Source: Rhizoctonia solani (Eukaryota; Basidiomycota; Agaricomycetes; Cantharellales; Ceratobasidiaceae). From it: a stretch of 64,000 bases of DNA. Made by a program: the position numbers and the translations under genes. A model generated the notes under the pieces. It saw nothing but the letters and a program-made list of their open reading frames with translations. It ran no database searches and had not been told where the DNA came from. Below, one piece after another: positions 1 to 64,000 of this stretch; position 1 is the stretch's first letter; each line of letters starts with the position of its first letter. The stretch covers positions 124,001 to 188,000 of the forward strand of contig NC_057371.1 of assembly GCF_016906535.1 (NCBI RefSeq), read 5' to 3'.

Positions 1-2463
1 ATGTATGTCGCATAACGCATGTTCTTCGTGAGATTCATGACTTCCATCCACAGCAGCAGCCTGGATCGGAAAAAGCCACCGACAAGCCCAGTAAGGCTAC
101 TCGTGTGTTCGCCGAGACTGAGGTGGGTAGTCCAGTAGCGACACGCATATGCAAGGCCGGGTGAGATTGACTGGGTGACTCGCTGATCGAGGTCCTTGAC
201 CTGCTCGTCTAGTAAGAAGGAAGAAGCCAGTGCGCATATATTGTGCCTTGGCTTGGCAGCATCTATGAGCTTTAAACAGGATTCCGCAATTGTCGCATTG
301 CGGGAGTTTGCCTGACAGTGATATCGACCTGATCGACCTAGGGAGAGCATGAAATCGGGAAATGATGCATGTAGGGTGGTCACGAGTCTTGTCTTTTCCG
401 TCACGTTCAACACTGATCGAAGGGGACCTAGGAGCGCATCCACATCCTCAGTACTATCCAACCCCAGTAGGTTCGCCATAACCCCCAGTGACATTGGTTC
501 TATCGCACATACGGCTGTTTCAAGGGCTTCTTTCATCTTTTGCTTATCCTCCTGGTTTATCTCAGATCCGCCGAAGGCTATGTCGAGGATAGTTCTATAT
601 AATTTGTCAATCATGTGTTCGTTTCCTTTTTCCATTGGAGTAGAGTCCGAATTTATTACCACACCCACGGCTCTGTTGAGGCTTTTCATTTTGTATGCGT
701 TTTTGATGTAGCGGCAAGTAGTAGATGCATAGATGAATAACACTCCACAACGGTCGATGATACCTGTCCACTGCGAGTCCGTCAATGGAATGCCTTTTAG
801 CTCCTCACGCATGTATAGTTCGATATCGGCCTTCACAGTGCTCGAGTCTAGGTTGTGCAAGACAAGCCGTGCCTGGTCCTGCTCGTTGGGCCTTCCTGCC
901 ATCCTTCCAGTAATTTCTCGCTCCGGGCGGCTGGATATAAGGAATCGTATGGGGAGCATATGAGCGGTGGACAGGAGTAGTTCCAATATCTGCTCGACGG
1001 CTGTCAGACTCTCGCATTCATCCAGGGCATCAATGACTACAATGAAGTCCGTCGGCAGGGACATTTTCACTTCATTCAAGGGGTCGACAATAAGCTTCTG
1101 ATACTGCACGTTCAGCGCTCGAGTATGCGCATCGCGATCCACTTCCATAACCTTGGCTAACGCGCATCGGAAGGGACGCGAGAAGGCAGCAAGCTGATAA
1201 GCGATAGAGGGGATGATGTGCTTGACCTGACGACATTCTGAGATCGCCCTTGAGCAAAAGAAACTGGCCCCCAGACGGTTGGTATCTTCGAGCTCCTTGC
1301 ACACGGTATATGCGATTGTCGTCTTGCCTGTTCCAGCCATTCCGTTCATCCAGCATATCCTTCCAGAGTCAGGTATATTTGCCCATTCAATCAACTCCCT
1401 GATTTGTGTCTTCCGGGTTCCCGAGGTGCAGCCTCCTCTTTGGACGTCCAAGGATTCGGCAGAGTCGTATGTCGCGGACGTGTGAGGTGACATCCTATTC
1501 AGGCGCAATTCCTTTACCAGCCATCAGACCGGGGTGTTTAAGAGCATAATTGCGCGTACCAATGTTTGTTCCTTGACCGCCTCCAGGGTACTCATGCTCG
1601 CGTTGAGCTATCCAGCATTTGTTAGGATGTTGGCGGCTATTTTGCCTTTACTTACTGTTATTTTCCGAAGATGACCGTCGATCCGGCGGTAACATTCCAC
1701 TATTCCAACTGATCCTTCCAAAGCATCTATCAGCCGCCTTCCTGTCGTCCTCGCCTGCTTATCAGTCACCCTCTTCGCCTCTTCCACAATATCGCTGCGG
1801 CCTTGGTAAGCAACGCTAGCATACCGGAGGGGTGAACCTGAATATACTCACTTATAAATCCTCCTCACACTGTTTGTCATGACAAGTCCTGTCGGTTGCT
1901 CCATATGATCAGCTAGATCTTGCAGTACCTCCTTCAACCCTGCGCCTAGTTCTTCATAATCCTTGCGCTCCTTGCACGCGACCTGCTCGGGTATCAAGGC
2001 CGTCTGAGTAACGGTGTCCAATGAGAGAAGCGGACCATACCTCATATATATCGATACAGCCCTTCAGTCCGCTGATTGCCGAATTGAGTGGACCAAACGC
2101 ATTAGTACTTGATTCGAGGATAGTAAGAAGCGACCTGGTTGCAGTCCAGGCGCCCGAGGGCTTTTCCAAATATATGCTGACAGGAGCAGCTGAATCTGAG
2201 TCAATATTGTGCGAGAAATCCTCGGTTGGGTCGGACACAAGTGTGGTGGACTGAAGACGCTGAAACGGAGGTGTTGGGCCTGGATAAGAACCTGCCATAG
2301 AAGGCGAGCTACTTTTATCCTCAGATCCTATGCCCAAACGTTTTTTCCACTTTTCTTTTGAGCGACTAAGCGAGTCGCCTAGGTTCATCATGAACAACAT
2401 CACGCTGGGTTGTGGTTGTGTATCACTGATGCGTTCGGGCCAAAATGCATCCGTTGTGCCCAT
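1..2463 (-). CDS. NACHT/STAND NTPase, incompatibility (HET-E)-like, partial at left edge
   Basis: Multi-exon minus-strand gene whose 3' end lies outside the window. Seen: an N-terminal exon (2463 or the inner Met at 2388, down to about 2040) with WKKRLGIGS and an ISGLKGCIDIYE helix; a second exon ending NSVRRIY; later exons with the linker GCTSGTR, Walker A GMAGTGKTT (about 1345-1320), Walker B FIVVIDALDEC (about 1045-1010) and a sensor-like LISSRPE. Introns with good GT-AG borders separate them. The frame is still open at base 1. STAND NTPases of this type act in the cytosol as nucleotide-switch signalling proteins, in fungi often in non-self recognition; they usually end in WD40 or other repeats, which would be outside this window. 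The start codon is not certain. Family call is strong; a role in incompatibility is inference. Confidence 0.85.
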
Positions 2464-4150
2464 ACTTTCCCACGTATCACGTGGTTTGGAACTACGGATG
2501 ACTGTTGCATATGTCCAGACTACAGAGAATGCGCTGCTGCCCGCCCCTTTTTGACTTACTTTTAAAGCTCTTGTTGAGATATCTCAGCATGTGTGTACCA
2601 ATTAAACATGTACAACCTTTTCTATCCGCTCCAGCTTTTGATCAAGAAACCGTTTAGCCAAGCCCAGTTCGGACATTCCCTCAGAATATTTCGATTGAAA
2701 AGGTCACTGTGACTGTAAAAATTGGCGCATTCAACCACTTGTGAATAGACTCTATACCAGGATGTATTTGCTATTTGATATAACTTGGTAGAATGTATGT
2801 GAGCTGTATCAAACATGAAAGAAATAGTTGTACGATGAATTTCGATCAGAACCGTAGTTCCAAATCGCAGTATGTACAAGGTTACCATACCGAGACTAAG
2901 TCTGCGTGTTCGGGTTAAAGTTAGGCTGAAAGGAAACTCAACATATTCTAACCCTAGGCACCAATTCTTTCTTAGTGTGATTCACGCTGAAGAAGCATGT
3001 TGAAGTTATAGTTTTCAGGTCACGTCATACTAAATAAGGGTATCCTAGAAATGACGAATGTTATACCGATGAATGCACAACATCCTGAGTGAGAAAGTAG
3101 TCTTCACGCACGACAGTGCGTTAGTTCTTCATAATTCTTGAGGATATAAGCAACTATACTGCAAGAGCGCCCAGAAGCTCGTGGTCCATCGAGGGTTGAT
3201 AGCATTCTGATACCTACATAAATGTTTTGTTCTTTCGGATGTGTGTTCCCATAAAAGTATGAAGGTGGGTAGAACCATCGTCTCCAACAAGGCAGTTTGG
3301 CGGTATGAATTGTCTGCTATTCTGCGCCTCGAGCTCAAGCTTCTGTTTCTGAATCGTGTGGACAACTCTGGTATTTAGCCAAAGCTTCGCCTTGTGAACA
3401 TCGCATACAGATCCAGGCTGAGAGCCTTCATTCGTAGTATCGACGTCCATTGGGGCACTCACCATCGATACGCCACGAAACCTGTATCAGTATTTTAAGT
3501 CAGCTCATGATCATGCTCATGATCATTATGAATGCAAATTGTAAATTGCATCCCGAAAACTGACTTTTACAGTACCAGTGCATTGTACAGGATTCAGGAC
3601 TAGCTGAAGCTCATATTATATTACCGAACCCTTGAGCTGAGTGGTCGATAAAAGAACTTAAGAAAACCCAATGCACCCGTGGTATCAACTGTAGCTATAT
3701 ATATGCACTAATCGAGTGTCGTATCTTGCAAAGGTCTTTGAACGAACTAGACAAGGATATTCATAAAGCTATACGTACCATGGTAGAGACCCCGCGAGTT
3801 TAAGCTTCTTTTTTGATATGCCTAGTATTGATTTCTGCACATAAATTGATACTGATGCATGTACCAATGGTGAGTCACCGTCCTTTCCAGTGCCCAGCTG
3901 GGTTCTTCAAATATATATAGAACGTGGCTTGGCATATATGAGTTCTTCTTCCCCATGCATCCTCTATCGGAATCGTCGGGGCCTTTTTTTCTGATCCTAT
4001 AAATTCTACGACTTTCAGGGGCTGAGCACTGTGGTGCGACGTAACTACTGAATGTATGGGATGCAACCGAGGCGTAAAAATACGTCTGGGGAGGATAAAC
4101 GGAGGTCCCCAGACGGACGAGGCAGGACCGTCGGGGCTTCCGAGCGCTTT
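2464..4150. other. intergenic stretch, no gene supported
   Basis: AT-richer sequence upstream of the NACHT gene. A minus-strand open frame at 3214-3465 (83 codons, begins MVSAPMDVDTT) has a plausible coding-like composition and could be a first exon, but no continuation or recognisable domain is visible. Around 3504-3528 there is a short palindromic run built from repeated CATGATCAT units. Nothing else recognised. Confidence 0.4.
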
Positions 4151-4362
4151 CACGGTGAACCCCAAAAGTGCGGAAAATCCGCATGACGTCCAGATTTTGC
4201 CAGACATCCGCACCTAAAATAGCAGAACCCGCACCTCGACGACACACAGGGGTGAGTTGAGGATGCGGATTCATGAAAAAAATGATCGGATTTTGCCAAC
4301 ACTCCGCATATAACGCGCGATTTTTCACGTTCAGAAAATCCGCACTTTTGGGGTCCACCGTG
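4151..4362 (+). mobile_element. MITE family 1, copy 1 (212 bp)
   Basis: Non-coding element with terminal inverted repeats of about 24 bp that start CACGGTGAACCCCAAAAGTG on the left and are matched, with one mismatch, by the reverse complement of the right end. It is flanked by TTT on both sides, consistent with a 3-bp target duplication. Two further copies of identical 212 bp length occur at 35592-35803 and, split, at 45152-45931. It encodes nothing and would need a transposase in trans; the superfamily is not certain (see findings). Confidence 0.85.
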
Positions 4363-4803
4363 TTTTGGAGCTCAGCAGGTTTGAGTTTTGTTAGAGTTCG
4401 AGTCGGCACGAAGTCCCCTTGGACGAACAAGACATTCCAAATAGCTATGCCTACTCTTAAATCCGTTGAGATATTTGAAAAGATTGACTGTATTCTTATA
4501 CAAATGCTACTATTTCCCTCAACTACAAGTACAACACATCCCCGAGCCTTGGGCGAAATTCAGGCATGTATTGTCCATTACCCTGCACAATCCACCAAAG
4601 TTAGTGAGCCTAACTTACTTAAGGAGCTTGAATGAGATGCAGTGAACACTCTGCTTCAGCATCCCGGCTATTTCAGGCGCACGAGTTCCATTGGGGTATG
4701 ACCCAGGCAAACAATTGCACATACAATCACCAAGCGCCAGTCCCACGTGATTAACCCGTGTATGAAACGCTTAACTTTGCTCTGGGCGTCCTTGAGTCCG
4801 ACG
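4363..4803. other. intergenic, nothing recognised
   Basis: Between the MITE and the first likely exon of the M28 peptidase. Presumably holds the promoter of that gene; no clear TATA box or other element was identified. Confidence 0.4.
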
Positions 4804-7800
4804 ATGACCAAGTCCACGTCTGTTTGGCATACCTTTGCCAGCCTCCTGCCTTTGTTAGTAATCACTCCTTGGATAACGAGTAAAATACACTATGGTAAGA
4901 TGAAAAATATTCCAATAAAACCCCTTTTTAAACATTCCGCTGCTAGAATTGCCCACCCCCGTGGTAGATTTGTAAGTAGCATTTTAATTATGATTTATGT
5001 GGAGAAATGACTCTGGCGTACCAGGATCAATCCAAGAACCGGACTTCCTCAACTGTCCGAGTTCCAGATCTTGTCACATGTTCGTGCACTTAGTGAAGAT
5101 ATTGGTTTTCGTACCGTTGGTACTAGAGAGCACGCGTTGGGAGATGCCTGGCTGCTGGATCAAGTTGAGAAATTGCGGGACCAATGTAAAGAGCTGTTGA
5201 GTCTCACTCCGGGACGAAGGCTTGAATGTGAGGTGTGGAGGCAGCAGGGTAGTGGAACGCACAGGCAGGTCATCCTTTTCCCATGATATCATGTGGTATA
5301 CTTGACCTTTTTCTACCATACACAAGATTTGACATGATGAACAAACGAGTATATAAAAACTACGTCGACTTGACGAATATCATCGTACGAGTATCGGATG
5401 GGACCCCTGAAGGAAAGAGAAACGCTGTATTGGTAAACTCGCACCTCGATAGCACGTTGCCCAGTCCTGGTAAGTTTTGAGCGGTTCAACTGAAGCCCTC
5501 CAAAAGATTTATTAAGTGGACAATTTGTAGGTGCGGCGGACGATGCTATTTCTGTAGGTGTTATGCTGGAGTGCATTCGTGTTCTAACGGAAACCCCTGG
5601 TTGGCAACCGGTTCACTCGATCATTTTTTGTGAGTTTGAGTCCTTATCAACATAACTAGTAGGATTAAATATACTCTCGCCCCAGTATTTAATAATGCCG
5701 AAGAATCGTTGCAAGATGGTTCGCACTTGTATGCCACTCAGCATTTCACTGCGCATACGTGCGTATAATTCGCTTATATTATGACAAACCGATTGATCCC
5801 ATCTGTAGTGTTCGAGCAATCATAAACCTCGAGGCGGCTGGTTCAACCGGGCCTGAATTGCTTTTTCAGGCAACCTCTGAAGAAATGATTGAAGCATACT
5901 CGCATGTACCTCGACCTTTCGGGACGGTATTAGCGAACGATGTGTTCAGCTCGGGGGTTATCATGTCCGAGTAGGCATCCAGATGAACGAAAAGAAGGAC
6001 TCTACTAATTTATTCGGCAGCACTGACTTCAGGCAATTTCAGGAATATCAGAACCTAACCGGTCTAGATGTGAGTAGTATCGGTTAATCTCAGGGCCATG
6101 TATGCTGATAGGTACCTCAAGATGGCAATTGTGGGAAATTCATACTTGTATCACACTCGAAGAGATACCGTGGAGAACATTGAACCTGGCGTAGCACAGG
6201 TAAGCTAAAGGTCTTGGGCTATGGCGAGCGAGAGCTGATGATTGGCTGGTTAGCACATGGCTGAGAACACTCTTGCACTCTTGACCTATTTATCATCGTC
6301 AGCATCACCCTTACCGACGTTGCGAAGTTACAGCCCTCCAAAGACAGCTTATTTCTCCCTCCTCTCTCGATACTTCTTTTCATACCATTTCTCAACAGCC
6401 CAGCGACTGTACACTGCGACCTTCCTCCTATCTCTCCCCCTTTTCCGTTTGTCTCGCCTACACGCTCAATCAGTAGTGGGAGTACCGGTTTCGCTAATAT
6501 TTGGCCTGGTTTCGGCGAATGTCTTTGCTGCATTAATGTCATCTATGGGTCAGGGCATGAAATGGTTCGCCAACGAACAATTTTGCCTTGTACTTTATAC
6601 CCCTTCAGCATTGCTGGGTGTCTTGGTCTTTCAGGTATTCCTCAACTCGCGTGCTTCGGGCCAAGACCTAGAACGACTTTCCTATCGCTCCGTCCACCTC
6701 TTTTTTAGCGCTGGGGCTTGGGCCGTACAAAGTCTCGGCATCGGAAGTGCTGGACTACTGTGGTTTGTGAGTTTATTCACAGGAGCAGGAATTGCTGTAG
6801 ACTGGGTCTGGGGAGATGCCGAGGTGCCAGTGGCATCCTATGTGTTGGGAAGCTTTGGTCCACTTGTTCTTGGAACCGAGGTGGCGACCTCATTGACTGA
6901 TATTTTTGTTCCCTTGGTGAGTACTGCGTGTTGCCGTACCCACACATTTCTGACTATATGGCCAACAAAGACGGGACGTATGGGCTCTGTGAGTGCCCCG
7001 AAACCTTGTGGTGTGCTTGTCAATTAACGTCTTGCCCCAGCTTCCTCCCGTCGACAATATTATCGCGTCGCTCACTACCGTTGCCGCCTTCTACGCTTTC
7101 CCGCTTGTTCTGCCTCTTTCCCACCGGTTCGGCGCGCGTGCATTGAAAATATTTACTCTCTCAGTCGCAGGATGGTCTGTGTTAATGTGCATCATATTCT
7201 CACTGCCTTGGATCACCCCATTCGATAGAACGCACCAGAAGCGGTTCTTTGGTATGCACGTTGAAAACGTACGGCTCTTTATATTTATAATTAGGGTTGA
7301 GACTGACATTTACTTGGTCAGATTACTTCTGGGGAATATACGCTTCAACTGGGCGCTGCTGACGCGGCACCTGGGTTTGAAGCCCTGGTGAACAAGTTGG
7401 CAGCGGAATTTGGGGCTCCCGGGGCAAAGCCGACTCTGAATGTGATGGATGATTGGAATCCGGATTGGTAGGTGTTGGTGTTTAATCTGGTCGAGCCCAC
7501 TTACACGACCACTAGGGATGTGCTGTATCCGTTTTCGCAAGTAAGTATCCCTAATTCGAGTCGTGGAACGCGACTAAGATTTATCTAGTTTGTGACGTCG
7601 TACAAGGTGGCAGCGCCTCGGCCTCAAGGATACGAGTCCAGCTGGGAAAAGATTTTCACGGTCAAGGCATATGATGATATACTTGATTTCGCGACTGGGA
7701 CACGCAAACTGACACTGAAAATCTCGCACCCGGGTCTCATCTGGACAGGTATGTACGCGTTGTTGGGGGTCTGATTGGGAGATACTAAATGCGCGGTACA

Positions 7801-8148
7801 GTGATCGCGTTCGACGCATGGGTGGTGAGCTGGTCCCTGGATTCTCCACCACCGTATGGGGAAGCCCGACACCACATCAAAGAGGCATCGTATTATGGGA
7901 CGAACGAATGGTCGATCAAGTTGGAGATCAAGGTTCCCGGGCTGGGCGCAGGCCAATTTACGCACGAACCGTTGAAGATCAATTTTGTGGGGATTGAGGA
8001 AAAGGCCATGTGGCCAGGGAAGAAGAATGATCGAGCGGGACCGGCGATGGAGGTGTTTGAGCGAATGGATCAGTGGTTTGAAGAAAAGCGGGGTGGGGTG
8101 GATGACGTGATGCTGCTGGGGTGTGTTGCGGGTATGGCAGTGATATAA
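4804..8148 (+). CDS. M28 family membrane zinc metallopeptidase (Pff1/FXNA type)
   Basis: Spliced gene ending in TAA just before 8149. Exons from about 5043 encode LPQLSEFQILSHVRALSED, then the first metal-ligand region NSHLDS, the bridging-Asp segment GAADDAISVG, the NNAEES glutamates (catalytic Glu region), and YHTRRDTVENI carrying the last His ligand. From about 6257 on, several hydrophobic segments follow (roughly 6380-7200) and a soluble C-terminal domain ends WFEEKRGGVDDVMLLG. This is the layout of vacuolar/ER multi-span M28 peptidases (Pff1p in yeast). An exon at 4804-4893 (MTKSTSVWHTFASLL) would supply the N-terminal membrane anchor, but its phase does not join simply to the LPQLSEF exon, so the 5' end is unresolved. 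One intron seems to be GC-AG. Confidence 0.85.
5265..5326 (+). other. probable GC-AG intron in the M28 gene
   Basis: To join ...GSGTHR to FDMMNKRVYK in frame, the donor must be at AG|GCAGGT and the acceptor at CACAAG|A, giving a 62 bp intron beginning with GC. Using the GT four bases downstream makes the next codons run into a stop. GC donors are a known minority class in fungi. Confidence 0.6.
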
Positions 8149-8428
8149 AAAAACCTGAGGCGTAAACTTCCTTGAGAGCGAGAATGTGGTAAATGTAGAT
8201 GTAGAAATGTAGAAATATATATGATAGAAGGCCAAGTAATGATGACGCAGTCAGAAGATGAGCACGTGCCAGGGCGCGCTTATGGGTTCCTCAGAGCCTG
8301 GGCAGTGTTCGTGCGGTGAGAGACATCACAACGAGGCGGCCGCGTGGAGCCGGAGATATAGTGAACGATTGACGGTGTGATATAGCTGGAGACGACGTCG
8401 ATAGTGTGGGCTGTGCTGAGACTGCTGG

Positions 8429-11400
8429 ATGGCTCAGAACCCAATTGGATCTACTAGTGCTAGTTTTTTCTCGCGCTTTGGAAACGCAACGACTAGTAGT
8501 ACAGTCAGCCCAGCTACGATGGACGAGAGGATCGAACCAACGAATAAACCGAAACGAAAGCCGAGCTCCAGGCGAGTTCTGAGCGATCAGACTTGCACTG
8601 CAATCAACAATACGAGCAATCCCCCTGTCTTACACCATGCACCCACCGGCCCTCCTGTGGCTGGTCACAAGTCGTTTGAACCCTCCCGCCCTGCTCCTCG
8701 TCCTCCTCAGCGCTCACTCTCTACAACCCAAGGTCTACGCGGTCTGGCACAGAGAAACATGTCTACCTCTTCTGTCTCTATCAATCCAACTTCCGCTCCC
8801 TCTGCCCCCGCTCTCCGACGACGCCAGTCTGTATCTACTCATACCCCCGCCTCAAAGTCTGTCGACAATTTTAATAATCACATTATTTATTCCAAGTCCC
8901 CTCCACCAGCTGCTTATACACGACCGCTCTCTCCTCGTCAGCTTGGAAAACTACCTGCAAACGGGTCTATGCCTCAACTCGTACCCAATCACACTGGCAA
9001 CGTTAACCCACTCCCTCGACCCCCAAATTTTATCAGACCCACCGCTGCTACCCCTGCACCACGTCCGACGCATCCACCACCTCCAACTCCCAAGCCACAA
9101 CCTGCGCCAACCGCACCGAGAAGTAGCAGCGACAGTAGCATCCAGGCAAAGAACTGGAATCCATATCGCCCCACCTCACCCGACTCGAAACGACATCGTC
9201 CGACAAAGATGGGCGATCCCGGTCCATCATCCTCTAAAGTCGAGCCACCGACAAAGACCGCACCTGCACCTGCCCCTACCCCTGCTACGTCCACCGCTTC
9301 TTCCACCCACCAACCGCGCCCTTCCACAGAAGACGTGACAATGAACCTGGCCCGGATGATACTTACCCCACCCCACACCCAACGAATGGTCACCTACCCC
9401 GGCACATCCCAATACTCGGCTGGCGGGCCGAGCGCTTGTGGACTTACGAGTCTGAATGCCGTAAGGTGCGTTTTGCACCTCGAGCAAACCATTCGCGTCG
9501 GAGGAGGTCAGGTCGGAAGTGGAGGCGTGGGGTTGAGCATCCTTGGCACAATGACCAAGCTCGAGTTTGTAAAGGTGCGTGTCGCTGAGTAATCGTTGTT
9601 CCAGAGCCTCACTACTTGCATAGGATGTCATGGGCATAGCCCCCCATTGGAAGAGCAGCGAGCATTTGGAGGTCGAGGATATACTCGGTCTGCCGTTGTT
9701 CACGCGCAGCTTGACTTGTATAGGAACTGAACAACGATTGACGAATAGACGAAATTTTAAAGAAATCCTCAGGTCAGTCGAGTACCTACATGTATCCGAC
9801 AATCAGTTGACATTTCACAGTGTCCTACAAACCACCCGGACAAACCACTCTGCCGCCGCAGGGGTGTTGATCACCCGTCCTCCTGAAATAATCAGTATTA
9901 TGCATTTCCCTGCCTCTCTGCCCGCCCCCACACCTGCCACATTCTCCTCAGTCCAATCTACACCCCAACCTTCTCCATCTAGCATATTCGCGATTTTTGA
10001 TTCCCATACACGACCCACCCACCCAACCGGCTCGGCATTCATCGTGAGTGCCTCGATCGACCAGACCGCCCGGTACCTGGAAAAGCTCTTTGCGGTGGAC
10101 CCTGATGTCCTCAACGATGGTGGAGCTCTGCTTGGCGCCTTTGACGCCCACTTTGTCGTTCCTAGCGATACCCCTCCGAATGTCTCGAACCCCGGGGCAG
10201 CACTCTCGATTCGCCCGACCGATCCGGACGTGTACGCTGCGAATCTGGGTATGCTCAGTGCTCAGATGGAGTTACGCGCCGCGCGTCAGCGGGCACAGAG
10301 AGAGGTAGAGATGGTGATGGAGCAATTGAGGCGGAGCGAGAACGCGTATGTCCGGGAGCGGAGATTGCGAGAGAGCCGGGATGCGAGAGTGAGAGAGTTG
10401 GAGACTCGTTTGCACGATATCGAAAGAGCAAGGAGGCAGCGCAGGGAGGAGCGGCGAGAACGGGACAAGTCTAAAAGGGGATCTGCGAGAGCTTCGATGG
10501 CTGCGAGCCCTGTCGAGAAGGAAGAAGATCCACTGCAGACCATGGTCAAGGGCGAAGCTCCGGTCGAGGCCGATGAAAGCAACGAACCCGAGATCAAGGT
10601 GGAGCCGTTGCAGGTGTTTACCGCAGAAGTGCAGGGCTCGTTGTTTGACGAGCCCGAGGCTGTCGAGGACAAGGAGGAAGCTCAGGTCGGATTGGAGAAA
10701 CATGCAGACGAGTTGGATATCGCGAGCGTCGCTCAGCTCATTGAGGCTGCCAAACCGGACCCGCCAGCTCCTCGACTCAGCACGGGAGGGGCCATCGGGT
10801 TTCTAGCCTCCATCGCAAGTCGAAGTATCCCATTCTGGGGCACCTCACACCAACCGGACCCAGCTTCGATCCCAACGCCAGCCACACCCAACGCACCCCC
10901 TCTTCCCAACCCGGACCTTGCAGCCCCCGAAATCACTTTCCATTGCGACATTTGCCAGGACACCGAGCCCGAGGTGGACGTTGCGATTGTCGAAGGATGC
11001 GGGCATCGATTCGGGCGAGAGTGTTTGAAGGGATTCGTTAGCTCCAAGTTGGCAGATGGCAAGTTCCCGATCGTGTGTCCGACGTGTGCCACTGGGGAAG
11101 CGGGAGGAACGATTGGTGGTGCGTGCCTAGCTCAATAACCCCTGGTCTATTTTTAATCCAATCCCCTTTTCTAGTTGTTTCGAGCTGGCTCGCCGAGTCG
11201 GTTGGGATTAGTCAGAGCGAATACGAGCGGTGGACGCAGTTCGAGTTGGCGGCGTACTCGTTTGCGATCGAGTGTACTCAGTATGTTGATTTTTAGTCAC
11301 CGTTGAAGTCGAGCTGATTCGTGTTCTAGATGCAACCGAAGCTACATGGTTTCGCGGGAAGATTACAATGACCCTGCCTCCAAGTCGTTTACCTGCGCAA

Positions 11401-11942
11401 TGCCCGACTGTGTAAGTATCAACGTTTGAGCACAAGGTTCAGTGAGTTGACGGCAGCTCAGGACCACACATGGTGCAAGTCTTGCTCGACCACAATAGAT
11501 AAAGACAAGCCGCACACATGCGATGGAAGTGCCGAGTTGACTCGGCTGATGGAGCGTGAGGGCTGGAAGAAATGTCCAGGTAGGTTATAGGGACGGTTTA
11601 AATTCAGAAACGGGCCGTTGACCGTTTTTCAAAGGCTGTCAGGCGCCAATTGAGAAGAGCGAAGGGTGCAACCATATGACTGTGAGTGTGTATGCATGTT
11701 GTTTGAAATGCAAAGAGTCTGACCCTTGGTCCTTGGCAGTGCACAACGCCCGCATGCAATACGTAAGTTCTTGGTTCCAATCAACCTCAGGGTGAGGCTG
11801 ACCTTGTGTGCGCGTTCTCAGGCACTTTTGCTATGTGTGTGGGGGAAAGGTGATTCAATCGGTGATTAGGAACGAGATCAACGAGGCTATCATGCAGCAT
11901 TTCTCCAACTGCAAATTGTTTGACGTGCCTGACGAGGAGTAA
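8429..11942 (+). CDS. RBR-type E3 ubiquitin ligase with peptidase-like N-terminal domain
   Basis: Spliced gene from ATG 8429 to TAA 11942. The C-terminal third carries the RBR module: RING1 CDICQ...CGHRFGREC...CPTC (exon ending about 11118), the IBR in exons about 11176-11460 (CTQCNRSYMV, FTCAMPDC, CKSC), and RING2 CPGCQAPIEKSEGCNHMTC, where the Cys of GCNHM is the expected catalytic residue receiving ubiquitin, then HFCYVCGG. A long Arg/Glu-rich coiled-coil region (about 10270-10500) and an acidic region precede it. The N-terminal ~230 residues are Pro/Ser-rich and disordered. Between them lies a separate segment with GGPSACGLTSLNAV (Cys near residue 337) and FAIFDSHTRP (about 9985), resembling Cys and His motifs of papain-fold peptidases. 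RBR role is firm; the substrate is unknown. Confidence 0.88.
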
Positions 11943-12142
11943 CGACGGCTGTAACGAATAATGTACACTGAAGATGTAACGATTTAGTAATAATTGGTGG
12001 CTATGCAAGGACCGACCCTAATCAAAAGTGCTTCTGTTGTTCTTGCGTGTTTCAAGTCTCGTCCTCGACTGGTTTCTCGTCTCTCTCTCGTCTGTAATCC
12101 CCCCGTCACTCGTTATTGTTTCGATCGTTAAAGGACTGTACC

Positions 12143-14127
12143 ATGCGCCGTAATCAGCACAAACGCCTGGGAAAGAGGCAAAACCAGTTTATTCCTACGT
12201 GGACTGGACAAGTGGTGGAACCGACGAGTGCTCGTGAGTGCAACGTATTTTCCCCGTTTTTTCTCCGCATTTTTAACGGCACTTTGAACACAGTGCTGCC
12301 CCCCGTCGCCACGACCCCTGATGCGAATGCTCAGCCTACAACGTCCCAGGTGTTGCCGGTTCCGAATCTGCCGACTTCGAATGTTCAGGTCCCCCCGGTT
12401 CTTCCAACCACAACGACTTCGGCCTCGCCTTTGACCTCGAGCACCCAGGTTCAGGTCACACAGACAACTCCGGCAACCACCCAGACCCAGACCCAGCCCC
12501 AGGTTCCGGTCCCTACGGTGTCGACGACAACCGAATCGACAGCTTCGTCTACCAGTCTGTCGACCTCTTCGTCTGCCGTGTCGACCACGAGCACTTTGCT
12601 GGTTAGTATTTTCCTTTGACGACCAACACGTTGGCTTATTTCTTAAAATAGAGCACTTTGACAACTTCCACTTCTTCCACTTCTGAGCAAGTTCTGGTTC
12701 CCACTTCGACGACAGCAGCAGCACCTACCACGAGGGCTGCTGCTACCACTACCACACCACGTGCACTCCCCTCGACTTCTCTCGTTAGCACCACGAGCTC
12801 ATTTACCAATTCGAACGGTGTTGTGGTTCAAACTGTCGTCGTTGTTACTGCCATTGCAACTCCGACCCCCACCGCCAGCGATACCCCCAAGGAGAACAGC
12901 AATGCTGGGACGATCGTTGGGGCCATTGCCGGAGGATTCGTTGGCCTGATCTGCCTTGTTGCTTTTGTCTCTTGGATCATTCGTCAACACCAAAAGCGTA
13001 GGCAAGGAAATCACGACGACTTTGACCGCCAGTCGTATCTGCGCAACAGCCAAATGATTCCTGACGATATGACTTATGACCATCCCGTCAGGGGTACTCA
13101 AGCCGCCATGGCCCTGGCAAGGAACAACACAAACGTTGGTCCCCGCCCACCCACGATGATTGAGCGCAAGAATACCTACTTTGGTCACTCTCAAGCCCCG
13201 CCGTCGTTTGCCCCTGGTCAGGTTATTTCCTTTGAACCTGGTCAAATTGTCTCTGGCCCTGCTTCCGCTATCGATCCTGCCTACCCCAGCCCTGTTGCAT
13301 TTTCTGGCTATACCCCTCCTGACCAGCACCATGAAACCGAGCTTGTTCGCCGCCCGAGTGGTGCTCAGTTGCTCAACCGTGCCCCCACCACTGGAGGAAT
13401 GTACGACAATGGTCCCTATTCCCACACGCCCTCTCCAGTAGGCTATGGTCCCGAGTCGTATGGCATGCATTCGCCCGACAACTATAGCTACGGACACGAC
13501 GGATACACATACCCTATGCATCCTGGCCCCGTTGACCATCGTGGCATGATTCAAAGCGTTACACCGTTCCAGGCTCAACAATACGCTGAAATCACTCGTC
13601 AACTTGAAGGTGGTTACGAAGACGACTCGTTCCACCCTATGTCCCCGGTCGGAGGCTCGGCATCGCCCATTGGTCAGGCTATGGGCGGGCTTGACATTGA
13701 TAGCCCGACAACAGGTTCTCCCAGCCCACTTGACGAGACACATTTGCCGAATCCCTTTGACGAACCACCTCCTTCGTTCCACCAGCGAATTGATTCGACG
13801 CCACCCGCACTTCCTCCTATCGAGAGCCTCAGCCGTACCGGGACCCCGATTGATCCGAACCCGCAACACGCTCACTGGAGTTATGATGCCAAGTCTGCCC
13901 ACGAGGGTCACCGTCTTAGTGTAGCCGGCATGTTGATGCCTGAACCTCCCACCCCGCCTCCGGCTGCCATCCTTCGTGACGACCATTCTGCCCAAGTTGC
14001 TCCCTCGGCGCCTGCCCCTGCCTTGGCTCCCGTCGCCGCCGCCGCACCCGCAAACAGAGCTGCTGCTGCACCTGCCAACCGTCCAGTTAGCGTGTTTGAT
14101 GCCGATGATGCCTATGGAGGAATGTGA
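12143..14127 (+). CDS. Mid2/WSC-like single-span cell-surface sensor
   Basis: Three exons: 12143-12233, 12294-12601 and 12652-14127. The protein has no cleavable signal peptide visible in the first exon (MRRNQHKRLGKRQ); a long Ser/Thr/Pro-rich ectodomain, likely O-mannosylated, follows. There is one transmembrane segment, AGTIVGAIAGGFVGLICLV (about 12907-12970), then a basic stop-transfer QHQKRRQ and a ~370-residue cytoplasmic tail rich in Pro, Tyr and Ser. This is the layout of fungal plasma-membrane wall-stress sensors (Mid2 or WSC type); no WSC or Mid2 domain can be proved by eye. An upstream in-frame TTG at 12116 is not a normal eukaryotic start. The function is inferred from topology only. 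Confidence 0.75.
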
Positions 14128-14693
14128 GCTGCGCCAGAGCTTGTTTCTTACCTTTCTTGATTTCGTCTCTTGATTTTACGACCGAGTGCGTGGCGCCCGT
14201 ATTTTTTTTTTTTCAACGGGCGCCGGCCTCAGTTGGTTGACATCCATCATCGCCCACTCTTTAACGCTTACCATTTCCGATTCACCTATGCCGGCAAGTC
14301 AGGCTCGCTATACCATTTGTTTATAACCTTCTGTGAATAAGTGTGATTTTTGATGTGTTTTATATTACTTGTGCGTGTGAACCTGTGTTTTGTACAATAG
14401 GGCCACGGATGGTACATCTTGGGTAATGAGATCCTTTGGTTTTCTGTTCGTTGTTAATGTCATGGATGTGTGATCCCAGGTCGCGCTTTTGTCTTTACCA
14501 GAAGGGCTATGTCAATCTGAGTCGGTACGTCTTAACCGGGCCTAGTTTAGAGGAAAAGGCTGCCTCCAATGTCATCCCCAATTCAAGATTTACGAGCTTT
14601 GATCTGCGTGCGGGCCATGGCTACAGAAGCTTTGGTCGAGGGGTGAGTACGCTATATGGTACTCGCCGAATTGAGTCCAAGTACATCTCCACT
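14128..14693. other. 3' flank and intergenic, no gene supported
   Basis: Holds the 3' untranslated region of the sensor gene with a poly-T run near 14203. A 93-codon plus-strand open frame (14436-14717) runs into the adjacent MITE and has no recognisable features. Confidence 0.4.
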
Positions 14694-14913
14694 CACTGTA
14701 GTGTGATAAGATCCTGAAAATCAGTACATCAGTAAAAGATTCCTTTTTTCAGTAGGATATTGCCTGACAATTACAATGTTAGTATGCCTCCCTCAGCATG
14801 AATCAGACTATGGAAGAAATGATACCTAAAATCAGTATGCATTGATCTTGATTTCAGGCCAATTCTCACTTAAACACACGCACTGATTTTCAGCATTATA
14901 ACCTTGTACAGTG
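14694..14913 (+). mobile_element. MITE family 2, copy A (220 bp)
   Basis: Starts CACTGTAGTGTGATAAG and ends ACCTTGTACAGTG. The inner arms share the CTGAAAATCAGT block in inverted orientation. It is flanked by ACT on both sides, a 3-bp target duplication. Near-identical elements lie at 15101-15319 and 46012-46230. Confidence 0.85.
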
Positions 14914-15100
14914 ACTAGAGTCCTAGAATCTTAAATTTTCGTTAGTAGGCAGCCCAGTCTTGAACTCGCCCTCCATTACCTACGCGTATCTTTTAGCAAC
15001 AAATATCAGACGATACACATGCCAGTAGACTTGCCTGCTCTCAGCGCGCTCCCACTTTGCTAACCTGAAAGTGGTTACATGCTGTCCGGGACAAATAAAC

Positions 15101-15319
15101 CACTGTGGTGTGATAAGATCCTGAAAATCAGTACATCAGTAAAAGATTTCTTTTTCAGTAGGAGATGGTCTGAAAATTACAATGTTAGTATGCCTCTCTC
15201 AGCATGAATCAGACTATGGAAGAATCAATACCTAAAATCAGTATGTATTGATGTTGACTTCAGCTCAATTCTCACTCAAACCCGCGCACTGATTTTCAGC
15301 ATTATAACCTTGTACAGTG
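15101..15319 (+). mobile_element. MITE family 2, copy B (219 bp)
   Basis: Same family and orientation as copy A, only 187 bp downstream of it. Starts CACTGTGGTGTGATAAG and ends TTGTACAGTG, flanked by AAC on both sides (3-bp target duplication), so it is an independent insertion and not a local sequence duplication. Confidence 0.87.
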
Positions 15320-15839
15320 AACTATCCTGTGAGCGATTATCTCCCTGGCCTTATAACCCAACCCATTTTTTCTCCCTCGTATCTCGTTCCTATAGTCTTG
15401 CCTTTGTGCAATAGTGATCATTTTATGAGAGAAATGGGATATATTAACCGAGGCCCAGCTAACACCCATTAACACCAACTCCGGTGCCACAGGTCTCCAA
15501 GTAGTATCCCATACGCATATATATAGTACTGCTGCACATGAGGCGATCCGAATATGCCTTCAACATCATAGTTTAATTGGTTTTATCATAGCGATCTAGG
15601 CTTTCCTTGAGGAACGAACGGGGTACACCTGTATTGGACAGCTGGCAAGTTTCCCGCTCAGGTTGGACCCTACCAGTTGTTGGTTGACATCATGATCATT
15701 CCCACGGCTACGTATACGGGTTTTATCCTTGCAATTCGTCACATACCCGCGCAAGTACCCACCACTGATAAACTGCTTTATTTCCTCGATAGTCTGTTCT
15801 TCGTACTTACCGCTTCCTAGCTTCCTAATCCTTTCTACC
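15320..15839. other. upstream region of thaumatin-like gene 1
   Basis: No gene recognised. A TATATATA run near 15518-15526 is about 320 bp from the start codon and may belong to the promoter. Confidence 0.35.
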
Positions 15840-18800
15840 ATGATAAAGGCTATTCTTCTCGCTGTAGCAAGTACCGTGGCCGGTCGTACCTTCACCGTTC
15901 AGAACTCTTGTTCATTCACGGTATGGCCTGCTATCTTTGTAAGCCTTTATGTTCTACTCGCCTTTGGGTCTATTCAACCCCTTTCTTTTAACTTAGACCG
16001 ACCTAAATGCGGGCTCCTCTGCCCTTTCAACTAAAACCGGCTGGGAGGCACCAGGAGGCTCAGAATTCTCTTTCACGGTTCCCGAAAACTGGAAGTCTGG
16101 ACGTATTTGGGCTCGCACTGGATGTGATTTTACAAACAGCGAAGGGATCGGGTCCTGCGTTACTGGTGGTTGCCTGGGTGGTTTACAATGCGATGCGAAT
16201 GTAGTCGCTCACCCACCGGTTACCTATGCCGAATTTACGCTAAATAATAACGGACAAGACCATTACGATGGTAGGCAGTTCTACTTATGGACACTTGCTC
16301 TTATGAACCTAGAAACGTAGTGAGTTTGGTTGGCGGGTTTAACTTGCCGATACGTATTTCCAATACTGCTGGTTGCGGTTATGCCGAATGTACCGTGAAC
16401 CTCAACGAGCATTGCCCAGAACCCCTAAAAGTACCAATAGATCCAAATGGCACAGTTGCAGCATGCAAGGTGAGGGTCTTAACATTGCTTTCACTGTGCC
16501 CCCCCTAGGTCCGGAACTCCCGGAGGTTGGGTGCGGAACGTGCCAGTTCCGGGGTTAGAGACCGGGCAAAGGTACGGAACGAATGTCATCGTTCCGCACC
16601 CAGGCTCACCTCTTTGCCGTGTTCCGCGCCCATGTTCCGGACTTACAGGTGAGTTCCGCACCTTTGCCTCGGAGAGTTGGTATCACGGCCGTTCCACACC
16701 CTGTTCCGCACCCACTCCCGTTCCGCACCCTTGCACCGATTTGCCCGAGCTCTGCATGTACATAGTAGTTTTTCGTGTTGTTCCGCACCTTTTCCTGGGT
16801 TCACTTGCCTGCTTTTTTTCGGCCATTGTTGTTGTCTGTAGGCACTGTCCCACTGAATATATGAAGTTCGCAATGAAGGGTGTTACTGAGGAGTTAATAT
16901 ATATAGAGGTGCGCCACGACCTGTGTACGGATCCGATACATTGTAAGTGAAGACAAATGGGAATACCTGCTTGACGGGGCAGGGGAACGCCCAATGGACA
17001 CAAAGCCAATTGAATCTCGCGTGTCCTAAAGGAGCGAATATCGACAGGGGTCAAAAGGGGCATTGAGCTAGGGTGATTAGGCGTGCACAGGTCGGTCGGG
17101 AGCTCTTGGTGGCGTTGTCCGTTGAACAGGTGTTGGCGGCGACCCAGTCCGTAGATGAGGCCCGCATCACTGCCCCTCGCATGTACCGCAAAAAGAGTTC
17201 CTGATAGCCGTAACGAGGCGTCAGATTGACGGCTCCGCAACACGCAGGTGGTTGTAAGGTGCCCAGTTCCAATGGCGCGGTCAACCGAGGCACGGCAATA
17301 TTAGTGGGTATTGATCTCCAGGTATAGGCGACAACCGGAACTTACCCAAAATTATGCACAGTGCACGATGGCGTAAAGCAAATCCAATCCCCCTGCTTAA
17401 AGGTGGGACCGGGAGACGGGGGATTTGTCGAAATCATAAAGCCAGGGGTCGTATCGATTGAGCCGAGGGAGGGGTTGTGCACTCAAACGGTAGTGATTGG
17501 CGGGTAGACGGAGGAGTTCGTTCGAGTTGATAATGTTCGAGAGAAGGCCTGCGTACAAATGCGTGGTGATTAGGGTTGATATACATGCGCTCAACGAGTC
17601 CCAGGCCAATTGCGAATCCGCACAAGCTCATGGTAGAACTTAGGAGATGCACCGTCGTAAAAGGTAGTATGTCTTCTTCAAGCACAGAGGCTATCGAGAT
17701 AGAGGTTGGGCCGGCAAGTCTAAGGGCACGGCAAGCCTAAGACGAATGTAAGTGCGAGGGAAAGAGTGTAAGGATGGTATATACCTTGTGGGTTCGTAGT
17801 ACACACCAAATAGAGGATTCCTTGACCGGCAAGGGGACCACTGAGTTGTTCGTGAAGTGACCAGGCCTAGGGGTTATAAGCAAAAGAACGAACATTGCAC
17901 CGAGAATCGTGCTTACCGAACTGGGAAGCACAATAATGTTTACCACGAATATGAAATATATGGTGTATAACGTCCCGGAACCTCGTACTGACGAGTGCAG
18001 GACGTCATTCGTATGAGTTCCACAAAAATTTCCAAAGATTCTGGATAAACAACCAAAACCCAACCTAGAACGTGCCCAACCAACACAAGCCAACTAAGTT
18101 GGTGTGTTGGCCAGCGTGATCGTAGGCGGACTGACAGGCTCTTATCAGAGCGGCCAGCCACATCGTTGCAGCCCTGCACGTTTGATATTAATAATGTCAG
18201 CGTTACAAACACCATCGGTAGGTCCGCCGAGCTGGCCCACCAAGACGCGAAACCGGGAGTAACCGGAGCGAATGGCGGCAAGCAGTACCAGCATTGCTAC
18301 GTCAGTTGCATACATGGTAGTCCAGAGTTGGACCACACATGTATGATAGCGAAATAAAATAAAACAAAAAGGAGCAATGTGCGCGGCAGGGGGATGTGGA
18401 CAAGGATGTCGGGACGGTGGTTCTGTTGTTGACGTCTGGGGAAGATCCTCAGATCCTCAAGTGCGGTACAGGCACTGGACAAACATGGTCAGGTGACCGC
18501 ATTATTTGAAATAAAGCGAACATAACATTGAGTCCGACACGGGATGGAATAATGATACAAACGCGATTAATCTATAAACTCGGGGTAGGCAAACGTATTA
18601 TCGGCACTGCGATCCACTATCCACCATACATTACCATCTTTTATGCGCCCAACTGAGCACTGTATGGTCTGTACATCAACAACTTCGCCCGAGCCCAGTT
18701 TCCCCTTGTACCATATGACCTTGTATTCGTCGGTTTCGTCTATTTCAACTGGCACTTCGTAAAGTTGTGCCAGAAGCAAGTGTCGCTTCTTTGTTCGGTG

Positions 18801-21800
18801 AGGGTTAATGTTGCGAGTACTGGGGGGGATGGTAAGAACAAATATATGCTGAAGCTTGCCGTATTGGCTTTCTTCCTCAAATCGAGGGGCTGCATTGATG
18901 TTGTTGGCATCTTGATCTACCATAAGTTGATACTGAGGAATCAAAAATGAGTAAACTGCAAAGGTCTGAGTTAGTATTTACTCACACGGACAAAAGCAGC
19001 ATCCCTTCCATCGGGCCGCAACTTATGGAAACCACGGGCATGTACTTCATCCCCTCCGTTCCCTATTCGCAATCGCCCCCATTGCTCGAGTTCTTCAGGA
19101 ATAATTGCTTCGGCTTCAGAGGAAAGTATTTCGAAGCAAGTTGTGAGATAACGAATGATTTGCCGCCGTAGCTGTTGGTCTACACGGAGGTGCTTTGAGT
19201 GCAGGCTTAACAGAAACACAAGCGGATCTATCCCGAGGAATTAGTAGAGCAAAGACCACATAATAGACAAAACTTACAGCCTCGGACAAGAGTTGCGCCA
19301 TCAGACTCCTCTGGTCGCCTTCTCCTAGTGAATGGCTCTTTGTCAATGAGTCGGTGTTTCCGTAGAATAATTTGCAAGCGGGCTCGGTTAAGTACACGCT
19401 CATCAATGTTAGCATATGGATACCGCCGACTTTTGACCGAATTAATGATGAAGCTGCAGAATTGCTCCATGGGATAAGCCCAGTAACACCATATAGGTCC
19501 CATGTACTCGATTGAATCAGCAATGTGAAGGAGATAATGAACATTGACGGGACAAGTCTGAAGCCTATCCTCATCAAACTGGTAATATATCCTGTAGTTG
19601 ATCAATATTCAATTTGGTTGAGATAAATAGAGTATTGCTTACTGTTCATACTCCTCTACCCATTCGGCGAAACCTTGTCGAATTTCTGGAGTCTTGTCAC
19701 GCGGTAGATCGAATGAGACAACAAGACTAAGGAGTTTGACAAGGCGAACAAAATGCCGGTAATAACGTTGATCAGAGAACCTCTTGCGTAGAAGCGAGGG
19801 AGCCAGTTGTGTCGTAAAAACATTCCAAGTCTCAGCAATGAAGTAGGAGCGTTTTCGGGGATCAGGGACAGCGCAGCCAAAGGACGTTGGCATTGTTTGC
19901 CGAGATGGGATACAAGCTTCACAGAGGGCGCCCCAGACGTCCTTCTTCAGTTCATAATCTTCAAGTCCGCCATCCAAATCATTGAAATCCCCAGTCCATA
20001 GGTCAATTAGTTGCGGAAGAAGGTTTTGCCAAATCATATGCATAAGATCGACAGGGAAGGAGCGTGGGATGGAGATGGAGGGTACACGAGCAAAGAGTGT
20101 GACACCCTTGACACCTGATTTGGTTGCTAGTTGTTTGCGTTCCGCTTCATTTTTTGCCTTGAGAACTTTGAGACCGGTTTTGATAGTGTCGTCATGTTCA
20201 CGGAGTGGGAGGTTTAATGGGTCCATTCGAAATCCATTGGGCTGGTGTAAGGGACAATAGCGGTGGAATCCACCACCTGATGTTGGACCAGGTACAGTTG
20301 GCATAAGACAAAATCGGCAAGGGAAGCAACCATTGTGCCCAATAAACTCCAAGACTTTGGTAAGCGCTGGGATATCGCCAAATATGGTCAAAGGATGTGC
20401 ACGTAGCAAAAATAGCTTGCGTTGATTGACATCAACAGCTGCCACTCCACGTGCTAGCTCTCGGAGCTCGTTGATCAGGGGCTGAAGAAATGAATTGATA
20501 TCGTTGGGGCATTGTGGACCAGGAATGACACCAACACAGATCATGTTCTCAACACATATGCGCTCCTCTGGTGGTAAATTGTAATTAATAATTAGGATAG
20601 GCCAACAGGTGTTGGTTCGGCGTTTGAAGGGGCAAGCACCGTCCAGAGTAATTCCAAGTGCAACCTCGTGCTCCTCTTGAAAGTATCTATACGGCATTGG
20701 CTTGCCGTCAATCGTGACAAAGAGGTTGCATAGCTCAAGATAGCGAAGAGAGTCGAAATATCAGCCATTGTTCCCTTGTTGTTGGAATAGGTATGTCGAT
20801 GGCGCATCTTCTCCGCAGTAATGGGACAGGCAAATAATGCACGAAGTTGGGGAATGAGGGGGATGGTGGTAAAAATGTTCCAAGGTTTGCCTGATGAATC
20901 CAAACGACCTTCATGGCAGACTGGACAGGTTGTCATATCCCCAAGGTACCCAATAAAGGCTACGCAAGAATTGACACAGCAGTGGTGACGCTTTGGAGTG
21001 AATCCAGAAAGAGTACGAGCAAGGGAGCGGAGGCGCTTAATTGAGGGAATCCGGGCTCCTTGCGCACTATCAATGGGTTGATAACAACGAATCAATTCAG
21101 CAAATAGCTCTTCAGTTGGCTTATATCTAACATAAAGGTCAAACGAAGAGAGGTTATGAATATCCTCCACTTCAAGTAAAGTGTGCGCTAGACCAACGTT
21201 AGTAAGTTGGGGGTGAAATGCGTGAATATACATACCTTCAACCACTGCCTCAACAATATCCTCTGCATCCATAACATCCTCTGCTGAGAGTCCGTATGTC
21301 AATAGGTCAAAGCCGCCAAGGTGGTCATGAAGTGTTTCAATGCTGATGTCATCAAGTTTGTCAGGTCTGTTGGTTTCGGGCTGAGTACTAGGCGTGTTAT
21401 GAGAATCAGGCTTGCTGTCCGGCCTTTCATTAAAGTGTCGGTGGTGCAAGATCTCCTGCCACACATCCGGGTCTGTTGGTGGTAGGTCTTCCTCCAAGTC
21501 AAAATTATCAAAATTAAAGTGGTTTGAATAGGACGAAGGAGTAGGGGAAGGGAATCAATCCATGTTGGAGTTTTGGGAATTTTGTCGAGTAATTGCAGCT
21601 TGAATTGAGGTGCGGCGAATCATTTCTTGTGCTTTGCTAAAAAAAAATCAACCTTACTATACCTAATGCCATTATGCACTATGGGCTTACCGTAGTTTCT
21701 GTCCAGAGTTCCTTCGCTGAACTGGTTGCTGAGCAGGCATCTTGATTATGGATCGCCTCATGTGTTCCCTGCATACACGTGCAGTGTAGACTCCACCACA

Positions 21801-24800
21801 ACCGCATTTACAGGGGTATTTTCTTTCAGGCATTGGGATGCGTCGAAAACTGTACAAGTGCTAAGCGCCGTGATCTACGGTCACGTGGTCGCGCCGTAGA
21901 TCACTGTGCAGCGCGCTCTCATTTCGATCCCGCCTTCCTCCCGACCACCACAGTCCTTGCTGTCCCACCTCCCCAGCTGCATAAAAGGTACCTAGAGACC
22001 TCTAACTCAACTGGAATTGCTGCCTATGTATTAATGGATGCCAGGGCAAGCTCAGCGCGTTTGCACAAAAAAAAACAAAAAAGTTCGAATTTATTCATAC
22101 AGCCACTTGGGTAAGTATTCCATGGTTTCCGTGTGCTTTCAGGTTGGGGTGCTCATCGTTTTATTATCCTGTAGCTTCCTAGTGTGTTTCCAGAGTGTTA
22201 AAGGTGAGACGAACAATCCGATGTAAAAACCTGGATTATGCTAATTTCTTTTCTTCCCCTTATCCTACTGGAACCATTTCTAGCACGAGGTATGTGATTT
22301 GAAGTTATACACTATTAAAATACTTATTCTGCCTAGATCATTATGCCGAAAGCCACCAAGTCAAAACCCACCACCCAGCCATCCAAGCCGGTGCTTTCAA
22401 GTGCAGAAAAGGCGGCTCGACGCGCACACGCTACAGAATATAAGAACGCCAAGGCATCGACTGTGGAATCCACTCTCAAAGGGCCCCGCTATCACGATGA
22501 GGACGATGAGGATGGTGGTGATGACGAGGGTGATTGTGCGGGTGAGGGCGAAGGCGAGGGCGGTGGTGAAGAAGATGGAAATGGTGAAGAGGAAGAGAAT
22601 GAAAATGCCAACGCGTTTGTTGAGTTTGAGGCACCCAAACGTATGTGTCTGGTCCGTTCAATTAATGTGCGCTAACCATTCAATCCATTCCCAGAGCCGC
22701 CTTACAAGTCAAAATGCGGCCAATTTATCTATATACCCAATGAAACCGGCGAATACACCAAGTTCTCAATACTCGAACGGCCACAAGGAAAATTGAAAGG
22801 ACTTACGACACACATGGAGTTGGATGGCCGAGAGAACAAGGACCTCGTCAAGGGGATCCAGGTATGTGCTTTCAATCATATTAGCCTGGTCTCTGGACCT
22901 TTAATTCGCTTTCAGAGTACCGTCCGGTCAATTACACTCCATGTAGCTCGAAACATCAAGGATTGCACATACCCCAAGCTCGCTGAGGAACAGCGGTCGT
23001 TCATTATGATCCAAGTAAGCGCATTCATTCAGGTATTTCACATAAATCTTACTCTAACTTGCTTGTATACCTAAGGCTCGTAACAAATACCCATACCTTG
23101 CACGCTTCCGCAACAACTGGGTTACAAAAGAGCTCATTATTCGATCACTAACCAACAAACGCGACCACCAGGCACGGATCAAGAAGGCTGGGGGGCAAGC
23201 AGCTTGGTGCGACAAGCTTAAGGCACAACGCGAGGTAGGAATCTTTGATTCATTTATATTTCAACTAATTAATACGACCCACACACAGGAAAAGAAATTG
23301 GGAAAAACGAACAAGTCAACGGGAGGCAGGTCAGACGCAAAGGGGAAAGGAAAAGAGGTTTGTCGTGTGGGTGTTCACTTGATCATCTAATCACGATGTG
23401 ACCAGCGATCGGAGCCCGATCCATCCGAGCACGCCAACCAAGCTAAAGGACCATCAAAAGTCTCGAACAAGGCACGTGACTTGCCACGCACACCAGATGA
23501 TTTTCAAGAAGCTGACGCACCTCTCAGGGAAAACAACCTGACGAAGAGGGTGGCGATAAGTCTGATAGCGAAGAGGAAGTCATCTCAGTCCCAAAGCCAT
23601 CAAGTTCAAAGCACAAGGTGAGCATAAGGTTAAGTTACGAGCTTATTTTAACGTATGATCGATGACTAGATCACTCGCCGGATTGAGGATTCTGAAGATG
23701 AGGCTGGTTGTGACAACGAACCAACTTTGGCTTCCAAACCCTCTTCATCGAAGCCGGGATCGAATGAAGTCGAGGTTAGGAAGATTGCATAGTCGCACCG
23801 TCTGATCTCACAAAATTAATAGGCACCAAAGCCAGCAACAAGGCCAACCACTCCCGCAGCCGCCGAGAATGGTGTCAACTCAACTCCGATCCTAACATCG
23901 GCTACGTCGAAGCGAGCGGCAGAAGACAATGGGGTATGTATACTATTCGACAAACAGCTCATTCTAACATTGCTTGTCAATGCAGCATCACGCCCAGAAG
24001 AAGGTTCGAGTTCGACCTGTCGCAGAGTCAGAAGAGGAAGCCGCCGTTAGCGAGGAGCCTACCCCAGCCCCGCAACCCTCCATTCTAGCCCGGGCTAAGG
24101 CTAAGGCTAAGGCTAAGGCACAGGCAAAAGCCAAGGCCATGGCAGCGGCGGCGGCGGAGGCGGCAGCAGCTGAAGCGGCAGCAGCGGCAGCGGCAGCAGA
24201 GGTAGCAGCAGTGGATTCGGACTCGGAGTTGGAGTTGGAACTGGAGCCAGAACTAGAAGCGACTACAAAGGCGGTGGAAACACAGGTACGTTTTATTATA
24301 ATCAACTTACAGTCGATTTAACATACAATTAGCTGGATTGCCCAACTGTTAGCTCTACAGCGACCTTTGGTACTCCAACCCACATCACAGAGCACGACAC
24401 AGCACCCACACAGAACCCAGTCATACGCATCCCAACGCCTTGTGCGACTTCTCCTCACCCTCCTGCTCTCCCTAGCGATCAGGTCCGAAATGCCATCCTC
24501 GATTCAAGCGTCACGCAAGAGCCCCAGCCTTCCACCAAGAAAAACACAAGAGCAGGGCGCCGAGCTAAACAGGAACTGATTGACAATGCCGATAGTCTGC
24601 TCGGGTGAGTTCTTCAACTCGAGTGTTTTTATTTGGACCCTAACCCTCCTCCCAGGACTCCAGTACCTGCTCCGCCCAAGAGACTAACTCGGGGAAGTGC
24701 CAAAGGCATTCGAGCTTGATGCAAATTAACCCTGTATGCCTTTCTCGCTTTCACTTTCGCTTTCATTTCCACTTTCGCTTTCGCTTTCGTTCTTATGTTC

Positions 24801-25794
24801 ATTCTTATCGATTTTCCACTGTATTACCACTCATACTCACTCTCTGCTCATATTCCCACTCGCATTCGGATTCGTATTTATAGTGCTTTCGCACCTGATT
24901 ACCACCCCTGTAACTTTAGCTGTTTGGACATCTTTTCATGGTTGTGGGCTGCTTTGTACATGTAGAAGTTCCGAGACTAGACCACGGGACATCCGGGGTT
25001 TAGGCTCGGACTGGCCATCTGTTACGGACTTTTTCCCATATATGTTGTGTTTTATGTGCCAATGTTCCAGTACTTAGCCACGGAACACCCGTGGTTTAGG
25101 TGCGGAATATGCGTGTTCCGGGGGTTTCGCTCATGTAGGTCTCGTGTAATATGTGCGGAACAACCGCAAATATTATTATTTCTATTGGCAATTGCCCCAT
25201 TGCTTAGCCACGGAACCGGCTGAGCCACCCGGAGTTTAGTGACGTAACAGCATAACAACAAAGAAAAACAAGCCGGTGGCAAACCCCGGTATTTGTCGCG
25301 GTTCCGGACCCGAGCCGCACTACAACTCAAGGCACGGAACTTCCGCACCTCAGCCCCGTAACTTTCGGGGGTAAAGTTCGGAACCGTTAGGTCCGGAAGT
25401 TCCGGGCCTAGGGGGGGCACAGTGTTTTGCTTGAAAACTGAATTTTGCGTTCTTTAGTCCGCCTGTCTTGCTGGTCTTGGCGGACCGCCAATGAATTCAC
25501 CCAACTGCTGCACTGGCAGGTTTGCTCTGCCTGCGAAATGTCCCCCATCTGGAGTCGAGTACTATACGTACTTCAAAAACGCTTGTCCTAATTCGTACGT
25601 ATATGCTTATGACGAATCAAGTGGAACTGCCTTGTGGACTTGTCCGTCCTCGAAGAAAGCTGATTGTGAGTAACTGTAATTGATGGGACATTGCCAACGC
25701 CTCATTTTCCATATTGGATACGCCAGATACTGTGACATTCTGCCCAGTCGAGGCGCGGCGGGAGCCCTTCAGATCCCGTGATGAGGAATTATAA
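15840..25794 (+). CDS. Thaumatin-like protein 1, split by a CACTA transposon in intron 3
   Basis: Five exons: 15840-15938, 15997-16270, 16321-16469, 25458-25665 and 25727-25794. Seen: a signal peptide MIKAILLAVASTVAG, then the family core FTVQNSCSFTVWPAIF, GWEAPGGSEFSFTVPENWKSG, GCDFTNSEG, VTGGCLGGLQCDA, YAEFTL, a NLPIRISNT block, many Cys, and in the last exons CPPSGVEYYTYFKNACPNSY and YTVTFCPVEA. Thaumatin-like proteins are secreted, disulfide-rich beta-sandwich proteins, some binding or cutting beta-glucans. Intron 3 would be 52 bp without the transposon; with it, it is 8988 bp. All coding exons remain open, so loss of the product depends on splicing. If intron 3 is retained, translation stops 16 codons later (16508). 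The tail EARREPFRSRDEEL is longer than in paralogs. Confidence 0.85.
16492..16524 (+). repeat. CACTA left terminal inverted repeat
   Basis: Begins CACTGTGCCCCCCCTAGG and continues through CCGGAACT to CCGGA. Pairs with 25392-25424 with two mismatches. Confidence 0.93.
16515..16800 (+). repeat. CACTA subterminal repeat array
   Basis: At least five exact copies of GTTCCGCACC (near 16591, 16652, 16703, 16719 and 16780) and one reverse copy near 16530, plus variants with GTTCCACACC and GTTCCGCGCC. In plant CACTA elements such arrays bind the accessory protein or transposase; that role here is inference. Confidence 0.8.
17420..18490 (-). CDS. possible degenerate or multi-exon membrane protein inside the CACTA element
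   Basis: No single long frame, but several minus-strand stretches look like exons of a multi-span membrane protein: a hydrophobic block RTLLLFVLFYFAIIHVW (about 18385), one with AMLVLLAAIRSGYSRF (about 18290), SGTLYTIYFIFVVNIIVLP (about 17940), TILGAMFVLLLITP (about 17900), and a hydrophilic tail HHAFVRRPSLEHYQLERT (about 17540). GT-AG borders can be drawn between some of them. I do not recognise the family. It may be a captured host gene fragment, a pseudogene, or chance. Confidence 0.25.
18567..21497 (-). CDS. Tnp2-type CACTA transposase (apparent one-base frameshift)
   Basis: Multi-exon. N-terminal exon(s) 21497 to about 20760: acidic start, then the Tnp2 zinc-binding pattern HHCCVNSCVAFIGY...TTCPVC and PWNIFTTIPLIPQLRALFACP. 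The core, about 20750-19639, holds ALGITLDGACPF (first catalytic Asp region), CWPILIINYNLPPEERI, IPGPQCPNDINSFLQPLI, FGDIPALTKVLEFIGHNGCFPCRFC and HMIWQNLLPQLIDLW. Later exons encode HIADSIEYMGPIWCYWAYPMEQF (19605-19250) and a C-terminal exon ending WWIVDRSADNTFAYPEFID (stop 18567). The exon join near 20756-20758 (a run of AAA on the plus strand) is out of frame by one base, so the long frames 21497-20592 and 20697-19639 overlap in different phases. It would be nuclear and bind the CACTG ends. Confidence 0.9.
21512..22342. other. divergent promoter region of the CACTA genes
   Basis: About 830 bp between the transposase and the passenger gene, which are transcribed away from each other. Contains an 11-bp perfect hairpin (separate entry). 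No further gene supported; short open frames here have no features. Confidence 0.45.
21870..21904. promoter_or_regulatory. perfect 11-bp stem-loop in the divergent promoter
   Basis: GTGATCTACGG (21870-21880) pairs with CCGTAGATCAC (21894-21904). The 13-nt loop contains the palindrome CACGTG, a typical bHLH binding site. A regulatory role is only suggested by its position. Confidence 0.5.
22343..24719 (+). CDS. CACTA passenger gene, unknown protein with acidic and Lys/Ala repeats
   Basis: Many short exons joined by about 50-60 bp GT-AG introns, from ATG 22343 (MPKATKSKPTTQ) to TGA 24719 (GSAKGIRA). Order: a basic N-terminus; a highly acidic Asp/Glu/Gly tract (about 22495-22610); a conserved-looking globular part with YKSKCGQFIYIPNETGEY, MELDGRENKDLVKGI, SITLHVARNIKDCTYPKL and YLARFRNNWVTKELI (about 22695-23235); a long charged, Ser-rich linker; a tract of alternating Lys-Ala then Ala-Glu (about 24090-24210); then a C-terminus with PPKRLTRGSAKG. 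I do not recognise the family. Its place inside the element, opposite the transposase, suggests an accessory DNA-binding role like TnpA of plant CACTA elements, which is inference. Confidence 0.7.
24720..25391. repeat. CACTA right subterminal region with CTTTCG microsatellite
   Basis: 24731-24800 is a run of TTTCGCTTTC-like units. From about 24960 the sequence is rich in GGTGCGGAAC, CCACGGAAC and related motifs that mirror the left subterminal array, ending at the right terminal repeat 25392-25424. No gene supported. Confidence 0.7.
25392..25424 (-). repeat. CACTA right terminal inverted repeat
   Basis: Ends CCTAGGGGGGGCACAGTG, the reverse complement of the left end apart from two mismatches; followed by the TTT target duplication. 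Confidence 0.93.
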
Positions 25795-26181
25795 ATCACC
25801 CGGGTATGTTTTGCTTGCCATACGATAACTATGAATCAATACTGCCAAGGGGTATGTTGAAATTGACTTGGCGAAGAAAGCTACTGGGTTGTCAATAATA
25901 GCTTTAGGCTCAATATAAAATCACCTATGTATATTCATCTTGAATCCGGCTTACTGAAATCTTCCAACTGGCGCACCATTCCGCTCCGTATATATGTTAA
26001 CTCTGCTCGGCCATTAGCCAGCCTGAAATTCACCTAAGAGTTAATTGTAAATGAACTCCAAGGCTAATTGTACAGCTAGTACAAATGATTTTTTGTTTGT
26101 TTTGTTATCTAATTTCCAAACTTATAACAAGCAAACCCGTACATTTTTCCTGAAGAATTCTTAGCATGTATCCAAGGTTGG
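25795..26181. other. intergenic between convergent genes
   Basis: AT-rich, between the 3' ends of thaumatin-like gene 1 (plus) and the cysteine-rich protein (minus). Nothing else recognised. Confidence 0.4.
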
Positions 26182-26968
26182 TTAAACAGCCCTCCTCGAA
26201 GGCTCATATATACATGAATCAGAACCAGGGCCGCTCGTTTGACCGGCAGGACAAGGTGTACAGGAGATTGCACCGGCGCTGCTGTACGTACCGCTTGGGC
26301 AAGTCAAACATGACACACCAAGCATATATTGGCCAGCGATGCACACAGTAGTAGTGCACTCCCCAGCTCCCTATAGTTTCCAAAATATTAGAAGCTAAAC
26401 AACATCTACGGAGCTACAGACTCACTGGACCTGAATGAGTTCCGTCGGGACATGGAGTACAAGGCCCACCAGACGTAGAGTAGGTATCAGCAGGGCAAAA
26501 CGAGCAATATGAAGCGCCGCTGCTGCTGAATGTTCCGTTGGGGCAGATGGTACAAGGTCCTTGAAATGTATAACCGCCACCCGGCTTATAGTAACCAGCA
26601 TTGCAAGTACATGACCCCATACCCTGCGAGTGGGATAAGAAATATACACTGATACTCTAAGCTGTAAGGCGTCACTTACACTATTTGGAGCGCTCGAACC
26701 GGTTGGACAGGGCTGACATTCAGCGTTTCCTCCAAGGCCAAACGTGCCAGGCTGACATGTTACACAGTAGTAGCTATTTTTGTTCTCTCGCCCCTGGCCG
26801 GGGGGGCATGTTGCACGAACAGCAATGCTTTTGCGAGATACGCTTTGTTTTTATCGGATAACGTCGCTTGCGGATGAGTAAAATGACGTACGTATAAATG
26901 CTTGGATACGCATGGACCCCGTATAGCAAATTGGCGAAGGACAGAGCGTAAACCAGCTTAAAGCGCAT
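26182..26968 (-). CDS. secreted cysteine-rich protein with GCC2/GCC3 (ephrin-receptor-like) repeats
   Basis: Four exons on the minus strand. Exon 1 from the Met at 26968 gives a signal peptide MRFKLVYALSFANLLYGVHA; a Met at 27022 is in frame but would put a non-hydrophobic stretch in front. The next exons carry the repeated pattern CPxGT-S--CxxCPAG: CPPGQGRENKNSYYCVTCQPG, CTICPNGTFSSSGASYCSFC, CTPCPDGTHSGP, and a last exon with CLTCPSGTYSSAGAISCTPC ending EPSRRAV. GCC2/GCC3 repeats are small disulfide-rich modules found in extracellular proteins. Introns with GT-AG borders lie at about 26890-26830, 26680-26620 and 26430-26372. The function is not known. Confidence 0.75.
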
Positions 26969-28261
26969 GCTAACAAGTCGATCAAGGGAAAAGGCTAGGG
27001 GGCTCAAGTGAGAGTTGGACAACTTGTGGGTGTGTATCGGGTACTTGTATGTTTTTCAGGCCAGGCACCCATCAAGGTATCATCTAAACCTGTGCTTTGG
27101 GTTCGTGGACCTGTCAAAATGCAGTATCAATTATAGAAAAATAGGTGATTAAAGCAGTTATCCACGCGATGTGATTCTGATAAGGTTGGTCACCGGACAC
27201 CTGTGCCTTCTGAGCAGGTTGGGCGTCAGCCGCGTCACTACCTGATCTACAGCAGGGAGCCGAAAGGTAGGATACATACAGTCGGCTACGTCACACTTAG
27301 ATAGGACGCAGGATTATATATGCGTCATGGCTTCATAGGTCGTTGGGTTTCAGCATGTTCCCACTTGATAAATATACAAATTTTAACTAGATGTATATAT
27401 AGATACACCCATTTTGCTGATTCGCATGTGTTGCAGCCCGAGCAATTTAGGCAGCAGTCGCCGCACTTGGTTACATAGCGGACTCGAAAATGGTGTTTTG
27501 TCAACACTTGGCATATAATGCATGATTTGCGTGACTAGGAAATCAGCATTTTTGCAATCGGAGTTCATCATGTCACACGATTTTAATGCATGATTGAAGT
27601 AGTTGTTTCTAAAGCTTGTCAACATTGACTTATACCTATACAACCTACAACCACACCACTCTCGGGTCCAAACGCTCGACCTTCAGCATGTTTGTTGCGA
27701 TCGTGACCGCAACTCTTTCCACGATGTGTGAACCATCCATCCCCTATGAGCAGGATATCCACATGCAACCTCCCGTATGTATGTAGACCATATCCAAGTG
27801 ATTTGTACATAGTATCCTGGCATCCTTTAAATTTAAGTTTCAGCTACCTGATGTCTCATACACCTACCCTCTATCCTCCGAACTATCCCTCGAGTATATT
27901 TGAGTCTGCCACCCTATACCCTCGATAACCTCTAATGCACCTGATCACCCAAAATTCGACAGAATTATGGAGACCTTGTATATATGCACGCTACGGTTCA
28001 TCTACGCAACGAAAGCCTCAAGCTTTCGAGAGGTTGTCTTTGGACACAAATAACAATGTTAGTAAAGATGTCAATCAGGCTCGATTATTAAGGTAAGAAC
28101 CAACCTCTCATCGCGAACACAACTAAGTTCATGGATAATCCTTAAGCTTTTCCTTGATTCTTTATGTATAAGTAACCGCAAGTCATGTTGAAGATAAAAC
28201 TATGGTATCCCTCAAATCTTGCAATATTATCTATGAGTTATACAAATGGAGCACATCCCAA
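26969..28261. other. intergenic between two minus-strand genes, no gene supported
   Basis: 1.3 kb of AT-rich sequence. Open frames near 27325-27643 and 27619-27810 are short, overlap on both strands and show no domain. Presumably contains the 3' untranslated region of HMG-CoA synthase and the promoter of the cysteine-rich protein. Confidence 0.4.
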
Positions 28262-29923
28262 TCAGTTGCAAGCGGTGGAGTGACGATGATAGAACCTCTT
28301 TCGCTGATCATCAGTAACGTCTAAATAGTATGCACCCTCAAACAGATTATCGATTCCGCCTTCTGGCCTCCAGTTGGCCTTATTGTGATTTCGCTCGCGT
28401 AGCTATTTTGGCGGTGATATTAGTATGTTTATAGAGCAGTAGCGGTTAATTGCATAAACATACGTCCATGGCCAAGAGATAGTCCTCTACGGTGGTCACA
28501 TCCATCGAAGATAATCTTTGTATTAGGTTCATCTTCTCGACAATGTATGCGGGGGATTCAACGATGCGGATAGTAAATATCGATGCCGCGCAGCCGCCTC
28601 CAAATCCAAACATAAGCACACGTTTGCCGACCATCTGATTTGATGGAAGATTGCTGAGTAGGCTCGCCAAACCCGTGTACAAGCTCCCCGTGTACAAGTT
28701 TCCACAGCGCTTGGCAACAGTCATACTTGGTGCGACCTTGGCCTCGTAGCTCGACTTGGCGATGGAGATGAATGCTCTCTCGAGGGCCTTATCTGAAAGA
28801 GTCTCATCCTTGGATCTTTGAGCAGTCTCTAAGTCGCGGACTTTGTCATATATTGGGTTGCTCGGATCAGATAAAAAATCGTTATATAACTAAATGGTTA
28901 AATCAAGCATAATTAGTATTCAAGATGGACGGTTACTTGTAAGCTTCATACCAATCGCGCATGTCCCTTCTGTACCATCTTTCCGTATGGAGAATGCAAA
29001 ACGTGATAATCGAAATCATGCAAAGACAGTGGCTTGCCCCCGTTGTTCCCGAACCGAACCGATTTCTGACGCAAAACATCGTAACAGTGATCGAGTGACT
29101 TTAAGTATGCTATAATTGACCCTTGACCATCGACCGAAGGATATTCAGATGATAAATTTGGCTTGTAGAAGTCATAACAGTTGGCCATGTACGTCCCATG
29201 AATAGCTGAAAGAAGGAAACATATTAGGAGTATTCTGAGAAGTCCGATCAATACATACGCTCTAGAACGATTGGAGCGTTCGGGCCAATAAGTATAGCGC
29301 ACCCACCCGCCCCTCCTACAGCTCTGGCATTTCCAGGAGCATATACCGCAATATCACCAGCAAACACAATTGCGTTGCGACCATCCCATGAACGTGACTC
29401 GATCCAATTTACAGCATTGAACACTGCCGCCGTAGATCCGTAACATGCGTTCTTCGAATCGATTCCCTCGATATCAAAGTTGTCCGACGCAGCAAACAAG
29501 TCCATAAGTACTGTTTTCACGGACTTAGACTTGTCCACGAGGGTTTCAGTACCAACTTCTAGGCGGCCAATAGTTCTTGGGTCGATGTCATACTTCTCGA
29601 GGAGAGAGGATACAGCTGTTCGAGATTATTATATAGATTTATTCTCATAAAATATTAGGATTCACATACCACTTAGCGCAAATGAATTTATATCCTCCCT
29701 GTCGTCAGTATAGGCCATGAACTCCTGGCCTAGCCCAACCGTGTACTTTCCCGAAGAGACTCCATCATAGGTCTCTAGATCAGCTTCAGATACGCACTGG
29801 CGCATTTTAGAGTCAACGCGCTAATATTCTCGGGTCATTGCTCACTCGTTTAGGGAAGTAGACTTCCATGGCTAGGATACCAACATTTGTCGGTCTAGGT
29901 GACTCAGTGAGGTGAGTAGTCAT
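28262..29923 (-). CDS. ERG13: Hydroxymethylglutaryl-CoA synthase
   Basis: Spliced minus-strand gene, start ATG 29923 ([24 protein letters not shown]), stop at 28262. It condenses acetyl-CoA and acetoacetyl-CoA to HMG-CoA, the committed early step of the cytosolic mevalonate/ergosterol pathway. Seen in order: [33 protein letters not shown] with the general-base Glu region; [22 protein letters not shown], where Cys is the acyl-enzyme nucleophile; [37 protein letters not shown] with the catalytic His; [25 protein letters not shown]; and a last exon [20 protein letters not shown]. The family usually has ACYGGT; Ser replaces the second Gly here. All catalytic residues are present, so it is probably functional. 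ERG13 is the yeast name. Confidence 0.95.
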
Positions 29924-29939
29924 GATTGAGAACGAAGAA

Positions 29940-29948
29940 TTTTATAGC
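29940..29948 (-). promoter_or_regulatory. TATA-like box of HMG-CoA synthase
   Basis: GCTATAAAA on the minus strand, about 20 bp above the start codon. Very close for a TATA box, so the transcription start or the start codon might lie elsewhere. Confidence 0.35.
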
Positions 29949-30421
29949 TGAAAGTGGATTGAAAGACTCGTTTATATTCGATGCGCTCGGAACGGGACGG
30001 CCCCGGCATGTTAGTGATCGCCATGAGATGCCGGAGCTCGTACGAGATCGGGATATCACATGACAACGAGTATGGCCTGATTACCTCGGGGGAAATCTTA
30101 GTCCGCTTACTGTAGTACCATTTTTGATCTTATGGTTGTCCGCAACGCATGCATGCCTAATGAATCGGCAATGCTAGCGATGTGTCAGTTTGCTTTCTTG
30201 TTTTTTCCTTTTGTTACGATGCGGGTGAGATTTAACCATTCACTAATTTAACGGTTCAGTGTGATCGTGTCATTCAGCCATCACGAATCGCGTAAATGCG
30301 TATATCGCACCGGATACTCTAGATGGTTCGCTGAACTGAATTTATGCTCATAAACAGATGGTACAATGGAAAGGTACACGAATTATTCATGCTTCATTCC
30401 ACAATGTTGTAAAATACTTTA
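29949..30421. other. intergenic, nothing recognised
   Basis: Upstream of HMG-CoA synthase and downstream of thaumatin-like gene 2; no gene or repeat recognised. Confidence 0.4.
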
Positions 30422-31489
30422 TCAAGGGCAGAAAGTCAGAGTATCTGTCATAAAACCTGGTTATAAAGGGAGTACAACCTGGGACAATAAGAGTATATCT
30501 TACAATCTGCGTTTATCCCAGAGTCACAAGTCCAGAGTGCGGTCCCGCTCGACTCATCGTACGCGTAGGCATACGAGTTCGGGCAATTACTTTTGAAGTA
30601 GTCATAATACTGAACCCCTGAAGCCGGGCAGGTTTCTGGAGTATTGTGTGATCCGGAGCAGCAGTTAGCAGAATCACCTGGGTTTCCATCTAGGTTTGCA
30701 AAGCAGGCGGACTAGCAAAAGGTAAGGCTAGTTACTTCGAGGAGGTGCTATAATGACACTTTACCTTGCAGCCAACGGGGAACCCACTCGAGTCAAAAGG
30801 CCCCTTGATTGGTTCCGGACAGTTCGGACCAAGATCTACCGGGCAGTCGGCAACCGGACAACCAACGTTGTTTGTTATGCGCATTGGGAGGTTATATCCA
30901 TCAACCAGCGACACTAGTCGAAAGAGTACATGACATCAGTTTCGAAAGGAATTCAATGAAATGGCATAGAACAAACCGTCGTAAAAGTCACGATTTCCAT
31001 CTCCGCTCAAGGTCCATTCTGCCAGTGAGACCGGCGGGACCCCTGTTCCAGTCCTCGAATCGCAGAGTAAGCCGCCATTACACCCGCCGGACAGGCATGA
31101 GTTGGGACCCGGGTTTACCGAAAAGTCGCAGTTGCGTCGACCCTATATGCGGTAAATAAGTATGCTGTCAAAGTACAGTAAGATCACGGGAGAGTGCTAA
31201 CCCAGATACGACCGGCTTTCCAATCGTTCGGGACTGAGAATGTCCGAGAGGTATATGCGGCTGCTTCCCAGCCAGTCTCCACAGACGGTGTCGCCGATCC
31301 TACGTTCAAGTCAGTCTATTCAATAACGTTAGTTCTCAAACGTAGTATTTAGAAGCTGAGATTTCTTGAATCACTCACAAATACAGCGGGCCAAATTGTA
31401 AATGGGCATGCATTATACACCGTGAAAGTACGGCTCATCGCGACTGGTAGAGACGAAGCCAACCAGAATGCGAGAGCAGTGGATTTCAT
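30422..31489 (-). CDS. Thaumatin-like protein 2
   Basis: Six exons on the minus strand from ATG 31489 to TGA 30422. Signal peptide MKSTALAFWLASSLPVAMS, then FTVYNACPFTIWPAVF, GWEAAAYTSRTFSVPNDWKAG, SCLSGGCNGGLLCDSRTG, LAEWTLSGDGNRDFYD, VSLVDGYNLPMRITNNVG, CPASGVQYYDYFKSNCPNSY and the last exon YTLTFCP. The Cys pattern and the FYDVSLVDGYNLP block define the thaumatin fold. It has an extra intron right after GRIW, which is missing in thaumatin-like genes 1, 5 and 7. No long acidic tail or GPI signal, so it is likely a freely secreted protein of about 250 residues. Adjacent paralog at 32128-33158 in the same orientation. Confidence 0.92.
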
Positions 31490-31546
31490 GATAATATAGT
31501 GTGGAATTTGTAATGGGAGGGTGTAGTGAACGGGTTCAATTGCGCG

Positions 31547-31556
31547 CCTTTTTATG
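31547..31556 (-). promoter_or_regulatory. TATA box of thaumatin-like gene 2
   Basis: CATAAAAAGG on the minus strand, about 58 bp above the start codon; similar boxes sit 55-75 bp upstream of the paralogs. Confidence 0.55.
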
Positions 31557-32127
31557 CTCGTTCCCCGACCCCGGGGGTGTTCTAGAACTCATACGAATCA
31601 TTGATACCTCGTCAGTTATTCCATGGAGAATTTGTGCGATCATATGTCCACCTCGAAGCAAGGAGAAGTCCTCAACATTCATAGTTAGAGCGATGCTTTA
31701 GTTCAATCCATGCCGGCCGGTTCAGCCGATGGCTCAATCTGAAGGTCCCGAACGTAAACGGCAATGGTTCGGATTCCGGAGAAGGGCTTTATATTGGAAT
31801 AGCCCACATGTCTTGCACAAAGCTTTGGGATCCCAATGGAAAAGTTGAAATCAGACCTACTTCGAAAAGTCCGCTATCCTTCTGAATAACATCATGATTC
31901 TCAGATATGCTTCAATTGGGCAATTGATTCGGCGGGGGGTTCTGACTGTACGTCACGTTCGGAACGAAATACCTGCATCAGTAAAAGAAGGAATTATTCT
32001 GATCATGGTTGGGTTGCTTCTTTAACATACGTCACACTCAGATACGCCTGAGAAATGAACTTAAATTACTCTATGGGGCAAGCTTTATCTATATTCAATG
32101 AGCTAAAGGAGTCCTCTGTTATCCATT
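31557..32127. other. intergenic between two thaumatin-like genes
   Basis: About 570 bp holding the promoter of gene 2 and the 3' flank of gene 3. Nothing else recognised. Confidence 0.45.
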
Positions 32128-33158
32128 TTATGATGGACAGAACGTGAGGGTATCTTTGATACGGAATCAGCGAACCTGCCACGCTGATGAGAAATGCAGA
32201 CTTACAATCGACCTTCCTGGTTGAATCGCAGGTCCAGAGCGCTGTGTTACTAGATTCGTCATAAGCGTACGCATACGAGTTTGGGCATCCCTGTTTGAAG
32301 TGGTCGTAGAACTGAATCCCCGATGGAGGACAAGTCTCTGGTGTGCTGAATTGGCCTGAACAACAATTGGGCGAGTTTGCCTGGTTCCCGTCCAGATTGG
32401 CGAAACAGGCGGTCTATCAAATATCAATGAGGTCAGTCGGCGCCGTTGTCCAAAACTAGATGCGAACCTTGCAGCCGACAGAAGCACCCGCAGAGTTCTT
32501 GGCTGTCAGCGCGGCCGGGCAATTTGAGGCTAGATCAGCCGGGCAATCCGCAATTGGGCAGTCAGAGTTAGTGGTGATAGCCATCGGCAGATTGTACCCA
32601 TCGACCAGAGATACTAATTCGGGGCTGTTTGATCCATTTGGACACTTAAGTAATTAATTTGCGCTCACCATCATAAAAATCGCGATTTCCGTCACCACTC
32701 AGTGTCCATTCTGCTAGGGTCGCAGGGGGAACGCCAGTCCCTGTGGTGTTATCACATAATAGTCCCCCGTTGCAACCACCAGTAAGACAAGAATTCGGGC
32801 CGGGATTGACCGAAAAGTTGCAATCACTTCGACCCTGTTTCCGTTCATGATTAGCTGCATTCGATGCCTTCGAGTGATAAATACTCACCCAAATTCGTCC
32901 AGCCGTCCAATTGTCAGGCACCTCGAATGAGCGAGAAGTATTTGGAGGCGCCTCCCAACCCGTCTCTATGGAGGGAACTGCTGTGCCAACGTTCAGATCC
33001 GTCTGAATTATACTTCAGTAGTGTGTCTAACTCTGGTGGTCGCCACTCACAAAAATGGCAGGCCAAATGGTGAATGAGCATGCATTGCGCACCGTAAAGT
33101 TACGGGCTTCCGCAAGCGGGAGAATGGAGAGAAAGGCAAGTGCTGCGCAGGATTTCAT
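32128..33158 (-). CDS. Thaumatin-like protein 3
   Basis: Six exons from ATG 33158 to TAA 32128. Signal peptide MKSCAALAFLSILPLAEA; then FTVRNACSFTIWPAIF, GWEAPPNTSRSFEVPDNWTAG, SVNPGPNSCLTGGCNGGLLC, LAEWTLSGDGNRDFYD, NLPMAITTNSDCPIADCP, CPPSGIQFYDHFKQGCPNSY and YTLTFCPS. Shares the GRIW intron with genes 2 and 4 and is closest to gene 2, suggesting a tandem duplication. N-glycosylation sites are likely at NFT and NTT. Expected secreted, disulfide-rich protein; carbohydrate or antifungal activity not deducible. Confidence 0.92.
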
Positions 33159-33498
33159 AACCAAAGAGAGTATGAAAGGTGGTGTGTAGTGACCATGCCC
33201 CATAAATGAGGTCCGAATTTATGTGGTTTTTTCGGCCCGCACGTGGCTTTGTTGTGGGGCACTCCACTGTCCGCCATGAAATACAAAGACTCGGCCTTGC
33301 GTCGCCAAGGATGCACCGGTATCTTAGTTGCGAAGATCATGTGAAAAAAGGAACGAGGTTTTCGACACTTCGAAGGCGACAAGGCGAGCAAGGCGTCGAG
33401 AGCAAGTGGTCAAGCCCAGGAGGCGTTAGTATGACGTAATGCCACAGCCATCGTAATAGTTGTAATGTAACACTGTCCTCGCTTCAAGCCCCGAACAC
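33159..33498. other. upstream region of thaumatin-like gene 3
   Basis: Contains the promoter of gene 3 (TTTATGGGG-like box near 33203 on the minus strand). No other feature recognised. Confidence 0.4.
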
Positions 33499-33503
33499 AC
33501 TCC

Positions 33504-34100
33504 TGTTACGAACCCAGGTCCGTAACACCGTAACGCCTGCACGTGACCGCCACCTCGTCGCCACCTCGTCGTCCCGTTCCCCTTGCTCTCCTCGCCCTCC
33601 GGCCCCCTCTCTCCGGCCCGTCGCTTTCATGCGATTCTTTCGCACCTCCACCTCGTCCCTCAGATACCCGAGGATCCCACGCGGTCGTTGCGCTCATTCG
33701 CACGACATTGGCCCCGATTCGGCCAAACTCCGACTTGGACCATCGGTTCTTACGATCGGTCACGCAAAGCCTCTCGGCTCCCCACTCCTTATCTTCGCGT
33801 ACCTCTTTCATTTCGTCTTGTATTTCACTTCCCTTTTTCTCTCCTGTTTCGCCCTCCGGGCTCACGGCCACTTTCTACCGGCGCCCGCGGGCTCCTTGCA
33901 TGTACCCACTTATGTATATAAGCAAGCATGGGAAGTCCAATGCCTTCCATCGCTTGCAACACCAGTTCTTACTCGTAGAATACATTTCGCTTATTTCACT
34001 CGCTCGCTCCGCTCACTCTCGTCCCGACACTCGTCTGCACCGTCCTCTTCGTTCGGCGCCTACTCGCTTAGTCATCCGTTTCGCCTCTGCGAGTCTAACA
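33504..34100 (+). mobile_element. solo LTR, 597 bp
   Basis: Begins TGTTACGAACCC and ends GAGTCTAACA, i.e. TGTTA...TAACA, flanked by the 5-bp duplication ACTCC (33499-33503 and 34101-34105). A TATATAAG box lies near 33914. No internal retrotransposon sequence adjoins it. It is CT-rich and produces long spurious open frames. Belongs to a different family from the other LTRs in the window. Confidence 0.85.
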
Positions 34101-34105
34101 ACTCC

Positions 34106-35591
34106 ACAAACCAAAACTCAACATTCAGAGTTCAGCTCAGGTGTAAAATAATACATCGGTATATCGAAATCGTGTCAAAATTTCAAGGAGAAACTAGATA
34201 TGAATTGGTCAGATTAAAGTGCATGCACATGTCCGTTGATGGCATCTATACGAGGCAGGAGGAACTAGTTTCATATACGTACCTGGGTACAGAAGCAGAT
34301 TTTCTCACAAATTTGATCTTGGATCCAGTTTCTTCGACTCTTTTAAACCATGAGCATTAGCATTACGAGCCTGAACTTGAATGGCTAGCATTTTCTGTGT
34401 ATTGATCCGCTTCGGTGGGGCCTGTAATTCTAGACGGCTGCTGCATCCGATCCCTGATTGATCCATTGGGTTATTGGCTCTTGGATAATGAATTGATAAG
34501 ATGACTCAACGGCTGTAATTCCTGGAAACCCAGGCTCGAAGGGCCTGAGGTTATTATCGGATAGCTAGGGGTGAACCCCTCTGAACAGAGAAGTCGGAGC
34601 CAGTATTTACTGATCATCCTCCCGCTACGATAACATTGTCTAAATCGCTATAGTCACTGCAACTTCTTACGATACAAGAATTCACTCACTTCCGAGCCAG
34701 TCTTGCGTATGTATGCGTATTGTAAGTCAGAGAGCAGATGATTTATATAGATACGAGCCATCGTACCATTGGATCACACTATCTGGGATATCTTAAAAGA
34801 ATGGGTTAAGATCCTGAGATACACACGTATAAGAAGTCGTGAGTGATATACATTGACAATTATTGACAACGATCACACTTCCCTCCCCATATGCATGTGT
34901 ACATATAAATTGTATTTATATATTTATACAATAGGATGTAGCGAGGCGTCATGGGCCTCTGGCGCGATTAATTCCGAGTGACTTGATCTGATTATACGCC
35001 CCATTTGACACTCGCGCTGATCGCGGGGGATAGTTATATAACTATACAAGGTGGCCAAGGATTTTGTGTTATATCATGAGTTGGATTTATGAGCCTCTAT
35101 TTGGACACTATTTGGCAGAGTCAGCGAGCTTGGCTGAAGTGCAAGTTGGTTTCCTCACATGTTCGTTAAGAAAATACAGCCACTAGCCCACTTAGCTGAT
35201 TGTTCGCTAACCGAATTAAGGACTCAATCGGGCAAAAGAACGACGGCGAATATGAGGAATAGACGTGGCGGTGCTGCGGGATCGACGAACTTCATCGTAT
35301 ATCAATGTGAGGAGCAGACATGTGTTCAGAACTAAGAGTAGTTGCTGCACTGAGAGGCTCGAAACCTGGGTTAGGGTCATTGTACTTGCTCCGAGCCAAT
35401 GGCAAGACATGCACATGGCTTTATATGCAGTACAATCACCCACCCATATGGGTGATTCCGAGTGACACGTAGCTGCGACGTAGTCAGAAGCGAGATATAC
35501 CCGACCGCTAGGAAAGCATCCGATCAAAGAGCAGATTACCGTCCGGCCGGCTTCTCGGCCCTACCGGGCCTTGGTTCCGGTCGCGAAACCA
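34106..35591. other. 1.5 kb without a recognised gene
   Basis: AT-rich; contains an ATATAAATTGTATTTATATA-like palindromic run near 34903-34932. Open frames are short and without features. Confidence 0.4.
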
Positions 35592-35803
35592 CACGGTGGA
35601 CCCCAAAAGTGCGGATTTTCTGAACGTGAAAAATCGCCCGTTATATGCGGAGTGTTGGCAAAATCCGACCAGTTTTTCCATGAATCCGCATCCTCAACTC
35701 ACCTCTGTGTGTCGTCGAGGTACGGATTCTGCGATTTTAGGTGCGGATGTCTGGCAAAATCTGGACGTCATGCGGATTTTCCGCACTTTTGGGGTTCACC
35801 GTG
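35592..35803 (-). mobile_element. MITE family 1, copy 2 (212 bp)
   Basis: Same 212 bp element as at 4151-4362, in inverse orientation (begins CACGGTGGACCCCAAAAGTG). No matching 3-bp flanks (CCA versus GGC), so one border may have been altered. Lies 136 bp outside the left end of the Tc1 element. Confidence 0.85.
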
Positions 35804-35939
35804 GGCCATAGAGAACCTGCTATTTGTACTTTACACCAAAGTGTGATAAAGGGCACTTGGGACTGCTTGATTGAGCTGCAAGCATTGATACAGTCCTAAG
35901 TATCATCAACCCCAAGTGAGTTTCCAAGCCATACATATA

Positions 35940-36146
35940 CACTTGCGCCCAAAAAGATTGAGCCACGTGAGCTCAAATCAATGACGCTCATGCGTCACCC
36001 GCACAATTGAGAATTTGTTTACAATGTAATAGTAAATTTTGTAGATACAGTAGTATAGAACATATATACAAAATTTTAGATTGAAACTAAGTCTCCTTGT
36101 GGAGATACGTGTGAGCAAAATTTTTGGGCTGGCTCATTCTTTTTGA
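35940..36146 (+). repeat. Tc1 left terminal inverted repeat, 207 bp
   Basis: Pairs with 44622-44828. The differences I can see are all at CpG positions, where the right copy has CpA or TpG. Confidence 0.9.
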
Positions 36147-36235
36147 TCACTTTATATAAGCTACTTGGTCCTCCCTCATTGACTGCCATTTACCACCCCT
36201 TTTTACGCTTGAACACCTGCCAAGAGTGCGCAAAT

Positions 36236-36592
36236 GGCTTGATACACTAGTCCCAAGACTAAGGCTCAGATAATTGCGCTGAAAAAGCTTGAATACTCAG
36301 ATTGGGCTATTGTTCAGCTTTTGCAACCTGAGACCAAGGTCTCTCACGCTACTGTTGGTTGTATCTGGGCCAAGTATGTGTCAGAGCCAACAACTACCAC
36401 AAGGTAAAGCCCAACAAGCTATTGCCTAATATAGGACTTATCAGCTAGTGGGATCCAACAATGCTCAAGGCAATTGCCAGATAAGGGTTTGGACAAGACC
36501 AATATAGTAAAGTGCACTAATGCTATAAAGATAGCAGGGCAAGGAACCTTTGACAGGGACTGGTATGCTCTCAGGCAATACTCTTAATTGTA
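36236..36592 (+). pseudogene. Tc1 transposase, 5' part (DNA-binding region)
   Basis: ATG GCT then an in-frame TGA, followed by YTSPKTKAQIIALKKLEYSD and WAIVQLLQPETKVSHATVG, a helix-turn-helix of the Tc1 type. A likely intron (about 36405-36446) follows, then LDKTNIVKCTNAIKIAGQGT. The frame breaks near 36587 shortly before the inserted LTR. Continues at 43649. Not functional as it stands. Confidence 0.7.
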
Positions 36593-36689
36593 TGTCTTAG
36601 GGTAGTAGATGTGGGATGGGGATAAGAGGTCAAGTTCTGAGGCTTAAGGCTCTCAGAACCCTCCTTATATATTCTACAGAGAAGGGAAG

Positions 36690-37135
36690 TGTCACAACTA
36701 AGCTTGGACCTATGATACAAGTGGGTTTAAAGTCCGTGGCCCTATCACCAATGGACTATGAAACAAAGAGGGGCAACAAAGGCCCAGGGGGTATGGTTTA
36801 GGGTAGAGGGCAACAAGGGCCTGGTAAATGATGCTTAAGTAAAGTGCACTAGGCTCAACAAGGGAGCAGGGCAATGGGTAAAGGTAAGCTTAGGATGAAT
36901 TGACAAAGAGGTCAAGTCTTGCTGTTTAGCGGCAACTTGACCTGGCTTATATACATGGAGAAAGCCACATCAAAAACAACAGTACTAAATAGTGAGTCAT
37001 TTACAATTTCACATCATATATCAAATATATCATGTGATCTTGATGAGTCATAAATATATACCAGAAAAGGAAACTATATCGGAAAAAAGGTAGAAAATAG
37101 TATAAAATCATGTCATGCCAATGAAGGTCATGACA
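36690..37135 (-). repeat. 3' LTR of the complete chromovirus
   Basis: 446 bp. Contains the same AGGTCAAGTCTTG (36909-36921) and TATA box as the 5' LTR. Confidence 0.95.
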
Positions 37136-37147
37136 TTACCCCTCTTC
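37136..37147 (-). promoter_or_regulatory. polypurine tract
   Basis: Minus strand GAAGAGGGGTAA abuts the 3' LTR; expected primer for plus-strand DNA synthesis. The second element has GAAGAGGGGGTAA at the same place. Confidence 0.8.
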
Positions 37148-40100
37148 AAGCTCCAACTGCATCAGGGTACTCCTTATGGAACTCTTCTTTTGCTTCCTTG
37201 GCATTGGCCACATTATCAATTGGCTCCCAGGAATTGCTTCCTTCATCATATCCTTTCCACTTAATCAGATACCAGAGTTTCCTTGTTTTACCACGTCCTT
37301 TCCATTTGCTATCCAGGATTTTTTCAACCTCATATTCCTCCTCTCCTTCTTTTGTGATAATGGGTGCAGGTTGGGGAGGGTTGCGTCCGTGAGGGTCAGG
37401 ATGAAATTTAGTAAGAAGATTGATATGGAACACAGGGTGTATGCGCATAGTGTGGGGTAATTGAAGTTTGTATGCGTGTGATCCTATTCTTTTGATTACT
37501 AAGTAGGGTCCTAATTTTTTATGGCTGAGTTTCATTGAGGGTCTGTCTGTGGATATGTTTTGATGACTCAGCCAGGCCTTGTCTCCTACTTGAATTTCAT
37601 CTTCGTCTTTATGTCTTTGATCATAAAAATACTTCATTCTTTCCTGGGATAATGATAGAGCTGCTTTGACTTCATTGTATCCTTTTTCTAGAAATTCTGC
37701 ATGTTTGTCTGCGTTTGGAACTACCTTGTCTGATTTTTGACCAACCGAAAATCTTGGATTATAGCCATAACAAATTTGGAAAGGGGATTTGCCTGTGGAA
37801 GTTTGCTTTAAATTGTTTAAAGCAAATTCAGCCAATGGTAGTAATGCTACCCAATCTGATTGGCGATGATTCCCAAACATTCGTATAAAGATCTCGGCTT
37901 CTCTTTGTATGCGTTCAGTCTGTCCATCTGTCTGGGGATGATACGCCGTGGAATATGTTGGCTTAATGTCCAGCCTTTTATAGAGATGACGAATGAATTT
38001 GGCGTTAAATGTGGGACCTCTATCTGAGACTGTGCTTTTGGGGAGGCCATGTAGCTTCCATATGTATGTGACAAATAGGTTGGCAATATCAATGGCAGAC
38101 AACGTGGATTGGGTGGGAATGAAGTGGACCATTTTTGAGAATTGATCAATCACTGTCAGGATAGCATCAAAACCTTCTGAAACCGGTAGTCCCACAATCA
38201 TATCATAAGCAATGTCTTCCCAGGGGCGTTCAGGAATTTGCAATGGTTTTAACAGGCCCACAGGTAATTGATTTGTTGGCTTGGACCTGATGCAGGTTTC
38301 GCAGTGGCTGACGTAAGAATTGACAAACTTTTTCAGCAATGGCCAGTAGTAACTCCTGGAGACAAGTTCTAATGTTCTAGCTTGTCCTGGATGTCCTGCC
38401 GCTAATGCATTGTGCCTAGATTCCAGGATGAGGTTCCTAATAGTGTCATCCTTTGGTACAAATATTTTCCTTGAAACCATAGTAAACCTTCTCTCAACTC
38501 CCAGTCTAAGACCTTTTCCTTGTTCTGGAGTTTGTGTAGAATTTCCTTAAGGCAATCATCTTTGTAAATGGCCTTGCCAATTAGATCATTGATTTCCTGA
38601 TCCGGAGTTATGGATGCAATAAAAAGTTCCGGTTTTAGGAGAACCTGGTTCTCTACCCCCCCTTCAAGGGGTACCAGATCATAGCGTCTTGAGAGGATAT
38701 CTGCCTTTTTGTTTTGTGCTCCTGGCCTGTAGATAATTTGGAAATTGTAATCCACTAGGAAGTTGGCCCATCTAATTTGCCGTTTATTCAAAGATTGAGA
38801 CGTGGAAAAGTACTCCAAGTTCTTATGATCCGTTAGAACTTGGACTGGCAATTCAGATCCTTCTAGCAAATGGCGCCATTCTTTAAATGCTCTAATGACC
38901 GCCAACAATTCCTTGTCAAAGATATTGTAATTTTTTTGGCAGGGGATAAGGATTTGGACAGATAGGCTACTGGAGCCAATTTCCCTTCAGAGTTGCGTTG
39001 GGATAGTATGGCTCCTGTTGCATAGTCTGATGCATTGCATTCCACATAGAATTGCCTTGTGGTATCCGGTTGTAGAAGCAATGGTGCTGTCGTAAGACAT
39101 TTTTTCAGACCCTCAAAAGACTGTTGTTCTGCCAAGTCCCATTTCCAAACACTGTCTTTCTTGAGCAAGTTGTACAAGGGTCGTGCCATATTGCCAAAGT
39201 TGGGGATGAATCGTCTATAAAAATTCACAAATCCTAAGAATTCCTGGATATTTTTGACATTCTTAGGTGTCGACCAATTCATTGCATCTGTGACTTTAGA
39301 CTGATCAACTTCTATGCCAGACTCCAATATGATGAATCCTAGGTAATCAATTTTTTTGACGTGGAAATGGCATTTTTTGATGTTGCAGAAGAGATCATTG
39401 TCCTGTAGCCTCTTTAGTACTTCTCGCACATGGGCTTTGTGATCTTTTTCATTCAAGGAGAATACTAAAATGTTGTCCAGGTAGATAATGACATAGACAT
39501 CCAAAAGGTCTTGGAATATTTCATTCATCATGTCTTGAAAAACCGCCGGTGCATTTGTTAACCCAAAAGGCATGACCAAGTACTCAAATAATCCGTATTT
39601 TGTCTTGAAGGCTGTTTTCCATTTGTCACCTTCTTTGATTCGGACTAAATTGTACCCTGCTTTAAGATCAAATTTACTAAAGATCTTGGCGCCTTGTAAC
39701 TTCTCAATAAGATTCTGTGGCAAAGGTAAAGGGTACACATTCTTCTTGGTCATGCTATTTAAGCGCCGGTAATCCACACGCATGCGTAACTTTCCATTCT
39801 TTTTCTTGACAAATAAGATTGGAGAAGCCATAGGAGACTTTGAGGGTTGAATCAATCCAGCCTTGAGTTGCTTTTCAATAGTTTCCTTGAGTTCTGCATC
39901 CTCCCTTGGGCCTAGGCTATAAATGGGGCCATGTTGGGGTTTTGCGTCAGGGAGCAACTCAATAGCAATATTGTAAGGACAATGAGGCGGTAGTTTGGAT
40001 GATTCCTCTTCTAAAAAGACTCTAGAGAATTCTTGGTAGGGAGTGGGGATTTCTTCTACTGCTTTGAGTTCTAAAACAGCAGGTGCAGGTAGGCAATTAT

Positions 40101-40563
40101 TGGAACAGTATAACAAATTAAAGACAAGTGTATGTTTTTCCCATGATATTTGGGGGTTATGCTTTTTTAGCCATGACATTCCTAAAACTAACTGATGGTT
40201 GCCAATGTTTGAGATATGGCATTCTAGTTCTTTGGTATGGTTACCAATAGTGCATTTGAAACAAGTGAAATGAGTGATTTGGCTGGAATCAATTTCTTGG
40301 CCATCAATAACGCGGAGTTTTTTAGGAATTGGATGAAGGTAGGTGGGAAGTCAATAGGTTTCTACCAAAAGAGGGTGTATGAAGCACGACGTAGCTCCAG
40401 AATCAATCATGGCTTTTCCTTGAAAAGGTTTAGCCGAAAAGCTGGATTTTTGGGTTTTAGGAGATTCACACGGATTTGCAATAAACAACGCATATATTTG
40501 AGAGGAATTACATAATGAGAATATTTCAAGATTATTGTTTACATGGTGCAAATCCGCAAGCAT
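37146..40563 (-). pseudogene. chromovirus pol: protease, RT, RNase H, integrase, chromodomain
   Basis: Protease AMIDSGATSCFIHP (about 40410). After it an in-frame TGA at 40350-40348. RT (40179-about 39000) with LKAGLIQPSKSP, FSKFDLKAGYNLVRI, LVMPFGLTNAP and the active-site box IIYLDNILVFS, where YLDD is expected. RNase H with AYLSKSLSP and VLTDHKNLEYF. Integrase (38480-37146) has the zinc finger HNALAAGHPGQ...CETCIRSK, catalytic core VIDQF, VSDRGPTF and QREAEIFIRMF, and a C-terminal chromodomain with WYLIKWKGYDEGSNSWEP. One base is missing in A-runs near 38935 and again near 38467, each shifting the frame. The chromodomain would direct integration to heterochromatin. Confidence 0.93.
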
Positions 40564-40640
40564 ACAGCCAAGTGCCTTACTCCTTAGTCAGCCTTGGCTT
40601 TTCCTTTTCCCGACTCCTCCTCATCAGAGACAACTTCAAT

Positions 40641-41945
40641 TCAATTTTCTTCTTTAGGCCTTTCCCAAGACCATTCAACATTAGCCACATGTCCAGACAT
40701 GGGCTTAGAGGGGCAACTGCGTGCAAAATGACCTTTTCCACCGCATACATGGCATGTGAGATTTGAAAATCCTCTCCCATCAAGATCCATGGGACCTGGA
40801 CCTTTAGAGTTTGAGGCTAGAATAGGAGTAGGTGCAATGATGGTTTTAACAGGTGCAGCCGCAGCGGGGCGTTCATCTTTCTTAAGGGAGGGGAATGGAA
40901 TCATTGTGTCCTTGGATTCTCCATTCCACCTGACATTTGGCATGTTGCCAGAGGTAGTGCAAACAATTGAAGTAATAGCGCCTTTCTTGGCGCGGCGAGT
41001 GGTTGGATCAATCATATAGACATTGTCCCCAACATTAAGACGAGTACAAGTAGGAGTGGGGTTGGAAGTAGGGGTGGAGACAGTGTTGGAAGACGTACAA
41101 GCAGCGGAGACAGATGGGTTGGAAAGACGAGTTGACTCAATGTGGTTGGCAATTTCTTCTGCCTTGTCATACACTTGTTGAGCCGTAGCACAACGCCATT
41201 GGAACATAGTGGAAAGCATGATGTCCTTGATATTGTTTTGGAGGCCATTGTAGTACTTATTGCGTAACGTCTCATTGCTGTACCCTAAGGACACTGAGTA
41301 CTGTTGGAATTTGCAAGTATATTCTTGTACTGATGCTTTCTGTCGTAAATTATTCCATTTTTGGCAGTACTTCTCATCACAATTTGTATCTACGTAATGC
41401 TTTGTGAACTCGGCCCAAAATGTATCAATATCTTCCAATAAGGGAACCGCCTCTCCCCTGAACACCTTCCTTTCCTTGTATGGGCGTACCCAATCTTCCG
41501 CAGCACCTTCAAAATATGACGTTACCCACAAGATTTTTTCCTTGTGGGATTGATTGGCCCCTTTTGCCCTTATATAGGCTTGGCAGGCAATAATGAAGTT
41601 AAGGGCGTCCTCTTTCTTGCCATTGAACTTATTGGGCTTGGCAAATTTTAAATCTGAAGACGTAGAAACAGGTGAGGAAGTGTGGGCAGTGGTGGCTGTG
41701 CTTGTACCAGCAGGTGGGGGAGGTGGAGGCGGGGCCATGGGACGAGTGGTAGACATGTGGAGCAATTGATCTTGCACCACCTGGATGGAGGCAGCAGCCC
41801 CTTGAATTTGATTAGAATAAAACACATGTTGGTTACGCAACTGATTGCGATGTTCCTTGAGTTCAGCCCTTAGCAATGCTAATTGATCATGTTGCGCTTT
41901 GTAGGCTCCTTGTAATTGCAAGAATTCTTTTTTTAAAATAATCAT
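40641..41945 (-). CDS. chromovirus Gag with CCHC zinc knuckle
   Basis: 434 codons. N-terminal coiled-coil stretch LKKEFLQLQGAYKAQHDQLA; Pro-rich spacer; capsid core with FAKPNKFNGKKEDALNFI and SYFEGAAEDWVRPY (retrotransposon gag family); then basic linker and the zinc knuckle CHVCGGKGHFARSC near the end. Stops at a TGA at 40643-40641, 18 codons before a second stop; pol lies in the -1 frame relative to gag. Forms the virus-like particle and packages RNA. It seems intact, but the true N-terminus may lie in the preceding frame. Confidence 0.85.
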   Translation of the reverse strand: MIILKKEFLQLQGAYKAQHDQLALLRAELKEHRNQLRNQHVFYSNQIQGAAASIQVVQDQLLHMSTTRPMAPPPPPPPAGTSTATTAHTSSPVSTSSDLKFAKPNKFNGKKEDALNFIIACQAYIRAKGANQSHKEKILWVTSYFEGAAEDWVRPYKERKVFRGEAVPLLEDIDTFWAEFTKHYVDTNCDEKYCQKWNNLRQKASVQEYTCKFQQYSVSLGYSNETLRNKYYNGLQNNIKDIMLSTMFQWRCATAQQVYDKAEEIANHIESTRLSNPSVSAACTSSNTVSTPTSNPTPTCTRLNVGDNVYMIDPTTRRAKKGAITSIVCTTSGNMPNVRWNGESKDTMIPFPSLKKDERPAAAAPVKTIIAPTPILASNSKGPGPMDLDGRGFSNLTCHVCGGKGHFARSCPSKPMSGHVANVEWSWERPKEEN

Positions 41946-42590
41946 ATTTGGGCAACCATATCAAGGAGTTCACAATCTGACATTTGATCAAATGACATGG
42001 GAGAATATACATGTGGCGGCACAGCCGCAGGGGCAGGAGTATGAGTTCGGGAAGATGGGGCAGACCACCCTGATTGGATTTGGGAAGAAGACAAATTAGT
42101 CTCTCCCATCACGCCCAAACCAGGCATTGTCATATGAGACTGCAAAAAACTCATATTCTTTGTAATAGTGGATTTGCCCTTTTCTGTCTTGGGTGATATC
42201 CTGAATAGAACAATGGAAATTGTCTAGCTTGATTTCTTTTTCAACCAGCAGTTGATCCTTTTCTTCAATGCGCCTTTCTTGCTCTTCAATTGTAAGAGCT
42301 AAGTCTCGATTGTGAGATTCAAGATTGGCAATAAGGTTCTTTTGCTCCTGAAGATCTGCCTTGTAGATAGTATTGAGGCGCTCGGCAAATGATTTATGAT
42401 GTTTGATATGGGCAATAGTTTGGACTAGCCCTGGTTCTTTGATTTGAGCAATATGTTCTTCTAGGTTGTTGATGCGACCAACTAATACGTGGTTAATGTT
42501 GCTAATGGTTTTTTCAAGGTAGAGGTAGTGGGTGACAATGGAATAAGGCCAAAAGATGGCAAAAAGGATGAGATCTAAAAAATCAAACAC
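41942..42590 (-). pseudogene. 5' part of chromovirus gag region, coiled coil, frame-shifted
   Basis: Two overlapping frames: 42590-42096 (begins MFDFLDLILFAIFWPYS; long coiled coil with EKDQLLVEKEIKLDN) and 42154-41942 (MSFLQSHMTMPGLGVMGE...SFDQMSDCELLDMVAQI), then gag at 41945. They probably formed one longer reading frame or a separate small ORF. The join at 41945 is off by a few bases. Confidence 0.5.
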
Positions 42591-42955
42591 TAGGATGCGT
42601 TCCCAATATGAATTGGTACTTGATCAGATAGATGAAACGGATTTATAGCGCTAAATACTAACTGTTTGCTTCCCCACTAGCGTTAGACTATCCCTATACT
42701 AATATCAGCAGCTGTGTACAAGCGTGATTATTAATCGGGTTTTTAGTAAGCGGAGGTTTGGCTGACTAACAGCGTATGGCTAAGGGTGCGGACACCTTGG
42801 TATGCGGACGATTGCTGGCAAAGGGCTATCCCGCAACCTTACTGGTACTTGTATTCCTGTCTTTGATTATTACACAGGGGCTACAATGTGATACCGTTTC
42901 AGGTTTTGGTGCTTATCTAAGCGCAGTTCTTGTTTGTTGACAAGAGTACGAGTAA

Positions 42956-42968
42956 CAAGACTTGACCT
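42956..42968 (-). promoter_or_regulatory. primer-binding site (self-priming type)
   Basis: Minus-strand AGGTCAAGTCTTG begins 2 nt inside the 5' LTR border. It is perfectly complementary over 13 nt to CAAGACTTGACCT at 43202-43190 in the LTR. It lacks the TGG start typical of tRNA-primed sites. Confidence 0.85.
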
Positions 42969-43189
42969 AGTGTCACGACTAAGCTCGGACCTATGATACA
43001 AGTGGGTTTAAAGTCTGTGGCCCTATCACCAATGGACTATGAAACAAAGAGGGGCAACAAAGGCCCAGGGGGTATGGTTTAGGGTAGAGGGCAACAAGGG
43101 CCTGGTAAATGATGCTTAAGTAAAGTGCACTAGGCTCAACAAGGGAGCAGGGCAATGGGTAAAGGTAAGCTTAGGATGAATTGACAAAG

Positions 43190-43202
43190 AGGTCAAGTCT
43201 TG
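43190..43202 (-). promoter_or_regulatory. predicted transcript 5' end / self-primer
   Basis: CAAGACTTGACCT starts 32 nt below the TATA box, the normal distance for a transcription start, and can pair with the primer-binding site. This matches the mechanism known for Tf1. Confidence 0.8.
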
Positions 43203-43224
43203 CTGTTTAGCGGCAACTTGACCT

Positions 43225-43234
43225 GGCTTATATA
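43225..43234 (-). promoter_or_regulatory. LTR TATA box
   Basis: TATATAAGCC on the minus strand, 32 nt above the predicted RNA start. Confidence 0.8.
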
Positions 43235-43648
43235 CATGGAGAAAGCCACATCAAAAACAACAGTACTAAATAGTGAGTCATTTACAATTTCACATCATAT
43301 ATCAAATATATCATGTGATCTTGATGAGTCATAAATATATACCAGAAAAGGAAACTATATCGGAAAAAAGGTAGAAAATAGTATAAAATCATGTCATGCC
43401 AATGAAGGTCATGACAGGAAGAGTAATTACATGTACAAACATAACAACAAAGATAAGGTCACATGACCAGAGATAAGAAAACAAGATCACATGGCTAAAG
43501 GTCATGTGATGAGATAACATAATGAGCGCTCAGCGCCTAAATAGCATAAAGATGCATATATCCATAAATCTTCAAGAAAATAGCGCATATATTCACTATT
43601 TCTTCAACTTAGTGGATTTTAAGGTGGTCACACCTCTAGGGCATGACA

Positions 43649-44544
43649 GTATGGACTTACTGACCGCCCACTTGATCAACACAATCCCATTCCTGGGCCC
43701 CACAAAAGTTAACCCCCAGCAATGTCAGATTTGCCGCTTTGGCCCTAGCTTGGAGTAGAGTACCAACAGCAGTAAATATTAGACAGCAGTACTTCCCTGC
43801 TGTTGGGTCCTCTACCCTCCGCCGCTACCTCCAAGAGCTGGGTTTATGGCTGTACAAACGCCACCAAGTACCCCTGCTCACTTATTGGCATAGAAAAGCC
43901 CATTGCGCATGGGCCCACAGTCAATTATTCTGGCCACAATCATGCTGGGACAACATTGTCTTCTTGGACAAAGTCCAAATCAAGTTATTTGGGGCCAACA
44001 GCGGCCAATATTATTGGAGGCAACCTGGTGAGTCCCTGTATAATCCCCAATACACCAAAAAGACAATATCTTATGGTGGCAGGGTATCTTCATTTGGGGG
44101 TGCATTACCCAAGAGGGAGTTGGGCAATTGTACCTTATACAATGCAAGCTGAATGCCCTGGGATACATTGAAATCCTTGGGGACACCTTCTTTGGAACCC
44201 TCACCAACTATAAAATCACCCCATTTGACATTACATTCCAGCACAACCAAGATCCAAAGCATACAGCCAGGCTGACACAATGTTGGCTTGCCAGTTGGGG
44301 CGTAAGCGTCCTCCCATGGCTGTCAAAAAGCCTGGATTTGAACATAATCAAGAATGTCTGGTGGCATCTGAAGGAGCGCATGCGTACTCACCAACCTCCT
44401 GCTTTGAATAAGGAAGAATTATGGAAAATAGTGAGGGACAAATGGAAACAAATTTCCCCAAAATATATTGGCAATTTGTATGATTCATTACTGCATCAAG
44501 TACAAGCTGTGTATTTAGCTAAAGGTGGAAACACCAAATACTAA
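43649..44544 (+). pseudogene. Tc1 transposase, catalytic part
   Basis: Continues the fragment at 36236-36592. Segments: AWSRVPTAVNIRQQYFPAVGSS and STLRRYLQELGLWLYKR (second DNA-binding helix region); DNIVFLDKVQIKLFG, where the first catalytic Asp is kept but Glu after it is Lys; a frameshift near 44080; LYLIQCKLNALGYIEIL; ITFQHNQDPKHTA, where the second catalytic Asp is Asn; SLDLNIIKNVWWHLKERM, where the third catalytic acid is Lys. The last two changes fit G-to-A transitions. Non-functional. Confidence 0.85.
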
Positions 44545-44621
44545 AATTTGTATCCAAATTATTCAGTTTTGCATGTCATTTTGGGTGCATGCATGCAGTT
44601 GCAGGTGCAATTTGAAAATGC

Positions 44622-44828
44622 TCAAAAAGAATGAGCCAGCCCAAAAATTTTGCTCACATGTATCTCCACAAGGAGACTTAGTTTCAATCTAAAATTTTGT
44701 ATATATGTTCTATACTACTGTATCTACAAAATTTACTATTACATTGTAAACAAATTCTCAATTGTGCGGGTGATGCATGAGTGTCATTGATTTGAGCTCA
44801 TGTGGCTCAATCTTTTTGGGCGCAAGTG
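44622..44828 (-). repeat. Tc1 right terminal inverted repeat, 207 bp
   Basis: Reverse complement of 35940-36146 apart from CpG transitions; followed by the TA target duplication. Confidence 0.9.
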
Positions 44829-44830
44829 TA

Positions 44831-45151
44831 TGTGTTGAAGATGAATGTTGTATATAGTTATGCATGACATGGCTGGGTAAACCAAGCAGCATGGCCAAAC
44901 TACATAACCAAAAATGGTCTTACATATTGCTATTATTGCCATTTTAGTACTACTGTTTGGGAGCTACTCAGAATGGCCTGCAGCCACAATGCCAAGCGTA
45001 AACTGACAGACAAACAGACGCCTGGGCCAGGGCCTGAGAGGTGAGTGTGACTCATGGACTGAGTGGGGCATACAAGCTTGACATCCCAGTAACAGGGGAT
45101 GCAGGTGGGAAAAAAGCCACTGAATGTGTTGCTAGAACCATCTGTCAACAG
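44831..45151. other. spacer between Tc1 element and MITE
   Basis: About 320 bp, no gene or repeat recognised. Confidence 0.4.
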
Positions 45152-45931
45152 CATGGTGAACCCCAAAAGTGCAGAAAATCCACATAATGTCCAGATTTTG
45201 CCAGACATCTGCACCTAAAATAGCAGAATCTGCACCTCAACAACACACAGGGGTGAGTTGAGGATGCGGATTCATGGAAAAACTGGTCAGATTTTGCCAA
45301 CACTCCGCATATAACGGGCGATTTTTCACGTTCAGAAAATCCGCACTTTTGGTGTTACAACCCCCTAACATATACCATTCGATTTGCACAATTTTTCTAT
45401 TATTTTTAGTATTTTTTACGGACTCTTTATCTTTACTTTTTCAATCACGTGATCTTGGCGCTTAAAATGCCAAGATGCCAAGCCAAGATGCCGTGCCAAG
45501 GGCGCTTAGGAGAAATCCATGCTTCTGCGCAGCCCGCAGCATGCTTCTTTATGCCCTTCCTTTCTCATGCGCACAGACCATGTAGATAGTGCGCCCTTGT
45601 CTATATATACAGCAGGAAAATTGCTTGGGAACACCAAGTCAATTTTACCTTGTCTCTTACCCATTAGAGAAGGTATCCAGCCAGCTAAGTAGCCGGCCCT
45701 CAGTAGACAGAAGACACTTACCCCCTCACCTTACCTACCACACCTCCAGGCTTCTGGCCCCCTCTGCATTGACAGTAGATAGTTAGTTGTTGCCCTAAGC
45801 AACTTAGTAGTTAGTAGTTAGCCTTACTTAGTTAGATTACATAAGTAGTGTAGTAGTACAGCCTTAAGCGCCCAACCCCCACTAGCAAGTACCCACATTA
45901 CAGTGGTGTACAACATTTGGGGTCCACTGTG
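45152..45931 (+). mobile_element. MITE family 1, copy 3, split by a solo LTR
   Basis: Left part 45152-45352 (201 bp) and right part 45921-45931 (11 bp) sum to 212 bp, the family length. Flanked by CAG on both sides (45149-45151, 45932-45934). The left part has lost most CpG sites present in copy 1. The interruption is a 563 bp solo LTR. Confidence 0.9.
45353..45915 (+). mobile_element. solo LTR, family B, inside the MITE (563 bp)
   Basis: Begins TGTTACAACCCCCTAAC and ends GTGTACAACA, with the 5-bp duplication TTTGG (45348-45352, 45916-45920). Has a CTATATATACAGC TATA-like box near 45600. Same family as 59859-60404 and 61931-62931. Confidence 0.92.
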
Positions 45932-46011
45932 CAGTAAATGGTCAATGCTCACAACAGAGACCTTGAGCACCACCACATTTTCAAAATGTGGCAATCAAGT
46001 TTGCTCCTTGG

Positions 46012-46230
46012 CACTGTGGTGTGATAAGATCCTGAAAATTGGTACATCAGTAAAAGATTCCTTTTTCAGTAGGATATGGTCTGAAAATTACAATGCTAGT
46101 ATGCCTCTCTCAGCATGAATCAGACTATGGAAGAATCAATACCTAAAATCAGTATGTATTGATGTTGACTTCAGCTCAATTCTCACTCAAACACGCGCAC
46201 TGATTCTCAGCATTATAACCTTGTACAGTG
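46012..46230 (+). mobile_element. MITE family 2, copy C (219 bp)
   Basis: Begins CACTGTGGTGTGATAAG and ends TTGTACAGTG; TGG on both sides (3-bp duplication). Very similar to copy B 31 kb away. Confidence 0.88.
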
Positions 46231-46615
46231 TGGGTTAGTATACAGAAGCTTTGAAAGCTTGCCAGCATTACCGACTACGGTAAACGTTCATATTTATATG
46301 GTATTTTGGTCGTCACTCGGGTTTCCCTCTTCCAAATTTAAATTAGATGGTGACATTTTCAAAATTTAGTAGTGCCTGGAGCTCTATGGTCCATGAGTGC
46401 CGGCTTCTTAGCCATGGTGGGACTTCACGGGTTGCGTAACATCACCTCATAGCGAGATATAGGAAGGTTTTTTCGTGGGTTGTATTCACTGATATGTTAA
46501 ACAACCAATTATGATATGAGCAACATAACTACAGATTTTCAAGGCCGGTTCTCAGTTAGCAATCCGATCCGATCCGATCCAACCGTATTACCGTTAAACA
46601 GGAATCTGCTAAGCT
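46231..46615. other. intergenic, short GATCC tandem repeat
   Basis: No gene. At 46563-46579 a 5-bp unit CGATC is repeated about three times. Confidence 0.4.
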
Positions 46616-47641
46616 TTACGGGCAGAAGGTAAGGGTGTCTTATTTGCGAACAGTAAGCGATTTTGCCGCACATAAACAATATTAGACACTTACAGTCTGC
46701 CCTCTTTGAAGCAGGGCATGTGAACAACGCAGTGCCGCTAGATTCATCATATGCATAAACGTATGACCGAGGGCAGCGGTCCTTGAAGTACGAGTAGTAT
46801 TGTACTCCAGAAGGAGGACATGTCTGAGGCGTGCTGTATTGTCCCGAACAACAATTACGGGAGTTAGCTTGATTCCCATCTAGATTGGCGGCGCAAGCAG
46901 ACTGGGTCCGATATAAGAATATGGCCCAGCGAAAAGATCGAGATCATACCTTGCATCCAACTGGGAAGCCAGTAGAATCGAATGGCCCTTTGAGGGGGGC
47001 GGGGCAATCAGGACCAAGGTCAACAGCGCAGTCAGCCACAGGGCAGCTGGCAGTGTTAGTGATGCGCATAGGCAGATTGTAACCATCGACCAGGCTGACT
47101 GTCCCACGTTATGATATGTGAGCCATCAATAAAAGACTGATTGACTGATCACTAACCATCATACCAATCAAGACCATCAGCAGCGTTAAGTGTCCACTCT
47201 GCGACACTAGCCGGGGGCACACCAGTCCCGGTGCGCGAGTCGCACAACAAACCTCCATTGCATCCTCCGCTCAAGCACGAGTTGGGACCTGGGTTCGTCG
47301 AGAAGTTGCAGTTACGGCGGCCCTACAACACGGGTTAAAACGAATAAATATATATGGGACATCACGCACCCAGATACGGCCGGCCTTCCAGTTGTCTGGA
47401 ACGTTGAAGGTGCGCTTAGTGAACGCGGCAGCCTCCCATCCAGTTTCGATCCCAGGAACAGCGTTTCCAACGTTCAAATCAGTCTAAGTCAGTAACAAAA
47501 GTCAGTTCTTGATGATTTCAGGTTAAAGCTCCAGAGACATACAAAGACAGCAGGCCAGATAGTGAATGGGCATGCATTGTATACTGTGAAAGTGCGCCCG
47601 AGGACAGAGCCGAAGAATGCAAGTAATGCGACAGATCTCAT
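46616..47641 (-). CDS. Thaumatin-like protein 4
   Basis: Six exons from ATG 47641 to TAA 46616. Signal peptide MRSVALLAFFGSVLG; FTVYNACPFTIWPAVF; GWEAAAFTKRTFNVPDNWKAG; intron after GRIW; STNPGPNSCLSGGCNGGLLC; VAEWTLNAADGLDWYD; NLPMRITNTASCPVADCAVD; CPPSGVQYYSYFKDRCPRSY; YTLTFCP. Closest to gene 5 in the first two exons. Expected to be secreted; function beyond the fold is unknown. Confidence 0.92.
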
Positions 47642-47699
47642 GGCAGAGGTTCCAGAGATGATTATAAGTTGACGGTGCTGGCCCAAACGCAGGGAAGCA

Positions 47700-47710
47700 C
47701 CTTTTATTCA
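47700..47710 (-). promoter_or_regulatory. TATA-like box of thaumatin-like gene 4
   Basis: TGAATAAAAGG on the minus strand, about 60 bp above the start codon. Confidence 0.5.
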
Positions 47711-48559
47711 CGCTGGCCCAGGCAAACATGCAAGCGAGCAACGAATTTCAGAATACGTCGATCCAGTAGGCACACATCACAAACACCTTCTAGTTGTGCC
47801 AAGCTAAACGAGATAAAATTTATCTAAGCGAGTGAAAAAGACCTTGTCTTTCAACCGGTAAAATTCAAACTGCGTTCAAAGTTAGCACAGTCCATTACTT
47901 TGATAGTCATGCATTGCAAATAGAAATTCCGGTTTGAGGCATGCCAGATATTGACTGAGGGGAATTCTCGTAAGGTTTCGGGCCGGAGGATGGTACATCT
48001 ATGAATTTTTTCGTAGCTCAAGATAGCAACAAGTTATGAGACCATTGAGGGCCTAGTCGTGTTGTGTTGAACTTCTCTGTTCTTGGGGGTCAGCTGGGCC
48101 CAGGCCCAGCTCTTCACGTGATTTATGCGTGAGCCGGTTACCCAGACCAACTAGCTGCTCCTCATGTACGAAGAAATATGCGAACGTGCCCCACTTTATA
48201 AATACAATCTTTCAGTAGATGGTCGTACTATTATTGGGCACACCTATGCCACACTCGTGACCAGTGACCCCGCACTCCCTGTGCACACTACAAATGGAAA
48301 TTCACATTAGACATGGCCGAGAATCCAGTGTGCCAGCTCACGTATCCATGGTAGGTCTATGAGCACATGCTCACCTTAGAGTCGTCATATCGACCCGAGC
48401 TGATCAAGAAGCGGCGACCGAGAGTTCTCGAATGTTATTGTCAACTTATTGAGCATGGGTACTGCAGGATGCCGTGATGGCAGATTCAACTTAAATAATG
48501 AGAAGGAGAAAGTATATTATCTAGCCGATGTATACATGTATTCAAGTCTTTTTGTCCGT
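47711..48559. other. intergenic between thaumatin-like genes 4 and 5
   Basis: About 850 bp, no gene or repeat recognised. Confidence 0.4.
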
Positions 48560-49540
48560 TCAAGGGCAGAAAGTAAGAGTGTCTATATGCAAACTTGTCA
48601 ATCTAATGACCCATAAATTGATGGAGAGCACTCACAATCAGCCTTCTTCGAAGCAGGGCAATTCCACAAGGCTGTGCCGCTTGACTCGTCATAGGCATAG
48701 ACGTAGGACCGTGGGCAAGCATTCTTGAAATACGAGTAGTACTGAACGCCAGAGGGAGGGCAAGTTGCGGGGGTGTTATGGGAGCCGGAGCAACAGTTAC
48801 CGGAATTGGCTTGGTTCCCATCGAGGTTCGCAAAGCAGGCAGACTATGGGTTTAGTGTGAGTGGTCTGTCGGAAGACGGTCACTTCTAGGGACGTACCTT
48901 GCAACCAACTGGGAAGCCACTGCTGTCATAAGGCCCCTTCAAAGGAGCAGGACAGTTTGGCCCAAGATCAACCGCGCACGAGGCGACCTGACATCCAACG
49001 TTGTTGGTGATGCTCATGGGCAAGTTGTATCCATCGACCAAGCTCACTGCACGTCCGAACACGTGTCAAAACATGTGCAACTTACATCCCGGTATTGTTG
49101 ACTCACCATCGTACCAGTCAAGCCCATCAGAGCCGCTGAGGGTCCACTCGGCAACGCTAGCCGGGGGTACACCAGTGCCAGTACGAGAGTCGCACTTGAG
49201 ACCGCCATTGCAACCACCAGTCAGACAGGAATTGGGACCTGGGTTGGTAGCGAAATTGCAGTTGCGGCGTCCCCAAATACGACCAGCCTTCCAGTTGTCG
49301 GGGACGGTGAAAGTACGCTTGGTGTAGGCAGCAGCCTCCCAACCAGTTTCGATAGAAGGAACAGCAGAACCGACGTTGAGATCAGTCTGCAAGCGGAAAT
49401 TAGTGTTGAGCACTATATACGAGTCTCAGTGAACTTACGAAAACAGCAGGCCAGATGGTGAATGGACAGGCGTTGTAGACGGTGAATGTACGCCCGAGAG
49501 CGGAACCAATGAAAGCGAGGAGGACAGCAGACTTGACCAT
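48560..49540 (-). CDS. Thaumatin-like protein 5
   Basis: Five exons from ATG 49540 to TGA 48560. Signal peptide MVKSAVLLAFIGSALG; FTVYNACPFTIWPAVF; GWEAAAYTKRTFTVPDNWKAG followed without an intron by GRRNCNFATNPGPNSC; LTGGCNGGLKCDSRTG; LSGSDGLDWYD; NLPMSITNNVGCQVASC; CPPSGVQYYSYFKNACPRSY; last exon encodes TLTFCP. The intron after GRIW present in genes 2-4 is absent, although the protein is most similar to those, suggesting precise intron loss. A TATTTAAGG box lies near 49610 on the minus strand. Confidence 0.93.
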
Positions 49541-50599
49541 TGTGAAGGAGTTGTAAGCAAGTATGTAGAACTAAGCGTCAGGTGCTGTCTTTGGCCTTAT
49601 GCGATAGCACCTTAAATACTAACTAGATATCGAGTTCTAAGTGAAAGATTTTCTCCGTCTCTCCAAAAATAGCATCAAGCGGCACGGGAAGTTTGGAAGC
49701 TTCGCCAAAATGCAGCATGGATAGAACTCAACAAGCGAGGACAGGCGGGGACGCCGGAAAAGGACACCTATTAACACATGATATTACATGTTTGAACAAG
49801 AAGTGACCATAGGCTGCTTGGGCTCATGAGACAACCAGGATCAAGTCGCTTCAACTAAGCGATCGAAGGCAGTGGGAAACAGAAGCATTCGGGTATTAGA
49901 TAGGTGCATACGCGGTTGAGAGAAAAAACGTTCATATCAAGATTATTTAGAAGTGCATCATGTGGCCGCGTATCACAGGTTCAGTACCAAGTAGACTGCG
50001 GTCTGACCAGTGTCGTGGTCAAGGACAAAACGGCAAGTGCCTTGGTCACGTGGACGTGATCCCAGCATATTTCGAGCGGCCAGCTCGGATCGAGCGTCAA
50101 CCCAGCAATACGCCGTATCTGTTTATCTATTTGTATTATATAATTCGTTTTCAAGGTTGAATATCTCAATCTTTTCCTCATGGCCAGTGTATAGCCCAAA
50201 CCCTACTTGGGATTGTTTAGCAGTTATCCATCGTGCTCGTTTATTTCATGCGGACATATGTCAACACACAACACCAAGCATGAACAAGCTCCTGTCTCAA
50301 TTGAGTATATAAGCTTTCTCGGTCAAGAGTCTTCCAACGACACAATCCCGAAACTTGCAAGTTAATGACGGCTCAAGGTCACTCCTATCACGCTTGGCAC
50401 TCGGGCCTTGAATATCGAAACTTGTGCCTTTAACGAATAACCGATTTGTTGGCGACTGGGGGGCAACCGATAATTAGAGATAGGAAATCGAGCATAATTT
50501 TCTGTTCTTCATGTGCAGATAGTGATTCCCATGTGCGCCACACATTCGTTGAATTCATGAAAAGACACAAACCAAAGATTACCGTACTATCTTATCCAC
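49541..50599. other. intergenic, no gene supported
   Basis: 1 kb upstream of gene 5 and downstream of the pseudogene. Overlapping short frames near 49960-50312 on both strands show no domains. Confidence 0.4.
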
Positions 50600-51563
50600 T
50601 ATCAACCCAAAGCGACTGTTCCAAATATATAACGCTGACCCTGCCTCGACCACCTGATCATAAAGTTGTATCAGGGTTAACTCATAATCAGCGCCGTTTG
50701 AGTCGTCGTAAGGATAAACAAAATAGCGAGGGCAATCATTTTTAAGTATAAATAACATTGGACACGAGAAGAAGGGCAAGTCGCAGGGGGATTTTGATTG
50801 CCAGTGCAACAATTGAGATAATTGACAGGATTTCCGTCAAGATTTGCTATGAAAGCAGACTAGCTATGTATACTTAAGACCCTAAACATATTAGGCTCAA
50901 ACGCATGAGTTCACCTTGCGTCCAGAGACGGTTCTATTTGCATTTATAGACCCCTTGAGTAGGTCGGGACAACTGAGGCTGAGGTTGTCAATAAATTCTT
51001 GAAGTGCACAGCCGACGTTGTTGTAGATCCGCATTGGCAAGTTGAACCCATCCACAAGACTCACTATGCACCCGCTGTGCTTAGTACTTGCCTGAGTCCT
51101 AAGAGTTTTATCTTGAAGTCTATATATCTTACCACCCATACTAGTCATAGGCATCACTCTCGCTTAGTGCTCATTCGACAATGCTGGCTGGCTCGATGCC
51201 AATCCCAGTTTTTGGATCACACCGTAGGCCACCAGTACAACCGCCGGTTAAACATGCGGTTGGTCCGTCCTTATTTACAAAATTTCATCCAGTGCGTCCC
51301 CGAATGCAGCCAGGCTTCCATTTATCGGGGACGATGAAAGAAAGTTTCGAACCGGACAAAGCCTCCCAGTCGGTTTCAATCATGGGAATAGTCGTGCCGA
51401 TAATGAGGTCGATCTGAGTAAAACAATAGATATAGACCAAACCTGGTGAGCCGTGAATGCTCACGAACAAAGCTAGTCAAATAGTGTGTGGATGTGCGCT
51501 ATGTGCGGTGAATGTGAGGCCTAGGCAATAACCAGTCAAGGCAAGAAACAAAACAGGGATCAT
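50600..51563 (-). pseudogene. Thaumatin-like pseudogene (copy 6)
   Basis: From ATG 51563 (MIPVLFLALTGYCLGLTFTA) the family blocks are recognisable but broken: the Trp of the FTIWP motif is a TGA; a stop follows GRTG where Cys is expected; another replaces the Trp of the AEWTL motif; more stops occur near 51150. VSLVDGFNLPMRIYNNVG is kept; the CPPSG...YAYDESSG region is frameshifted near 50735; the donor of the last intron reads ATGAGT instead of GTGAGT. Several lesions are G-to-A changes on the coding strand. A TATAAAAG box still stands at 51627-51636. Same gene order and orientation as neighbours. Confidence 0.9.
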
Positions 51564-51626
51564 ATTTCTGATACTCGAAGTACTATAGAATAATGAATGT
51601 CGATGAACTCTTGGGTCGAATATTCA

Positions 51627-51636
51627 CTTTTATATT
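51627..51636 (-). promoter_or_regulatory. TATA box of the thaumatin-like pseudogene
   Basis: AATATAAAAG on the minus strand, 64 bp above the former start codon. Confidence 0.5.
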
Positions 51637-52560
51637 GGGTTACCCATGAGAACGTAGCCGCGGGTGCTCAAACATAGTCGAGAATATTATCACATCGTAT
51701 GGGCAGCGCCGTCAACGCGCATACATTAAATAGAGCCAGCCCGAGAGCTCAATGCTATGGCCAACTCATAGCTTTACCGGCGGAAATATTTCTATAGATA
51801 TATCAGGGTTCTAGTGGGTAGACTCGCAACGATTAGCCGGTCGGGGGTGTCGGGCGACAGAAGAGGTCGGGTAGCCCATATGCCAGAACAGTAGCAACCC
51901 TTGAAGATGATTTTTACTTTGAACCATGATTGTGAATATACAGCTAATACTTTTGTATATGAAGCCTTCATGATTGCGGGTGACTAAGTGCGGGTGCGCC
52001 TGCTCAAATCAATTGCAATGGCTACGTGGAGGTTTTCATTAGAGACCCGAGGTAAACTGAAGCTGGAGGCAAGAAAAGCCGCTGCCGCATTATCAAAAAG
52101 AGTGATAACCCACTCAGGAGGGTAGGATAGCGATGTGTGAAATATTTTTTGGAATGTCAGCAGTCGCAGAAAATAAACTGTATGGAGTTCTGGTATAGTT
52201 CTCTTGCCATCGTTTACTACGTAATCCCGACTGAGAACTATGCCAACGATAATAGTAACGTATCATTCATCGTTTCCCCCTGAATGATAGCGCTAGGAGA
52301 TACCTACAACTAAGAACCAAAGGGCAAGCTACTGCGTTCGACTCCGTATATCAATCATTTTGTAATTGCCCAAATGATTTAGATACACTCACTCAGAGAT
52401 TTGGGTTCATGCGCATATACCTACCCGATTCGTCACCCCAGATCATCTTACTCTTAATACCGACCCTTGAGTTTAAAATCATATGGATTGTATACAATTA
52501 ATACATAGCATGCTCAGGAGCGTATATCTAGCAAGCAGGGAGCTCGAAGGAGCTTTAATT
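51637..52560. other. intergenic, nothing recognised
   Basis: About 920 bp without open frames of note. Confidence 0.4.
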
Positions 52561-53543
52561 TCATGGGCAGAACGTTACAGTATCTGTATTTCAACCCATC
52601 AGCAATTTTCCAAAAAATGAAGGCTGAACAAGTCAACTTACAGTCGGCCTTCTTTGAGGAAGGGCACGTCCACAACGCAGTACCGCTCGACTCGTCATAA
52701 ACGTAGACGTACGACTTTGGGCAAGGATTCTTAAAGTAAGAATAATATTCGACTCCGGATGGCGGGCAAGTCGAAGGCTTAGCGAATCCACCGGTGCAGC
52801 AACTTGATGAATCGCTTGGGGGACTGAGTTGTGCTAGGCAAGCAGACTGGAAAACGAAAGAAAATTAATATAGAGCACAGGGAAATTGCATAGCGTTTTT
52901 ACCTTACAAGCAGCGACACTTCCATTTGAATCCAAAGGTCCCCTGAGAGCCTCAGGACAATCCTTGTTTAGATTCACGGTACATTCGGCAACTCCGCACC
53001 CGCCAGTGTTGGAAATACGCATAGGCAGGTTGAATCCATCGACCAAACTCACTATCTCCCCACTTCATAAATAGCCAATCTTTGCGAGCAACTATACTTA
53101 CCATCCGTAAAGTCGGACCCTCCAGTATCACCCAACGTAAATTCGGCAAAGGTGACAGGTGGGAGGCCGACTCCCGTTCTTCCGTCGCACACCAGCCCAC
53201 CGTTACATCCGCCTGTGAGACATGAATTTATACCAGCAGGTGTCTTTGAGAAATCGCACTGGGTACGACCCCAGATGCGTCCAACCTTCCAGTTATCGGG
53301 GACATTAAATGAACGTTTTGAGTATGCCGGCGCTTCCCACCCATTTTCGATCGCAGGAACGGCGGAGCCAACGCTCAGATCAGTCTAACGCACGAAAACG
53401 ATTGTGGATAAGCACGGAATAAAAATTAGTTGGCAGAAACCTACGAAGATAGCAGGCCAGATGGTAAATGGACACGCGTTATAGACGGTAAATGTGCGGC
53501 CGAGGGCAGAACCAGCGATAGCAAGGAGAACTGCAGTTTTCAT
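52561..53543 (-). CDS. Thaumatin-like protein 7
   Basis: Five exons from ATG 53543 to TGA 52561. Signal peptide MKTAVLLAIAGSALG; FTVYNACPFTIWPAIF; GWEAPAYSKRSFNVPDNWKVG and GRTQCDFSKTPAGINSC in one exon (no GRIW intron); LTGGCNGGLVCDGRTG; FAEFTLGDTGGSDFTD; NLPMRISNTGGCGVAECTVN; STCPPSGVEYYSYFKNPCPK; YTVTFCP. The GYAECTVN/GVAECTVN and FAEFTL blocks ally it with gene 1, so genes 1 and 7 form one subgroup and 2-5 another. Confidence 0.92.
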
Positions 53544-53613
53544 ATTTTAAGTTGGTGTACAAGGTCGTACGGAAATGTTTTAAATATTGCTCGACATACT
53601 GCACCGGACTATG

Positions 53614-53622
53614 CTTTATATA
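53614..53622 (-). promoter_or_regulatory. TATA box of thaumatin-like gene 7
   Basis: TATATAAAG on the minus strand, about 71 bp above the start codon. Confidence 0.6.
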
Positions 53623-54262
53623 CGTCCCTTGCGAGTCAATTTTGATCGATCCATGCTCATGACCAGGCATTTGTTAGCTTCGCCGAAGACCGTAGGCCTG
53701 TGGTCCGAGTGGGAATCTTGCTACCCGTGCAGTTTACAAAACAAGGCAAACTCGGTGTCGGTTCTGTAAAAGGGCGTTAAGTTATCCATGGCCATCCCAG
53801 CTCCCATAATAGTTGGGTATAAGCTACTTCTTACTCGAATCAACTCGCTTCGGTTGCCCGATCGGGCAAGTCGGCCAGAGAACAGTTCGGTTGTTGAACA
53901 CAGCGTTCGGTTACGCGATAGAACTCACACAGCAAGCGTTGTCAAGTAGTTCCGTGTTGGGTGTTACGAGGGGGCAGCAACCTGATGGTTAAACAGCATG
54001 ATACTTCCTTAGGTAGATGAGATAGAGACACCCACCGACTGCTTAGTAATGTCATTGGCGCCACGATAACTTTTTCGTCAATAGCTTAGGTAGTACTGCA
54101 TCGATCATAGTGTAATATCTTAGGGAAACACGCCGATCGTATACAGCGACTATCACTATAAGATTGTACATCATTAATCGGGCGTACAAAGACCATACAT
54201 CATAACGAAAATGTCCACATTCGAAGAGTCTAAAGTTCGTAGATCTACTGTCTTGGTGGTGT
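53623..54262. other. intergenic, nothing recognised
   Basis: 3' flank of the GPI-protein gene and upstream flank of gene 7; no feature identified. Confidence 0.4.
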
Positions 54263-55254
54263 TTAGAGGACAAGCACCACAAAAGAAGCGACTCCAGTGA
54301 GGAGCGCGGCAGCGGACCAGGACCCAACGGACGAGAGGGCCCCGTTGGAAGATCCTTGTGTGGCACTATTGGCAGACTCGACGATTCCGGAGGGGGTAGT
54401 TCCATCTACAGCAAATCCTTTAGCACGGTAATAGGGATCATGGGTGTTTTGACATACCAGTATAGCTGCTACCGCATTGTCCGGCGACGGTGTTGTCCCA
54501 AGTACCTCGGTTGGCATCGTTGAGATGGGGGCGGATCAAGGCATAGGCAGCCTTGGTGCAATCGGTGCAAGTCACGTTTGCAGGAACTTCCGTGGTAGTG
54601 GAGACAAGCCTTGGGAGGACGGTTTCGATAGTGTTCTTGCTCAACGGTTGGCCTAACCAGTTCTCAATGCTTTGCAGAGTCGAAGTCACGCACAGAGAAT
54701 CGCCACTAGCCAACACAATTAACGAGATTTTCTCGAAACTCCAAATCAACTCACTTCTTCAAGCAAGCAACTTGGCGCCCAACAGGATACCACTCCTTCA
54801 CGTACTCGCTAATGTCTTGCCAAGTACCGGTGGTAACGCCGGCAGAATTCAAATCGCTCGAGCATCCGGTTGTAATGTTCGAGATCAGTGTGTCAATAGT
54901 CCCGTTTGTGCACGCCGGTTGAGCGCAAGTCTAACCATTTTAAGATTATTTACTATTGTGAGCTTTGTGTAAAATATGATTGGCTTACCGTCGTCAGCCA
55001 GTTGTTGATGGGAGAAACGAGGCTATCGTTGGAGTTGGTTAGAGCAATATTGATGAGGCCTGAGATACCAAGGCATTCTGCGCCGGGGCCCGTCAACACG
55101 GAAGCAGCGGTCGCTTGGCATGACGAGCTTAGACTACAATTTTATTGTCAGCAAATTAAATATTTACGAGTTTTGATCCAACTCGCCCAGTCAAACTCTG
55201 GGCAGAAGAGCCAACGACGGCGGCAGCGACGACAAGTCCGGTTGTGAAAATCAT
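54263..55254 (-). CDS. secreted Cys-containing protein, probable GPI anchor
   Basis: Spliced minus-strand gene from ATG 55254 to a stop at 54263. Signal peptide MIFTTGLVVAAAVVGSSA; then CQATAASVLTGPGAECLGIS, TCAQPACTNGTIDTLISNI, CSSDLNSAGVTTG, YVKEWYPVGRQVACLKK, LCVTSTLQSIENWLG, NVTCTDCTKAAYALIRPH, QCGSSY, and a C-terminal Ser/Gly-rich stretch followed by a hydrophobic end AAALLTGVASFVVLVL, as in GPI-anchored proteins. The arrangement of paired Cys is seen in a widespread basidiomycete family of unknown function (DUF7729-like; assignment from memory of the pattern, not verified). Likely wall or plasma-membrane located. Confidence 0.75.
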
Positions 55255-55314
55255 AATTATTGATCTAGTCGTTGTGCGGGAGGAGTATAACTTCGAGGGT
55301 CTTGGTTGCCGTGG

Positions 55315-55325
55315 TTTTATATACC
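55315..55325 (-). promoter_or_regulatory. TATA box of the GPI-protein gene
   Basis: GGTATATAAAA on the minus strand, about 61 bp above the start codon. Confidence 0.6.
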
Positions 55326-56915
55326 TTTGACCAATTGGTCCGCAGCTGGAGACGAGGCGGTGCTGATCCCCGAAGTCAAGACCGAATCCACGCTTCGCGT
55401 CATCGAATCGAACAAATATAAACGCTCTTTGCCAATACATCGGCACCCTAGTCCAATAAGGCGGACCACAGCGACATTGTTGTCCCGAGGTATAGAAATT
55501 AGCCCACGGAAGGATGAGATAACTCGTTAAATATGGATTCGCACCCGCGTTGCGCAAAGAACCCTGGGTTTACACGGAAACATAGCTCATAAGGAGCCCC
55601 ACCGCCTTATGAATGTATTGCTTACTTCTCCGGGTCGATCATATCCTCTTGATCTGCTTGTTCCGCGGGATCCAATGTCGTTGACATGACGGGGGTCACA
55701 CAGCGAACATGCCAATACGTTTACAACAAGACGCCGAGTGCTCCAAGAGTATTCAAGTTTCCAATCCGCAGCATATGCAGAGCTGAGCGGTACACAAGAA
55801 GGCGTGGCCCGTGAGAGGCTAGGGTGGTCTCCATTTCACTTGAGCTCTTGTGTTTACGTTTGCTTAGATTGAGCCATACTTAAGCGCCAACAGAGCCTTG
55901 GCGCTCAGAATCGTGCGCTAACACTTGGCCTTCTCTACAAAATCCCGCTGGGGTTCGCGCGCTCGGTGGACACGCCTGGGGGCAGCAAGGTAATCCTATA
56001 GCTATGGACGACTGGGGGAAGCCCTAGGAGGCACAGCCACCCTACTACATCGGGAGTACCGATGGTTCTCCTTACGCTCGCCAAGGAGAGTAACGGATAT
56101 AGCCCAGTCACCACGCGCCTTACTAAACTTGGAGAATATTGCATTAATCTCTTTAGATGCCATACATGCTAGGTGACTAAGGTTTTATGGAGCTCGGCGA
56201 GCCATAGGTACTCCTGAGCGCTTGCGAACCCCAGCGGGTTTCGTAGAATGTAAGCTTACGACCTTTGTCCTTGATGGGGACGCTAATCCACGTCCAAAAC
56301 CCAAGGGGGTGGTTGTATTGTAAATCGTTGGATGTTGTTTGTTCAGATCCATGGTACCCATCTTGTTGTTCAATCATAAAGCTGCTTGAAACACAAAGCT
56401 TGTCGCTTTTGTTATGAGTATCTCAGCCAAACAAGCGTCAGCTAAATCGCAGTCCCATCGTTACCTCTAGTGAGTAACGAAACTGAGTTCAATCAAACCA
56501 CCCGTGTTCAGATGTAACAGGTAAAATGGTCGCATACACACTATTCCACCGATTTTAAGTGATACTATAGTGATATGGGTGGTTTTGTTTGTGGATTATG
56601 CTAAACGATGTGTGTGTCAATAGAGCTTAGCCATTTTCTAGTGGAGCACGCATACGAGCCGCAAAAAAGAAAGAATTGGTGCGATTCCAATTACTTTATG
56701 ATAAACAAAGCTGACGCAATGAGGTCATGCAGAGCTATCCCCTCAGCTCGCCAATCGTTTAGACTTACTCTCTTAGATCTAGGCGCGCTGAAACAACCAC
56801 ACGAGAGGCACGAGGTAGGGCAAAGGGGTGCCCCCCCCTAACCAATATACGTTATTCCCTCCCCTTCCTTTCCTCAATTCCTTGCAGCGTCTAACCCCCC
56901 TGACCAAGAGTTCCA
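55326..56915. other. 1.6 kb without a recognised gene
   Basis: Contains two copies in inverse orientation of CCCGCTGGGGTTCGC-like sequence (55945-55959 and, reversed, 56224-56239). Open frames on the minus strand between them have no recognisable domain. A C-run (56830-56838) precedes the next gene. Confidence 0.4.
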
Positions 56916-58208
56916 ATGTTTTTCTCAGCTCCTGTATCAACTTTCTTGTACAGCGGTGTGGCAGGTAGTATCTCAGCCGGTTGTAATAGCTTATCAGTTC
57001 GTCCACGACCTAATGATCGCTTCCGCATACCAAGGCCGCTGAGCTGGAACACTCGCCACGAGTGCCTAGGCGAGGAGTGGTACAACGAGCACAAGGGCAA
57101 GACTTTCAGCACACTGCAATATCGCAAGCAGAATGAAGCTCCCTGGCATGAGTTTATTCTTCTCTTCCTTGATGACAGGTCCGTATGCCGCGTCGAGCGC
57201 ACAGGAATGGCCGATGAAAATAACCGACATGGTGCCCTATTCTCCCATGAAATCCCCGCGGTTGATTTTATGCAAGTTCTCCCCGCATCCGTGGCGTCTG
57301 ACTATGAGGCCGGTCCAGTCAAGTCGATGCTTGTTACAGAAATCCGTTACCTTGAAGAAATCAAGTTACTCTCGGTCCTTGATATATGCTACGCTATGCA
57401 ACTCGATTCAGATGCGAAAAAGTATACGCTATGGAGGTTCAATTGTTATTTCTTCGCGTGGTCCATTATTCTCATATTATCGCGACAAATTGCTCAATGG
57501 GACCTAGCATTTATGGGCTCAAAATGGGACGATGCTTGTAATGACGCCGCCAAGGCACTCGGTTTAGCATCCCACAAGTCATTCAATAACCTTGCTTTTG
57601 GACTTGAAGATTTGCTCACTGCAACAGGGGACAAAAGGATTTGTGAAATCGTCGCCCAACACATCCGGGGGCAAAGCCCTCTACTTAACAGGCGCGCAAA
57701 AGCACTTTTGTGGACAAAGCAAGCCCCAGATATTATAAGACGGCGCCTTGAAAACTCCATAAGACACTCAATCACTGAGAACACATTCCATATTCTTTTT
57801 CCAGAATTTGGGAGATTCAGCCTCCAGTCACCTATCACGCCTATCGAGCCAAAGCCTTGGGATCGCGACCAACCATCCACGGCCCATTATCCTACCTCAG
57901 CGCCTATATCTACCAAAAGCCATGAGCATATGGTACCAAAAACTGACACCCTTCCTGTTACACCAGCGAGATCGCACCCGTTCCCAACCCTTTCCGAGTT
58001 TTTCCACGCACCCATGTACCAGACTTCATCGTTAGTTCTGAGCGCTGTTTACGAAGGAGTCAGGATTATTTCTCAACCAGAAAGCCAAAATGCAGTGGGG
58101 ATTCCTGCTATGGATCTTAGTGATTGGCGATCTCAACTAGATCGTCTACTTACTGAGACGAGCCTTACTGACCCGTCATACCTCCGGGATTTAACAACAA
58201 CTCAATAA
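56916..58208 (+). CDS. unknown 430-codon protein, possible NlpC/P60-LRAT-like fold
   Basis: Single open frame, ATG 56916 to TAA 58208. Not recognised. The first ~30 residues (MFFSAPVSTFLYSGVAGSIS) could be a poorly defined signal or an untranslated part read through. Then WNTRHECLGEEWYNEH, APWHEFILLFLDDRSVCRV, ISL-type strands, LDICYAMQLDS, KYTLWRFNCYFFAWSIILIL, WDLAFMG, and a C-terminal ~100 residues rich in Pro/Ser/Thr. A His in WHEFILLFL followed about 100 residues later by Cys in FNCYFFAW is the spacing and context of permuted papain-fold enzymes such as LRAT and PPPDE families; this is a weak structural guess. Flanked by intergenic DNA and transposons. Confidence 0.6.
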   Translation: MFFSAPVSTFLYSGVAGSISAGCNSLSVRPRPNDRFRIPRPLSWNTRHECLGEEWYNEHKGKTFSTLQYRKQNEAPWHEFILLFLDDRSVCRVERTGMADENNRHGALFSHEIPAVDFMQVLPASVASDYEAGPVKSMLVTEIRYLEEIKLLSVLDICYAMQLDSDAKKYTLWRFNCYFFAWSIILILSRQIAQWDLAFMGSKWDDACNDAAKALGLASHKSFNNLAFGLEDLLTATGDKRICEIVAQHIRGQSPLLNRRAKALLWTKQAPDIIRRRLENSIRHSITENTFHILFPEFGRFSLQSPITPIEPKPWDRDQPSTAHYPTSAPISTKSHEHMVPKTDTLPVTPARSHPFPTLSEFFHAPMYQTSSLVLSAVYEGVRIISQPESQNAVGIPAMDLSDWRSQLDRLLTETSLTDPSYLRDLTTTQ

Positions 58209-58490
58209 ACTTTTGAGACACACTAATTTAAGACTCTTAAATAAAATCAAATTGAGTTTGATAAATGAGATAGGCATGACAAAACACGGGGATAATACAA
58301 AAAAAGGAAAAAGGAAAAACAAAAACAAAAAGGGAGGTAAAACAAAAAGTAAAACATAAGGTCAAAAACAAAGAAGGAATGCCCAGTATAGTAACAAATC
58401 CCCTAGAGCAATCTTATACACAACATCCCATGTAGTAGGTACATATTTACAGTTGCACACAAAAACATGGGATCTTGTTGTAGACACAGG
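58209..58490. other. A-rich intergenic stretch
   Basis: 58295-58365 is rich in AAAAACAAAAA-like runs. No gene. Confidence 0.4.
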
Positions 58491-58708
58491 ACTAAGCAAA
58501 AACTGTTTTTGTTATAACACCAGGGGTTTGGTAATGGTGTGTTAACACACTAATAACATGTCATTACATAAATACATGTGATAACACTGGCATGATATAC
58601 AGTTGTAATATCATGTAATACAAATTACACCATTACCAAACCCCTGATCTTACAACAGCCCAATTATATGTAATCACATGTTATTCCACCCCACATATTT
58701 TGCTGAGA
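58491..58708 (+). mobile_element. fold-back element, copy 1 (about 218 bp)
   Basis: Contains GGGGTTTGGTAATGGTGT near 58526 and its reverse complement near 58625, forming a large hairpin. Edges resemble copy 2 (TTTTGCTGAGA on the right) but the left edge has diverged. Non-coding. Confidence 0.7.
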
Positions 58709-59094
58709 ACAGAAGAAGTGATTTTTACTACATTTTCTTCCTTTTAGGCAAAGTCCAACAAACAACATTTTCAATTTTGTGACCTTACTGTGAGCCCAGA
58801 AGGTGCAGATAATCCAGACCTTGGAGGAACACAGTGCCTTAGTGCTTAACCCATACACCTAACACCTCTGCCACATTACTAAGCAGTACTACCATCTCTG
58901 CCTCAGTCACATGACTGACACAAACTCATAAGTAGGGGTGCTGATGAAGCAGGGTTCTTGTTTGGCACAGCATTTGATCTTCTATTGTTAATAGCACTGA
59001 CTTATAAATGTAGCTAGTGTGACAAAGGTCAATTAAAAAAATCACTTGAGCTATGTAATGTCTTTCCTAATGACTTCTTGTAACCCTAAGTATA
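58709..59094. repeat. degenerate LTR-like sequence
   Basis: 58751-58785 (AACAAACAACATTTTCAA) and 58930-58960 match parts of the repeats at 59376-59830 and 60405-60870. A diverged third copy is likely. Confidence 0.45.
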
Positions 59095-59312
59095 TCTCAG
59101 CAAAAACTGTTTTTGTTGTAACACCAGGGGTTTGGTAATGGTGTATTAACACACCAATAACATGTCATTACACAAATACACATGATAATGCTGATGTGAT
59201 GTACAGTTATAACACCATGTAACACCAATTACACCATTACCAAACCCCTGATGTTACAACACCCCAATTACATGTAATTGCATGTTGTTCCACCCCACAT
59301 ATCTTGCTGAGA
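59095..59312 (+). mobile_element. fold-back element, copy 2 (218 bp)
   Basis: Begins TCTCAGCAA and ends TTGCTGAGA, flanked by TA on both sides (59093-59094, 59313-59314). Internal inverted copies of AGGGGTTTGGTAATGGTGT. Consistent with a Tc1/mariner-type MITE. Confidence 0.75.
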
Positions 59313-59375
59313 TAAGGAGGGTGGTCAATCATAGTTATCCCCAGGTAAATTACCTCTTCTCAGCACCCACAGGTG

Positions 59376-59830
59376 TTGTAGACACACTCAATACCACAGA
59401 TTTTATTCCAATTTTCTCAAATTTAAACAAAGTCAAACAAACAACATTTTCAATCACATGACTTTGGCGCTTATACCATACACTAAGCGCCAAGCCATGT
59501 CCCTGTCCACACTTACTCACCATAAGTAGCCACCTCCACCTGATGACATCATTATGACATGTCAGTGACATGTATGCATGAGTAAGGCTGCTGATGGAGC
59601 AGTCTTTTTATTGGATTAGGTTTTGCATGTTCTGGATTTGTAATCACATAGCCTCTGTAATATATAAGGAGAGTAATCAACCATGGTAATCCCAGGTTGA
59701 TTACCTCTTGTTGACACCTTACTTGCCCAGGCTTTAGGTCTTGTCACTTGGCCACTAAGTAGATAGCTTCCACACTGCCTCAAGCAGAGTCTTCATTATA
59801 TGTAGATAGTTTGCCAACACTTTACAGCAT
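59376..59830 (+). repeat. LTR-like repeat, family D, copy 1
   Basis: Begins TGTTGTAGACACACTC; shares long stretches (for example AACATTTTCAATCACATGAC and TAGCCACCTCCACCTGATGA) with 60405-60870. Directly followed by the start of copy 2. Confidence 0.6.
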
Positions 59831-59832
59831 AT

Positions 59833-60870
59833 TGTTGTAGACACACTTATACCAAGGGTGTTGTACTCCACTGTAAGGTGGGTACTTGCTAGTGGTGGGC
59901 GCTTAAGGCCATAACTACTACAGACACTGCTTAAGTAATCTACTCTAAGGCTATACTACTTAGCGCTTAAGGCGCTCTACTACTAGTTACTGATGACAAG
60001 GGGGCCTTAGGCCTGGGAGGTGTGATGAGTAAATATAGGGGGTTAACTTCTGAGATGACTAAGGCCGGCTACTTAGCTGGCTTCTGATATCCTCCTCTAA
60101 TGAGTAAGAGACAAGGTAAAATTGACTTGGGGGCTCCAAGCAATTTTCCTGCTGTATATATAGACATAGGTGCGCTATTTACATGGTCTGTGCACGTGAG
60201 AAAAGAAGTACATGGTGAGAATGAGAAGCGTGCTGCGGGCTGCGCAGAAGCGTGGATTTTCTCCTAAGCGCCCTTGGCACGGCATCTTGGCATAATAAGC
60301 GCCAAGATCACGTGATTGAAAAAGTAAAGATATTAAGTCCGTAAAAAACTAAAATATCAGAAAATTCAGGCAAATCCGGTGGTATAGGTTAGGAGGTTAT
60401 AACAAAGGGAAATCATTCCCATTTTCTTGATTTTAAACAAAGTCAAACAGACAACATTTTCAATCACATGACCTTGGCGCTTATATCATACGCTAAGCGC
60501 TGAGCCACATCCCCATCTGCGCTTAATCAGCAATACATAGCCACCTCCACCTGATGATGTCATTATGACACACCAGTGACATGTATGCATGAGTAAGGCC
60601 AACTGCAGAGCAGGGTTCTTATTTGATATAAATAACTTCTTTTCACACAGAGATTGTATTTGTAATTAGCCTACCCTGTAATATAAGGAGGCCAACCAAC
60701 CATGGTAATACCCAGGTCAATTACCTCTTGTTGCATCTTTACATTGTACAAGGGCCTTATAGCCCAGTAACCCACTTAGTTCAACACCTTAAGCATCCTC
60801 TCCACTGTACTTAGGTAGTTTACAGACACCTTATAGTGTTTGTCACTGTAGTTAGTAGTTAGTACGTCAT
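59833..60870 (+). repeat. LTR-like repeat, family D, copy 2, split by a solo LTR
   Basis: Start TGTTGTAGACACACTT at 59833-59858, continuing at 60405 after the solo LTR. The right end is not defined; 60870 is an estimate. Confidence 0.55.
59859..60404 (-). mobile_element. solo LTR, family B (546 bp)
   Basis: Plus strand begins TGTTGTACTCCACTG and ends GAGGTTATAACA, with the duplication AAGGG (59854-59858, 60405-60409). Reverse orientation of the copies at 45353 and 61931. Confidence 0.92.
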
Positions 60871-60965
60871 AGGGTAGTTCACTGCTGCCTTAAAGCAGAC
60901 CACTGTAATAGTTACCTGGCCACAAGCACCTGCACCCTTGACATCCTTACAGATGTCTAGGACAC

Positions 60966-61416
60966 TGTCACAACTCAGCTCAGACCTATGGTACAAGGGG
61001 GCTTAAAGTCTGTGGCCCTATCACCAATGGACTATGAAACAAGGTAGAGGGGCAACAAGGGCCCAAGGGTTATGGTTTGGGGGTAGAGGGCAACAATGGC
61101 CTGGTTAATGATGTCTTAGTTAAAGTGCACTATGCTCAACAAGGGAGCAGGGCAATGGGTAGGTGAGAACTGAGGGTGAATTGACAAAGAGGTCAAGTCT
61201 TGCTGTTTTAGCAGCAACTTGACCTGGTTTAAATACATGAGACAAGCCACATCAAAAACAACAGTACTAAATAGTGAGTCATTTACAATTTCACATCATG
61301 TATCAAATATGTCATGTGATCTTGATGAGTCATAAATATATACCAAAAAAGGAAACTGTCTCAAAAAAAGATAGAAAATAGTAAAAAATTATGTCATGCC
61401 AATGAAGGTCATGACA
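60966..61416 (-). repeat. 3' LTR of the second chromovirus (451 bp)
   Basis: Begins TGTCACAACTCAGCTC and ends GGTCATGACA on the plus strand; aligns throughout with the LTRs at 36690 and 42971. Confidence 0.92.
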
Positions 61417-61930
61417 TTACCCCCTCTTCAAGCTCCAATTGCATCTGGGTACTCTTCATGGAATTCTTTTCTTGCTTTGTTGGCATTGGCCACATTATCA
61501 ACTGGTTCCCATAAATTACTTCCTTCATCATATCCCTTCCATTTAACCAGGTACCATAATTTTCTTCCCTTGCTGTGTCCTTTCCATTTACTATTCAGGA
61601 TTTTTTCTACTTTGTATTCCTCCTCACCTTCTTCTGTGACAATAGGTGCAGGTTGGGGAGGATCACGTCCATGAGGATCAGGATGGAATTTTGTAAGGAG
61701 GTTGATATGGAAGACAGGATGTATGCGCATAGTATGAGGTAATTGAAGTTTATATGCATGGGATCCTATTTTCTCAATCACTAAGTAGGGTCCTAGTTTT
61801 TTGTGGCTAAGTTTTATGGAGGGTCTATTGGTGGATATGTTTTGATGACTTAGCCAGACCTTGTCCCCTACTTGGATTTCCTCTTCCTTCCTATGTTTTT
61901 GATCATAGAAGTATTTCATCCTTTCTTGTG

Positions 61931-62931
61931 TGTTATAACCTCCTAACTTATACCACTGGATTTGCCTGGGTTTTCTGATATTTTTAGTATTTTTTACGGA
62001 CTTGATATCTTTACTTTTTCAATCATGTGATCTTGGCGCTTATTATGCCAAGATGCCGCGCCAAGATGCCGTGCCAAGGGCGCTTAGGAGAGATCCACGC
62101 TTCTGCGCAGCCCGCAGCACGCTTCCTTTTTCACATGGACTCTTCCTTTCCCACACGCTTTGACCATGTACATACTTCTGTTTTGTCTATATATACAGCA
62201 GGAAAATTGCTTGGAGACCCCAAGTCAATTTTACCTTGTCTCTATTCATTGAGGAGGGACTAGTCAGCCAGCTAAGTAGCCAGCCCCCCAGTTATCTTCA
62301 GAAGTTTACCCATCCTATTAACTCATCATACCTCCCAGGCCTTTGGCCCCCTTGCAGTAGTTAGTAGTAGATGTCATAACCTATATCTGGAAAGGTTATT
62401 ACCATATATCCACTGTCAAAGATATATATATATATGTGATGCACAGTGATATATGAATAATATATATTGCTGGGGGATGTTGCACTCCCCCTGCCCCCCT
62501 AGCCGCAGGCCAATGTTAAGGGAGCCCGCGGGCAAGGTCTGAATAATATATTATTATAGAAGAGATTATGTCATCCCCCCCCCACCTCAAATCCGTAGTA
62601 GTTTAGTATAGTATTTGATAAAGGACTGGAGGGGGGGAGGTCATGTGACCCTGGTGGACTGTCAGTCTCTAAGTCATGAGCCCTTAGAGTAATGACAGTT
62701 CTGACTGCATATATGTGAGTATATGCGGCCTTCTAAAGACTGTGGAATATCCTATTAGTAGGTGGCTTGGTCAGGAGACATGCCAGCAAAGGCATGGGTC
62801 ATGACAGTAGAAGCCTGCCTTACAGCGGCAATAGTATAGCCTTGGTAGATTAGATTACATACGCTTGTAGTAGTACGGCCATAAGCGCCCGCTCCCACCA
62901 GCGTGTACCCACCTTACAGTGGGGTACAACA
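61931..62931 (+). mobile_element. solo LTR, family B, inside the integrase (1001 bp with nested insert)
   Basis: Begins TGTTATAACCTCCTAAC and ends GGGGTACAACA, flanked by TTGTG (61926-61930, 62932-62936). Longer than the other copies because it contains another solo LTR at 62372-62806. Confidence 0.95.
62372..62806 (+). mobile_element. solo LTR nested within the solo LTR (435 bp)
   Basis: Begins TGTCATAACC and ends GGGTCATGACA; duplication GTAGA (62367-62371, 62807-62811). Contains an AT dinucleotide run near 62421 and a C-run near 62575. Different family from its host LTR. Confidence 0.92.
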
Positions 62932-64000
62932 TTGTGACAAGGAGAGTGCTGCTTTAACTTCATCATACCCCTTTTCTAGGAATTCTGCATGTTTGTCTGC
63001 ATTGGGAACTGTCTCATCTAATTTTTGTCCAACAGAAAATTGTGGATTTAACCCATAGCATACTTGGAAGGGTGATTTGCCAGTTGATGTTTGTTTTAAG
63101 TTGTTGAGGGCAAATTCTGCTATGGGCAATAGTGAAACCCAATCTAATTGGCAATGATTACCAAACATGCAAATAAAGACTTCAGCCTCCTGTTGGATCC
63201 ATTCTGTTTGGCCTTCAGTTTGGGGATGATAAGCTGTAGAAAATGTGGGCTTGATATCCAATCTTTTATACAGATGTCTGATAAACTTGGTGTTGAAGTT
63301 GGGACCTCTATTGGATACTGTGCTTCTGGGCAATCCATGTAATTTCCATATATACAACATGAAAAGGTTGGCTATATTGATGGCAGATGCTGTGGATTGG
63401 GTAGGAATAAAATGGACCATTTTAGAGAACCTGTCAATGACTGTGAATATGGCATCAAACCCTTCTGACATTGGTAGTCCCACAATCATATCATAAGCTA
63501 TATCTTCCCAGGGGCATTCTGGTATTTGTAATGGTTTTAACAGGCCTATGGGTACTTGATTTGTAGGTTTGGACCAAATGCAGGTTTTGAAATGGCTGAC
63601 ATAAGAGTTGACAAACTTTTTCAGTGATGGCCAGTAGTAATTTCTGGAGACAAGTTCCAATGTTCTGGCTTGTCCTGGATGTCCTGCAGCTAATGCATTG
63701 TGCCTTGATTCTAAAATGAGGTTCCTAATGGTTTCATCTTTGAGTACAAAGATTTTTCCTTGATACCATAGTAGGCCCTCTTTTAATTCCCAGTCAACCA
63801 CTTTGTCCTTGTTCTGGAGTTTATGCAAGATTTCTTTAAGACGGTCATCCTCATAGATTGCTTCACCAATTAGGTTGTTAATTTCCTGATCTGGAGTGAT
63901 TGCTGAGATAAAAAGTTCCAGCTTCAGGAGAACTTGGTTCTCTACCCCCCCTTCAAGGGGTACTAAGTCATATTGTCTGGAAAGGATATCTGCCTTCTTG

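Follow-up and report, generated by a model that had tools for sequence, protein, structure and literature searches.

Introduction

How does an LTR retrotransposon start its minus-strand DNA when the region next to its 5' LTR carries no tRNA-type primer site? The question is raised by an element of Rhizoctonia solani (40.7-Mb genome, 16 contigs) that lies in the window, the whole 64,000-nucleotide stretch of DNA analysed here, and for which a preliminary description had proposed a self-primed start resembling that of Tf1. According to the parts of the literature consulted, self-priming was first shown for Tf1 and has been inferred for other Tf1/sushi chromoviruses, the inferred cases coming from fungi, vertebrates and non-seed plants (PMC7175516, PMC4600332, PMC10085805, PMC6317226). 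In Tf1, pairing involves the first 11 nucleotides of the RNA, which RNase H cleaves between nucleotides 11 and 12 (PMC7175516), and the leader is described as a "pretzel" structure of three duplexes (PMC10085805). Elsewhere, self-priming has been assigned where part of the LTR can pair, over 10 nt or more, with a site at an offset of 0-5 nt from the inner end of the 5' LTR (PMC6317226). Among the papers listed for R. solani, we found none on self-priming or on primer binding sites of LTR retrotransposons. The comparisons described below make it highly probable (about 0.9), as far as sequence can indicate, that the window element starts reverse transcription from its own RNA.

The window element and its surroundings

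Comparison of the two LTRs with each other placed the element at 43416-36690 on the minus strand, with LTRs of 446 bp that are 99.3% alike and a 5-bp target duplication. Its features, in the order in which the element is read, are as follows.

43417..43421, minus strand: target-site duplication, 5' side, 5 bp, CTTCC on the minus strand
42971..43416, minus strand: 5' LTR, TGTCAT...GTGACA, 446 bp, delimited by comparison with the 3' LTR
43227..43234, minus strand: promoter box TATATAAG
43214..43224, minus strand: U3 arm AGGTCAAGTTG, complementary to the primer; the predicted hairpin spans the U3/R border
43190..43201, minus strand: predicted RNA 5' end and 12-nt self-primer AAGACTTGACCT, with A43201 as predicted +1
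42969..42970, minus strand: 2-nt spacer (CT) separating primer site and LTR end; equally long in all four families
42957..42968, minus strand: primer binding site, 12 nt, AGGTCAAGTCTT; in the window copy 42956 pairs too
42951..42956, minus strand: 6 nt adjoining the primer site, the most variable among family-A copies in transversions and indels
40641..41945, minus strand: gag-like ORF with CCHC knuckle
38863..40179, minus strand: RT / RNase H ORF
38402..38908, minus strand: remainder of RNase H in another frame, pol being broken in the window copy
37146..38480, minus strand: ORF for integrase, SH3_Tf2-1 and chromodomain
37136..37147, minus strand: polypurine tract GAAGAGGGGTAA, preceding the 3' LTR
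36690..37135, minus strand: 3' LTR, 446 bp, delimited by comparison with the 5' LTR
36685..36689, minus strand: target-site duplication, 3' side, 5 bp, CTTCC

A Pfam profile search identified a gag-like ORF with CCHC knuckle and the domains RVT_1, RNase H and rve, together with SH3_Tf2-1 (69 bits, cut-off 30) and Chromo (52.8 bits, cut-off 25.1), with pol split into overlapping frames. The element is a Ty3/gypsy chromovirus, and its integrase ends in a chromodomain, one of the features by which the Tf1/sushi group is recognised; the database name "Tf2 protein" carried by homologues in R. solani is annotation only. Judged from its sequence, the window element has three of the Tf1/sushi features, namely a chromodomain pol, a site complementary to the LTR and the lack of a tRNA site. 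Upstream of gag, an ORF of 164 aa (42096-42590, minus strand) has no Pfam match.

A third LTR is located at 60966-61416 (minus strand) and is 90.5% like the LTR of the window element. Since a polypurine tract and an apparent chromodomain end precede it on the minus strand, we consider it the 3' LTR of a second element of the same family, family A, the 5' LTR of which may be the copy at C2:192817-193164 (L103), outside the window. The window element is itself flanked by two pairs of inverted repeats (35600-36153 and 44615-45355; 221 nt at 97% and 204 nt at 93%), and the ORF 43739-44152 shows a weak likeness to the helix-turn-helix of a Tc3-type transposase (21.4 bits, below the Pfam cut-off of 31.5). 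Based on these repeats and this ORF, the LTR element may be nested in a Tc1/mariner-like element.

Primer and primer site in family A

The proposal of self-priming rested on a perfect complementarity of 13 nt between CAAGACTTGACCT (43202-43190) and AGGTCAAGTCTTG (42968-42956), both on the minus strand, and this match is present at exactly those positions, CAAGACTTGACCT recurring in the 3' LTR (36921-36909) and in the third LTR (61202-61190). The site had been placed immediately inside the 5' LTR, which is incorrect, as the LTR (TG..CA) ends at 42971 and is followed by CT and then by the site. The length of the pairing was also revised. Of 41 matches listed for family A, 21 copies reach past the LTR end (query position at least 344 of 351), and all 21 share an identical primer, AAGACTTGACCT, and an identical site, AGGTCAAGTCTT, whereas 76 of 219 columns vary in the rest of R-U5 of the same copies. 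The 13th pair, exact in the window copy, occurs in 10 of the 21, and this led us to reject the initial reading of the match as a 13-nt primer with C43202 as its first base. The invariance of 12 pairs against the variability of the 13th indicates A43201 as the likely start of the RNA, and the working primer is thus probably the 12 nt from A43201, with a C preceding it. The number 21 overstates the independent insertions of family A, since some copies look like segmental duplicates; across the families sampled, apparent duplicates, alike wherever compared, include L106/L107, L108/L125 and L111/L112.

The promoter box TATATAAG starts 32 nt above C43202, as previously described, and therefore 33 nt above the revised start. 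Eight of the 21 family-A copies have TATTTAAA as their box, and owing to a 1-nt indel the box starts 33 or 34 nt above the predicted RNA start.

Matching primers and sites in four families

Covariation of primer and primer site across family members had been put forward as a check of the self-priming proposal, and when it was carried out on four families of one genome the outcome was positive. We hand-picked 12 elements by coordinates and ORF lengths, for a spread of classes, from 150 RT and 150 gag places scored out of a larger set of candidates, and a first scan of their 5' ends gave TATA-linked matches in three. The LTR ends, obtained by comparing both LTRs of one element, were resolved for nine of the 12 (two were trimmed by 1 nt to TG..CA); three elements gave no LTR pair, and families C (L070) and F (L072, L080) yielded none that was usable in the stretches compared. 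In all nine, as well as in the window element, the best complement in the entire LTR to the 13 nt starting 2 nt after CA is positioned 30-34 nt below the TATA box. These ten complements comprise 11-13 Watson-Crick pairs with at most two G.U pairs and at most one mismatch in 13, one mismatch being present in four of the ten elements and, in L069, falling outside the 12-nt primer.

The ten elements belong to four families with the primers AAGACTTGACCT (A), AGAACTCAACCT (B), AAGTCGATTTTAC (D) and AGGTCGATTACCT (E). The longest exact complement within the own LTR is 13, 12, 13 and 13 nt in A, B, D and E, respectively, while in LTRs of the other families it is 0 (under a floor of 8 nt) or, once, 8 nt. 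A complement as long as that of the own family was reached in 2, 1, 0 and 0 of 2000 shuffled LTRs of A, B, D and E, respectively, where the shuffles preserved dinucleotides and were scored irrespective of position relative to TATA. In the representatives of all four families, an exact complement of 12-13 nt at an offset of 2 nt lies within the bounds by which self-priming has been assigned elsewhere. For every site, the best-pairing primer is that of the same family, and the true assignment of primers to sites ranks first among 24. Between the representatives of any two families, 4-10 of the 12 positions are changed in primer and site alike without loss of pairing, the lack of one-sided changes among the representatives being a matter of choice, since these were picked for an exact match. 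The RTs of A, B and D are 65-71% identical (that of E was outside the comparison), and LTRs of different families do not align except for one 28-nt match between D and E. In all four families the predicted +1 is an A after C; in B, D and E the sequences at this point are C|AGAAC, C|AAGTC and C|AGGTC, respectively, with the predicted start following the bar. The representatives of B, D and E likewise have a TATA box at a distance of 32-34 nt upstream of this A and a site 2 nt after CA. Different primers that match their own sites in four families argue that the pairing is used. Among viral_contigs, 15 stretches fitted a pattern for relatives and none was confirmed.

At the presumed cleavage point (marked by a stroke), the RNA reads ACCU/CUU in A, B and E and UUAC/CUC in D, and ACCU/CUU is a possible conserved context for RNase H cleavage.

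Candidate tRNA primers

An alternative explanation is that a cellular tRNA, or half of one, primes these elements and that the match to the LTR is incidental. Most plant LTR elements surveyed are primed by tRNAs, and half-tRNA primers exist (PMC6317226, in the sections consulted). As the preliminary description had stated for the window element, a tRNA-type TGG primer site is missing; across the four families, TGG is absent from the first 20 nucleotides inside the LTR. A tRNA fitting better than the LTR, which would have spoken against self-priming, was sought among 30 of 61 matching tRNA loci (four of the 30 were not called by ARAGORN), and the best complement in these 20 nucleotides was 7-8 nt as opposed to 12-13 nt for the own LTR. 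In addition, from one family to the next, a change in the LTR is accompanied by a change in the site. The tRNAs named in this half of the matches did not include initiator-Met, and a half-tRNA primer is therefore unlikely yet conceivable for these families, as judged from sequence complementarity. Overall, we give priming by a tRNA hardly any chance.

Variation of the primer and its site within families

The B and E copies of the family comparison were supplemented with 18 further copies each, taken from matches extending past the LTR end. Seven of 19 copies of B, 7 of 20 of E and 1 of 6 of D had a perfectly paired primer. G.U pairs were the only departure in 6 of 19, 6 of 20 and 3 of 6 copies, and a mismatch in the primer was present in 6 of 19, 7 of 20 and 2 of 6, respectively, with all mismatches at one CpG. 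The departures in B, D and E are transitions (C/T, G/A) at the CpG in primer and site; the primer of family A has no CpG, and family A shows no departures. No compensation was detected within families, the Watson-Crick matches at the CpG amounting to 7 in B and 7 in E compared to 6.6 and 6.7 expected from independent decay (hand count). Hence, the evidence for covariation is the change between families.

The CpG in primer and site (L069, L071, L073-L079, L108-L143) is being lost through transitions, and in B and E the two sides change independently of each other, suggesting that CpG methylation or a RIP-like process acted on B, D and E elements after insertion. Transversions in primer or site were absent from 67 copies (21 A, 19 B, 20 E and 7 D), as compared to 0.026-0.082 per site in the remaining R-U5; one indel was counted in a D site.

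In the alignment of family A, positions 42951-42956 and their equivalents in L093-L107 form the top 6-nt window for transversions and indels (0.342 per site, median 0.008). These 6 nt may possibly bear the traces of untemplated addition by reverse transcriptase at a capped RNA end. The variability just past the site is also raised in D and E, where the top windows lie elsewhere, and B has no transversion or indel there. We do not place the start of the RNA by this junction alone, as the peaks of D and E are elsewhere, B shows nothing and slippage in a T-rich stretch fits equally well.

Predicted folds of the leader RNA and the route of priming

The predicted leaders are 291-331 nt long, and free folding pairs the whole primer with the site in A, B and E; in D the duplex of primer and site is not formed. 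Enforcing this duplex was tried and brought no gain, as it already forms freely in A, B and E and was without effect in D. In family A, a helix of 5 bp additionally joins the LTR end to the stretch that follows the primer, resembling one arm of the Tf1 "pretzel". A third duplex of the Tf1 type downstream of the site did not exceed shuffles in any of the four families (p 0.12-0.83), and the full Tf1 structure is thus not established.

That free folding makes this stem in three of four families would also be expected if the match were an inverted repeat maintained for some other function, for example as a leader stem for packaging or translation, with priming done another way. The presence of another arm complementary to the primer, in U3, points in the same direction. 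However, the match starts exactly 2 nt after CA in ten elements, which is where minus-strand synthesis has to begin if the LTR end is to be produced; in the four representatives, the match extends to an A after C that is 32-34 nt below TATA. A stem with a separate primer also sits poorly with the absence of a TGG site, and we consider it very unlikely.

Self-priming is therefore the reading that we prefer, supported as it is by covariation across families, the worse fit of tRNAs (30 loci) and the chromovirus domains; the Tf1-like start suggested in the preliminary description gains support in this respect. According to this reading, transcription would begin at A43201, and the RNA would fold back so that its first 12 nt anneal to the primer site, at an offset of 2 nt from the 5' LTR. 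A nick by RNase H would subsequently follow after nucleotide 12, and the freed 3' end would prime minus-strand DNA. For the sequences themselves, the comparisons show complementarity of primer and site, fixed position, conservation within family A and co-change across four families.

A U3 arm complementary to the primer

In all four families, a stretch between TATA and the start is predicted to pair with the primer in a hairpin. The fold energies of arm and primer are -16.7, -19.1, -15.0 and -11.3 kcal/mol in A, B, D and E (z -4.0, -3.6, -4.7 and -2.3, respectively). When arms were swapped among the families, the set combining each arm with its own primer was the best of 24 assignments; all four arms fold best with their own primer, and three of four primers with their own arm. 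Among windows of the LTR, the hairpin ranks 1 of 397 in A and 8 of 490 in B, where all better windows overlap it (shifts of 1-3 nt), and 53 of 512 in D and 53 of 531 in E.

Since the arm belongs to U3, it adjoins the primer copy of the 3' LTR but is missing from the predicted RNA 5' end. In all four families, the primer is computed to be less accessible in its 3' copy than in its 5' copy (0.29, 0.33, 0.16 and 0.40 versus 0.44, 0.91, 0.59 and 0.50 in A, B, D and E, respectively), with a small difference between the copies in A and E. A self-primed RNA would carry the primer sequence twice, once at each end, and by locking the 3' copy in a hairpin the U3 arm would leave the true 5' end as the only one to reach the site; the arm would also disable transcripts starting too far upstream. 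We offer tentatively, and consider rather unlikely, that primer, site and U3 arm form a three-part set changing together in which the arm locks the 3' primer copy.

The main rival is a function in the promoter, where the arm would be a feature of the DNA, such as a palindromic site for a protein, rather than a lock in the RNA. Its location between TATA and the start fits this explanation, as do the modest ranks of the hairpin in D and E given above, and hairpins are often involved in LTR promoters (PMC3601003, from the part consulted). On the other hand, the arm tracks the primer across families, its own assignment being the best of 24, and a protein site would not need such a match. We place the promoter function somewhat short of even odds. 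No mention of a U3 arm pairing with a self-primer was found in the literature consulted, which is weak evidence of absence, as the original Tf1 papers were covered incompletely.

Comparison with known elements and implications

The R. solani elements have in common with Tf1 and Tf2 of Schizosaccharomyces pombe an integrase with a chromodomain, an RNA 5' end (predicted here) that is complementary to a site inside the 5' LTR, and the lack of a tRNA site. They differ from Tf1 in the length of the primer (12-13 nt compared to 11 nt) and in its sequence. Of the Tf1 "pretzel", as outlined in the source consulted, they show the central duplex (A, B and E) and the 5-bp helix of the LTR end (A). The predicted pairing of a U3 arm with the primer is a feature of the R. 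solani elements, Tf1 having been outside the arm comparison. For Tj1 of S. japonicus and for Tosmo and Tcry of other fission yeasts, a self-primer has likewise been inferred from complementarity between LTR and site; their hosts are ascomycetes, and the sections of the two papers at hand leave a U3 arm unmentioned (PMC4600332, PMC10085805). Tcn1 of Cryptococcus is also from a basidiomycete and has been proposed to be self-primed (PMC7175516, excerpt); it belongs to another family and another host and is likened here by description. In Ty3 of Saccharomyces cerevisiae, the primer pairs in a bipartite manner with a 5' site and a stretch of U3 (PMC5371799, excerpt), which loosely resembles the combination of site and U3 arm. 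In contrast, the primer of Ty3 is the initiator-Met tRNA, whereas that of the R. solani elements would be their own RNA, with the U3 arm beside the 3' primer copy.

Self-priming as such is already known from Tf1/sushi chromoviruses, and the U3 arm pairing with the primer is a possible new detail that was less expected. Four families with different and yet matching primers amount to a natural mutate-and-restore experiment, and they provide a primer length of 12-13 nt, a spacing of 2 nt and a start site predicted with single-base precision. A lock by the U3 arm, if true, would explain how a self-primed RNA carrying two identical primers avoids the wrong one.
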